NCBI GenBank assembly: GCA_944341895.1
Contig: CALVMB010000008.1
Coordinates: 1-45,690, forward strand
Direction: 5' to 3'
Source: an uncultured Clostridia bacterium
GTDB lineage: Bacteria; Bacillota; Clostridia; Christensenellales; Borkfalkiaceae
DNA: 45,690 nt
The position numbers and the translations under genes were made by a program. The notes under the pieces are model-generated. The model was not told where the DNA came from. It ran no database searches and saw nothing but the letters and a program-made list of their open reading frames with translations. Shown here one piece after another: positions 1 to 45,690 of this stretch (positions are counted from its first letter, which is position 1; each line of letters opens with the position of its first letter).

Positions 1-21
1 AATTTCGTGAACCTGATTTCG

Positions 22-138
22 GCGCGCGTGGTGGCGGTGTGCCCTTACACCGCGCGCCGCAGAGGGAAAAACCGTTCGGGTTTCCCCTCCAATCACGGCA
101 AAAAGTTTTGTCAGATCAAAACTTTTTGCGTGAATCCT
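22..138. repeat. Module A repeat, copy A1 (long form); probable hslU terminator
   Basis: About 117 bp, matching the copy at 24782-24900 almost base for base. The conserved core at 91-136 is a near-perfect hairpin: an AAAAAGTTTTG arm, a short TCAGAT loop and a CAAAACTTTTT arm. The element touches the hslU stop codon at 139-141. Read on the minus strand, hslU is followed at once by a strong stem ending in a T-run, so it can act as its intrinsic terminator. Three more copies of the core lie near 24.65-25.13 kb. The repeat is seen directly; the terminator role is inferred. Confidence 0.8.
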
Positions 139-1449
<1,311 letters not shown>

Positions 1450-1541
1450 GAGTCTCCTCCCTGCCCGCAGCCTTGGCGGGCGCATCCTGCCGTCGTCTCC
1501 CGCGCGGCACGTTCGCCCGCGCAAGAAAAAGGGGCGGATCT

Positions 1542-2078
1542 TTATACGACTTCGACCGTGATATGGTCGTTGGTATAGACGCAGATCTCGCTGGCGATCC
1601 TGAGCGCCTTGTACGCGATCTCTTCGGCGGATTCGTCCGTCTCCTGCAACAGCGCGCGGCCCGCCGCGAGCGCATAGTTGCCGCCGCTGCCGATGGCGCA
1701 CACGCCGCCGTCCGGTTCGATGACCTCGCCGTTGCCGCTGATCAGAAGCAGCATATCCTTATCCGCGACGATCATCATCGCTTCGAGTTTGCGCACCATC
1801 TTGTCGTTGCGCCACAGTTCGGCAAGTTCCACCGCCGAACGCATCAGGTTGCCCGAAAACTTGTTGAGCATCCCCTCGAACCGCTCGGACAGCGAAAACG
1901 CATCCGACACCGAACCCGCAAAGCCCAGCACGACTTTGCCGCCGTAAATGCGGCGCACCTTGACCGCGCTGCTCTTGAATACCACCGATTCGCCCATGGT
2001 GACCTGTCCGTCGCCCGCGATCGCCGTTTTTCCGTCCTTTTTGACGGCACAAATGGTCGTCCCTCTGAATTCCGGCAT
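1542..2078 (-). CDS. hslV: HslV (ClpQ/CodW), peptidase subunit of HslVU
   Basis: 178 aa, threonine-protease fold related to the proteasome beta subunit. The N-terminus [12 protein letters not shown] aligns with family members in which a short propeptide (here MPEFRG) precedes the nucleophile, so Thr7 is the likely catalytic residue. Position 2 is Pro, so simple Met removal would not expose a nucleophile as proposed for Bacillus CodW (Ser2). A GDGQVTMG motif follows, as expected. The start at 2078 is preceded by AAAGGAGAAGTT. It sits between trmFO and hslU with short gaps. A longer reading frame running upstream in the same frame overlaps trmFO and is not the real start. Confidence 0.95.
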
Positions 2079-2149
2079 AACTTCTCCTTTGGCGCGCCGC
2101 GCGCGCCGACCCGCAAAAGCGGGCTCGTCCGGTGCGCCGCCCGCGGCGA

Positions 2150-3481
2150 TCAGCCGCGCGGACCCGCGCACAATGTGCTTTCGATCTCCTGCCGCAGTGC
2201 CCGCACCTTCGCGAGCGCACGCTCGGCATACAGCCGTTTTTTGAGCGCCTTGTCGCGCACCGCCGTATCGAGCGGGCGCAGGATCCCGTAATTGGCGTTC
2301 ATGGGCTGGAAATTTTCGTTCGGCGTGCAGACGTAGCGCGCGAGCGCGCCCGTGACCGTGGTATCGTCCCACGCGACGGGCGGCGCGCCGCACAGGCGCA
2401 GCGCCAGGTTGATCGCCGCGACCAGCCCGCTGTCCGCGCTCTCGACGTACCCTTCCACGCCCGTCATCTGCCCCGCGAAATACACCCCGCTCCCGCGCAG
2501 GGAATGGTCCTCCGCGAGCACGCGCGGCGAATCCAGAAAGGTGTTGCGGTGCATGACGCCGTAGCGCAGGAATTCCGCATCGTGCAGGGCGGGGATCATG
2601 GAGAACACCCGCTTCTGCTCGCCGAATTTGAGATTGGTCTGAAACCCCACGAGGTTGTACGCCGTGCCCGCGCAATTTTCCTTGCGCAACTGCACCACCG
2701 CGTACGGGCGCTTCCCGTTTTCGTCGTACAGCCCGACGGGCTTCATCATGCCGAAGCGCAGCGTATCCCTGCCGCGCGCCGCCATGATCTCGACGGGCAT
2801 GCATCCTTCGAACACGTCCCGCCTTTCGAACTCGCGCACCAGCGCGCGTTCGGCGCCCGAAAGCGCGTCGACGAACGCCTCGTACTCCTCTTTGTTCATC
2901 GGGCAGTTGATGTAATCCCCGTCCCCCTTTCCGTAGCGGTCGGCGGTAAAGGTCCTGGAACGGTCGATGCTCTGCGCCGAGACGATGGGCGCGGCGGCGT
3001 CGTAAAAATACAGCGCCCCGCCCGTATGCGCGCGGATGTCCGCGGCGAGCGCGTCCAGCGTCAGCGGGCCCGTCGCCACGATCGCATCTCCCTGCGGAAG
3101 GGTCTTCACCTCTTCGGTGACGCATTCGACGTTCGGGTGCGCGCGCAATTTTTGAGTGACATACGCCGAAAACGCGTCCCTGTCCACCGCCAGCGCGCCG
3201 CCCGCGGGAACGCGCGTGCGGTCCGCCGCCTCGATGACGAGCGAACCGAGCAGGCGCATCTCCTCTTTGAGCAGTCCGCAGGCGTTGCCGTACACGTCGT
3301 TGCTTTTGAGGGAGTTGCTGCACACCAGTTCGGCGTACCCTTCCGCCGTGTGCGCGGGCGAACATGCCGCAGGCTTGCAGTCGACCAGCCGCACGCGGAA
3401 GCCGCGGTTTGCCAGATAATACGCCGCGTCGCACCCGGCGAGCCCGCCGCCGACGACGGTGACCTGCTTTCCCTCTGCCAT
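2150..3481 (-). CDS. trmFO: TrmFO, folate- and FAD-dependent tRNA m5U54 methyltransferase
   Basis: 443 aa. Uses 5,10-methylenetetrahydrofolate and reduced FAD to make ribothymidine at position 54 of tRNA, the route of many Bacillota. An N-terminal dinucleotide-binding motif [20 protein letters not shown] is followed by family blocks such as [28 protein letters not shown] and [15 protein letters not shown]. The start at 3481 was chosen because GGAGGAGAGGA precedes the ATG; a GTG at 3502 in the same frame lacks this spacing. First gene of an operon with hslV and hslU behind a CIRCE operator, so a tRNA-modification enzyme would share heat-shock control. In Bacillus trmFO also sits next to topA and hslVU. 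Confidence 0.95.
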
Positions 3482-3518
3482 TCCTCTCCTCCGCTTTGGC
3501 ACTTCCCGTTTGCAAATG

Positions 3519-3545
3519 TTAGCACTCTTGAATAAAAAGTGCTAA
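3519..3545. promoter_or_regulatory. CIRCE operator (HrcA site) in the trmFO-hslVU leader
   Basis: TTAGCACTC, nine bases, then AAGTGCTAA: the classical 9-9-9 CIRCE inverted repeat with a single mismatch (G to A in the second arm). It lies between the -10 box and the trmFO start, over the expected transcription start. HrcA repression is therefore the expected control; hrcA itself is not in the window. Confidence 0.9.
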
Positions 3546-3549
3546 ACCT

Positions 3550-3578
3550 ATTATACGCGGCGCGTGCCGCGCTGTCAA
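3550..3578 (-). promoter_or_regulatory. Consensus sigma-A promoter of trmFO-hslV-hslU
   Basis: On the minus strand TTGACA (3573-3578), a 17-bp spacer and TATAAT (3550-3555): a perfect vegetative promoter. The start site would fall in the adjacent CIRCE element. Confidence 0.92.
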
Positions 3579-3659
3579 CAATTTTTCCGCGGCGGGGAAA
3601 AATTTTTTGCCGCTTTCGGGCAGACCGTTCCGTGCTCCGCGGCGGCGCGGTACGCGCCC

Positions 3660-3692
3660 AAAAAAACAAACCGCCGCCCGAAGGGGGCGGCG
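3660..3692 (-). terminator. Intrinsic terminator of topA
   Basis: On the minus strand an 8-bp stem (CGCCGCCC with GGGCGGCG around a short loop) leads into a TTTGTTTTTTT tract, just after the topA stop. Confidence 0.85.
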
Positions 3693-3705
3693 CGCCGTTT
3701 TCCGA

Positions 3706-6006
3706 TCAGACCTCGCCGTCCTCTTTTGCCGCTTCGGCCTCGCGGGTATAGGAACAGGAGGAGCACTTGATCTGCTTTGCCTTGCGGACGAGGTATTTGC
3801 CGCACTTGGGGCACTTTTCGCCCGTAGGCATATCCCAACTCATGAACTTGCAGGTCGGGTATTTGGTGCAACTGTAAAAGATCTTGCCCGCCTTGCTCTT
3901 CATGCGGCGGGTGGGCGAACCGCACACCGGGCACACGCCCGCGATCTCGGTGATCGGGCGGGAAATAGAGCACTTGGGGCAACTGAGGTATTTGCCGTTC
4001 TTGCCCTTGCGGTAGATCATGTACGAGCCGCACTGCGGGCACTTTTCCTTGGAGACCTCGCACTCGTACGGAAGAGTCGCGTCGCAGTCGGGATAGTTGG
4101 GGCAGGCGAGGAACTTGCCGAACTTGCCGCTCTTGACCACCATGTTCGCGCCGCACTTGGGGCAGGGCGTGGCGGTGATCTCCGCGCCCTCGCTCTTGAT
4201 GTTGGAGCAGGCGGGATAGTTGGAGCAGGCGAGGAACTTGCCGTGCCGCCCGTTTTTGCGGATCATGGGATGGCCGCACTTTTCGCACAGGATGTCCGTC
4301 ATTTCGTCGCCGTCGTTGGAAGCGAACAGCAGTTTCTCGGCAAAGGGCGGGTAAAAATCGGCGATGATCTTGTGCCAGTCGCCCCCCTCCTCGATGCCGT
4401 CCAGCAGATCTTCCATGTGCGCGGTAAACCCGACGTCCATGATGTCCGTGAAATACTTCATCAACAGGTCGGTGATCTCGAAGGCGACCTCGGTGGGCAC
4501 CATGTATTTGCCCTCCTTGGTCACGTACTTGCGGCGGTTGAGCACCGAAATGATGGACGCATAGGTGGACGGGCGGCCGATGCCCTTATCTTCCATCGCC
4601 TTGACCAGCGACGCGTCCGTATAGCGCAGCGGCGGTTTGGAGAACTTCTGTTCGGCGCCGAGTTTGCACAGGGACAATTCCTCCCCTTCCGCAAGATCGG
4701 GCAGCAGTTTGCCGCTTTCGCCCTCTTCGTCCTCCTTCTTCACTTCCTGGTAGGCGGCGGTGAACCCCGCGAATTTGAGCGTTCTGCCGCTCGCCTTGAA
4801 GCCGTAGTCGCCGTTTCTGATCTTGATCTGCACGCTGTTGTACAGCGCTTCGCTCATCTGCGATGCGAGGAAGCGGTCGTAGATGAGTTTATATACATTA
4901 TAATGTTTTCGGTCCAGCACCCCTTTGAGGCTCTCGGGCGTGCGGGAAACGTCGATGGGGCGGATGCACTCGTGCGCGTCCTGCGCCCCTTTTTTGGATT
5001 TATAAAAATTGGGCTTTTCGGGCACATAGTCTTGTCCGAACTTTTCGGCGATGTACGAACGCGCCTTCTGCTGCGCCTCGGCGGAGACGCGCACCGAGTC
5101 GGTACGGATGTAGGTGACGAGCGCGACGTGCCCCTCCCCTTCGAGGTCCATACCCTCGTACAGGTGCTGCGCCACGAGCATGACGTCCGGCGAGGTCATG
5201 CCGAACTTGTTGGAGGCGTCCTGCTGCAGGGTGGACGTGGTGAACGGCGCGGGCGCATGCGATTTTGCCGTGCCCTTTTTGATGTCGGAAACGATATACT
5301 TTCCGCCGTCCAGCGCGGCGAGCGTCGCGTCCGCCTCTTCCTTGTTTCTGGGCACGAACTTTTTGCCCGCGCGCTCGGCAAGCAGCGCCTTGAAGGGAGC
5401 ATACTGTTTGGGGATATCCTGCAGTTCCGCGGTGATGTCCCAGTGCTCTTCGGGCACGAAGGCGCGGATCTCGCGCTCGCGGTCGACGATGAGGCGGAGC
5501 GCCACCGACTGCACGCGCCCTGCCGACAGCCCCGAACGGATGCGCTTGCAAAGCAGCGGCGAAAGTTTGTAGCCGACCAGGCGGTCGAGCACGCGGCGCG
5601 CCTGCTGGGCGTCCACGAGGTTATAATCGATCTCGCGCGGATGTTCGAGCGCGCGGGTGACCGCGGCGGGCGAGATCTCGTTGAACTCGATGCGGTGCGT
5701 CTTGCCCTCTTCGAGGTGCAGAACGTCTTTGAGGTGCCAGGAGATCGCCTCCCCTTCGCGGTCCGGGTCGGTGGCGAGGTAGACGTTTTTCGCCTTTGCC
5801 GCCTCGTCGCTCAGGCGGGCGATGACCTGCTTTTTATCGGGGCTGACGACGTACGTCGGCTCGAAGTTGTTTTTGACGTCGACGCCCAGCCGCTTTTCGG
5901 GCAGATCACGCACGTGCCCGCCCGAAGCGTCCACGCGGTATTTGCCCTTGAGGTATTTGGCGATGGTCTTTGCCTTGGAAGGCGATTCGACGATGATGAG
6001 ATCCAT
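3706..6006 (-). CDS. topA: DNA topoisomerase I
   Basis: 766 aa type IA topoisomerase that relaxes negative supercoils. It opens MDLIIVESPSKAKTIAKYL (Toprim), with ATDPDREGEAISWHL as the acidic metal site. The catalytic tyrosine is Tyr299 in TYIRTDS. A conserved IGRPSTYAS block lies near residue 480. The C-terminus carries five Cys4 zinc-ribbon units, beginning CEKCG, CPKCG, CPQCG, CPVCG and CPKCG; the third and fifth end in CxxC. The start follows GAGGAGGAACAA. Last gene of a comM-dprA-topA run, ended by a terminator at 3660-3692. Longer than the ~690 aa common in Bacilli because of the extra ribbons. Confidence 0.97.
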   Translation of the reverse strand: MDLIIVESPSKAKTIAKYLKGKYRVDASGGHVRDLPEKRLGVDVKNNFEPTYVVSPDKKQVIARLSDEAAKAKNVYLATDPDREGEAISWHLKDVLHLEEGKTHRIEFNEISPAAVTRALEHPREIDYNLVDAQQARRVLDRLVGYKLSPLLCKRIRSGLSAGRVQSVALRLIVDREREIRAFVPEEHWDITAELQDIPKQYAPFKALLAERAGKKFVPRNKEEADATLAALDGGKYIVSDIKKGTAKSHAPAPFTTSTLQQDASNKFGMTSPDVMLVAQHLYEGMDLEGEGHVALVTYIRTDSVRVSAEAQQKARSYIAEKFGQDYVPEKPNFYKSKKGAQDAHECIRPIDVSRTPESLKGVLDRKHYNVYKLIYDRFLASQMSEALYNSVQIKIRNGDYGFKASGRTLKFAGFTAAYQEVKKEDEEGESGKLLPDLAEGEELSLCKLGAEQKFSKPPLRYTDASLVKAMEDKGIGRPSTYASIISVLNRRKYVTKEGKYMVPTEVAFEITDLLMKYFTDIMDVGFTAHMEDLLDGIEEGGDWHKIIADFYPPFAEKLLFASNDGDEMTDILCEKCGHPMIRKNGRHGKFLACSNYPACSNIKSEGAEITATPCPKCGANMVVKSGKFGKFLACPNYPDCDATLPYECEVSKEKCPQCGSYMIYRKGKNGKYLSCPKCSISRPITEIAGVCPVCGSPTRRMKSKAGKIFYSCTKYPTCKFMSWDMPTGEKCPKCGKYLVRKAKQIKCSSCSYTREAEAAKEDGEV

Positions 6007-6030
6007 TTGTTCCTCCTCGCGGCGTTGCGC

Positions 6031-7104
6031 TCATTTGAGCGCGGCATAGCGGTTCCCGCCGCAGGCGACGATCAGATTTTTCATTTCCAGCATCGTGAGG
6101 ACGGGGTTGACCTGCAGGGCGTCCAGCCCGCTTTTGGCGCAGATCTCGGTGATGTGCGCCTCCCCTTCCCGCACGGCGGCAAAGACGGCGCGTTCGGCGT
6201 CCGTCAGGGAAATTTCTTCCGTTTCGGTCAAGTTTATACCAAAAACGGCGGCGATGTCAACTAAATCGTCCACCAATTTTGCGTATTGTTTGAGCAGCGC
6301 GTTGCACCCCGCGCCCGAAGAAACGCCGGGCGCATACGGGAAGGCGAACACGTCCCTGCCGTATTGATAGGCATGTTCGGCAGTGCTGCGCGTGCCGCTT
6401 TTCATGCCGCCGCTGACCACGAGCACACCCTCGCCCAGCGCCGCGAGGATGCGGTTGCGGGCGGGGAACCGAAACCCGCGCGGCTCTTCGTGCGGGAGGT
6501 ATTCGGTGACGGCGAGCCCGCGCTCCTCCACCTTCCGCAGGAGCGCCGCGTTGCATTCGGGGTAGACGAAGTCGAACCCGTAGGCGAGCACGGCGATCGC
6601 GCCGCCCCGCTCCAGCGCGCCCGAAAGCGCGGCGGCGTCTCCGCCGTCGGCAATGCCCGAAACGATGACAAAGGCTTTGGAAAGTTCCCGCGCGTACCGT
6701 TCAGTCAGGCGCAGAATGTGCGGCGAAGTATGCCGCGACCCGACGATGGAAAACTTCCGCCTGCCCAGCAGGGACACGTCGCCGCGGCAGTACAGCACCA
6801 GCGGCGGATCGGGAATGTCCCGCAGCGCTTCGGGATACCCTTCGGAAAAATAGGTGACGCAGGCGATGCCCTTTTCGGCATACGAGCGCTCGAGCGCGCC
6901 GTAATACTGCGCCGAACGCAGGGAGGCTTCCATGGCGGCGCACCGCTCCTCTCCCACCGCGGCGCAGATCTCGCCGCGCAGCGAAAGAAACTGTGAAGCG
7001 AGCGCATACGGCGTGTGCGACGCGAGCAGTTTTGCCTTGCGCGCATAGTCGATGCCGAAACTGTCCAGCCAGATGGCGGAACGCTCTTCTTTGGTGTAAG
7101 GCAT
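6031..7104 (-). CDS. dprA: DprA/Smf, DNA-processing protein
   Basis: 357 aa. DprA loads RecA onto incoming single-stranded DNA in natural transformation and is widespread even in bacteria not known to be competent. The Rossmann-like core shows SIVGSRHTSPHILRLTERYA, VIVSGIADGGDAAA, FPARNRILAALGEGVLVV and KSGTRSTAEHA; a C-terminal winged-helix-like domain follows (ITEICAKSGLDALQVNPVL). The start at 7104 (MPYTKEE) was chosen because GAGAGGGAAAC precedes it. An ATG at 7119 overlaps the comM stop and lacks a ribosome site. Expressed with comM and topA. Core motifs intact. Confidence 0.93.
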   Translation of the reverse strand: MPYTKEERSAIWLDSFGIDYARKAKLLASHTPYALASQFLSLRGEICAAVGEERCAAMEASLRSAQYYGALERSYAEKGIACVTYFSEGYPEALRDIPDPPLVLYCRGDVSLLGRRKFSIVGSRHTSPHILRLTERYARELSKAFVIVSGIADGGDAAALSGALERGGAIAVLAYGFDFVYPECNAALLRKVEERGLAVTEYLPHEEPRGFRFPARNRILAALGEGVLVVSGGMKSGTRSTAEHAYQYGRDVFAFPYAPGVSSGAGCNALLKQYAKLVDDLVDIAAVFGINLTETEEISLTDAERAVFAAVREGEAHITEICAKSGLDALQVNPVLTMLEMKNLIVACGGNRYAALK

Positions 7105-7115
7105 GTTTCCCTCTC

Positions 7116-8636
7116 TCATGCGTCGCCGTCGCTCTGGCGGTACGAGACCGCCTCGAGGACGTGTTCGGGGCGGATGTCACGGCTTTCCGCAAGGTCGGCG
7201 ATCGTGCGCGCCACTTTGAGGATGCGCGCGCGGGCGCGGGCGGAAAGCCTGAGCCGCTCGAAGGATAGGCGCAGGATGCCGTCGCCTTCGGGCGAAAGGG
7301 CGCAGTGCTGCCGCAGTTCGCGCTCGCCCATGTCCGCATTGACGCGCAGTCCCGTCCCCGCGAACCGCTCGCGCTGGACGGCGCGGGCGCGCTCCACGCG
7401 CGCCTTGACCGCCGCCGAACTTTCCTCCCGCGCCGCGCTCGTCAGATCGTCGTAGCGGACGGAATCCACTTCCACGCGGATATCGATGCGGTCGAGCAGC
7501 GGGCCGCTGATGCGGTCCCGATACTTGCGGATGGCCGCAGGTGTGCACGTGCACACGCGGTCCGCGCTGCCGTAATTGCCGCAGGGGCACGGGTTCATGC
7601 TCGCGCACAGCATGAAATTGGCGGGAAAGGTGACGGCGCCGCCCGATCGCGTGACGGTGATGCACCCGTCTTCCAGCGGCTGGCGCAGCGCCTCGAGCGT
7701 GGCGCGATGGTATTCGGGCATTTCGTCCAGAAAGAGCACGCCGTTGTGCGCGAGGCTGATCTCGCCCGGGCGCACGCCGTGCGAACCGCCGCCGCACATC
7801 GACACCGTGGTCGCCGTGTGGTGCGGGGTGCGGAACGGACGTTCGGCGACGATCCCCTCGCCGCCGAGCACGCCCGCGACCGAATGGATCTTGGTCACTT
7901 CCAGCGCCTCGTCGAAGGTCATGTCCGGCATGATGGTGGGCAGACAGCGCGCGAGCATGGTCTTGCCCGTGCCGGGCGGCCCGACGAGCAAGAGATTGTG
8001 CCCGCCCGAAACGGCGACCTCGGCGGCGCGCTTGGCGACAGGCTGTCCCCTGACGAAGGACAGGTCGGCGCGGTACTGCGCCTGCGCCGCGCGATAGGAC
8101 GACGCCGCGACGGGCGCGAGCGGCACAATGCCCGTGAGGTGATCGAGCACGGCGCCCAGCGAAGGCGCGGCATAGGTGGTGACGCCCTCGATGTAGGACG
8201 CCTCGCGCGCGTTGGCGGCGGGAATGACAAAGGTGGTAAAGCCCCGCGCCTTGGCGGCGATCAGAAGGGGCAGGATGCCCGCGACGGGGCGGAGCGCGCC
8301 GCCCAGCGAGAGTTCGCCCAGAAAGACGATGCCGCCGCAGTCGGCGCCCGCGAGTTGTTCGCTCGCTTTGAGGATGCCGATCGCGATGGCGAGATCGAAA
8401 TAGGCGCCCTCCTTGCGCAGGTCGGCGGGCGCGAGATTGACGGTGATCTTCTGCACGGGGAATTTTCTGCCCGTGTTCTTGATGGCGGAACGCACGCGCT
8501 CGCGGCTCTCTTTGACCGCCGCATCGGGCAGGCCGACCAGTTCGTAGGACGGCAGTCCGCTGTTGATGTCCGTCTCCGCCTCCACGGGCACGCCGTCCAG
8601 CCCGCAGAGCGCAAAACTCATGATTTTTGAGATCAT
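7116..8636 (-). CDS. comM: ComM/YifB family Mg-chelatase-like AAA+ ATPase
   Basis: 506 aa. ComM homologues act as branch-migration helicases on recombination intermediates during transformation. N-terminal Lon-protease-like domain (NINSGLPSYELVGLPDAAVK type, then ITVNLAPADLRKEG), a Walker A LLVGPPGTGKTMLA near residue 215, a GVLFLDEMPEY Walker B, and a CPCGNYG / CTCTP cysteine cluster typical of the family. The start at 8636 follows GGGGAGAT; an upstream extension in the same frame is low-complexity and was dropped. Stop codon overlaps the dprA region, suggesting translation with dprA. No clear promoter was found in the GC-rich hairpins upstream. Confidence 0.94.
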   Translation of the reverse strand: MISKIMSFALCGLDGVPVEAETDINSGLPSYELVGLPDAAVKESRERVRSAIKNTGRKFPVQKITVNLAPADLRKEGAYFDLAIAIGILKASEQLAGADCGGIVFLGELSLGGALRPVAGILPLLIAAKARGFTTFVIPAANAREASYIEGVTTYAAPSLGAVLDHLTGIVPLAPVAASSYRAAQAQYRADLSFVRGQPVAKRAAEVAVSGGHNLLLVGPPGTGKTMLARCLPTIMPDMTFDEALEVTKIHSVAGVLGGEGIVAERPFRTPHHTATTVSMCGGGSHGVRPGEISLAHNGVLFLDEMPEYHRATLEALRQPLEDGCITVTRSGGAVTFPANFMLCASMNPCPCGNYGSADRVCTCTPAAIRKYRDRISGPLLDRIDIRVEVDSVRYDDLTSAAREESSAAVKARVERARAVQRERFAGTGLRVNADMGERELRQHCALSPEGDGILRLSFERLRLSARARARILKVARTIADLAESRDIRPEHVLEAVSYRQSDGDA

Positions 8637-8683
8637 ATCTCCCCTCTCGTTCGATTTGCGTGGCGCGCCCGCGGGCGCGCACC

Positions 8684-8748
8684 AAAAAAGCCGCGCGCGG
8701 AGACCGCGCACAGAAAGAAAAGCCCCGCGCGCGGAGACCGCGCGCGGG
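8684..8748 (-). terminator. Two tandem terminators after the GT-C like gene
   Basis: On the minus strand the first hairpin (8724-8748) pairs 11 bases (CCCGCGCGCGG) around TCT and runs into CTTTTCTTTC. A second, duplicated hairpin (8695-8709) uses the same arms and is followed by GCGGC and six T. A third GC hairpin lies before the comM start. They isolate comM from the upstream gene. Confidence 0.75.
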
Positions 8749-8754
8749 AATCAT

Positions 8755-10947
8755 TCAGCGATACCAGCCGTTGTTTTGCAGGCTCATCCAGCCGTAACAT
8801 GCCGCGCTCGCCGCCGCAGGGAACGGGAAGGCGAACACCGCGGGCAAGGTCAGGATAAAGGTCGCGGCATACAGGACGATGCACACCGTCAGAGCGATGG
8901 CGGTCGCGTTCATGCCGAATCTGCCGAACAGGCGGCGTTTGGCGCTTCCGTCGTGCACATACGCCGTGTAGAACGCGAGCGGGATATAGGCGAGCCACAG
9001 CGCCGAGAACGGCAGGCTCGCCACTGCGCTCGCGCTCACGAACGCATAGGGCAGCAGCGCGGAAAGCAGCCCCGCCGTCAGCACCGCATAGGCGCGCAGG
9101 ATGTGCGCCGTGTACGGCGTGTTGTACGCGCTGCGGCTCCTGCCCGTTGCCAGATACAGCGCGGCATACACCGTGAGGAAGAGAAAGGCGAGCAGTGCCG
9201 TGAACGCCATGAACACGTTGCTGTTTGCGTTCAGCCGCACATACGGGGACTCGGACGCGAACAGCGTGGCGCCCTTGAGGGCGATCAGCCAGCCGAACGC
9301 GGAAGAAGCGTTCCCCGCCGAATACGCGGTGACGTTCCCGACCGCGAAACTGTCCTTGAACGCCTTGCCGAGCAGGGTGAAGATGCTCATCGTGCCCGCG
9401 ACGGGGTCGGGATCGTACAGCCGCGCGTACGTCGAATACAGCGGCAGAGCGGTCAGCGCGAACAACAGCACCGTCCCCACGACAAAGGAAACGAAAAACA
9501 GAAGATAGATGAGTTTGTTCTGATAGACTGCCTCGGAACGGAGCGCCCGTTCTTTGCCTTCCGCCTCTTCGATGTTGCGGTACAGCACCTCTTCAGAGCG
9601 CTCGGAAGCGTTCTTTTCGTCCAGTTCGGCGCGGATCTGTGCCGCCGCGGCGGCATTCCTGCGCGCATGGCGCACGGCGCCCGCGATAAACAGCCCGACG
9701 ATGCCGACCGCCGCGAGCAGCATTTTGGGATCGACGCAGAACGCGAGCGCGAACAGGATGCCCGACGTCAGCACGTTGCACGCCGAACGCGCGGGCCGTT
9801 CGCGGTCGATGCCGTACGCAAAGAAGCGGAACATGCTCCACAGCGAACCGACGAGCAGGCAGGCGAGCAGAGAATAACTCAATCCCAGTCGCCCCACCGA
9901 AAGGAGCAGGCCGCCGCCCGCAAACAGCGCGGCGCCGAGCAGCGCCCAGCCGTTGTGCTTTTGCTCCCCGCGGCGGAAGACGTCGCGCAGGAACAAATAG
10001 ACGAGCAGCACCGCCCCCGCCGCAAACAGCGCGGAGAAAAAGCGCAGCCCGAAGGGGCTCTTGCCGAAGATGAGCACGCCCAACAGGGGGAACAGCGCCG
10101 CGAGCGGGCCGTTGTCCGTATCCGCGACAAACGTCCCCTCCACCGCGCGGTTGCCCAGCAGGATGTTGTCGATCTGCATGAGCGTGAGCATTTCGTCCTG
10201 CGTGTAATTCGTATACGGCGTGGAGCCCGCAAAATAGCCGTCGCCGTCGACGAGGCGTTCCTCGCCGTTGGTCTGGCGCGCAAAGCAGTCGCGGTATCCT
10301 TCGTCCCATTTGCCGATGTTCCCCGCCGCATCGTACAGCGCGCGCACGTCCGATTGCCCCACATACGCGGGGATCACGTTGTCGTTGGAATCGACGAACA
10401 CGATCTCGTTGACGAACATCTCCCCCGAAAAGGAGACCTGTACGAGGCGGCGGGAGGTGGAAACGGTGGAAGTGTTGTCGCTGCGGTCGACCGCGAGCAC
10501 CCAGTTATAGTTGGAGCCGACCGCCTCCGCGGTGTCCTCCCCTTCGGCGGGCGCCTGCCAAAGATTGGAAAGCGTGACGGTGCCCAGTCCGTACGAAGTA
10601 GACCACGACGGCGAAAGTTTGCCGTTGGAAGAAGTCAGCGTGCCGTTGTACAGCGCGCTCTTGAACGTGAGCGTATACGTACTGCCCGCGGGTACATACG
10701 CGGTGCCGACGTTGACATAGATCTTTTCGAGAGTGGCGTTGTCCTGATAATCGAGATAGAACACGACGGGCGTATCTTCCGTCGCATAAAAGGCTTTGCC
10801 GACCGATTTGGTGCTCCCCGCCGTGCACAGCGCGACGACGAGCACGGCGAGCGCGATGAGGAACGCCGCCTTGGAAAACGCCGAAAAGCGAGCCAGAAAT
10901 GCCCGTACCTGCAAGCGCCTGTGCGGGCGCTCGACGATCTTTGCCAT
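8755..10947 (-). CDS. Large polytopic membrane protein, probable GT-C type glycosyltransferase
   Basis: 730 aa. One hydrophobic segment near residues 26-43, then about 200 residues predicted outside the membrane and rich in Ser, Thr and Asn (residues ~45-255). From ~280 onward come ten or more membrane segments, with a charged cytoplasmic loop around residues 430-460. The block DTDNGPLAALFPLLGVLIFG (near 272-291), followed by FGLRFFSALFAAGAVLLVYLF, resembles the start of the GT39/PMT-like hydrophobic core, where an acidic residue precedes a PL-containing helix. This suggests a polyprenyl-phosphate-sugar dependent transferase with a fused extracytoplasmic module. Assignment is by pattern only; the acceptor is unknown. 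Own promoter and tandem terminators make it a single-gene unit. Confidence 0.55.
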   Translation of the reverse strand: MAKIVERPHRRLQVRAFLARFSAFSKAAFLIALAVLVVALCTAGSTKSVGKAFYATEDTPVVFYLDYQDNATLEKIYVNVGTAYVPAGSTYTLTFKSALYNGTLTSSNGKLSPSWSTSYGLGTVTLSNLWQAPAEGEDTAEAVGSNYNWVLAVDRSDNTSTVSTSRRLVQVSFSGEMFVNEIVFVDSNDNVIPAYVGQSDVRALYDAAGNIGKWDEGYRDCFARQTNGEERLVDGDGYFAGSTPYTNYTQDEMLTLMQIDNILLGNRAVEGTFVADTDNGPLAALFPLLGVLIFGKSPFGLRFFSALFAAGAVLLVYLFLRDVFRRGEQKHNGWALLGAALFAGGGLLLSVGRLGLSYSLLACLLVGSLWSMFRFFAYGIDRERPARSACNVLTSGILFALAFCVDPKMLLAAVGIVGLFIAGAVRHARRNAAAAAQIRAELDEKNASERSEEVLYRNIEEAEGKERALRSEAVYQNKLIYLLFFVSFVVGTVLLFALTALPLYSTYARLYDPDPVAGTMSIFTLLGKAFKDSFAVGNVTAYSAGNASSAFGWLIALKGATLFASESPYVRLNANSNVFMAFTALLAFLFLTVYAALYLATGRSRSAYNTPYTAHILRAYAVLTAGLLSALLPYAFVSASAVASLPFSALWLAYIPLAFYTAYVHDGSAKRRLFGRFGMNATAIALTVCIVLYAATFILTLPAVFAFPFPAAASAACYGWMSLQNNGWYR

Positions 10948-11013
10948 GATGAACCTGCCTTGCGTATGACTTGTCCCCGACCGCGCCGAGGGCGCGGCGG
11001 TACTCTGCCTTGT

Positions 11014-11042
11014 ATTATACCGTAAAACGTGCGATATGTAAA
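11014..11042 (-). promoter_or_regulatory. Sigma-A promoter of the GT-C like gene
   Basis: Minus strand TTTACA (11037-11042), 17 bp, TATAAT (11014-11019); about 65 nt upstream of the start codon. Confidence 0.8.
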
Positions 11043-11064
11043 CAAATTTTGCAAGTTTCGCACC

Positions 11065-11097
11065 GAAAAAACAAAAAGCACGGCAAAATGCCGTGCT
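11065..11097 (-). terminator. Second terminator after rplS
   Basis: Stem AGCACGGC / GCCGTGCT (11077-11097) followed on the minus strand by TTTTTGTTTTTT. Lies just upstream of the promoter of the next gene. Confidence 0.7.
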
Positions 11098-11129
11098 AAA
11101 GTGCGGCGCTTTACCGCCGGAAAGCGTGC

Positions 11130-11153
11130 AAAAAAGCCCTCCGTGCGGAGGGC
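11130..11153 (-). terminator. First terminator after rplS
   Basis: Eight-bp stem GCCCTCCG / CGGAGGGC with a two-base loop, followed on the minus strand by six T. It starts 13 bp after the rplS stop. Confidence 0.85.
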
Positions 11154-11165
11154 TTTTGCGTGAAC

Positions 11166-11510
11166 TTATTTCACTTCCTTGATCTTTGCCGCTTTGCCGG
11201 TACGGCCGCGCAGGTAGTACAGTTTCGCCCTGCGCACTTTGCCCTTGCGGATCACGGTAATGCCCGCAATTTTGGGGCTATGCACGGGGAACGTACGCTC
11301 GACGCCTACGCCGTAGGACAGCCTGCGGACGGTGAACGTCTCGCGGATGCCGCCGTTCTTTTTCGCGATCACGACGCCTTCGAACGCCTGCAATCTCTCG
11401 CGCGTGCCTTCAATGACTTTGACGCTCACCTTGACGGTGTCGCCGACGTTGAATGCGGGCACGGTGTCTTTGAGATTTTCTTTCTCGATCGCTTCGATCA
11501 ACCCTTTCAT
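11166..11510 (-). CDS. rplS: Ribosomal protein L19
   Basis: 114 aa large-subunit protein at the 30S-50S interface. Full-length family pattern: [35 protein letters not shown], then [17 protein letters not shown] and [20 protein letters not shown] (shown in part). Start preceded by AAGGAGGTAAAAGTCG. Usually this gene follows trmD; here it is a monocistron with its own promoter and two terminators, about 2.5 kb downstream of trmD. The ~70-nt leader contains a CTTGCGCAAG palindrome and may hold an autoregulatory L19 leader of the kind known in Firmicutes; I could not confirm the consensus. Confidence 0.97.
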
Positions 11511-11581
11511 CGACTTTTACCTCCTTGTTACAAAGCGTTCGTTGCGCCCTTGCGCAAGAGGACCGCCCGAAGTCTTTTGCT

Positions 11582-11610
11582 ATTTTACCATATTTTTGCG
11601 GGGCATGCAA
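11582..11610 (-). promoter_or_regulatory. Sigma-A promoter of rplS
   Basis: Minus strand TTGCAT (11605-11610), 17 bp, TAAAAT (11582-11587). Leaves a leader of roughly 65 nt before rplS. Confidence 0.75.
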
Positions 11611-11671
11611 CAATTTTTCCGCCGCAAAACGCATTTTTTTCGCAAAACCGCGCCTTTTTTGCCGCGGCGGT

Positions 11672-12034
11672 TCATGCGCCGAACGCATTGCGGATGTGCA
11701 CGATGCGTTCGCCGTAAACTTCCAGCACGTCGAAGCGGATGTTGATCTCTTTGCCCGCGCGCATCTGCAGCCAGCGCGCCATCTGCACGTAGCGGCGGCG
11801 CTTGTCCGCGCCCACCGCCTCGGCTGGGGTGCCGAACGCCTCGCTCTCCCGCGTCTTTACCTCGCAGAGCACGTACGTGTCTCCCTCCCGCGCGACGATG
11901 TCCGCTTCCCCGAACGGGGTGCGGTAATTGGTCCCGACGACGGTATACCCCGCCGCCTTGAGGAACTTCACCGCGCGTTTTTCGCCGCTCTTGCCAAGAC
12001 TTTTTTTGTGAATGTCCTGCGATGGATCTCGCAT
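11672..12034 (-). CDS. yraN: YraN/UPF0102 family nuclease-like protein
   Basis: 120 aa. The family has a restriction-endonuclease-like fold related to Holliday-junction resolvases; its cellular role is not settled. Conserved GKSGEKRAVKFLKAAGY, then GEADIVAREGDTYVLCEVKTR (shown in part) with the acidic and Lys residues of the PD-(D/E)xK-type core. The start at 12034 lies inside rnhB, giving a 67-bp overlap; later starts would cut off the conserved GEKRA helix. Pairing with rnhB is common in bacteria and hints at nucleic-acid processing. Confidence 0.9.
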   Translation of the reverse strand: MRDPSQDIHKKSLGKSGEKRAVKFLKAAGYTVVGTNYRTPFGEADIVAREGDTYVLCEVKTRESEAFGTPAEAVGADKRRRYVQMARWLQMRAGKEINIRFDVLEVYGERIVHIRNAFGA

Positions 12035-12630
12035 AGTCCGTACTCCCCGATCGCGTCCGTGTGCATTTTTGTGCCGTATCCCTTGTGTTTTGCGAACCCG
12101 TACTGCGGGTACAGCGCGTCGTATTCGTCCATGAGCGCGTCGCGGTACACCTTGGCGAGGATGCTCGCCGCGCCGATGCTGTACGAGAGCGCGTCGCCTC
12201 CGATCACGCTTTTGCAGGGAACACTCGCTTCGGGCGTGAAATTCCCGTCCACCAGCACGAGGTCGGGGCGGACGGACAGCGCTTCGATGCAGTCCCGCAT
12301 GCAGAGCCGCGTGGCTTCGAGGATGTTGAGGCGATCGATCTCGGCATGGTCGCGCAGGCAGATCGCGTACGCCGCCGCCCGCTCGCGGATGAGCGCGGAC
12401 AGCCGCTCGCGCTCCTTTGCCGAGAGCGCCTTGCTGTCGTTCACGCCCGCGACGATCTCCTCTTCGCCCAGCGGCAGGATGACCGCCGCGCAGACCACAG
12501 GACCCGCGAGCGGGCCCCTGCCCACTTCGTCCACGCCCGCGACGAGGCGCACGCTTTCACTCAAAAACCCGCGGTCGAACGCGGCGCGTTCCGCCGCGGT
12601 GCGCAGGCGTTTTTCCTTTGCTTCGCTCAT
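11968..12630 (-). CDS. rnhB: Ribonuclease HII
   Basis: 220 aa. Cleaves RNA in RNA-DNA hybrids and at single ribonucleotides misinserted into DNA. The signature VAGVDEVGRGPLAGPVV supplies the first acidic residues; DLVLVDGNF and SIGAASILAKVYRD follow, with YDALYPQYGFAKHKGYGT as the C-terminal block. Start at 12630 follows GGGGAGAAACC. It follows rbgA and overlaps yraN. The frame continues upstream into rbgA but that is not coding. Confidence 0.95.
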   Translation of the reverse strand: MSEAKEKRLRTAAERAAFDRGFLSESVRLVAGVDEVGRGPLAGPVVCAAVILPLGEEEIVAGVNDSKALSAKERERLSALIRERAAAYAICLRDHAEIDRLNILEATRLCMRDCIEALSVRPDLVLVDGNFTPEASVPCKSVIGGDALSYSIGAASILAKVYRDALMDEYDALYPQYGFAKHKGYGTKMHTDAIGEYGLCEIHRRTFTKKVLARAAKNAR

Positions 12631-12683
12631 GGTTTCTCCCCTTGCGTGCCCCGCACGGCGCGCAATCGGTCCGTTCGGCGCGT

Positions 12684-13544
12684 TCAGCCGAAAAAGCCGC
12701 GGTAATCCTCGGCGTTTTCCAGCGTGATCCTGCCCGTTCTGCCCTTGCGGAAATCGTCCACGATGGCGGCGGCACCGCGCTCGTAGTCGTATTCGCCGCC
12801 CCTGCGCACGAAGCCGCGGCGGCGGCAGACCTGCTCGTACATGGCAAGCGGCGAGGAAAAATCCTCGATGCCGTACCGCTCGGCGAGGTTTTGCGGATAC
12901 GCGGCCGCCAGTTCGCCCAACAGTTCGAGGGCGACGTCGTCCATATCCAGAATGTCGTCGTTGATGCTGCCGAGATAGGCGAGGTGCTTTGCCAGCGTCT
13001 GGTTTTCGAAGGCGGGCGGCATGGTGCCGGGGGTATCGAGCAGTTCGAACCCCGCACAGCGGATCCACTGCTTGCCGCGCGTGACCCCCGCCTTGTCCCC
13101 CGTGACCGCCCGCTTTTCGCAGGCGAGCGCGTTGATGACCGTGCTTTTGCCCGTGTTCGGGATGCCCGCCACCATGAGTTTGGGCGGGCGAACGATGCCG
13201 CGGCTCTCGTCGCGCGCGATCTTATCCCGCAGAACGAACAGGACCTTTTCGGAGATCTGCTTCGCCGCGCCCGCCGAAGCGGCGATACAGCGCGCCGCGG
13301 GCAGGCCCGCCCGCGCAAATTCGGACAAAAAGGCGTCCGTCTTGCGCTCGTCGGCGAGGTCGGCTTTGTTCAGAAGGCAGAGCACGGGCTTGCCGCCGAA
13401 CAGTTTTTTGAGGTTTTTGTTGAAGGTCGCCGCCGGTGCGCGCGCGTCCAGCACGACGAGGACGCCGTCCACCAGTTTGACGCTGTCCTCCATCATGCGC
13501 ATCGCTTTGGTCATGTGACCGGGGAACCATTGGATGTGTTTCAT
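12684..13544 (-). CDS. rbgA: RbgA (YlqF), 50S ribosome assembly GTPase
   Basis: 286 aa circularly permuted GTPase needed for late 50S assembly in Bacillus. The start MKHIQWFPGHMTKAMRMM is characteristic. Motif order is permuted: G4 LLNKADLAD, G5 region with SA, then G1 GIPNTGKST, switch GVTRGKQW and G3 LLDTPGTMPP, followed by the C-terminal RNA-binding helical domain. Start at 13544 has a TGAGGT about nine bases upstream. The frame extends ~84 codons further upstream, but that part is repeat sequence (module B) and is not counted. First gene of rbgA-rnhB-yraN. Confidence 0.95.
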   Translation of the reverse strand: MKHIQWFPGHMTKAMRMMEDSVKLVDGVLVVLDARAPAATFNKNLKKLFGGKPVLCLLNKADLADERKTDAFLSEFARAGLPAARCIAASAGAAKQISEKVLFVLRDKIARDESRGIVRPPKLMVAGIPNTGKSTVINALACEKRAVTGDKAGVTRGKQWIRCAGFELLDTPGTMPPAFENQTLAKHLAYLGSINDDILDMDDVALELLGELAAAYPQNLAERYGIEDFSSPLAMYEQVCRRRGFVRRGGEYDYERGAAAIVDDFRKGRTGRITLENAEDYRGFFG

Positions 13545-13690
13545 AAAAAATACCTCATGCAAATCTCGCCGAACGAGACGGCTGCGATTTGCCATGATCT
13601 CAGGGGACAACACTGCTCGGGCAAGCCCTCGACGCGTTTTCCCCTTCTTTGGCGCATTCTCAGGGCTTCTCCTTTTGATCAATGCGCCAA

Positions 13691-13766
13691 ATTCATCCTC
13701 TTTCGACACGCCGCAAGCGGCGCAAGGTGAAAAAGCAAAAAGTGCGATTTTTGCTTTTTCAGAAAG
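13691..13766 (+). repeat. Module B repeat, copy B1
   Basis: 76 bp with one mismatch to B2 (13858-13933). Contains a CGCCGC-AA-GCGGCG hairpin and a second hairpin with a 13-bp perfect stem of GAAAAAGCAAAAA and its complement around GTGCGA. A third, inverted and diverged copy lies at 24912-24987. Confidence 0.9.
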
Positions 13767-13788
13767 ATCGGGTTCACACTTTTTCTGA

Positions 13789-13847
13789 GGTCGCAAGTGT
13801 GCGGCAACTTGGGTGCGCTCCGCGAAAAGTGTGATTTTCGCTCGCGC
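13789..13847 (+). repeat. Module C repeat, copy C1
   Basis: Shares a ~55-bp block with 24708-24773 in the opposite orientation, centred on GGGTGCGCTCCGCGAAAAG followed by a GCGAAAA/TTTTCGC type hairpin. Sits between B1 and B2. Confidence 0.75.
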
Positions 13848-13857
13848 ATGTTTTTTA

Positions 13858-13933
13858 ATTCATCCTCTTTCGTCACGCCGCAAGCGGCGCAAGGTGAAAA
13901 AGCAAAAAGTGCGATTTTTGCTTTTTCAGAAAG
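13858..13933 (+). repeat. Module B repeat, copy B2
   Basis: 75 of 76 bases identical to B1 by direct comparison, same orientation, 91 bp apart. Carries the same two hairpins. Confidence 0.9.
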
Positions 13934-14052
13934 TATTACTCACGGTTTCTATCCACGCCGCCATAACGCGCGCCGCATTCACCCTTGCAAATCCCGAAAT
14001 TTCAGAATTTGCGCGCCATACGCATGCACACATGCGCACGCGGAGCGGGCGT

Positions 14053-14517
14053 TCAGCCGCCGCGCGAAAAGCGCTCGGGCAGGCTTTCGGCAAACTGTTC
14101 CGCCCGCCGCAGATCGCGCGCGTTCGGGCGCCCTTTGGCGATGCCGCCGAACAGTTTCAGCGCGCCGAACGTATCGTAACCGCGGCAATAGAACACGCCC
14201 AAAAAGCGACATCCCTGCCCGCGGAGCGCCTTGCGCAGCCGCGCGGAAAATTCCCTGTGCCGAAGCCCGCAGGTGTAGACGAAAAACACCGCCTTGCCGT
14301 GCAGAACATCCGTTTCGCGCGCCCACGCTTCCAGCGTGCGGTGAAAGCGCGAAAAGTAGATGCCCGACGCCAGCCCCACGCAGTCGTACCCCGCAAGATC
14401 GGCTTCCCGCGCTTCCTCCACGGTATACAGGTCGATGTCCCTGCCCTGCGCCATGGCGCGCACCACCGCCTCGGTGTTTTTATGGTGCACCGAACAGTAC
14501 ACGATCGCCGTCTTCAT
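14053..14517 (-). CDS. Flavodoxin-like protein
   Basis: 154 aa. Begins MKTAIVYCSVHHKNTEAVV, the phosphate-binding loop of the flavodoxin family variant with an S-x-H-H-x-N-T signature. A GLASGIYFSRFH segment and a YTCGLRHREFSARLR segment follow, as in small flavodoxin-domain proteins that bind FMN. The ATG overlaps the trmD stop (ATGA), so translation is probably coupled; it is the last gene of rpsP-khpA-rimM-trmD. The electron partner is unknown. A flavodoxin here is unusual for this operon. Confidence 0.85.
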   Translation of the reverse strand: MKTAIVYCSVHHKNTEAVVRAMAQGRDIDLYTVEEAREADLAGYDCVGLASGIYFSRFHRTLEAWARETDVLHGKAVFFVYTCGLRHREFSARLRKALRGQGCRFLGVFYCRGYDTFGALKLFGGIAKGRPNARDLRRAEQFAESLPERFSRGG

Positions 14518-15191
14518 TGCCCGTCTTTGCCCAGCAGGTCGGGACGCTTGGCGCGGGTGATCTTTTCGGACTGCTCGCGCCGCCACTTGTCGATCTCGGC
14601 ATGGTTGCCGCTGCGCAACACTTCGGGCACCGTCAGCCCGCGGTATTCGACGGGGCGGGTGTACTGCGGGTATTCGAGCGCGTTTTCCGAAAAACTTTCC
14701 TGCACCAGCGAAGAGGTGTTGATGACGCCGTCCACATACCGCGCCACGCAGTCGGTGACCACCATGGCGGGCAGTTCGCCGCCCGTCAGGACATAGTCGC
14801 CGATGCTGATCTCCTCGTCGATGAACAGATCGACGGCGCGCTGGTCCACCCCCTCGTAATGCCCGCACAACAGGATGATGTGCTCGTATTGCAGAAGTTC
14901 GAACACTTTGTGCTGGCGGAAAGTCTCCCCTTTGGGCGAGAGATAGATGCGCCGCGCGCGGTGCTCGGGATCGAGCGCCTCGATGGCGGAGCCGATGGGC
15001 TGGGCGGTCATCACCATGCCCGCGCCGCCGCCGAAGGGATAGTCGTCGCATTTGAGGTGCTTGTCCTCGGTGTAGTCGCGGATGTTCACGACGTTGATCT
15101 GCAATTTGTTTTCTTTCTGCGCCCTGCCTAAGATGCTCGTCTGCATGGGAACGAACATTTCGGGGAACAGCGTCAAAATATCGATCTTCAT
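14514..15191 (-). CDS. trmD: TrmD, tRNA (guanine-37-N1)-methyltransferase
   Basis: 225 aa SPOUT methyltransferase that puts m1G at position 37 of tRNA and prevents +1 frameshifts. MKIDILTLFPEMF opening, DDYPFGGGAGMVM, LSPKGETFRQ, the knot segment CGHYEGVDQRA, then EISIGDYVLTGGELPAMV and EYPQYTRPVEYRG. Motifs are intact and length is slightly short, as in many Clostridia. Four bases separate it from rimM, and it overlaps the flavodoxin gene. Confidence 0.97.
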   Translation of the reverse strand: MKIDILTLFPEMFVPMQTSILGRAQKENKLQINVVNIRDYTEDKHLKCDDYPFGGGAGMVMTAQPIGSAIEALDPEHRARRIYLSPKGETFRQHKVFELLQYEHIILLCGHYEGVDQRAVDLFIDEEISIGDYVLTGGELPAMVVTDCVARYVDGVINTSSLVQESFSENALEYPQYTRPVEYRGLTVPEVLRSGNHAEIDKWRREQSEKITRAKRPDLLGKDGQ

Positions 15192-15195
15192 GCCT

Positions 15196-15699
15196 TTACT
15201 GCTCCACGGCGACCTGCAAAAAGCGCGCCTCGTTGACGGTGATGATTTTGTTTTCCACGTCCACCGCCTCGATGACGCCCTCCGCCGCGGGGAACAGCAC
15301 CTCCCGCTCCCCGTCGCGCAAAACGTACACGTCGGTGTGCGCGCTCATCACGTCGGCGATCGTGCCCAGACGTTTTCCCGCCGCGGTGACGACGGCACAA
15401 CCGACGATGTCCACGATGTAATACCTGCCCTCTTCCAGCGCGGGCGCATCGGCGCGGGAGGCTTCCACCTCCTTGCCGCGCAGGCGCTCCGCCGCGTCGC
15501 GGTCGGCAATGCCTGAAAGCATGAGATATGCCGCGGACGCGTCCACGCGCGCGGACATTACCTTGTATTCCGCCCCGCCGATCCATACGGTGCGGAAACA
15601 ACGGATATCCTCCGCGTCGTCCAGAAGGGGTTTGATCTTGAGTTCGCCGCGGATGCCCTGCGGTTTGAGCACTTCGCCGATCACGAGTTTTTCGCGCAT
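15196..15699 (-). CDS. rimM: RimM, 30S maturation factor
   Basis: 167 aa. Binds S19 and helps mature the 3' domain of 16S rRNA. Opens MREKLVIGEVLKPQGIRGEL, family-typical, with a C-terminal PRC-barrel (YYIVDIVGCAVVTAAGKRLG, then VLFPAAEGVIEAVD). Start at 15699 selected for GGAGAAGAGT upstream; a start 36 bases earlier would overlap the short khpA gap and add unrelated residues. Between khpA and trmD. Confidence 0.94.
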   Translation of the reverse strand: MREKLVIGEVLKPQGIRGELKIKPLLDDAEDIRCFRTVWIGGAEYKVMSARVDASAAYLMLSGIADRDAAERLRGKEVEASRADAPALEEGRYYIVDIVGCAVVTAAGKRLGTIADVMSAHTDVYVLRDGEREVLFPAAEGVIEAVDVENKIITVNEARFLQVAVEQ

Positions 15700-15755
15700 A
15701 CTCTTCTCCATAGAAAAAAGAGGGAAAAATTGCATTTTCCCTCCGGCAAGGGATG

Positions 15756-16001
15756 TTATTCCGCTTGCGTCTTTTCTTTGATCTCGATATTGTATTTTTT
15801 GTGTTCCTTGGCGGACGCACAGCGCACGAGCGTGCGCAGGGCCTTGGCGATCTTGCCCTGTTTGCCGATCACCTTGCCCATGTCCGCATCGTCGAGCAGA
15901 ACGAGGATCTCGATGACGTTCCCCTTGTCCTCGACGCGGTACTCGATCGCGTCTTTATGCTCGGCGAACTGTTCTACGACAAATTTCACCAGTTCCAGCA
16001 T
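15756..16001 (-). CDS. khpA: KhpA, KH-domain RNA-binding protein
   Basis: 81 aa single KH domain with the RNA-binding loop GKVIGKQGKIAKALRTLV. KhpA pairs with KhpB/EloR in Gram-positives and influences cell-wall elongation and RNA turnover. Position directly after rpsP is the classical one. Start preceded by GAGGTAGCGGACG. Confidence 0.95.
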   Translation of the reverse strand: MLELVKFVVEQFAEHKDAIEYRVEDKGNVIEILVLLDDADMGKVIGKQGKIAKALRTLVRCASAKEHKKYNIEIKEKTQAE

Positions 16002-16020
16002 CGTCCGCTACCTCTGCCGC

Positions 16021-16314
16021 TTACTTCTTTTTGCGCGTCTTGGTGCGCGGTGCGGACAGTTTGGTCGGCTTTTCGAGGATGCCTTCGCGGATGAGAAGGG
16101 TCTTGACCGTGTCCGTCGGCTGCACGCCCTTGGAAAGCCAGTCCTTCGCCTTGTCGGCGTCGATGACGATCTGCTCGGGCTGCGAGGTCGGGTTGTAGTG
16201 CCCGATCTTTTCGATGTACTCCCCGTCGCGCGCCTTGCGGCTGTCCACGACGACGATGCGGTAGAAGGGAGACTTTTTGTCGCCCAGTCTCGTAAGTCTC
16301 ATTTTGACTGCCAT
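16021..16314 (-). CDS. rpsP: Ribosomal protein S16
   Basis: 97 aa small-subunit assembly protein. [40 protein letters not shown] and a basic tail ending RTKTRKKK. Start at 16314 has AAGGAGCAATACGACA upstream; the frame extends further up through the promoter and is discarded. First gene of the rpsP-khpA-rimM-trmD-flavodoxin unit, driven by a consensus promoter 60 bp upstream. Confidence 0.97.
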
Positions 16315-16374
16315 TGTCGTATTGCTCCTTGTCGGATGATTTTTTCTTTGCGGCATTTTGCCGATTTCCGCCCT

Positions 16375-16403
16375 ATTATACCGCGCAAAAAAATGCCTGT
16401 CAA
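16375..16403 (-). promoter_or_regulatory. Consensus sigma-A promoter of rpsP, -35 inside the ffh terminator
   Basis: Minus strand TTGACA (16398-16403), 17 bp, TATAAT (16375-16380). The -35 hexamer is part of the second arm of the ffh terminator stem, and the T-run forms part of the spacer. Confidence 0.92.
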
Positions 16404-16422
16404 GCATTTTTGCTTGACAGGC
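16385..16422 (-). terminator. Intrinsic terminator of ffh
   Basis: Perfect stem GCCTGTCAAGC / GCTTGACAGGC (16395-16422) around an A-rich loop, followed on the minus strand by ATTTTTTT. Confidence 0.92.
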
Positions 16423-16434
16423 TCCACTTTTTTC

Positions 16435-17751
16435 TCAGCGCATGAACGGAAGTTTTTTGCCGCTTCTGATCTGCTTCATCATGATCTTGGTCTGCTCGAA
16501 CTGTTTGAGAAGTTGGTTGATCTCCTGCACCGTGGTGCCCGAACCCGCCGCGATGCGCTTTTTGCGCGAGGAGTTGATGATCTCGGGCTTGTCGCGCTCC
16601 TTGCGGGTCATGGAAAGGATCATCGCCTTCATGCGCTCCATCTTGCGCTCGTCGAAGTCGCTCTCCTTGATCTTGAGTTTGCTCATGCCCGGCATCATGC
16701 CCATGACGGCGGCGGCGCCGCCCATCTTTTTGAGCGATTCGAACTGATCGAGATAGTCTTCCAGCGTGAACGACGCGTCGCGCAGTTTCTTTTCCAGTTT
16801 TTTCGCCTGTTCCTCGGTGACCGCCTCCTGCGCCTTTTCGATGAGCGAAAGCACGTCGCCCATGCCCAGAATGCGGCTCGCCATGCGGTCGGGATAGAAC
16901 GCTTCCAGATCGGTGAGTTTTTCGCCCACGCCGATGAACTTGATGGGTTTGCCCGTGACCGCCTTGATGGACAGGCAGGCGCCGCCGCGGGTGTCGCCGT
17001 CCAGTTTGGTGAGGATGACGCCCGTCACGTCCAGCCGCTTGTTGAAGGTATCGGCGACGTTGACGGCGTCCTGGCCCGTCATCGCGTCGACGGTGAGCAG
17101 GATCTCGGCGGGCGAAACTTCCTTGCGGATGTTTTCCAGTTCCTGCATGAGCGCGTCGTCGATGTGCAGGCGGCCCGCCGTATCGATGATGAGGGTATCG
17201 TACCCCATCGAACGGGCGTGTTCCACCGCCTGTTTCGCCGTCTTGACGGGGTTCTGCGTCCCCTTTTCGAACACCTCGACGCCCGCCTTGCCGCCCACGA
17301 CCTGCAACTGGTTGATGGCGGCGGGACGGTAGATGTCGCACGCGGCGAGCAACGGCTTTTTGCCCTGCTTTTTCAGGTACACGGCAAGTTTGCCGCACAG
17401 CGTGGTCTTGCCCGCGCCCTGCAGTCCGCACATCATGATGACGGTGGGCGGGCGGTCGGCGACCTCGAGTTTGGCGTTGGAAGAGCCCATCAGCGCGATG
17501 AGTTCCTCGTTGACGATCTTGATGACCTGCTGGGCGGGGTTCAGGCTTTTGAGGATCTCCTGCCCCACCGCCTTTTCGGAGACGTCGGCGATGAACTTTT
17601 TGGCGACGAAGATGTTGACGTCTGCCTCGAGCAGGGCGATGCGCACCTCGCGCATGGCGCCCTTGATCTCCAGTTCGGTCAGCCTGCCGTGCTTGGTCAG
17701 TTTGGAAAATATGTGGTTGAGTCTCTCGGAGAGAGAAGAAAACAGTGCCAT
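16435..17751 (-). CDS. ffh: Ffh, signal recognition particle GTPase
   Basis: 438 aa. With 4.5S/scRNA it recognises signal peptides and delivers ribosomes to FtsY. N domain (MALFSSLSERLNHIFSKL), G domain with MMCGLQGAGKTTLCGKLA (Walker A), DIYRPAAINQL, LIIDTAGRLHID and LTKLDGDTRGGACLS, then the Met-rich M domain (MGGAAAVMGMMPGM) ending KLPFMR. Start at 17751 follows AAGGGGATAGT and lies one base from the ylxM stop. The frame continues upstream but overlaps ylxM. Confidence 0.97.
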   Translation of the reverse strand: MALFSSLSERLNHIFSKLTKHGRLTELEIKGAMREVRIALLEADVNIFVAKKFIADVSEKAVGQEILKSLNPAQQVIKIVNEELIALMGSSNAKLEVADRPPTVIMMCGLQGAGKTTLCGKLAVYLKKQGKKPLLAACDIYRPAAINQLQVVGGKAGVEVFEKGTQNPVKTAKQAVEHARSMGYDTLIIDTAGRLHIDDALMQELENIRKEVSPAEILLTVDAMTGQDAVNVADTFNKRLDVTGVILTKLDGDTRGGACLSIKAVTGKPIKFIGVGEKLTDLEAFYPDRMASRILGMGDVLSLIEKAQEAVTEEQAKKLEKKLRDASFTLEDYLDQFESLKKMGGAAAVMGMMPGMSKLKIKESDFDERKMERMKAMILSMTRKERDKPEIINSSRKKRIAAGSGTTVQEINQLLKQFEQTKIMMKQIRSGKKLPFMR

Positions 17752-17752
17752 A

Positions 17753-18148
17753 CTATCCCCTTTCTTGCTGGTTTTCCTCCGCCTCGGACGGGGCGGAGGA
17801 CATCGCGTCCGCCTCTGCTTCGGACAGGGCGGAGAGCATCGCGTCCGTCTCCGCGCGGTACTGCGGGTGCGCATCCGCAAAGGCGGCGACGAGCGCCGCC
17901 GTGCGGGCGCGCCTGTTTTCGGCTTCCGCCGCGCGCCCGACGAATTGCAGTTTTTGTTCGTATTCGTCCAACAGAGCGCGGCTCTTGGCGAGCGTGTCCG
18001 ACACGCTCTGTTTGGAAACGCCCTTTTGTTCGGCGATCTCGGTCAGCGAGAGGTCACAGCGGTAGTACAGTTCGCAGATCTCGCGTTGGTGCGCGGTGAG
18101 AAGCGGACCGTACGCCTCCCACAGCCGTTCGAATTTCAGATCGATCAC
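17753..18148 (-). CDS. ylxM: YlxM/p13-like helix-turn-helix protein
   Basis: 131 aa from a GTG start preceded by AAGGGGGCACC. Sigma-70 region 4-like HTH: LLTAHQREICELYYRCDLSL, then EIAEQKGVSKQSVSDTLAKS. YlxM stands next to ffh and ftsY in Firmicutes and modulates the SRP GTPase cycle in Streptococcus. After the HTH the protein has an Ala- and Glu-rich acidic tail (residues ~85-131), longer than in many homologues. Also in frame is a GTG further upstream at 18211 without a ribosome site. Confidence 0.9.
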   Translation of the reverse strand: MIDLKFERLWEAYGPLLTAHQREICELYYRCDLSLTEIAEQKGVSKQSVSDTLAKSRALLDEYEQKLQFVGRAAEAENRRARTAALVAAFADAHPQYRAETDAMLSALSEAEADAMSSAPSEAEENQQERG

Positions 18149-18240
18149 GGTGCCCCCTTCGCGCGGCGGCAGAGCGCGCCGCACGGCTTTACCCGCCGCC
18201 GCACGCGGCACGCGGGCAGGTCACGGGCGTTTTTGCCCGT

Positions 18241-19134
18241 TCAGAGAATGCCTTCGGTAAATTCCTCGGCGTCGAACAGTTCGAGGTCCTCCATCTTTTC
18301 GCCCGTGCCCACGAACAGGACGGGGATCTTGAGTTCGCCGCACAGCGAAATGACGAAGCCGCCCTTTGCCGTGCCGTCCAGTTTGGTCAGCACGATGCCG
18401 TCCAGATCCACCGCCTCGTCGAACAGGCGCGCCTGCGAGAGGGCGTTCTGCCCCGTCGTCGCGTCCAGAACGAGCAGTTTGTAAAAATGCGCTTCGGGAT
18501 AATCGCGCCCGACCACGCGGTCCATCTTTTTGAGTTCTTCCATCAGGTTCGCCTTGACGTGCAGGCGCCCCGCCGTATCCACGATGACCACGTCGGTGCC
18601 CTTGGCCTTGGCGGAGGAAACGGCGTCGTACACCACCGCGGACGGGTCGCTCCCCTCCTCGTGCTTGACGATGCGCACTTTGGCGCGTTCCGCCCACACG
18701 GTCAGTTGATCCGCCGCCGCCGCGCGGAAGGTATCCGCCGCCGCGACGGTGACGCTCTTTTTCTGCCGCACGAAGTAGTTGGCGAGTTTGCCGATGGTCG
18801 TCGTCTTGCCCACGCCGTTCACGCCCACGAGCATGATGACGGCGGGATATTCGATCTCGGGCACCTCCGCCTCGCAGAGGGTATCCTCGATGACGTCTTT
18901 CAGAAGATCGACGACATATTCCTTGTCCTTGAGTTTTTCGCGCTTCGCCTCTTCGCGGATCTGCTCGACGATGTCCTCCGCCGTGGTGACGGAGATGTCG
19001 GCGGAGATGAGGATCTCCTCCAACTCGTCGTAAAAATCGTCGCCGATGCCGCGCGCGAACAGCGCGGAGAGTTTGGATGCGATGCCGTCACGCGTCTTTT
19101 TGAGCGCGCCGACGATCTTGCCGAACAGTCCCAT
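18241..19134 (-). CDS. ftsY: FtsY, SRP receptor GTPase
   Basis: 297 aa, lacking the long acidic A domain of enterobacteria, as usual in Gram-positives. MGLFGKIVGALKKTRDGI (amphipathic, membrane-contacting) then NG domain: MLVGVNGVGKTTTIGKLA, AADTFRAAAADQL, VIVDTAGRLHVKANLM, VLTKLDGTAKGG and GTGEKMEDLELFD. AAGGGG precedes the start. Lies between smc and ylxM, with a 128-bp hairpin-rich gap to smc and a 92-bp gap to ylxM. Confidence 0.97.
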   Translation of the reverse strand: MGLFGKIVGALKKTRDGIASKLSALFARGIGDDFYDELEEILISADISVTTAEDIVEQIREEAKREKLKDKEYVVDLLKDVIEDTLCEAEVPEIEYPAVIMLVGVNGVGKTTTIGKLANYFVRQKKSVTVAAADTFRAAAADQLTVWAERAKVRIVKHEEGSDPSAVVYDAVSSAKAKGTDVVIVDTAGRLHVKANLMEELKKMDRVVGRDYPEAHFYKLLVLDATTGQNALSQARLFDEAVDLDGIVLTKLDGTAKGGFVISLCGELKIPVLFVGTGEKMEDLELFDAEEFTEGIL

Positions 19135-19262
19135 AATTGCCCCTTGCCGCGCATAGCGCGGAAAACCGAACTTTTCTGCCGCCGCGCGGAATAGCGTGCG
19201 GCGGCAATTTCAAACTTTTCTCGCCCCCGCGGAATGCCGCGCGGCCGCGGAAAGCAAACTTT
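19135..19262. repeat. Imperfect tandem hairpin repeat between smc and ftsY
   Basis: On the minus strand three units of roughly 40-45 bases begin with an AAAAGTTYG-like block followed by a TTCCGCG- or GCCGC-rich hairpin. No gene fits. It may pause or process the polycistronic mRNA between smc and ftsY; function not shown. Confidence 0.5.
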
Positions 19263-22200
19263 TTAATTCACCGTATCCCCGCCCAGGCGGCTCTCCACTT
19301 CGGAAAGTTTGACGGAGACGATCTTGGAAACGCCCTTTTCCTCCATGGTGACGCCGAACAGGCTGTCCGCCTTTTCCATGGTCGGCTTGCGGTGGGTGAT
19401 GACGATGAACTGCGTTTCCTTTGCGAATTTCTTCAAGAACTGCGCGAATTTATCCACGTTCGCCTCGTCCAGCGCCGCCTCGATCTCGTCCAGCACGCAG
19501 AAGGGCATGGGACGCAGCATGAGGATGGCGAACAGGATGGCGATCGCGGTGAGCGCGCGTTCGCCGCCCGAGAGCAGCGAGATCTTGGTCAGTTTTTTGC
19601 CGGGCGGGCAAGCCACGATCTCCACGCCCGCACTGAGCGCGTCGTCGCATTCGGAATAATCCATCTGCAACTCCGCCCTGCCGCCGCCGAACAGTTCCTT
19701 GAACAGTTTTTTGAAGTTTTCGTTGATGCGGTTGAAGCCCTCGTCGAACTGCTTTTGCATTTCGCCCTTGAGTTCTTCGAGCGCGGCGGTGGTATCGTCG
19801 ATGCCCTTCTGCACGTCGTCGCGCTGGGCGGTCATCTCCTCGTACTGCGCGTTGAGCGTCTCGTACTCTTCGAGCGCGTTGTGGTTGATGGCGCCGAGCG
19901 CCGCGATCTCGCGTTTAAGGCGGTTGACCGCCGTCTGCCCCGCCTTGGGGTCGAACGCCTCGTCCTTGTACGCGAGACAGGTCTCGTAGGTCTCTTCGTA
20001 CTCCTCGCGGATGCGCTCTTCGAGGTTGTCCAGTTCGGAATCGATCTTGGTCAGTTCGATCTCCTGCGCGTGGCGGCGTTCGGAAAGCGCCTCGATGCGG
20101 TCGTTGACCGCCTTGGTCTCGCTGAGCGCGTTTTCCATGGCGGCGTTGAGTTTTTCCTTCTCGCGCAGGCGCTCGTCGCGCTCGGCGCGAAGCGCGGCGA
20201 GTTCGCGCTGACGCTCGGGCGTGAGCGCCGCTTTTTCCGCCATATCTTCGAGGTCGGCCACAGTGGCGACGATGTTTTCGATGTTCTGCTTTGCGTCCGC
20301 GATGCGGCGGATGAGTTCCTCGCGCTCGCGCGTGAGGCGCTCCGCCTCGGCGTGCGCCGCCTCGGCGGCGGCGCGGTACTGCGCCGCATACACCTGCAAC
20401 GAATTCTGGCGCAGGTTGTGTTCGGTGAGCGAAGAGCGCAGTTTTTCGTATTCCTCGCGGCGGCGCTCCGTCTCTCCTTCCACGCCCGTGGTGAAGCGGG
20501 AGATCTGCTGTTCGCCCTCGGAAGAGGTGGAAAACTCGGTATCGATGCCGCGCATGCGCTCGTGCAGTACGGCAAGCGTGTCTTCCTGCACTTTGAGTTC
20601 CCTGGAATCGGCGGCGATCTTCTCTTCCAGCGCCGCCTTTTTCTCGGCGAGCGCGGCAAGTTTGCTGCGCGCTTCCTGGAAACTTTCGCGCAGCGTTTCC
20701 AGTTCGGAAGCCGCCTTTTTGCGCTTTTCCTCGGCGGCAAGGCGCGCCGCGGCGATCTTTTCGCGCTCTTTTTTGGCGGCGTCCACGCCCGCCTGCGCTT
20801 CCTCGACCTTGCGCTCGTTGGCGAGCAGGTTGCCCTTGTTCTCGTTGCGCGAGCCGCCCGTCATGGAGCCGCCCGTCGAGATAACGTCGCCGTCCAGCGT
20901 GACGATGCGGAAGGCGTGCGGGTATTTTTTGGCGATCGCCGTCGCATTGGCGATGTTGTCGCAGATGAGGGTGTTGCCGATGAGGTTGAAAATGACGTTG
21001 TCGTAATACTTGTCGTAACGGATGAGTTCGTTCGCCAGCCCGACGGCGCCCGCCTCTTTGAGGGCGCGGCGGGTGTACTCCGTCTCGTAATGCGGTTTGA
21101 GCGACGCCACGGGCAGGAAAGTGACCTGTCCGCCGCGGCTGCGCTTCAGGTATTCGATGAGCGCGCGCGCGTCGTCCGACGTGGCGGTGACGATGTTCTG
21201 CATGGCGCCGCCGAACGCCGTTTCGATGGCGACCTCGTACTTTTCGTCGCACTTGACGATGTCGGCGATGACGCCCTTGATGCGTCCCGCGAGGGCGGGA
21301 TCGCGGCGGGCGTCGCCCATGAGTTTTTTGACGGAGAATTTATAGCCCTCGAATTCGTCCTTGACCGAACGGTAAAACCTGGCGCGGTCCTCGAGCGCCG
21401 AAATGCGCGCGTTGCAGTGGAACAGCGCCTCGCCCAGTTCCTCCGCCTTCTGCGCGAGCGCGTCCACGTCCGCCTGTTTGGCGGCGCGCAGTTCCTGCTC
21501 GCGGGAGACGTATTCTTCCAGTTCCTGTTTCCAGTCTTCGCATTCGGCGAGGGACTTCCGGTTCGCCTCGCACTCGCCGCGCAGGCGCTCGGCGACGGCG
21601 AAGATCTCGGCGATGCGCTCCTCCACCGCTTCCTTTTTGGCGGACAGCGTGCCGATGTTCTGGCGGATCTCGGACAGGTTTTCCAGCCTGCCGATCACGT
21701 CTTTGCGCGATTCGTCCGTCCACGCCTCGTGCGCGGAGAGTTTTTCGCCAAGCGCCGCGATCTCGGCGGCGATCTCCTCGCTCTCGCGGCGGGTCTGTTC
21801 GATGCGCGCCTCGCGTTCGGCGGCAACCGCTTCGGACGCCGCGATCTCCTTTGCGAGCGTTTCCAGGCGCTCTTCGCCCTCGGAAACGGTCGCCTCGTCG
21901 CTCTTTTGCTGTTCTTTGAAAAAGGAGATGCGCTCGCGGATGACGTTGGCGTCCCCTTCCTTTTTCTGCATTTCGACGGTGAACTGCAGGATGCCGTCGT
22001 TGAGCTCCTGCAATTTGGAATCGCTCTCGGCGAGCCGCCTGCCCGCTTCGCCGTAACGGCGTTCGAGCGCTTCCGCCTCGGCGCGCGCCGCGTCGATGCC
22101 TCCCTGGATCTCTTCGAGCAGGGTGCGGAAATGCGCGCGGGCGCTCGCCGCGTTGTCGTGCTTGTAAATATAGAGATTGATCTCGGCGTTTTTGAGTTCG

Positions 22201-22862
22201 TCGTAGAACGCGCGGTATTTTTTGGTCTTTTCCGCCTGGCGCGCGAGCGGCGCGAGCATGTGCTCGACCTCGCCCATGCGCTGTAAAAAGATGTTGAGGT
22301 TGTTGTAGGAATTGGCGAGCCTGCGCTCGATGTCCTGGCGGCGGGACTTGAACATCAGAATGCCCGTCGCTTCCTCAAAAATGGCACGGCGATCCTCGGG
22401 CTTGGCATTCATGATCTGTTCGATCTTGCCCTGCCCGATGATGGAATAGCCTTCCTTGCCCAGCCCGACGGCGTGCAGACGATCGACGATGTCCTTCATG
22501 CGGCAGGGCTGTTTGTTGATGAGATATTCGCTGTCGCCGCTGCGGTACAGGCGGCGGGTCATGGCGACCTCGTCGTAATCGAGATCGGCGAACATATGCG
22601 TCGAGTTGTCGAAGGTGAGCGTCACCTCGCAGAACGACTGGCTCTTGCGCGTCTGCGTGCCGCCGAAAATGACGTCCTGCATGCTCGAACCGCGCATGGT
22701 CTTGGCAGACTGTTCGCCGAACACCCAGCGGATGGAATCGGCGACGTTGCTCTTGCCGCAGCCGTTCGGGCCGACGATGCAGGTGACGCCGTTATCGAAT
22801 TTGATCTCGGTCCTGTCCGCAAAGGACTTGAACCCGTTGAGTTCGACTTTCTTAAAATTCAA
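19263..22862 (-). CDS. smc: SMC, chromosome condensation ATPase
   Basis: 1199 aa. Works with ScpA and ScpB to extrude DNA loops and organise newly replicated origins. N-terminal GFKSFADRTEI and Walker A GPNGCGKSN (residues 31-39), long coiled coil, central hinge around SRGGQVTFLPVASLKPHY and SVTGGSR-like TGGSMTGGSRN, second coiled coil, then LLSGGERALTAIAILFAIL signature and VLDEIEAALDEANV Walker B. The start is a TTG at 22862 with GGAGGAGCACA upstream, overlapping the end of rnc by 11 bases; no ATG fits. Same order as in Bacillus (rnc-smc-ftsY). Confidence 0.96.
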   Translation of the reverse strand: MNFKKVELNGFKSFADRTEIKFDNGVTCIVGPNGCGKSNVADSIRWVFGEQSAKTMRGSSMQDVIFGGTQTRKSQSFCEVTLTFDNSTHMFADLDYDEVAMTRRLYRSGDSEYLINKQPCRMKDIVDRLHAVGLGKEGYSIIGQGKIEQIMNAKPEDRRAIFEEATGILMFKSRRQDIERRLANSYNNLNIFLQRMGEVEHMLAPLARQAEKTKKYRAFYDELKNAEINLYIYKHDNAASARAHFRTLLEEIQGGIDAARAEAEALERRYGEAGRRLAESDSKLQELNDGILQFTVEMQKKEGDANVIRERISFFKEQQKSDEATVSEGEERLETLAKEIAASEAVAAEREARIEQTRRESEEIAAEIAALGEKLSAHEAWTDESRKDVIGRLENLSEIRQNIGTLSAKKEAVEERIAEIFAVAERLRGECEANRKSLAECEDWKQELEEYVSREQELRAAKQADVDALAQKAEELGEALFHCNARISALEDRARFYRSVKDEFEGYKFSVKKLMGDARRDPALAGRIKGVIADIVKCDEKYEVAIETAFGGAMQNIVTATSDDARALIEYLKRSRGGQVTFLPVASLKPHYETEYTRRALKEAGAVGLANELIRYDKYYDNVIFNLIGNTLICDNIANATAIAKKYPHAFRIVTLDGDVISTGGSMTGGSRNENKGNLLANERKVEEAQAGVDAAKKEREKIAAARLAAEEKRKKAASELETLRESFQEARSKLAALAEKKAALEEKIAADSRELKVQEDTLAVLHERMRGIDTEFSTSSEGEQQISRFTTGVEGETERRREEYEKLRSSLTEHNLRQNSLQVYAAQYRAAAEAAHAEAERLTREREELIRRIADAKQNIENIVATVADLEDMAEKAALTPERQRELAALRAERDERLREKEKLNAAMENALSETKAVNDRIEALSERRHAQEIELTKIDSELDNLEERIREEYEETYETCLAYKDEAFDPKAGQTAVNRLKREIAALGAINHNALEEYETLNAQYEEMTAQRDDVQKGIDDTTAALEELKGEMQKQFDEGFNRINENFKKLFKELFGGGRAELQMDYSECDDALSAGVEIVACPPGKKLTKISLLSGGERALTAIAILFAILMLRPMPFCVLDEIEAALDEANVDKFAQFLKKFAKETQFIVITHRKPTMEKADSLFGVTMEEKGVSKIVSVKLSEVESRLGGDTVN

Positions 22863-23520
22863 TGTGCTCCTCCCCTTTGGCGCGCAGCGCGCAGAGCAGC
22901 CGTTTTGCCGCCCGTTTTTCCGCTTCGCGCACGCTCTCGCCCTCGCCTTCGGCGGACATGCCTCCACCCGAGGCGCGCACCGTAAAATGCGGCGCATGCG
23001 CGGCGCCCGTGCGGGCGACGACGGAGTATTCCGCGAGCGGCAGATGCACGCCCTGCAAAAACTCCTGCAATTCCCCTTTATAGTTGCGCTCCGCGCCCCT
23101 GCCGGGCGAGAGATGTTTTTCCGCGAATGCGCGGGCACAGTCCATGCCGCCGTCCAGATAGATGCCGGCGACCAACGCTTCGAACAAGCTGGAGATCGCT
23201 TTTTTGCCCGTGATCCCGTCCGCCGTGCGCAGGTAGCGTTCCAGCCCCGCCGCGCGGACAGCCGCTTCCAGCGGGCGCGCGGAGACGAGGCGGATGCGGC
23301 GGGAGGTCATTTCGCCCTCGCTCGCGCCGCCTTCGCCGTACAGGCGTTCGGCGACGAGAAACCCGAGCAGAGCGTCGCCCAGAAATTCCAGCCGCTCGTT
23401 GCTCTCCGTGCCGTACAGCCCCGCATAAGAAGCGTGCGTGAAGCAGGTTTCGAGCAGGCGCTCGTCGCGGAAGCGGTAGCCCAGCCGCGCCTCGATATCG
23501 GCGCGCTCAGCCTTCTCCAC
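22852..23520 (-). CDS. rnc: Ribonuclease III with an altered catalytic signature
   Basis: 222 aa double-strand-specific RNase that processes rRNA and regulatory duplexes. Signature NERLEFLGDALLGF is intact. In the second catalytic block, where the family usually has (A/S)D-x-x-EA, this protein reads ISSLFEALVAGIYLDGG: the metal-binding Asp three residues before the Glu is Ser. The dsRNA-binding domain (NYKGELQEFLQ to EAEKRAAKRLL) is complete. Start: a GTG at 23520 with GGAGGCGCTCG upstream is favoured; an ATG at 23535 is the alternative. Overlaps plsX and smc, so translation is likely coupled. Confidence 0.92.
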   Translation of the reverse strand: MEKAERADIEARLGYRFRDERLLETCFTHASYAGLYGTESNERLEFLGDALLGFLVAERLYGEGGASEGEMTSRRIRLVSARPLEAAVRAAGLERYLRTADGITGKKAISSLFEALVAGIYLDGGMDCARAFAEKHLSPGRGAERNYKGELQEFLQGVHLPLAEYSVVARTGAAHAPHFTVRASGGGMSAEGEGESVREAEKRAAKRLLCALRAKGEEHIEF

Positions 23521-24538
23521 CGAGCGCCTCCGCATCCAGCCCCGCGAGCATTTCCTTGATGCTGTCCGTCAGTTTGCGCGCCGCCGCGTCCTTGGCCTGC
23601 AGGATGGACGCGCAGATGGAATCTTCCTTGCTCGAACCGTGCGATTTGACCACGACTTTGTCGATGCCCAAAAGCACCGCGCCGCCGTATTTGCTGTAAT
23701 CCATGACGTTTTTGATCTTTTTGAACGCCTTTTTCATGAACAGGGCGTAGCCGATCTTCGCCATGAACGACGCCTTGATGTTGGTTTTGATGATGTTCAT
23801 GAGCGCGAGCGCCGTGCCCTCGGTGGTCTTGAGCGCGATGTTGCCCGAAAACCCGTCGCAGACGGCGACGTCGATGTCCCCGCTCATGATGTCGCGCCCT
23901 TCCACGTTGCCTACGAAGCGGATGCCGGGCAATGTTTTGAGCAGGGCGTGCGCCTCCTGGTGGAGCGGATCGCCCTTGTGCTCCTCGGTGCCGTTGGTGA
24001 CCAGCCCCACGCGCGGTTCCGCGATGCCCATGGTACGGGCATATGCCGTGCCCATGATCGCAAAATGGCAGAGGTTGGCGGGCTTGCATTCGGCGTTCGC
24101 GCCCGCGTCGATGAGCAGGACTTTGCCGCCCTTGCCCGTAGGCAGAACGGGGCAGACCGCGGGGCGGGAAACGCCGCGGATGCGCCCGACGCGCAGGAGC
24201 GCGCCCGTGAGCACCGCGCCCGTGGACCCGGCGCAGACGAGGCCCTGCGCCTCGTCGTCCTCTTTGAGCATTTTCAGCGCCACGACCAGCGACGAATCGC
24301 GCTTCTGGCGGATCGCCGCCGTGGGCGAATCGTCCATGGTGATGACCTCGGTGCAGTGCACGATCTCCAGCCGCGCCGCGTCATACGGGAGCGCGCGCAG
24401 GCAGTCGCGGATCTTCGCTTCGTCCCCCGTCAGAACGACCTTGAGGTCCTTGTCCTTGGCGAGCGCGGCGACGGCGCCCTTGACGATCTCCGCGGGAGCG
24501 TGATCGCCGCCCATAGCGTCAACGATGATTTTGATCAT
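23507..24538 (-). CDS. plsX: PlsX, phosphate acyltransferase
   Basis: 343 aa. Makes acyl-phosphate from acyl-ACP for PlsY in phospholipid synthesis, peripheral at the membrane. MIKIIVDAMGGDHAPAEIVK, SPTAAIRQKRDSSLVVAL, CAGSTGAVLTGALLRVGRI, LIDAGANAECKP, VGLVTNGTEEHKG and CDGFSGNIALKTTEG cover the family. First gene of plsX-rnc-smc-ftsY-ylxM-ffh. The acpP gene often found between plsX and rnc is absent. A GGACCG hairpin and a TAAAAT lie upstream, but no convincing -35. Confidence 0.96.
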   Translation of the reverse strand: MIKIIVDAMGGDHAPAEIVKGAVAALAKDKDLKVVLTGDEAKIRDCLRALPYDAARLEIVHCTEVITMDDSPTAAIRQKRDSSLVVALKMLKEDDEAQGLVCAGSTGAVLTGALLRVGRIRGVSRPAVCPVLPTGKGGKVLLIDAGANAECKPANLCHFAIMGTAYARTMGIAEPRVGLVTNGTEEHKGDPLHQEAHALLKTLPGIRFVGNVEGRDIMSGDIDVAVCDGFSGNIALKTTEGTALALMNIIKTNIKASFMAKIGYALFMKKAFKKIKNVMDYSKYGGAVLLGIDKVVVKSHGSSKEDSICASILQAKDAAARKLTDSIKEMLAGLDAEALGGEG

Positions 24539-24651
24539 GATCCATCTTCCTTATTTCATTTTACGGACCGACGAAACGGTCCGAAGAACAACAAAACGAT
24601 CCCGCCGCCAAAACGGCGATGCCCCTGCCGCGACGTCGGTGTCTCCCTCAA

Positions 24652-24696
24652 AATCACGGCAAAAAGTTTTGTCAGCTCAAAACTTTTTGCGTGAAT
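24652..24696. repeat. Module A repeat, copy A2 (core)
   Basis: Core hairpin identical in its stem arms to A1, A3 and A4. The 5' flank (GCCGCGACGTCGGTGTCTCC) matches A4 rather than A1/A3, defining a second sub-family. Confidence 0.85.
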
Positions 24697-24707
24697 ACAA
24701 TTCTCTG

Positions 24708-24773
24708 CACGAGCGAAAACCGCGCTTTTCGCGGAGCGCACCCCATTTGCGCGTCAGCGCTCACGGAAAGGGT
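24708..24773 (-). repeat. Module C repeat, copy C2 (inverted)
   Basis: Reverse complement of C1 at 13789-13847 with scattered changes; shares the GGGTGCGCTCCGCGAAAAG block and the following hairpin. Confidence 0.75.
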
Positions 24774-24781
24774 GAATGCGG

Positions 24782-24900
24782 CACGCGTGGTGGCGGTGTG
24801 CCCTTACACCGCGCGCCGCAGAGGGGAAAACCGTTCGGGGTTCCCCTCAAAATCACGGCAAAAAGTTTTGTCAGCTCAAAACTTTTTGCGTGAATCCTTT
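24782..24900. repeat. Module A repeat, copy A3 (long form)
   Basis: About 118 bp nearly identical to A1 (22-138), including the left part GTGGTGGCGGTGTGCCC and the core hairpin. Confidence 0.9.
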
Positions 24901-24911
24901 CGTGAATAAAC

Positions 24912-24987
24912 CCTTCTGAAAAAGCCAAAACCACGCTTTTGGCTTTTTCCCCTTGCGCCGCTCGGGCGGCGTAAAGGAAGAGGGTGA
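24912..24987 (-). repeat. Module B repeat, copy B3 (inverted)
   Basis: Diverged reverse-complement copy of B1/B2: same GAAAAAGC-type stem and GGCGCAAGG block, with compensating changes in the hairpin arms (AAAAGC in place of AAAAAG in both arms). Confidence 0.75.
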
Positions 24988-25080
24988 AGCCGCGCGATCC
25001 AATGGAGGCGTGCCCCGAAAACATCGCGCGGCGAGGGAGAAAACGTCGGAGCGCTTGCCGCGACGGCGGTGTCTCCTTCC

Positions 25081-25130
25081 ACTCACGGCAAAAAGTTTTG
25101 TCAGCTCAAAACTTTTTGCGTGAATCCTTT
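25081..25130. repeat. Module A repeat, copy A4; probable asnS terminator
   Basis: Core hairpin of family A ending two bases before the asnS stop codon (25133-25135), the same arrangement as A1 at hslU. On the minus strand the stem is followed by a T-run. Confidence 0.85.
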
Positions 25131-25132
25131 TC

Positions 25133-26515
<1,383 letters not shown>

Positions 26516-26552
26516 AATGCTCCTCTCCCGACCGAATGGTGTTTTTCTTTTC

Positions 26553-26581
26553 ATTGTACCAAAATTTCACGCAAAGCGCAA
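26553..26581 (-). promoter_or_regulatory. Sigma-A promoter of asnS
   Basis: Minus strand TTGCGC (26576-26581), 17 bp, TACAAT (26553-26558), about 38 bp before the start codon; no room for a T-box leader. Confidence 0.75.
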
Positions 26582-26649
26582 GTGTATTGCACGAAAAACG
26601 CGCAAAATCGGAAAAAGCACCTTTTCGCCGTGAAACATTCCCGTTCGAC

Positions 26650-26681
26650 AAAAAATGCCCGCTCCCTTCGGGGAACGGGCA
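26650..26681 (-). terminator. Terminator of the GNAT-like gene
   Basis: Stem TGCCCG...CGGGCA with an inner CCC/GGG (26656-26681), followed on the minus strand by six T. Confidence 0.88.
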
Positions 26682-26697
26682 ACAGCCGCGGAGCGGC

Positions 26698-27825
26698 TCA
26701 TTCGATGGGTTTTGTATAGGTGCTGCGGCGCTTGACGATCTCGCGCTCGAAACTCGTCCACTGCGTCTGCACGGCGAGGTTGGTGACCAGTTCGGGGTTG
26801 GATTCGACGTGTTCGATCTTATCCTCGATGATGTTTTCGGCGATGCGCGCCATCATGAGCGAGTTGACGCCCTTTTTCTGGTAATCCGCGCGCACGGCGA
26901 CCAGCGCCATTTCCAGTTCCTTGGGGCTTTTGATGGCTTTGAGCAGGCGGAAGATGGTGGGAATGGTCATCCTGCCGCGGCCGCGGATGAGCGCGTCGGC
27001 GATGGACGGGATGAGCACGCCCATGCCCACGACCTCGTTGTTCCTGTCCACGAGCAGCGAAAAGTAGCGCGGGTTGATGATGGTGGCGAACTGATCGAGC
27101 ACGTTGTCCATCTCTTTGCCCTCGACGGGGACGTAGCAGTCCAGCACCGCATAGGCATCGTTGACCATGGACAGCGCTTTATAGCCGTATTCCTTGATCA
27201 GTTGTTTCATGGGCTTGGATTCGGCGACTTCGGTCAGTTCCAGTTTTTTCTGCACGTAGCGGGAAATGGTCGTGATGCGCTCGTCCAGTTTTTCGGGGAT
27301 CTTGAAATCGTATTCCACCCATTCGCTTTCGGCGGAAAACCCCATCCCCTCGATGAGTTTCTGATAATAGGGATAATTGTAGTTGGTGGCGTAGGTCGCG
27401 CGGCGGTCGAACCCTTCGATGAGCAGCCCCTCGCGGTCCTGATCGTTGAACCCCCACGGCCCGTGCACGGTATCCATGCCGCGCTCTTTGCCGAAGGCGA
27501 CGACCGCGTCCATGAGTTTTTGCGCGACTTCCGCGTCGTCGATGCAGTCGAACCGCGAAAAGCGGATGCACTTTCTGTCCGCGATCGCGTTGTACTTTTT
27601 CTGGATGATGCCCGCGATCCTGCCCGCGACCTTTCCGTCCTGATAGGCAAGGAAGCACTTCACCTCGCAGTGCGGAAGCGAAAAATTCTTTTTCGGATCC
27701 ATGATCTTCAATTCATCCGAATAAAAAGACGGGACGTAATACGGGCAATTTTTGTACAGTTGTACGGGATAACGCGCAAATTTGCGCAGATCGCGCTTGC
27801 TTTTGACCTCTTTGACGATGACCAT
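26698..27825 (-). CDS. GNAT-like N-acetyltransferase family protein (YghO-like)
   Basis: 375 aa. Resembles a family of ~380-aa GNAT-fold proteins spread through Bacteroidota, Clostridia and E. coli (YghO), whose substrate is unknown. Opening MVIVKEVKSKRDLRKFARYP and the YKNCPYYVPSFYSDEL segment, HGPWGFNDQDREGLLIEGFD in the middle, and YFSLLVDRNNEVVGMGVLIP near residue 255 are the recognisable blocks. Length and motifs suggest two GNAT-like lobes. Own promoter and terminator. The family call is from memory of its pattern. Confidence 0.7.
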   Translation of the reverse strand: MVIVKEVKSKRDLRKFARYPVQLYKNCPYYVPSFYSDELKIMDPKKNFSLPHCEVKCFLAYQDGKVAGRIAGIIQKKYNAIADRKCIRFSRFDCIDDAEVAQKLMDAVVAFGKERGMDTVHGPWGFNDQDREGLLIEGFDRRATYATNYNYPYYQKLIEGMGFSAESEWVEYDFKIPEKLDERITTISRYVQKKLELTEVAESKPMKQLIKEYGYKALSMVNDAYAVLDCYVPVEGKEMDNVLDQFATIINPRYFSLLVDRNNEVVGMGVLIPSIADALIRGRGRMTIPTIFRLLKAIKSPKELEMALVAVRADYQKKGVNSLMMARIAENIIEDKIEHVESNPELVTNLAVQTQWTSFEREIVKRRSTYTKPIE

Positions 27826-27876
27826 TGTTCTTTTGTCCTCTGCACGGGCGGCTGCTCGCCGACCTTTATTTTCACC

Positions 27877-27905
27877 ATTCTATCATACGATTTCGGAATT
27901 TGCAA
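27877..27905 (-). promoter_or_regulatory. Sigma-A promoter of the GNAT-like gene
   Basis: Minus strand TTGCAA (27900-27905), 17 bp, TAGAAT (27877-27882). The -35 and spacer lie inside the last codons of vanW. Confidence 0.75.
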
Positions 27906-29178
27906 GATTTTGCGGAACTTTTTTCGGGGCGGGCACACAGTAGATGCCGCGCACGGGCGCATAGCGGTCGCGGCGCAGCAGGATGCGCACGTCCGGCTTT
28001 CCGGCTTCCCGCCGCACCAGATACCCCACGCTCTCCACCCCGTCGCGCGCGGCGCGCAGTTCCGCTTCCTCCTCTCCTTCGCGGATCTCCGCCTCGGGGG
28101 GCGGGATGGTGCCCGTGACCACGCTCTCGCGCACATAGGTCGCGGCGCCGCGCTCCCCGTACAGGCGCACGGTCAGCCTGCCTCCGCACACGCGGCAGAG
28201 GATATACACTTCCCCGCCCGTATCGTTGCGGAATTTGAGATCGCACGCCGAACCGCTGACCATCGCATCGAACGAGGGTTCCACATACCCCACCGCCAGG
28301 CTGTGCGGATGGTATTCGGTGACGGTCAGCCCCGCAAGCAATGCCGCGTTGTAGACGGTGGTGCTGACCTGGCAGACGCCGCCGCCCGTGCCCGCGACGA
28401 ATTCCCCCTCGAAGATGATGGGCGCGTCGCGGTAGCCGTTTTTCTTGGTGCGCGGCCCCGCCGCCGCGTTGAAGGAAAAGGTCTCCCCCTTCCCCAGCAC
28501 CGTGCCGTTGATCTTTTTCGCCGCCAGCGCGATGTTGTGCGCGCGGCCTTCCGCGGCGGCGTTGAAGGAAGTGGAAAAGGCAGAGAGGGGGCAGATCCCC
28601 TCCCGCACGCGCGCCTCCGTCAAGGCGGGGCGGACGGTCTGCGGCGAGAGAGCGACCCCGCTTTCCCCCGCGTCCAGCGCGGCGCGCACGGCGTTCCGCA
28701 GGGCGGCGCCGTCCAGGACCTGCCCCTCGCGCTCCGCCACGACGGTGAAGGGCTGTTCGGCGTCGGCATCGAACAGCACGCGCGCGGGGGCCGAGGTGCG
28801 GTAGGCATCCGCGCAGATGCGGCGCAGGACGCCCTCTTCGTCGGCAAGGCGCAGGGCGCGGCGCAAGGGATGCGCCCCGCCCTCGCGCACCCGTTGCAGC
28901 ACGGCGCAGAGGTCGGTCTCCCAGCGCAGTTCGGGCGGGCGGAACACATATTCCGCCTCCCCCGCGCGGATGGTGAAGGTGCGCCCGCACAGCTCCCGTT
29001 CGAGCGCGCACTTCACCTTTGCCGCCGCCGCGGGGCGGGTGAGGCGGGAGACATCCACCCCGCCCACGAAACAGCCGCGCGGCAACGTTTCCGCCGCGCC
29101 GCAGGCGGCAAGCAAAAAGCCCGCGGCAAACGCCGCGGGCAGAACGGTCTGTATACATTTGCGAAAAAACCTGCGCAT
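27883..29178 (-). CDS. VanW family lipoprotein
   Basis: 431 aa. Signal sequence MRRFFRKCIQ then a hydrophobic stretch ending LLAAC, a good lipobox, so probably lipid-anchored outside the membrane (Cys near residue 26). The middle resembles the putative peptidoglycan-binding domain that often precedes VanW. The VanW domain shows NIALAAKKINGTVLGKGETF, GYRDAPIIFEGEFV, GTGGGVCQVSTTVYNAALLA and HPHSLAVGYVEPSFDA. VanW function is unknown; its relatives are cell-envelope proteins. Start at 29178 chosen for MRRFF. It follows recF by 51 bases, probably in the same transcript; no terminator was seen after it. Confidence 0.88.
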   Translation of the reverse strand: MRRFFRKCIQTVLPAAFAAGFLLAACGAAETLPRGCFVGGVDVSRLTRPAAAAKVKCALERELCGRTFTIRAGEAEYVFRPPELRWETDLCAVLQRVREGGAHPLRRALRLADEEGVLRRICADAYRTSAPARVLFDADAEQPFTVVAEREGQVLDGAALRNAVRAALDAGESGVALSPQTVRPALTEARVREGICPLSAFSTSFNAAAEGRAHNIALAAKKINGTVLGKGETFSFNAAAGPRTKKNGYRDAPIIFEGEFVAGTGGGVCQVSTTVYNAALLAGLTVTEYHPHSLAVGYVEPSFDAMVSGSACDLKFRNDTGGEVYILCRVCGGRLTVRLYGERGAATYVRESVVTGTIPPPEAEIREGEEEAELRAARDGVESVGYLVRREAGKPDVRILLRRDRYAPVRGIYCVPAPKKVPQNLANSEIV

Positions 29179-29229
29179 GATCCTGCCCTCTCGGCACAAG
29201 TATGCGCATCCGCTGTGAAAACATACGGC

Positions 29230-30324
29230 TCACGCCCTGCCGCGGCGGATCTTTCCCTCCGCGATGCGGATCTTGTTCACCGACTTGCCGAACAGCACCT
29301 TTTCGGTGTGCGTGCAGGTGAGAATGGTCTGCACCCCGTCCAGGCGGGCAAGCAGTTTGCGCCGCCGCGCCAGGTCGAGTTCGCTCATCACGTCGTCGAG
29401 GATGAGCACGGGCGCCTCCCCCGACAGGCGGCGGAAGATCTCCACCTCGGCAAGTTTGAGCGCGAGCGCCGCCGTGCGCGCCTGGCCCTGCGAACCGTAC
29501 ACGCGCGCCTCGGTGCCGTCGATGAAAATTTTCAGATCGTCGCGGTGCGGGCCCACCGACGTGTAGCCCAGCCGCACGTCCCGCTCGTAACAGGCGGAAA
29601 GATCGTGCAGGAGCGTCTGTTCCGCCTCCTCGCGCGTCTGCCCGTAGTTGCGCTCGGCGCGCACGTCCAGCCGTTCCGCCCCGTCGGTGAGGTAGGCGTG
29701 CTGCTCGGCGGCGAGCGGTGCGAGCATGGCGATGTAATCGTTGCGGCGGCAGATGAGTTCGGCGGCGTAGCGGCACAGTTGCACGTCCCACACCGAGAGC
29801 GTTTCGAACACCAGCGAGCAGTCGCGCTCTTTGAGCAACGCGTTGCGCTGTTCGAGGATCTTGTTGTAACGCACGAGCGCCGTATAATAGGAACGCGAGG
29901 TCTGCGAGAGGGAGACGTTGAGAAAGCGCCGCCGCTCGTCCGGCCCGTCCTGGATGAGCCGCAGTTCCTCGGGGCTGAAAAACACGCCGTTCACGTTGCC
30001 CAGAAGGTCGGCGTTGCGCGCGATCTTTGCGCCGTTGATGCGCACCTCGCGGCGGTTTTCGAAGATGTCCGCCTCGATGGTCACCGAACCGAACCGGCTC
30101 TCCGCCTCGGCAAAGACGTGCGCGCTGTCCGCGCCCGCGCGGATGAGATGTTTGTCCTTTTTGTCCCGCGGCGACGTGCCCGTGCACAGGTAGAACACCG
30201 CCTCGGCGCAGTTGGTCTTGCCCTGGGCGTTCCTGCCGTACAGCACGTTGATGCCGGGGTCGAAGGAAAACTCCTCTTCGGCGTAATTTCTGAAATTTTT
30301 CAGTCGAAGATTTTTTATTCTCAT
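29230..30324 (-). CDS. recF: RecF, DNA repair ATPase
   Basis: 364 aa. Helps RecOR load RecA at gaps. MRIKNLRLKNFRNYAEEEF, Walker A LYGRNAQGKTNCAEAV, SPEELRLIQDGPDERRRFL, ABC signature YGSQGQARTAALALKL and Walker B PVLILDDVMSELD are all intact. Start at 30324 has GGAGCGAG upstream; the longer frame above it is not used. Unusual place: recF is divergent from dnaA instead of following dnaN. Confidence 0.95.
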   Translation of the reverse strand: MRIKNLRLKNFRNYAEEEFSFDPGINVLYGRNAQGKTNCAEAVFYLCTGTSPRDKKDKHLIRAGADSAHVFAEAESRFGSVTIEADIFENRREVRINGAKIARNADLLGNVNGVFFSPEELRLIQDGPDERRRFLNVSLSQTSRSYYTALVRYNKILEQRNALLKERDCSLVFETLSVWDVQLCRYAAELICRRNDYIAMLAPLAAEQHAYLTDGAERLDVRAERNYGQTREEAEQTLLHDLSACYERDVRLGYTSVGPHRDDLKIFIDGTEARVYGSQGQARTAALALKLAEVEIFRRLSGEAPVLILDDVMSELDLARRRKLLARLDGVQTILTCTHTEKVLFGKSVNKIRIAEGKIRRGRA

Positions 30325-30339
30325 CTCGCTCCGTTTGGA

Positions 30340-30368
30340 TTGCTTTTCCCGAAAAAATATACTATAAT
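30340..30368 (+). promoter_or_regulatory. Sigma-A promoter of dnaA
   Basis: Plus strand TTGCTT (30340-30345), 17 bp, TATAAT (30363-30368). Leader to dnaA about 115 nt. Confidence 0.7.
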
Positions 30369-30415
30369 GTTGGAACAGGCGCGCACCGGAAACGGCCGCC
30401 GCCCGTCCTTTCTTT

Positions 30416-30444
30416 ATTATAACAGATTGTTGCAGAAAACACAA
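30416..30444 (-). promoter_or_regulatory. Sigma-A promoter of recF, facing that of dnaA
   Basis: Minus strand TTGTGT (30439-30444), 17 bp, TATAAT (30416-30421). It lies downstream of the dnaA promoter, so both transcripts would overlap by about 30 bp. Confidence 0.65.
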
Positions 30445-30490
30445 AGCAATCGCGCATTTTTTTACAAAAAAGAAGAGTGTGGAGGTCGGT

Positions 30491-31837
30491 ATGTCCGATA
30501 GCAACCAGTACGAATTCCTGTGGAAACGCATCCTCGAAGTTTTGCAGACCTCGATGTCTACGGTCACGTACAGCACCTATATCGCCAAACTCGTCCCCGT
30601 GGACGTGGACGGCACCAAGATCGTGCTCAAGACGGACACGGAATTTTTCGCCAACTACATCGGCAAGAGCCTGACGCAGAAGATGAAGGAAGCCTTCAAA
30701 AAGGCGGATACGGGCATCACCGATTTCGAACTGGTCGTGGAAGGAAACGACGAGGTGTTCTTTACGAGCGCCGAAGAGGACGAGGACGACTATTCGCCCG
30801 TCGCCGTCGACCCGCGGTTCACCTTCGAATCGTTTGTGGCGGGAAAGAGCAACGAGTTCGTGTTCGCCGCCGCCAAATCGGTGGCAAAGAACCCGGGCGC
30901 GAACTTCAACCCCCTGTACATTTACGGCGGGTCGGGGTTGGGCAAGACGCACCTTCTGCAATCCATCGCCAACTACATCGCCCTGCACAAGCCCTCGCTG
31001 CGCGTGCTGTACACTACCTGCGAAAAGTTTATCAACGAACTTATCGACTCCATCTACCTCGGCAAGGGCAACAACCGCGACATGCAGGCGCGCTTCCGCA
31101 ACCGCTACCGCGGCGTGGACGTTCTGCTCATCGACGACGTGCAGTTCCTCGCCAAAAAGCAGGCGGTGCAGGAAGAACTCTTCCACACCTTCAACGTGCT
31201 GCAGGCGGAGAACAAGCAGATCGTGCTCACCTCGGACGTGCCGCCCAAGGAGATCGCTACCCTCGAAGAACGCCTGCGCACCCGCTTCGAAGGCGGGCTG
31301 ATCGCAGACATCCAGCCGCCCGATACCGAGACGCGCATCGCCATCCTCAAACAGAAGGCGTTCGAGCGCAAGGCCATCCTCCCCGCCGACGTGCTGGAAT
31401 TTCTGGCGCGCGATTCGGGCACGGACGTGCGCACCCTCGAAGGGAAACTGACCAAGGTCATCTTTGCGAGCAAACTGCACGAAAAGCCCATCACCCTCGA
31501 ACTTGCCGCCGACGCGCTCAACGAGGCGGTGAGCGAAGAGCACGAGGCGGTGACCGCCGAAAACGTGATGGCGGGCGTATGCTCCTTCTATAAGATCACC
31601 AAGGAAAAACTGCTGAGCAAGAGCAAGAAAAAGGAACTTGTCCAGCCCCGCCAGATCTGCGCATACCTGATGTGCGAGATCCTGAACATCCCGCTCGTTT
31701 CCATCGGCGAAGTGATGGGCGGGCGCGACCACACCACCGTCATCCACTCCCGCGACAAGATCGCCAACCTCATCAAGATCAACGACCGCGTCGCCAAAGA
31801 GGTGGAAGACATCCGCAACATCATCCTCAAACAATGA
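30491..31837 (+). CDS. dnaA: DnaA, chromosomal replication initiator
   Basis: 448 aa. Domain I (YEFLWKRILEVLQTSMS), short acidic linker, AAA+ domain with Walker A GGSGLGKTHLL near residue 146 and Walker B VLLIDDVQFLAKK, and domain IV DNA-binding helix with GGRDHTTVIHSRDKI. Start at 30491 follows GGAGGTCGGT. mnmG is downstream after a strong hairpin; dnaN is absent. No cluster of TTATNCACA boxes was found on either side of the gene, so the origin itself is not located. Confidence 0.97.
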   Translation: MSDSNQYEFLWKRILEVLQTSMSTVTYSTYIAKLVPVDVDGTKIVLKTDTEFFANYIGKSLTQKMKEAFKKADTGITDFELVVEGNDEVFFTSAEEDEDDYSPVAVDPRFTFESFVAGKSNEFVFAAAKSVAKNPGANFNPLYIYGGSGLGKTHLLQSIANYIALHKPSLRVLYTTCEKFINELIDSIYLGKGNNRDMQARFRNRYRGVDVLLIDDVQFLAKKQAVQEELFHTFNVLQAENKQIVLTSDVPPKEIATLEERLRTRFEGGLIADIQPPDTETRIAILKQKAFERKAILPADVLEFLARDSGTDVRTLEGKLTKVIFASKLHEKPITLELAADALNEAVSEEHEAVTAENVMAGVCSFYKITKEKLLSKSKKKELVQPRQICAYLMCEILNIPLVSIGEVMGGRDHTTVIHSRDKIANLIKINDRVAKEVEDIRNIILKQ

Positions 31838-31878
31838 CCTTTTGCGGCGAACGCCGCAAGGGATGCAAAGAAATTTTC

Positions 31879-31922
31879 GGGGCGCGCGCCGCGGCTTGTA
31901 AGCGACGGCGCGCGCCCCTTTT
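31879..31922 (+). terminator. Hairpin between dnaA and mnmG; terminator or attenuator
   Basis: Perfect 13-bp stem GGGGCGCGCGCCG / CGGCGCGCGCCCC followed by only four T and the mnmG ribosome site. Strong enough to stop part of the dnaA transcription. Confidence 0.6.
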
Positions 31923-31935
31923 GCAGGAATCGCCT

Positions 31936-33813
31936 ATGCAAGTGACCAACGAATTTTATACCGACGACTACGACGCGGTGGTCGTGGGCGCGGGGCACGC
32001 GGGCTGCGAAGCGGCGCTCGCGCTCGCGCGCACGGGCATCCGCACCGTGATGCTGACGCTCAACCTCGACAGCATCGCGTTCATGGCGTGCAACCCGTCC
32101 GTCGGCGGGACGGCAAAGGGACAACTGGTGCGCGAGATCGACGCGCTGGGCGGCGAAATGGGCATCAACGCCGACAAGACCGCCCTGCAGATGCGCATGC
32201 TCAACACGGGCAAGGGCGCGGCGGTGCAGAGCCTGCGTTCGCAGGCGGACAAGCACGCCTATCACATGCAGATGAAGCGCACCCTCGAAAACACCGAAAA
32301 CCTCTCCGTTCTGCAGGGCGAGGCGGCAGAGATCCTCGTCGAGAACGGAAAGGTGAAGGGCGTAAAGACGGCGGTGGGCGAAGTGATCGCCGCGCGCGCC
32401 GTCGTGCTCGCCACGGGGGTGTACCTGTGCGGCGCGATCGTGGCGGGCGAATACCGCCAAAGTTCGGGCCCCAACGGGTTTGCGCCCGCCAACCTGCTCA
32501 CCGAAAACCTGATCTCGCTCGGCTTTTCGGTACGGCGGTTCAAGACGGGCACCCCCGCGCGCGTGGACGGGCGCACGATCGACTATTCCAAGTGCGAGCG
32601 CCAGGACGGCGACCCGACCGTTTCCCCCTTTTCCTACCTGGACATGGACGCGGGCGCGCCGCAGGAACAGGCGCCCTGCTGGCTGACCTATACCAACGAA
32701 AAAACGCACGCCATCATCCGCGCCAACCTGCACCGTTCCCCGCTGTACAGCGGCGTGATCAAGGGCACGGGGCCGCGGTACTGCCCTTCCATCGAGGACA
32801 AAGTAGTGCGCTTTGCGGACAAGGAACGGCACCAGATCTTTTTAGAGCCCGAAAGCGCCGACTCCAACGAAGTGTACGTACAGGGCATGTCCTCCTCCCT
32901 GCCCCACGACGTGCAGCGCGCGATGTACCGCACGGTGCCGGGGCTGGAACACGTGAAGATCATGCGCTACGCCTATGCCATCGAATACGACTGCATCGAC
33001 ACGCTGGACGTGTACCCCACACTCGAATTCAAAAAGGTGAAAGGGCTGTACACGGCGGGACAGATCAACGGCACGAGCGGGTACGAAGAGGCGGCGGCGC
33101 AGGGGCTGATCGCGGGGCTGAACGCCTCGCTCCAACTGCGCGGCAAAGAGCCGCTCATCCTGCGGCGGGACGAAGCGTACATCGGCGTACTCATCGACGA
33201 CCTCGTGACCAAGGGCACCAACGAGCCCTACCGCATGATGACCTCGCGCGCCGAACACCGCATCCACCTGCGGCAGGACAACGCCGACCTGCGCCTGACC
33301 GAAAAGGGATACGCGGCGGGGCTGGTCACAAAGGCGCGGTACGAACGGTTCCTGCGCCGCAAAGAGGCGGTGGCGCGCATCGCGCAGGCGCTGAACGGGC
33401 GCGTCTCCCCCGCGCGCGCGGGCGCGTTTTTGCAGGAACGGGGATTCCCCTATCCCGCGGGCGGCGTGACGTATGCGGACATGCTCCGCCGCGGCATCGA
33501 ACCCGCCGACATCGGCGCGGAATTCGGCGTGTTCGCGGGCGAACGGCAGGAAGACGCGGAGACCGCCGTCATCGACGTCAAATATGAGGGGTACCTCAAA
33601 CGCGGGCTGGAACAGATCGAAAAGGCGAAAAAACTGGAGGACAGGAAACTGCCCGACGACCTCGATTACGAACAGATCGCGGGCTTGCGGCTGGAAGCGC
33701 GGCAGAAACTCAACAAGATCCGCCCCGAAAATCTCGGGCAGGCGGGGCGCATTTCGGGCGTTTCCCCCGCCGACATCGCCGTGCTGATGGTGTACCTCGG
33801 CACGCGCCGATAA
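31936..33813 (+). CDS. mnmG: MnmG (GidA), tRNA U34 carboxymethylaminomethyl-modification enzyme
   Basis: 625 aa FAD enzyme working with MnmE on the wobble uridine of tRNAs. VVVGAGHAGCEAALALARTG nucleotide motif, NPSVGGTAKGQLVREIDALG, FKTGTPARVDGRTIDYSK, GLYTAGQINGTSGYEEAAAQ and YRMMTSRAEHRIHLRQDNAD are family blocks; the C-terminal helical domain is complete. ATG at 31936 with GCAGGA upstream. mnmE is not adjacent. A terminator follows at 33827-33864. Confidence 0.97.
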   Translation: MQVTNEFYTDDYDAVVVGAGHAGCEAALALARTGIRTVMLTLNLDSIAFMACNPSVGGTAKGQLVREIDALGGEMGINADKTALQMRMLNTGKGAAVQSLRSQADKHAYHMQMKRTLENTENLSVLQGEAAEILVENGKVKGVKTAVGEVIAARAVVLATGVYLCGAIVAGEYRQSSGPNGFAPANLLTENLISLGFSVRRFKTGTPARVDGRTIDYSKCERQDGDPTVSPFSYLDMDAGAPQEQAPCWLTYTNEKTHAIIRANLHRSPLYSGVIKGTGPRYCPSIEDKVVRFADKERHQIFLEPESADSNEVYVQGMSSSLPHDVQRAMYRTVPGLEHVKIMRYAYAIEYDCIDTLDVYPTLEFKKVKGLYTAGQINGTSGYEEAAAQGLIAGLNASLQLRGKEPLILRRDEAYIGVLIDDLVTKGTNEPYRMMTSRAEHRIHLRQDNADLRLTEKGYAAGLVTKARYERFLRRKEAVARIAQALNGRVSPARAGAFLQERGFPYPAGGVTYADMLRRGIEPADIGAEFGVFAGERQEDAETAVIDVKYEGYLKRGLEQIEKAKKLEDRKLPDDLDYEQIAGLRLEARQKLNKIRPENLGQAGRISGVSPADIAVLMVYLGTRR

Positions 33814-33826
33814 AGAACAAAACGGC

Positions 33827-33864
33827 AAAAAAAGAACGGCACTGCGCCGTTCTTTTTTGTTTTC
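33827..33864 (+). terminator. Terminator of mnmG
   Basis: Stem AAAGAACGGC / GCCGTTCTTT with a five-base loop, followed by a TTTTTTGTTTT tail on the plus strand. Confidence 0.88.
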
Positions 33865-34037
33865 CCGTCATTTTCGCCGCCCGCGGCGGCGAAACAAGGA
33901 CGGAAACTTTGCGCCGAAGGCGGGACTGCCGACCCGAAGAAATGATTTTTTCGGGCAGGCGATGCGCGCTTTTTTGCCTCTTTTCGGCAAAAGGCGCCGT
34001 ATTTTTTGCGCGCGGCTGTGATAGGATAAACAAAAAA

Positions 34038-36380
34038 ATGGCGGCGGTTGCCGCGCGGTGCGATATGGCGGACAGATTTCGGTTTCGGTACAACTACGGG
34101 GCGGTGCTCTTTTACTTCGCCCTATTTTTAGGCATGCTCCTGATGAACTTCACCATGGACGCGTTCGAGCCATTTTCGCTGGCGCTGTACGCGGCGGCGA
34201 TGGCGTGCGGCCTGCACCCGCTCGTGATGACGGCGCTGTACCTTTTAGCGGGCGGGCTCTCGCTGGCGGCGGTGCCGATCGCCATGGCGATCTTTGCCCT
34301 GCAGGGCGCGTTCCTGGGCACGGCGTTTATGATCTGCCGCATCAAAAAGCGCGCGATGCGCGCGGAGATGGCTCTCTTTTTCGCGCTGGCGCAGGCGCCG
34401 TTCATCGGGCTGTACGGAGAATATATCGGCGGTTATCTGCGCGCGGCGATCGTGGCGGTCACCGTCTTTGCGCTGTGCTTCGTCTGCTTCGGCGCGCTGC
34501 GTTTTGCCCTCTTACGCGCGGGGAAATGCCTGCCTTTGCCCGAAGAACTCGTGTTCTGCGGCGCGGCGGCCGCGGCGGTCGGCATCGGACTGTACAACTG
34601 CGCGGGCACCTATGTGTACGGCGCGCTGGCACTGCTTTCCCTCCTGCTGTGCTGTGCGCTCATCCGCAGCGGAAACGCGGTGTTCTGCGCCTTTGTGCTG
34701 GCGATTCCGCCCGCGATCTGCGAGAGCGTCGCCGCGGCGGCGCCCGCGCTTGTCGCGCCCGCAGCCTACATACTCTATGCCGCGCTGGCGCTCGCCTTTC
34801 TGCGGGCGGGCAAATTCCCCGCCGCGCTCGCCGTATTCTTTGCAGCCGTGGCGGTGCTGTACTTTACGCGCTTTTACAGGGCGGACGACCCTGCCGCCGC
34901 CTTTGCGGGCGCGGAGTTTTACGGCGCGCTCGCCTCGGTGCTGCTGCCCTGCCTGCTCTTTGCCCTGCTGCCCGAACGGGCGACGGACGCGCTCTCGCGC
35001 AAACTGCGGCGGTTCGGCGACAAACCGCTCACCCGCGCGAGCATGGACCGCGACCGCGCGCGCACGGGCGAAAAACTCTTTGAACTTTCGGCGGCGATGC
35101 GCGACGTGGAATGCGCCGTGCGCGCCTTTGACGACGGGGAACAGGAAAGCGGCGCCCTGCTCGGCTTTTTGCGCGAAGAGGTGGAGCGCAATGCCTGCGC
35201 CGAATGCGAAAAGCGGGAGGAATGCCGCAAGAGCGACAACGCCGCCGAACTGGACAAACTCGTCGCAGTGGGGATGAGCAAGGGAAAGGTCAACCTCATC
35301 GACCTGCCTTCGGCGCTGGCAGGCGGGTGCGCCGACCCCGCCGGGGTGCTGTTTTCACTGAACAAACTGCTCGCCGAATACCGACGCCGCGCAGCCGACG
35401 AAGAGAGCGCCGCCAAAGGGCGGACGCTGCTGGCGGAGATCGCCGAGGCGCTTTCCCTGCGCCTGAAAGACATGGCGCTCGAACAGAGCGTGCCCGTCGG
35501 CGTGTACGCCGCCAAAGAAAAGGCACTGCGCACGGCGCTGGGCAAGAGCGGCATCGCCTGCGGCGAGATCCTCGTCTGCGGGCAGGACCCGCAGATCTAC
35601 CTGACCCTTTCCGCCCGCGCGGACGAGCAGACGGCGCGTTCGGCGGTAGAAGAGGCGTTCGGCTTTTCCGCCGTGCTCGCGGCAAAGCGCGCCGTCTCTG
35701 CCGAGCGCATGTGTCTCGTTTACCGCCGCAAGCCGAAATTCGACGCGGCGTTCGGCGTGGCGAGCCGCACCCGCGACGGCGAGGACGCCTGCGGCGACAC
35801 CCATTCGGTGATCAAGATCGACGAACGGACCTTCCTGTGCGCGCTCTCGGACGGCATGGGGAGCGGGAGCGCGGCGCGGCGCATTTCCGACCGCGCGCTG
35901 GGGCTGTTGGAAAGTTTTTACCGCGCAGGCATGCGCGGCGACTGCGCGCTGGGCGCGGTGAACGGACTGCTCGGCGCGGCGCGCGAGGAAAATTTTGCCT
36001 GCATCGACGCGGCGACCGTCGACCTCGACAGCGGGCGCGCGGACATCGTGAAGATCGGCTCCCCGCTCGGATTCCTGCTCACCCCCTCGCAGACGGAGAT
36101 CCTCGAGAGCGATTCCCTGCCCCTCGGCATCCTCGACGAGGTGCACCCCACCGTGCTCACCCGCACCCTCGGCGACGGGGACGTGCTTCTGTTCCTCAGC
36201 GACGGCATCACCGCGGCGTTCGGTTCGAGCACGGACATCGCCGAATTTCTCAGCGGCGCGCACCTCTCCAACCCCCAGACGCTCGCCGACAGCCTCCTGG
36301 ACGCCGCCCTGCGCGCGGCGGGCGGGACGGCGGGCGACGACATGACCGCCGTCGCCGTACGGCTGTTCAAAGCGGCGTGA
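34038..36380 (+). CDS. spoIIE: SpoIIE, stage II sporulation phosphatase
   Basis: 780 aa. Dephosphorylates SpoIIAA to switch on sigma-F in the forespore and works at the asymmetric septum. About ten N-terminal membrane segments (residues ~15-320), a linker with a cysteine cluster (CAECEKREECRK near 395), and a PP2C catalytic domain with LSDGMGSGSAARRIS, IGSPLGFLL, LFLSDGITAAFG and DDMTAVAVRL holding the metal-binding aspartates. ATG at 34038 follows GATAGGAT; an ATG 27 bases later is possible. Direct evidence that the organism sporulates; no Spo0A box was recognised upstream. Confidence 0.93.
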   Translation: MAAVAARCDMADRFRFRYNYGAVLFYFALFLGMLLMNFTMDAFEPFSLALYAAAMACGLHPLVMTALYLLAGGLSLAAVPIAMAIFALQGAFLGTAFMICRIKKRAMRAEMALFFALAQAPFIGLYGEYIGGYLRAAIVAVTVFALCFVCFGALRFALLRAGKCLPLPEELVFCGAAAAAVGIGLYNCAGTYVYGALALLSLLLCCALIRSGNAVFCAFVLAIPPAICESVAAAAPALVAPAAYILYAALALAFLRAGKFPAALAVFFAAVAVLYFTRFYRADDPAAAFAGAEFYGALASVLLPCLLFALLPERATDALSRKLRRFGDKPLTRASMDRDRARTGEKLFELSAAMRDVECAVRAFDDGEQESGALLGFLREEVERNACAECEKREECRKSDNAAELDKLVAVGMSKGKVNLIDLPSALAGGCADPAGVLFSLNKLLAEYRRRAADEESAAKGRTLLAEIAEALSLRLKDMALEQSVPVGVYAAKEKALRTALGKSGIACGEILVCGQDPQIYLTLSARADEQTARSAVEEAFGFSAVLAAKRAVSAERMCLVYRRKPKFDAAFGVASRTRDGEDACGDTHSVIKIDERTFLCALSDGMGSGSAARRISDRALGLLESFYRAGMRGDCALGAVNGLLGAAREENFACIDAATVDLDSGRADIVKIGSPLGFLLTPSQTEILESDSLPLGILDEVHPTVLTRTLGDGDVLLFLSDGITAAFGSSTDIAEFLSGAHLSNPQTLADSLLDAALRAAGGTAGDDMTAVAVRLFKAA

Positions 36381-36695
36381 TGTTTGCAAGCCGCGCCGCC
36401 CGACGCAAACGGTGCGGGCGCGGCGGGCGCGCTCGGAACAAAGTACATATGCGGCGGGCGCGCTCCGCCAAAATGCGGGTGCGGCGCGCTCGGAACTGCG
36501 CGCGGGCAAAGCGGGCGCGCTTCGTCAAAGCGCGGGCGCCGCGGGAACAAAAAAACGGCGCGCATCCCTCCGTTTTGCCGTGCGGCATGGTATACTGGAC
36601 TTGCGGCGGAAAAAACAGCGCGGCGGGGCGCGCAGGGGGCGGACCGATTTGCCCGGTCCCGCCCTTTTTCGCGCCCTGCCGCCGCGGAGGCGGAC
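36381..36695. other. Gene-free 315-bp GC-rich region with degenerate tandem units
   Basis: Between spoIIE and the next gene. From ~36410 to 36555 several imperfect units of about 25-30 bases share a GCGGGCGCGCTCGGAAC-like block. A weak TATACT lies at ~36593, and a terminator-like hairpin at 36635-36669. No protein-like frame. Confidence 0.5.
36635..36669 (+). terminator. Probable terminator after spoIIE
   Basis: Stem GGGCGGACCG with CGGTCCCGCCC (one bulged C) followed by five T. It sits only 26 bases before the next start codon, so it could also attenuate that gene. Confidence 0.6.
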
Positions 36696-37199
36696 ATGGA
36701 CGCGATCCAATTTTTTTCGTTCCTGCGGCAATTCAATGCCGATACGGTGCTCATCGGCGCGGCGGTGTGGGGGCTGAACCTCCTGCTCCGCAAGACGCTG
36801 CTCAAAAAGGCGCCCGAAAAGGCGATGACCTTTCTGCCCTTTGCGCTGGGCGCCCTGCTGTGCGCGGCGTATGCCGCCGCGACGGGCGGGTTCGCGGGGC
36901 AAAGCGTCGGGGAAGGGCTGGCGCAGGCGGCGGCGCAGGGGATCACCTGCGGGTCGCTGGCGACGGTCATCCGCGTCGTCGGAGAACAGTTTTTCCGCGG
37001 AAAAGCGGAGGACACCAAGACGGCGTGCGCCAAGGCGCTGCTCGAAGAATACCGCGCGCTGACCGATGAAGAAGCGCGCGCGCTCGCAGAGGCGGCGGAG
37101 ACGGACGAAGAGCGGACACGGGCGCTGCTGCGGGAGTACGCGGGCGAGGCGGAGCCTCTGCTCTATCCCCTGCTCGTGCGCACACTGCGCATCGTATGA
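36696..37199 (+). CDS. Unknown small membrane protein
   Basis: 167 aa, not recognised. Two hydrophobic segments, about residues 15-31 (TVLIGAAVWGLNLLL) and 43-60 (FLPFALGALLCAAYAAA), then a weaker one near 80-95 (AAAQGITCGSLATVIRVVG) and a charged Ala/Glu-rich helical tail. ATG at 36696 with GCGGAGGCGGAC upstream. Flanked by terminators and placed between spoIIE and gerA, so a sporulation or spore-envelope role is possible but unproven. Confidence 0.7.
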   Translation: MDAIQFFSFLRQFNADTVLIGAAVWGLNLLLRKTLLKKAPEKAMTFLPFALGALLCAAYAAATGGFAGQSVGEGLAQAAAQGITCGSLATVIRVVGEQFFRGKAEDTKTACAKALLEEYRALTDEEARALAEAAETDEERTRALLREYAGEAEPLLYPLLVRTLRIV

Positions 37200-37224
37200 C
37201 GTATTCGGGAACGAACGCACGCGG

Positions 37225-37259
37225 CGCGGCGCCTGCTTTTGCAGGCGCCGCGTTTTTTT
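37225..37259 (+). terminator. Strong terminator between the unknown protein and gerA
   Basis: Perfect 12-bp stem CGCGGCGCCTGC / GCAGGCGCCGCG with a TTTT loop and seven T. Confidence 0.92.
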
Positions 37260-37319
37260 GCGTCCGAAAGACGCAAGTCCGTTTTTGCGAAGGCGGGCGC
37301 TTTTGCGAGCGGGCGGGGT

Positions 37320-38831
37320 ATGTTCGCCGCCAAACTGCACAAACTCGGGGATGTGAAAGAGACAAGCAAACAACGGTTCGGAAGCGAACTGCAAGCCAAC
37401 CTGCACGCCGTCAAGGAAGTGCTCGCCGCCGAGGACGTACTCGTGCACGAATTTTTTGCGGGAGACGGTACGCGCTGTGCCGCCGTATACGCGGACGGGA
37501 TCACCGACAAAGCCGCGCTCGGCGAACTGGTCATCCTGCCGCTCACCCGCCGCCACGCGCCCGCGGACGCACGGCAGGTGTGCGCCTGCCTGTGTTTTCC
37601 CGAGACGCGGCTCGCGCCCGACGCCGAAACGGCGGCGGGCGAAGTGCTCGCGGGCAACCCCGCGCTGTTTGTGGACGGGGTGGACGGCGCCGTGATCTGC
37701 GGCACCAAACTCGTCGCCGCGCGCGCCGTGACCGAGCCGCAGACTTCCGTCACCGTCAAGGGACCGCGCGAAGGGTTCGTCGAGGACATCAAGACGAACA
37801 TGGGACTCATCCGCAAGCGGATCAAGACGCCGTCGCTTCGGTTCGAAGTGCTGGAAGCGGGCAGACAGAGCCACACCGCCGTGTGTATCGCCTACATCGA
37901 AGGCATCGCGGACAAGACGGTCATTCAAAGCGTGCGCGGGCGCATCGCCGCCATCGACATCGACAACGTGCCCGATTCCTCGTACATCTCCAAATTTCTG
38001 ATGCCGCGGCCGCATTCGCTGTTCAAGCAGGTGGGCACCACCGAAAAGCCGGACATCCTGTGCGCCAAGATCGCCGAAGGGCGGGTGGCGGTGCTTTCGG
38101 ACGGTTCGCCCATCGCGCTCACCCTGCCATACATGCTGGAAGAAGACTTTCAGAGTTCGCAGGACTATTTCGTCTCCCCCTACCGCGCTACGGTCTCGCG
38201 CCTGCTGCGGCTGTTCGCCGTTTTGCTCTCGGTGTTTTTGCCCGCCTTTTACGTGGCGGCGCAACTGTTCAAACTGCGCCTTTTGCCCTTTGCGCTGCTG
38301 CTGACCATTTCGGGCGGCATCCAGGGCATCCCGCTCTCGCCGGGGCTGGAAATGTTTTTTTTGCTCATCGTTCTGGAGATCCTCATCGAGGCGAGCGTGC
38401 GCATGCCCAAATACGTGGCGCTGGCGCTGTCCGTCATCGGCGCGCTCGTGCTCGGCGATACGGCGGTCAAAGCGGGGCTGGTATCCTCGCCCGCCATCAT
38501 CATCGTCGCGCTTTCGGGGATTTCCGCATACACCGTGCCCGACCTGGCGGGGACGGTCTCCGTCGTGCGCATCGTGTATATTCTCGTGGCGGGCAGCCTC
38601 GGGCCGTACGGCATCCTGTTGCTGACGGCACTGCTTTTGTATTACCTGATCGGTTCGGACGGGTACGGCGTGCCCCTGCTGGCGCCCTTTGCGCCGCTCA
38701 TCCGCCGCGACCTGCGCGACGCGCTGTACAAGGCGAACATCCGCGACCTGGACAAACGCCCCGCCGTGCTCGGGAGCAGGAACCAAACCCGCCTGCGCAC
38801 CCGAAAAAACAAGGAGAACGCCCATGGATAA
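37320..38831 (+). CDS. gerA: GerA-family germinant receptor A subunit
   Basis: 503 aa. Inner-membrane spore receptor subunit. A soluble N-terminal domain (to residue ~280) with KGPREGFVEDIKTNMGLIRK and SLRFEVLEAGRQSHTAVCIA, followed by about five membrane segments with the family block SVFLPAFYVAAQLF and PYGILLLTALLLYYLIGSDG. ATG at 37320; an upstream start at 37239 lies within the terminator and is rejected. Overlaps gerB by 8 bases. Ligand unknown. Confidence 0.92.
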   Translation: MFAAKLHKLGDVKETSKQRFGSELQANLHAVKEVLAAEDVLVHEFFAGDGTRCAAVYADGITDKAALGELVILPLTRRHAPADARQVCACLCFPETRLAPDAETAAGEVLAGNPALFVDGVDGAVICGTKLVAARAVTEPQTSVTVKGPREGFVEDIKTNMGLIRKRIKTPSLRFEVLEAGRQSHTAVCIAYIEGIADKTVIQSVRGRIAAIDIDNVPDSSYISKFLMPRPHSLFKQVGTTEKPDILCAKIAEGRVAVLSDGSPIALTLPYMLEEDFQSSQDYFVSPYRATVSRLLRLFAVLLSVFLPAFYVAAQLFKLRLLPFALLLTISGGIQGIPLSPGLEMFFLLIVLEILIEASVRMPKYVALALSVIGALVLGDTAVKAGLVSSPAIIIVALSGISAYTVPDLAGTVSVVRIVYILVAGSLGPYGILLLTALLLYYLIGSDGYGVPLLAPFAPLIRRDLRDALYKANIRDLDKRPAVLGSRNQTRLRTRKNKENAHG

Positions 38832-39912
38832 CATCAAACTGCGGCAGATCTGCTTTTATTTTGCGTGCATGATGCCCGCCGCCAAACTGCTCATCTACCC
38901 CGCGACGCTCGCCTATGACACGAAAAACGATCTCCTGCTCGCCGCGGGGCTGAACTTTGCTGCGCAGGTGCTCGTGCTCGGCGCGGTGCTGTGGCTTTCC
39001 GCGCGCACCGACCGCACCTTTTTTGCGTTGCTGGAAGGCGCGTTCGGCCGCCTGTGCGCGCGCATCGTCTACTGCCTGTGCGCCGCGTTCTTTCTGTTTT
39101 CGGCGCTCTTTCCCATGCTCGAACAGCGGGTGTTCGTGACGCAGGTGCTGTACGAAAACGTGCCATCCGTGCTCGTCTATACCCCGTTTTTTGCGGTGAG
39201 TTTCTTTGCCTGCCTGCAAGGGCTCAGGACGCTGGGCAGAGCGGCGGACGTGGCGATGCCGCTGTTTGCCGTCTCCTTCGTCGCGCTCATCCTGCTGGCA
39301 GCGCCGCATGCCGATTTCGGCGCGCTGCTACCCGTGGGAAGGACGGGCGCGGGCATCTTCCGCGGCGCGCTGTTCGGCGTGCACCGCTTTGCCGATTGCC
39401 TGTATCCGCTCTTTTTCCTCGGGCATTTCCGCAGGGAAAAGAAAACGGCGGGCAAGGTGCTTGCCGCCTTTGCGGCAGGCGCGCTCGCCGTGCTGGTGTT
39501 CCTTGCCGTGTTTTACGGGATCTTTGAAGACATCGCCGTCCTGCGCCAGAACTCGATCGCGCACATTTCCAAATACACGACTTCGTTCACCTCGCTGGGG
39601 CGCATCGATTTTCTGTTCATCTTCGCGCTGACGGTGGTGCAGATCTTCTGCCTGTGCGTGCCCGTGCAACTGTGCGTGCACTGCCTGCGCACCGCCCTGC
39701 CGCGCGTTCATCCGCTCTTTTTTGCGGCGGCCGCGAACGGCGCCCTGCTGACGGCGGTCCTGCTGCTCAACGATACCTTTCTCGAAGTGCAGCAGTTGTT
39801 CACGCAGAAACTGTGGGCGGTCTTTCTCGTGTTCGCCTACCTTCTGCCCCTCGCCGCGCTGCCGCTGTGCGCCGCGAAAAAAAACAAAAAGCGGGAGGAC
39901 GGCGATGGTTAA
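38824..39912 (+). CDS. gerB: GerB-family germinant receptor B subunit
   Basis: 362 aa. Amino-acid-permease-like integral membrane subunit with about ten hydrophobic segments. Opening MDNIKLRQICFYFACMMPAA and the LIYPATLAYDTKND segment agree with the family, and ELQQLF-like FLEVQQLFTQKLW lies near the end. AAGGAGAACGCCC precedes the ATG. It overlaps gerA and gerC by 8 bases each, so translational coupling is expected. Confidence 0.87.
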   Translation: MDNIKLRQICFYFACMMPAAKLLIYPATLAYDTKNDLLLAAGLNFAAQVLVLGAVLWLSARTDRTFFALLEGAFGRLCARIVYCLCAAFFLFSALFPMLEQRVFVTQVLYENVPSVLVYTPFFAVSFFACLQGLRTLGRAADVAMPLFAVSFVALILLAAPHADFGALLPVGRTGAGIFRGALFGVHRFADCLYPLFFLGHFRREKKTAGKVLAAFAAGALAVLVFLAVFYGIFEDIAVLRQNSIAHISKYTTSFTSLGRIDFLFIFALTVVQIFCLCVPVQLCVHCLRTALPRVHPLFFAAAANGALLTAVLLLNDTFLEVQQLFTQKLWAVFLVFAYLLPLAALPLCAAKKNKKREDGDG

Positions 39913-41155
39913 GTTGCGGACGCGCATATTCGTCATTGCGGCGGCGTTGTTGTTCCTGCTCTTTTTCTCCAACGATTTCGGGCTCATCGACATCCAGAAA
40001 ACGGCGATCGTGGCGGCGATCGGCATCGATGCGGGAAGCGAGGAAGGAAAACTGAACGTGACCGCACAGATCGCCGTACCCGACGCGAGCGGCGCGGGCA
40101 AAGCGGGCAACGTGACGGCGGAAAACACCCGCACGGTGAGCGAGGCGATGGCACAGATCAACCGCAAGACGGGCTGGTACCCCACCCTCGTGCACTGCCG
40201 CCTGGTCATGCTCGGCGAGGCGACGGCGGAGCGGGACGTGTTCGAATTCCTCAACTACTTCCTGCGCAGTGAATTTGTGGAAGATTCCTGCCTGATCGCC
40301 GTATGCAAAGGCACGGCGCAGGAACTGTTTTCCTCGCAGTCGCCCATCGGCGAACTGACCGCCATCGCCGTTTCCAAGGTATTGTCGTCGGAGGCGGAAA
40401 AAACGGGGCTCGTCTGCGTGACCAACCTGCGCGACTTTGCCAAAGGGTATTTTTCGCCCGCCGCGAGCGGATACCTGCCCCTCGTCGCCCTGCGCAAGGA
40501 AGCGGAAAGCGGCGGCCAGGGCGGAACGGCACAGGGCACGGCGGCCAGGGAGCAAGGTGCGCCCGCCGTCCTCGCGGCGGACATCCTGCCCGCCGCGGCA
40601 AGCGACCCCGCCGCGCAGAGCGGGGGCGACAACGCCGCCGACGTGTTCGACGCGTCGCAGACCATGCTCTTTTACCGCGGAAAGCGCGCCGCCGTGCTGG
40701 ACGCGGGCGAGACGCTCGCCTTCAACCTGACCGAGACCTCCACCGACTTTGCCTACGGGGAAGTGACCATCGAACAGGACGGCGCGCCCGTGACTTATTC
40801 GCTCAAGATCCGCATCCGCAAAAAGAAAGTTTCGCTGGACTTTCAGGACGGGAAACCGGTCCTGACCTTCCGCGTGCGCGCCAACGCGCAGATCGCGGAC
40901 GACTCCCGCGCGGACGGGATCGTGGACATCGCCAAGACGGCGTTCGTCCCCGAACCGGTGCTGCGCGCCGCCGAAGAAGCCCTGCGCGTGCGGCTGGACG
41001 CCGTTTTGGAAACGACGCGCGAAAGCGGATGCGACCTGTTCGGCGTGCGGCAGAAACTGCACCGCCGCCACCCGCGCTACGAGCGCGAATACGCCGAGAC
41101 CGTCCTGCGAGACTGCGCGATCGCCTACGACATCGCGTTCGACACCCTGCAATGA
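39905..41155 (+). CDS. gerC: GerC-family germinant receptor C subunit without a lipobox
   Basis: 416 aa. Normal GerC is a lipoprotein with a Cys-Trp-Asp start after the signal sequence, then an AIVTGIGID-like block. Here the hydrophobic N-terminus (RIFVIAAALLFLLFF) leads to SNDFGLIDIQKTAIVAAIGID: the block is present but the lipobox Cys is replaced and no other Cys is near. The protein is probably held by an uncleaved N-terminal helix. Later domains match GerC (NRKTGWYPTLVHCRLVMLGE, FEFLNYFLRSEFVEDSCLIA). An Ala/Gly-rich insertion lies near residues 200-235. Start follows GGGAGGACGGCG. Confidence 0.85.
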   Translation: MVKLRTRIFVIAAALLFLLFFSNDFGLIDIQKTAIVAAIGIDAGSEEGKLNVTAQIAVPDASGAGKAGNVTAENTRTVSEAMAQINRKTGWYPTLVHCRLVMLGEATAERDVFEFLNYFLRSEFVEDSCLIAVCKGTAQELFSSQSPIGELTAIAVSKVLSSEAEKTGLVCVTNLRDFAKGYFSPAASGYLPLVALRKEAESGGQGGTAQGTAAREQGAPAVLAADILPAAASDPAAQSGGDNAADVFDASQTMLFYRGKRAAVLDAGETLAFNLTETSTDFAYGEVTIEQDGAPVTYSLKIRIRKKKVSLDFQDGKPVLTFRVRANAQIADDSRADGIVDIAKTAFVPEPVLRAAEEALRVRLDAVLETTRESGCDLFGVRQKLHRRHPRYEREYAETVLRDCAIAYDIAFDTLQ

Positions 41156-41203
41156 AAATGAACAAAAGTTTCAAAAATTTTTCGAAACTTTCATAAAACC
41201 CCC

Positions 41204-41231
41204 TTGACAAGTGCAAAAAAAGTGTTATAAT
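41204..41231 (+). promoter_or_regulatory. Strong sigma-A promoter of the orphan RNA gene
   Basis: TTGACA (41204-41209), 16-bp spacer, TATAAT (41226-41231). Both hexamers are perfect. Start expected near 41238. No ribosome site followed by a credible gene downstream. Confidence 0.9.
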
Positions 41232-41237
41232 AGAGGT

Positions 41238-41752
41238 ACCAAAGGGAAAAATCCAAGATTTCCCGCGGTACAACTCAAAGCCAGCGAAGCGCGCGCCAGC
41301 GTCCTTCCTCCCATTCGGTTGCGGCGGTTTCCACCGGAAGTGTGCACAGGAACATCGCCGTAAGGGAACAAGGTTCGGGTGAAAAGGTTTTCACGCGGGG
41401 CGAAGGCGCGGGGTCGGCTCCCCTCTCACACCACACGTTGCCTGTCGGAAATGATAGCAAGAACGAGAGAGGCCGAGGCGGTCCGGCGGAACGGGCGAGG
41501 GAGGTACTGTATGTACAAGTCCGATCTTAGGAAACTTGCGTGAACGGAGGGCGGTCCGATGTACATGTTTGGAAAGGGAACCGTAAAATAAGATCGTTCC
41601 GTTTTGGCGGATCGCCGAATGCGCTGCAGGCAGGGAGCATCCGCGCCGATTATGGTGATTTTGGAAAGAGATCTTGAGGGGCGTTCCCCTACAACTTCAT
41701 AATTCGTTACTCTCGCCCGCGGCGCCGTACGGCTCTGCGGGCGTTCCTTTTT
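41238..41752 (+). ncRNA. Candidate large structured non-coding RNA, about 510 nt, family unknown
   Basis: Starts at a consensus promoter and ends at an intrinsic terminator, with no protein-like frame. Base-pairing seen by eye: a 5' hairpin with GGGAAA/TTTCCC (41244-41264); CTTCC/GGAAG (41304-41340); GTGAAAA/TTTTCAC (41379-41394); a GGGG-TCGG-CTCCCC hairpin near 41408; an 8-bp long-range pairing CGATCTTA/TAAGATCG (41522-41529 with 41589-41596) closing a ~60-nt domain; GGCG-GAT-CGCC (41607-41617); AGGGG-CGTT-CCCCT (~41677-41690). Purine-rich unpaired segments such as GGAAAC and GGAAAGGGAACC alternate with stems, as in ornate large RNAs. It does not show the RNase P, tmRNA, SRP or 6S signatures I know. 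Possible families to compare: OLE, ROOL, GOLLD and similar. Confidence 0.75.
41714..41752 (+). terminator. Terminator of the orphan RNA gene
   Basis: Stem CGCCCGC / GCGGGCG (41714-41743) with an inner GCC/GGC helix, followed by TTCCTTTTT. Confidence 0.8.
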
Positions 41753-42009
41753 GCGCGAAAACAAACGGTGCTTCCTGCACAAATGCGTGCGTGCCATGCG
41801 GTTTTGTGCAAAGCGAAATGCCCCTTTCGCACATGCGCCTGCCCGCGGGCGTCTCTTTTTGCGCGACCTCCGCAACGACGTGCCTGCGGCTCTTCGTCTG
41901 CGCCAAATGCGGCGAGATGTATCCATCCGCCGACCGCATGCGCCTGCCCGCATTGATCTGCATATGACACACCGGATGCTGTCGTATGGCTCCGCATGCA
42001 TCGCACCGC

Positions 42010-42050
42010 GCAAACAAAGACGCCCGCGGCGCCGCATGGCGCCGCGGGCG
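42010..42050 (-). terminator. Probable terminator of the vor/kor operon
   Basis: Perfect 13-bp stem CGCCCGCGGCGCC / GGCGCCGCGGGCG with a four-base loop (42021-42050); on the minus strand it runs into TCTTTGTTTG. About 70 bp after the last gene. Confidence 0.65.
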
Positions 42051-42123
42051 TTACCGCCTCTGCGCGTCGGGATCGCGCGCGGAGGGCACGTCGGCAGGAA
42101 AAGGCGTTGCCTTTCCGCTTAAT

Positions 42124-42660
42124 TCATTTTTTGTTTACAAAGCCGATGCCCGCCTCGAACGCCTTCTGATTGCATTCGAGAACGCGCGGCTTGGCGCAGA
42201 ATTTCTCCTGCAGGCAGTTGACGATGCTCTTGTCGCGCACGACGCCCGTCATGGCGCACAGCACGCCCAGCGCCGCCATGTTCGCCGCGCGGACATCCCC
42301 CGCTTCCAGCGCCAGATCGTTGGCGGGAAGGTCGATGACCTGCACGTCCTCCCTGCCCGCATAGCAATCGGACAGCGAGCCGTTGACGATGATGATGCCG
42401 CCGCTCTTTACGCGGGGCGCAAATTTATGGAAACTCGGGCTGTTGAGCGCGATGAGCACGTCCGGCTCGACGCACAGCGGAGAGGCGATGGGCTCTTCGG
42501 CGATGACCACCGAACAGTTTGCCGTGCCGCCGCGCATTTCGGGGCCGTACGCGGGCAGATAGGAGACCTCCTTACCCTCGCGCATGCCGCTCTCTGCCAG
42601 GAACTTGCCCGCGGACAATACGCCCTGTCCGCCCTGGCCTGCCAACAAAATACGGATCAT
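42124..42660 (-). CDS. 2-oxoacid:ferredoxin oxidoreductase, gamma subunit
   Basis: 178 aa. Part of a thiamine-diphosphate enzyme that oxidatively decarboxylates a 2-oxoacid to acyl-CoA with ferredoxin. [20 protein letters not shown] opening, [20 protein letters not shown] and [17 protein letters not shown] are the gamma signatures. Its ATG overlaps the beta stop (ATGA), with GGAGGGAAAGAT upstream. Substrate cannot be read from the sequence. Confidence 0.93.
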
Positions 42661-43403
42661 ATCTTTCCCTCCGACTTATCGCGGTACACGCCGAGCGGGA
42701 AAGTCTTGGTGCATTCCTCGCCCATGAACCGAAGCGCGTCGACGGGCGCCATGTGCCAGTTGGTCGGGCAGGAAACGAGCACTTCCACAAAGGAATAGCC
42801 CCGCCCTTCCGCCTGGAACTGCAATGCCTTTTTGATGGCGCGCTTTGCCGCAAGCACGTGCTTGACGTCGTGCGTGGCGACGCGTTCGATGTAATACGGT
42901 GCGTCCAGCGTGGCAAGCAGTTCGCACACGCGGATGGGATACCCGTTGACGGACGGGTCACGCCCTTTTTGGCAGGTGGTCGCCTTCTGCCCGATGAGGG
43001 TGGTGGGCGCCATCTGGCCGCCCGTCATGCCGTAAATGCTGTTGTTGATGAAGATGATGGTGATATTTTCACCGCGGGCGGCGGCATGCACCGTTTCCGC
43101 CATGCCGATGGACGCGAGGTCCCCGTCGCCCTGGTAGACGAACACGAGACGGTCGGGCAGGCAGCGCTTGATGCCCGTGGCGACGGCGGGAGCGCGGCCG
43201 TGCGCCGCTTCCTGCATGTCGCAGTTGAAATAATCGTAGGCGAACACCGCGCACCCGACGGGCGCGATGCCGATGCATTTTTCCTGCAAGCCGAGTTCCT
43301 CGATGCTCTCCGCCACCAGCCTGTGCACGATGCCGTGCGTACAGCCCGGGCAGTAATGCATGGGCGCGTCGGTCAGCATTTTCGTCTTGGTAAACGTCTT
43401 CAT
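42657..43403 (-). CDS. 2-oxoacid:ferredoxin oxidoreductase, beta (TPP-binding) subunit
   Basis: 248 aa. [17 protein letters not shown], then the TPP/Mg motif [17 protein letters not shown] and [16 protein letters not shown]. The last block is typical of 2-oxoglutarate and 2-oxoisovalerate types. Start follows AAGGAGGAGCA and overlaps the alpha stop (ATGA). Confidence 0.94.
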
Positions 43404-44476
43404 TGCTCCTCCTTGACGCTCGCAAGCGCCTGCAACGCCTCCTGCACGATCTCGCGCTCATCGGTGATGTTGCCGCCCGTCCTGCCGTAAAAGCGGACGG
43501 GCTTTCTGCCGTTGACGGAGAGGCGCACGTCCTCCACCATCTGGCCGAGGGAAAGTTCGACGTCGAGGAAGACCTTGACGCTCTTCTGCGCGGCGACTTT
43601 GGCGTACGTTTCGGCAGGGAACGGGAACAGCGTGACGGGGCGCACCCAGCCCGCTTTCACACCCTGCTTGCGCAGAGCCTGCACCGCGCTCTTGCAGATG
43701 CGCGCGACGGTGCCGTACGCCGTGAGGACGATCTCCGCGTCCTCGGTGAGCATGCTCTCGGCGACGCACTCGTTTGCGGCGATCTCGTCATAAGTGCGCT
43801 TGAGCGCGTTCACGTGCGGTTCGAGCACTTCGGGATCGATGAGCAGCGAATTGAGCACGCGGCGGTCCTTGCCGTAATGCCCGCTCGTCGCCCAGTCTTT
43901 TTCGGGGATGTCGCGCAAATCGCGCATGGGCGGCAGTTCGACGGGCTCCATCAGTTGCCCGATCATGCCGTCCGCAAGGAGCATGACGGGCACGCGGTAA
44001 CGGTCGGCGAGGTCGAAGGCGCGGTATGTAAAGTCGCACGCCTCCTGCGCGGACGAGGGCGAAAGCACGATGAGCCGATAGTCGCCGTGTCCGCCGCCCT
44101 TGGTCGCCTGGAAATAATCGCCCTGCGCGGGCAGGATGCCGCCCAGGCCGGGGCCTGCGCGCATGATGTTGACGATGACGCACGGAATGCGCGCGCACGC
44201 GATGTACGAGATGCCCTCCTGTTTGAGGCTGACCCCGGGGCTGGACGAACTGGTCATCGCGCGGATGCCCGCGCCCGCGGCGCCGTACACCATGTTGATC
44301 GCCGCCACTTCCGATTCCGCCTGCACGAACACGCCGCCGACCTGCGGCATCTTGACGGACATATACTCGGGAACTTCGTTCTGCGGGGTGATGGGATACC
44401 CGAAAAAGGCGCGGCAGCCGTTGCGGATCGCGCCTTCGCAGATCGCCTCGGTGCCGTGCAATAAGATCTTTGCCAT
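43400..44476 (-). CDS. 2-oxoacid:ferredoxin oxidoreductase, alpha subunit (VorB-like)
   Basis: 358 aa. Pyrimidine-binding and domain II fused: [71 protein letters not shown] and [20 protein letters not shown]. Overall layout resembles VorB (2-oxoisovalerate) more than PorA; a 2-oxoglutarate role is also possible. AAGGAGAAACAT precedes the start. Supports an anaerobic, ferredoxin-based metabolism. Confidence 0.93.
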
Positions 44477-44509
44477 ATGTTTCTCCTTCCGATACGCCTG
44501 CTCGCCCGC

Positions 44510-44716
44510 TCACTCCGAAACGGTGATCGCGCAGTCCGGGCACATGATCGCGCAAAACGTGCAGCCGATGCAATGCTGCGGGTTGACGACTTCCGCGACG
44601 AAATAGCCCTTTGCGTTCATGTTGTGTTTGCTCAGCGAAAGGACGTTTTTCGGGCAAGCGTTGGCGCACAGCCCGCACCCTTTGCAGAGCGCTTCGTTGA
44701 TTTTGACCGATGTCAT
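44510..44716 (-). CDS. 2-oxoacid:ferredoxin oxidoreductase, delta (ferredoxin) subunit
   Basis: 68 aa, two [4Fe-4S] motifs CKGCGLCANACPKNV and CIGCTFCAIMCPDCAI. It passes electrons from the TPP site to soluble ferredoxin. First gene of the operon; the start at 44716 has AGGTCAG upstream. The frame extends upstream into the promoter region, which was discarded. Confidence 0.94.
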   Translation of the reverse strand: MTSVKINEALCKGCGLCANACPKNVLSLSKHNMNAKGYFVAEVVNPQHCIGCTFCAIMCPDCAITVSE

Positions 44717-44779
44717 ACAATCTGACCTGCCTTGACGGCGCTTTTGCTGGTTCGGCGCCGATTTTATCGTAACGGATTT

Positions 44780-44808
44780 ATTATAGCACGCTTTTTGCAA
44801 GATTGCAA
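44780..44808 (-). promoter_or_regulatory. Sigma-A promoter of the vor/kor operon
   Basis: Minus strand TTGCAA (44803-44808), 17 bp, TATAAT (44780-44785); leader about 55-60 nt. Confidence 0.82.
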
Positions 44809-44888
44809 ACCGATTGACAACGGTATGCGGAATTTCGTGAAAAAGCAAGAATCCGATCTTTCTTTATCATTTTTCTTTCCAAAAAGAA

Positions 44889-44917
44889 TTGCAAATGCGC
44901 CGTGATTTGTGTATAGT
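44889..44917 (+). promoter_or_regulatory. Sigma-A promoter of the small membrane protein gene
   Basis: Plus strand TTGCAA (44889-44894), 17 bp, TATAGT (44912-44917), about 40 bp before the start. Confidence 0.75.
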
Positions 44918-44956
44918 ATAGGCAAGAAACGCAAAACGGGCAGGCGGAGCAGGAAA

Positions 44957-45520
44957 ATGAATTTTCAGATCAAGATCCGAAAATCGAGATTTATCCTCAG
45001 TTGTATTTTCCTTACGGGATATACTGCCTATACGGTATACGCGCTGTATTATTATCTGACCGAGCGCAGCGCGCTCGGGATCGTGCTCCTCTGCCTCATC
45101 GGCACGGCGTTCGTGCTTTCCCTGCTCATCACCTTCGCCAGTTACCGCATCAACCTCAAAAACAAGCCCCGTCCCAAACTGCACCGCTTCATCAAGATGG
45201 CAAAATACTTCGTGCAGATCATCTGCTCGGCGATCTCCATCGGCTTCGTCCTCTCGGCGGTGCACAGCGAAACCACCTTTTCGCTGATCATGGCGATCGT
45301 ATCCCTGCCCTTCCTCGTGTGGAGCCTGTTTGTCAACGTTATCGTCGAAGTGTACGAACGCAAGATCGCCAAGGCGTTCCAGCGGCGCCGTTTCGTCACG
45401 GTGGTCCCGCGCGACAGCGTGGGCGAACCCATCGACGTGGACCGCGCCATCGCCGAGGCGGACGGACTGCGCGACTGGAAGGAAGAACAGCGCCGCCGCG
45501 ATCGGCGCGAAGCGCGGTAA
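44957..45520 (+). CDS. Unknown small membrane protein
   Basis: 187 aa, not recognised. Four hydrophobic segments, roughly residues 12-33, 39-60, 80-103 and 108-131 (for example SCIFLTGYTAYTVYALYYYL and LGIVLLCLIGTAFVLSLLIT), followed by a basic-acidic soluble tail ending in Arg-rich RRRDRREAR. ATG at 44957 with GGAGCAGGAAA upstream. Monocistronic, divergent from the vor/kor operon. No function can be proposed. Confidence 0.8.
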   Translation: MNFQIKIRKSRFILSCIFLTGYTAYTVYALYYYLTERSALGIVLLCLIGTAFVLSLLITFASYRINLKNKPRPKLHRFIKMAKYFVQIICSAISIGFVLSAVHSETTFSLIMAIVSLPFLVWSLFVNVIVEVYERKIAKAFQRRRFVTVVPRDSVGEPIDVDRAIAEADGLRDWKEEQRRRDRREAR

Positions 45521-45589
45521 ATCCGCCGCGCCCGCGGGCTTTCCCTCACGGACCGATCTTTGCCGCGGACGGCTCTCGGCTGTGAACAC

Positions 45590-45690
45590 ATCTTGACGGT
45601 GAACAGATCTTTGCAAGATGAATTGTCAAACTAAGTGCAACACTTGATAAGATTTTGTTCAAACAAATCTTGCGGTGTCTGGTAATGCAA
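45590..45690. other. AT-rich right edge; possible end of an IS30-like element
   Basis: Composition drops sharply in GC after ~45,590. The block GTCAAACTAAGTGCAACACTT resembles, from memory, terminal inverted repeats of IS30-family elements of Firmicutes. An imperfect inverted repeat (AAGATTT / AAATCTT) follows. No transposase is inside the window. Confidence 0.3.

Follow-up and report, generated by a model that had tools for sequence, protein, structure and literature searches.

The window analyzed here, i.e. the whole stretch of DNA under study, is 45,690 nt in length and derives from an uncultured Clostridia bacterium. A sequence-only reading of positions 41204–41752 had proposed an orphan RNA gene that is structured, has a promoter and a terminator of its own, differs from RNase P and tmRNA, and contains no credible gene. 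The questions raised by this locus are whether such an RNA is present and whether it is without coding sequence. The orphan RNA gene with these two signals is upheld by the comparisons given below. The absence of a gene is not: two short open reading frames, each with a Shine-Dalgarno sequence, are found in the best conserved stretch at 30/30 loci. A real structured RNA that carries tandem mini-ORFs and represents a new family is highly probable. The best explanation as a whole, to which we give a probability of about 60%, is that the RNA belongs to a family not described before, whose members stand alone, are structured, have strong promoters and would also be translated, with ribosomes engaged at the tandem mini-ORFs.

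The RNA unit and its fold

The features of the unit outside the mini-ORFs are as follows (window coordinates; “both-sided change” denotes a pair in which both positions have changed).

41204–41231, plus strand: promoter TTGACA-16-TATAAT with extended −10 (TGnTATAAT); 12/12 consensus positions
41238–41752, plus strand: whole transcribed unit, start and end placed from the promoter and terminator; 35/40 same-genus genomes; 85-pair consensus structure
41245–41264, plus strand: 5′ hairpin of 6 pairs; 89.4% of cells paired; both-sided change in 3 pairs
41266–41271, plus strand: CGGUAC, possible partner of GUACUG at 41504–41509 (between the first Shine-Dalgarno sequence and first AUG); pairable in 30/30, invariant
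41300–41402, plus strand: leader domain with helices 41300–41306/41396–41402 (both-sided change in 7/7 pairs, 77.5% of cells paired) and 41318–41332/41349–41364 (9/14 pairs, 84.4%)
41576–41581, plus strand: strand within ORF2 that pairs with 41684–41689; both-sided change in 4/6 pairs, 91.7% of cells paired
41607–41644, plus strand: hairpin between ORF2 and the 3′ box; outer helix with both-sided change in 4/5 pairs (95.3% of cells), inner helix 3/3 (80.8%)
41691–41702, plus strand: 3′ box, consensus ACAACUGAAUA, here ACAACTTCATAA; several invariant columns
41715–41752, plus strand: intrinsic terminator hairpin and T tail; main stem with 9/9 pairs showing a both-sided change in at least one relative, 93.9% of cells paired

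The unit would be transcribed from a sigma-A promoter, as had been claimed; the match to the consensus is complete and a TGn extension is present in addition. Three promoter-like sites in total are found within 3 kb, where 0.6 are expected, and the remaining two match at 9/12 positions. The exact promoter is present in 28/30 same-genus units as cut, and TGnTATAAT in 30/30; the two units without the exact match (L025 and L029) were cut such that they begin inside the promoter. TTGAC together with TATAAT is found in 38/47 units from other groups, a count that is partly by construction, because a looser promoter-like match defined where these units start.

At the other end, the hairpin at positions 41715–41742 is followed by T residues and makes a plausible terminator, in keeping with the original proposal. 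The stem recurs in relatives, where both-sided changes are seen. The consensus terminator scan by itself is at chance level (7 found, 3.8 ± 2.4 expected).

The predicted fold of the RNA is better than 98/100 shuffles (z = −2.2). The consensus structure from 30 same-genus sequences has 85 pairs, and 89.1% of cells pair; both-sided change is seen in 45 pairs and 154 cells. This compares with 23.7 ± 2.8 pairs and 53.9 cells in the shuffle control, and with a maximum of 31 pairs, 74 cells and 51.9% paired in the slid-partner control, all counts being for a structure scored on the alignment from which it was derived. The both-sided support is located in the leader, the 3′ half and the terminator. 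In the mini-ORF core the helices (8–11 of the full structure) vary little, with both-sided change in none of them, and the core alignment by itself gives 3 predicted pairs, none with such a change. The possible helix 41266–41271/41504–41509 yields no covariation evidence, because it is invariant in 30/30. An 8-bp long-range pairing that had been proposed between 41522–41529 and 41589–41596 does not survive the comparison: 113/240 cells pair, and at least 7 of the 8 pairs form in 1/30 sequences. The structured nature of the RNA is borne out by the shuffles and by the compensating changes in relatives.

Blast searches (blastn) of 101 genomes show the unit in 34/40 same-genus genomes, its own included; outside the genus they yield one 33-base match, to the promoter alone, in one other genus. 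A single copy is found in the window's own genome, which is 81.7% complete. The longest run of conserved bases is 41500–41596, and the leader is not the best kept part. Judged by its perfect promoter, its presence in 35/40 genomes of the genus and the 45/85 pairs that change on both sides, the RNA unit is real.

A search of the whole window against Rfam 15 yields no family at the gathering score. With the cutoff relaxed to E ≤ 10, 12 sub-threshold matches surround the unit, the best with E = 0.003 at 41912–42050, and none lies within 41204–41752. The same search at the gathering score gives no match to the RNA unit in 47 loci (16 of the same genus, own locus included, 18 of a second genus of the family, termed g10, and 13 others); the matches in the 13 others, a tRNA and two glycine riboswitch matches, are apart from the RNA. 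(Tandem glycine riboswitch matches occur at L091:1034–1191, near a relative of the RNA in genus g7.) The OLE, ROOL, GOLLD and raiA families were presumably part of the library searched. The likeness to OLE, ROOL and GOLLD that the sequence-only reading suggested was based on size and ornateness, and no Rfam model adds to it.

The size and the strong promoter would also suit a known Rfam RNA in divergent form, such as RNase P or tmRNA, and the RNase P models (RF00010/RF00011) match nothing in the window or in its own incomplete genome. RNase P class A is, however, found at other places in 13/14 chosen relatives. The tmRNA (RF00023) is not detected in the window by either the family model or ARAGORN, and is found at other places in 14/14 of these relatives. 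We consider a known RNA of this kind exceedingly improbable.

Tandem mini-ORFs in the conserved core

The best conserved stretch displays the order GGAGG-AUG-ORF1-stop-GGAGG-AUG-ORF2-stop, with the following components.

41500–41504, plus strand: Shine-Dalgarno sequence GGAGG of ORF1; GAGGTACTG invariant in 30/30
41511–41543, plus strand: mini-ORF 1, ATG to TGA, MYKSDLRKLA; open reading frame in 30/30 loci; 0/1000 column permutations as protein-like
41546–41550, plus strand: Shine-Dalgarno sequence GGAGG of ORF2, which opens the module GGA(n)CCRAUGNAC; 98 modules in 77 units, 0 in 668,381 flanking bases
41559–41591, plus strand: mini-ORF 2, ATG to TAA, MYMFGKGTVK; in 30/30 loci; 8/1000 permutations as good

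The coding test consisted of column permutations. L030 was excluded for ORF1 and L023 for ORF2, both for indels, which left 20 and 28 distinct rows, respectively. With 0/1000 permutations as good for ORF1 and 8/1000 for ORF2, ORF1 has a protein-like signature in the genus and ORF2 a weak one.

One alternative is that the locus is a peptide gene, the decapeptides being its products (a signal, a modulator, or micropeptides that bind protein) and the structured leader controlling no more than their translation. ORF1 within the genus speaks for it: the amino acids are kept, third positions and synonymous first positions vary, and one-codon insertions are in frame. Across the 30 loci ORF1 occurs as close variants, with moved stops and with all three stop codons in use; in L009 the stop is lost and the frame continues into ORF2. 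A different property is displayed by ORF2, whose second codon is TAC in 30/30 and never the synonymous TAT. This points to a second alternative, an RNA that is non-coding, in which GGA(n)CCRAUGNAC would bind RNA or protein and no ribosome would start at the AUGs. The both-sided changes elsewhere in the RNA are also in its favor; the coding signal of ORF1 in the genus is not.

Longer open reading frames were considered as well. A 203-aa frame on the minus strand (41426–42037) has matches in 28/29 relatives, and seems to mirror the conservation of the RNA, because 16 of the 28 matches hold internal stops. A 62-aa plus-strand frame (41342–41530) has no match in 29 relatives and holds stops in 16/30. 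A 45-aa plus-strand frame (41540–41677) has matches in 11/29, 8 of them with stops, and stops in 26/30. A 50-aa plus-strand frame (41211–41363) has partial matches in 9/29 relatives, free of stops. A third mini-ORF that would begin at ATTATGG near 41652 is broken in many relatives, as judged by eye. A conserved protein frame had been named as something that would refute the RNA gene. The first three of these longer frames are interrupted by stops in relatives; mini-ORF 1 is protein-like in the genus and mini-ORF 2 weakly so.

The putative start module and its distribution

A model built on the core (R1) was used to search 398 genomes of the family. At E ≤ 0.1 it matches 112/398 genomes, among them 35/40 of the same genus; outside the genus there are 65 in g10 and 12 in g8, g3, g14, g18, g7 and g5. 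As far as the sequences compared go, much of the layout is kept in these seven other genera. It is apparently present also in two other families of the order, termed f13 and f9, and possibly in one family outside the order (f82). The shared layout consists of a strong promoter, GGA(n)CCRAUGNAC modules that open mini-ORFs of mostly 2–14 codons, a ACAACUGAAUA-like box and a terminator.

In g10, 23 loci were inspected out of the 65 matching genomes. They show the same type of promoter, followed by ORF1 and ORF2 (mostly MYxxxxGAEK-like), and 21/23 have a further CCRATG mini-ORF upstream (MDRKA, MN, MNR, MHN, MHK etc.). The consensus fold from the g10 alignment is weak, with 24 pairs, 8 of them showing both-sided change in an uncontrolled count. 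Inspection by eye shows that AUG1 is often preceded by CAUAUCG-GGAGGUACAA-CGAUAUG or CAUAACG-GGAGGUACAA-CGUUAUG, i.e. a hairpin whose loop holds the ribosome site; the automatic consensus fold did not pick this hairpin.

The arrays of mini-ORFs in relatives apparently comprise two to five or more, the fullest case being in g3 with at least five. Those in g18 read MQ, MK, MKKIYGRKIS and MAHILKG. Outside the family, L125 and L132 (f13) carry repeated modules with MY* or MF*, and L130 (f9) has one module and the 3′ box. Outside the order, L164 and L166 (f82) have about four mini-ORFs, a CCAAUGUAC module and a promoter whose −10 is imperfect; the 3′ box was not found there by pattern, and f82 is the least certain extension of the family.

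The 3′-box pattern, sought over the whole unit, is found in 29/30 same-genus units (the exception is the window), in 7/23 of g10 and in 21/24 of the others. An ACAAC-GAA-like box is visible in the alignment at many g10 loci, and it is the strict pattern that is confined to 7/23. We take ACAACUGAAUA to resemble sequences beside boxA in the rRNA leaders of Firmicutes. A search of 14 genomes for a boxA-type pattern was uninformative, with the pattern present in 1/14.

Searches were extended beyond the family. In the order, 82/396 genomes match at E ≤ 0.05, and the architecture was recognized by eye at 12 of the 16 loci inspected out of 30 returned; among these 12, L130 and L136 have only one module or overlapping modules. 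In the class, 59/391 genomes match at E ≤ 0.02, and 2/26 new loci inspected, L164 and L166 of one genus, show the architecture; L172 is a lone module with no promoter. In f82 the cutoff E ≤ 0.01 is passed by 3/21 genomes, one of which (L174) has no modules, and in f13, 2/5 genomes match. The majority of weak search matches are probably due to chance. Two g8 matches (L081 and L083), where a longer frame follows, were judged false and excluded from the pool described next. L093 (a promoter-only match), L094 (a duplicate piece) and L098–L100 were left out of the analysis.

The module was analyzed in a pool of 77 units: 30 from the same genus (g1), 23 from g10 and 24 others picked by architecture. 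They contain 114 CCRATG sites with a Shine-Dalgarno sequence, and all 114 reach a stop, 113 within 14 codons and 112 within 13. In shuffles about 50% of CCRATG sites reach a stop within 13 codons, so that early stops are about twice as frequent as expected, which argues against unused AUGs and a non-coding RNA. On the other side, codon 2 is NAC at 102/114 sites (71/83 outside g1), and AC is conserved behind AUGN irrespective of the amino acid encoded; AUGNAC may be kept for recognition and resemble a start in appearance only. In its stricter form the module is found 98 times over the 49,405 bases of the units and not once in the flanking bases on both strands; in the window it has a single occurrence over both strands, inside the RNA unit. 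It should be noted that the module counts are inflated by selection, because the search models hold the last module and unit starts were set at promoter-like matches. Two or more modules are present in 22/77 units, and the further modules are freer of this effect.

A search with a two-module pattern showed both mini-ORFs and the 3′ box in 13/24 named stretches, and gave no matches in viral contigs. It also revealed a clade of rabbit (“Lapin”) MAGs, with 11 loci found by pattern outside the 77 units. These have an ORF1 like MTTLHGWGTTQ, an ORF2 like MYHYMIRAENRL, the 3′ box, and a TTGACA whose accompanying −10 is imperfect. Neither ORF is protein-like in this clade: 1754 and 894 of 2000 permutations are as good (6 and 8 distinct rows), and in L148 the ORF2 frame is shifted. 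Two Bacteroidales MAG contigs, L144 (at two places 4 kb apart) and L143, hold the two-module pattern three times with no promoter or 3′ box, perhaps as an unrelated repeat.

The peptides differ from genus to genus. Since neither ORF is protein-like in the rabbit-MAG clade and the frame of ORF2 is shifted in L148, what persists across groups is the ribosome site, the start, NAC as second codon at CCRATG modules, the early stop and parts of the fold, and not the peptide. This tells against a peptide gene and suits a non-coding RNA, with the reservation that the distinct rows of the clade are few. Many upstream mini-ORFs, moreover, have 2–5 codons (MN, MQ, MK, MY, MDRKA), too short for a usual product. 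A further observation favors a peptide gene: ORF1 of L095 (g10) and the downstream mini-ORF of L164/L166 (f82), from different orders, both start MLKFIS with codons that differ at two sites, by chance or by kinship. Overall we regard a peptide gene as unlikely and a wholly non-coding RNA as distinctly unlikely. A translated structured RNA is the reading preferred here.

The genomic neighbors of the RNA vary. In the window it lies, as was originally described, between the germinant-receptor operon and the oxidoreductase operon, which is convergent; upstream are GerA, a spore permease and GerAC, and SpoIIE is at 33909–36380. In the same genus gerC homologues are upstream at 21/30 loci. In g10, gerC is nearby in 20/23 loci and spoIIE in 18/23, and the RNA is between the two in 17/23. 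Elsewhere the neighbors identified are a Na+/H+ exchanger (two g8 loci), an rpoC-like gene (f9), an MgtE-like gene (one f13 locus), and, in f82, a MatE gene and a choloylglycine hydrolase-family gene. No neighbor gene is constant across genera. The transporters noted among them are MatE and the Na+/H+ exchanger; no peptide exporter was seen among the identified neighbors, a further point against a peptide gene.

Mini-ORFs followed by a terminator resemble leader-peptide attenuators, and a cis-regulatory leader (attenuator or riboswitch) of a neighboring gene was therefore considered. The next gene downstream in the window is convergent, and the neighbors elsewhere are ger/spoIIE at many g1 and g10 loci and others in g8, f9, f82 and f13. 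Such a leader is very improbable. The link with sporulation may be inherited synteny. The RNA adjoins gerABC in the window (33909–41155), and the sporulation/germination cluster is rearranged between genera (L063–L096 compared). A 14-pair G+C-rich hairpin is found at 42020–42051, just past the end of korC (minus strand); it is perhaps the terminator of the kor operon.

Related systems and a possible role

Dual-function RNAs are among the closest known systems. RNAIII is a dual-function RNA about equal in length to the RNA described here. Besides base pairing with target mRNAs, the class is marked by conserved structure in a stand-alone unit, which is present here (both-sided changes, promoter, terminator), and by a translated small ORF, for which ORF1 is a candidate because of its protein-like conservation in sequence comparison. 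VcdRP, SR1 and SgrS are likewise stand-alone transcripts with a small ORF; the present case differs from them in having two or more tandem ORFs (mostly 2–14 codons) and a recurring GGA(n)CCRAUGNAC module. A type I toxin mRNA does not fit, as MYKSDLRKLA and MYMFGKGTVK are short and charged, in contrast to a hydrophobic membrane peptide.

Minigenes, of which lambda bar is one, occur singly in mRNAs or phage DNA. Like the RNA here, they (e.g. axe-txe, PMC8708949) have very short ORFs and ribosome sites; in this RNA the mini-ORFs are instead arrayed within a conserved fold. OLE, ROOL and GOLLD are likewise long structured bacterial RNAs (PMC12286853); the present RNA differs in that it matches no Rfam model and has mini-ORFs with Shine-Dalgarno sites. 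A survey of intergenic motifs (PMC6429828) describes some from Clostridia that encode short peptides, as uORFs beside a main gene or as sORFs; tandem mini-ORFs in a stand-alone folded RNA were not met in the part available. Intergenic RNAs with short ORFs and translated genes of tiny size in Clostridiales are described in that survey and in PMC7324362, and the present RNA was not met in the sections covered. A full-text literature search, whose scope left most subscription papers outside, gave no recognizable description of it.

In the mechanism proposed, ribosomes would initiate at the modules, read mostly 2–14 codons and terminate within the RNA. Folding would compete with the entry of ribosomes at two places, the possible long-range helix next to the first ribosome site and the helix formed by ORF2 and the 3′ segment. 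The conserved activity may then be ribosome engagement, such that the state of translation sets the shape or stability of the RNA, or the RNA draws initiating ribosomes. In the genus, the first decapeptide is additionally constrained in sequence. That ribosome engagement is the core function has, in our estimate, somewhat less than an even chance.

A more far-reaching proposal, which we put forward tentatively and hold to be rather doubtful, is a new kind of RNA: a folded scaffold with an array of GGA(n)CCRAUGNAC landing modules that would capture or gauge initiating ribosomes, with the start codon and codon 2 serving as a signal in the RNA, mini-ORFs down to two codons and peptides largely incidental, order-wide in Clostridia and perhaps beyond. 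NAC codons are read by tRNAs that bear queuosine. Sensing of this modification would be one version of the proposal, because codon 2 is NAC at so many of the sites.

Gene callers normally report only ORFs longer than these. The usual annotation would tend to miss such an RNA twice, because its ORFs are below gene-caller length and the RNA has no family model. If the reading preferred here is correct, it would add to the Clostridia (partly of the gut, by record titles) an RNA family without a model in Rfam 15 that combines heavy structure with tandem mini-ORFs. It would also offer a natural system for the competition between ribosomes and RNA folding and for the roles of ultra-short ORFs.
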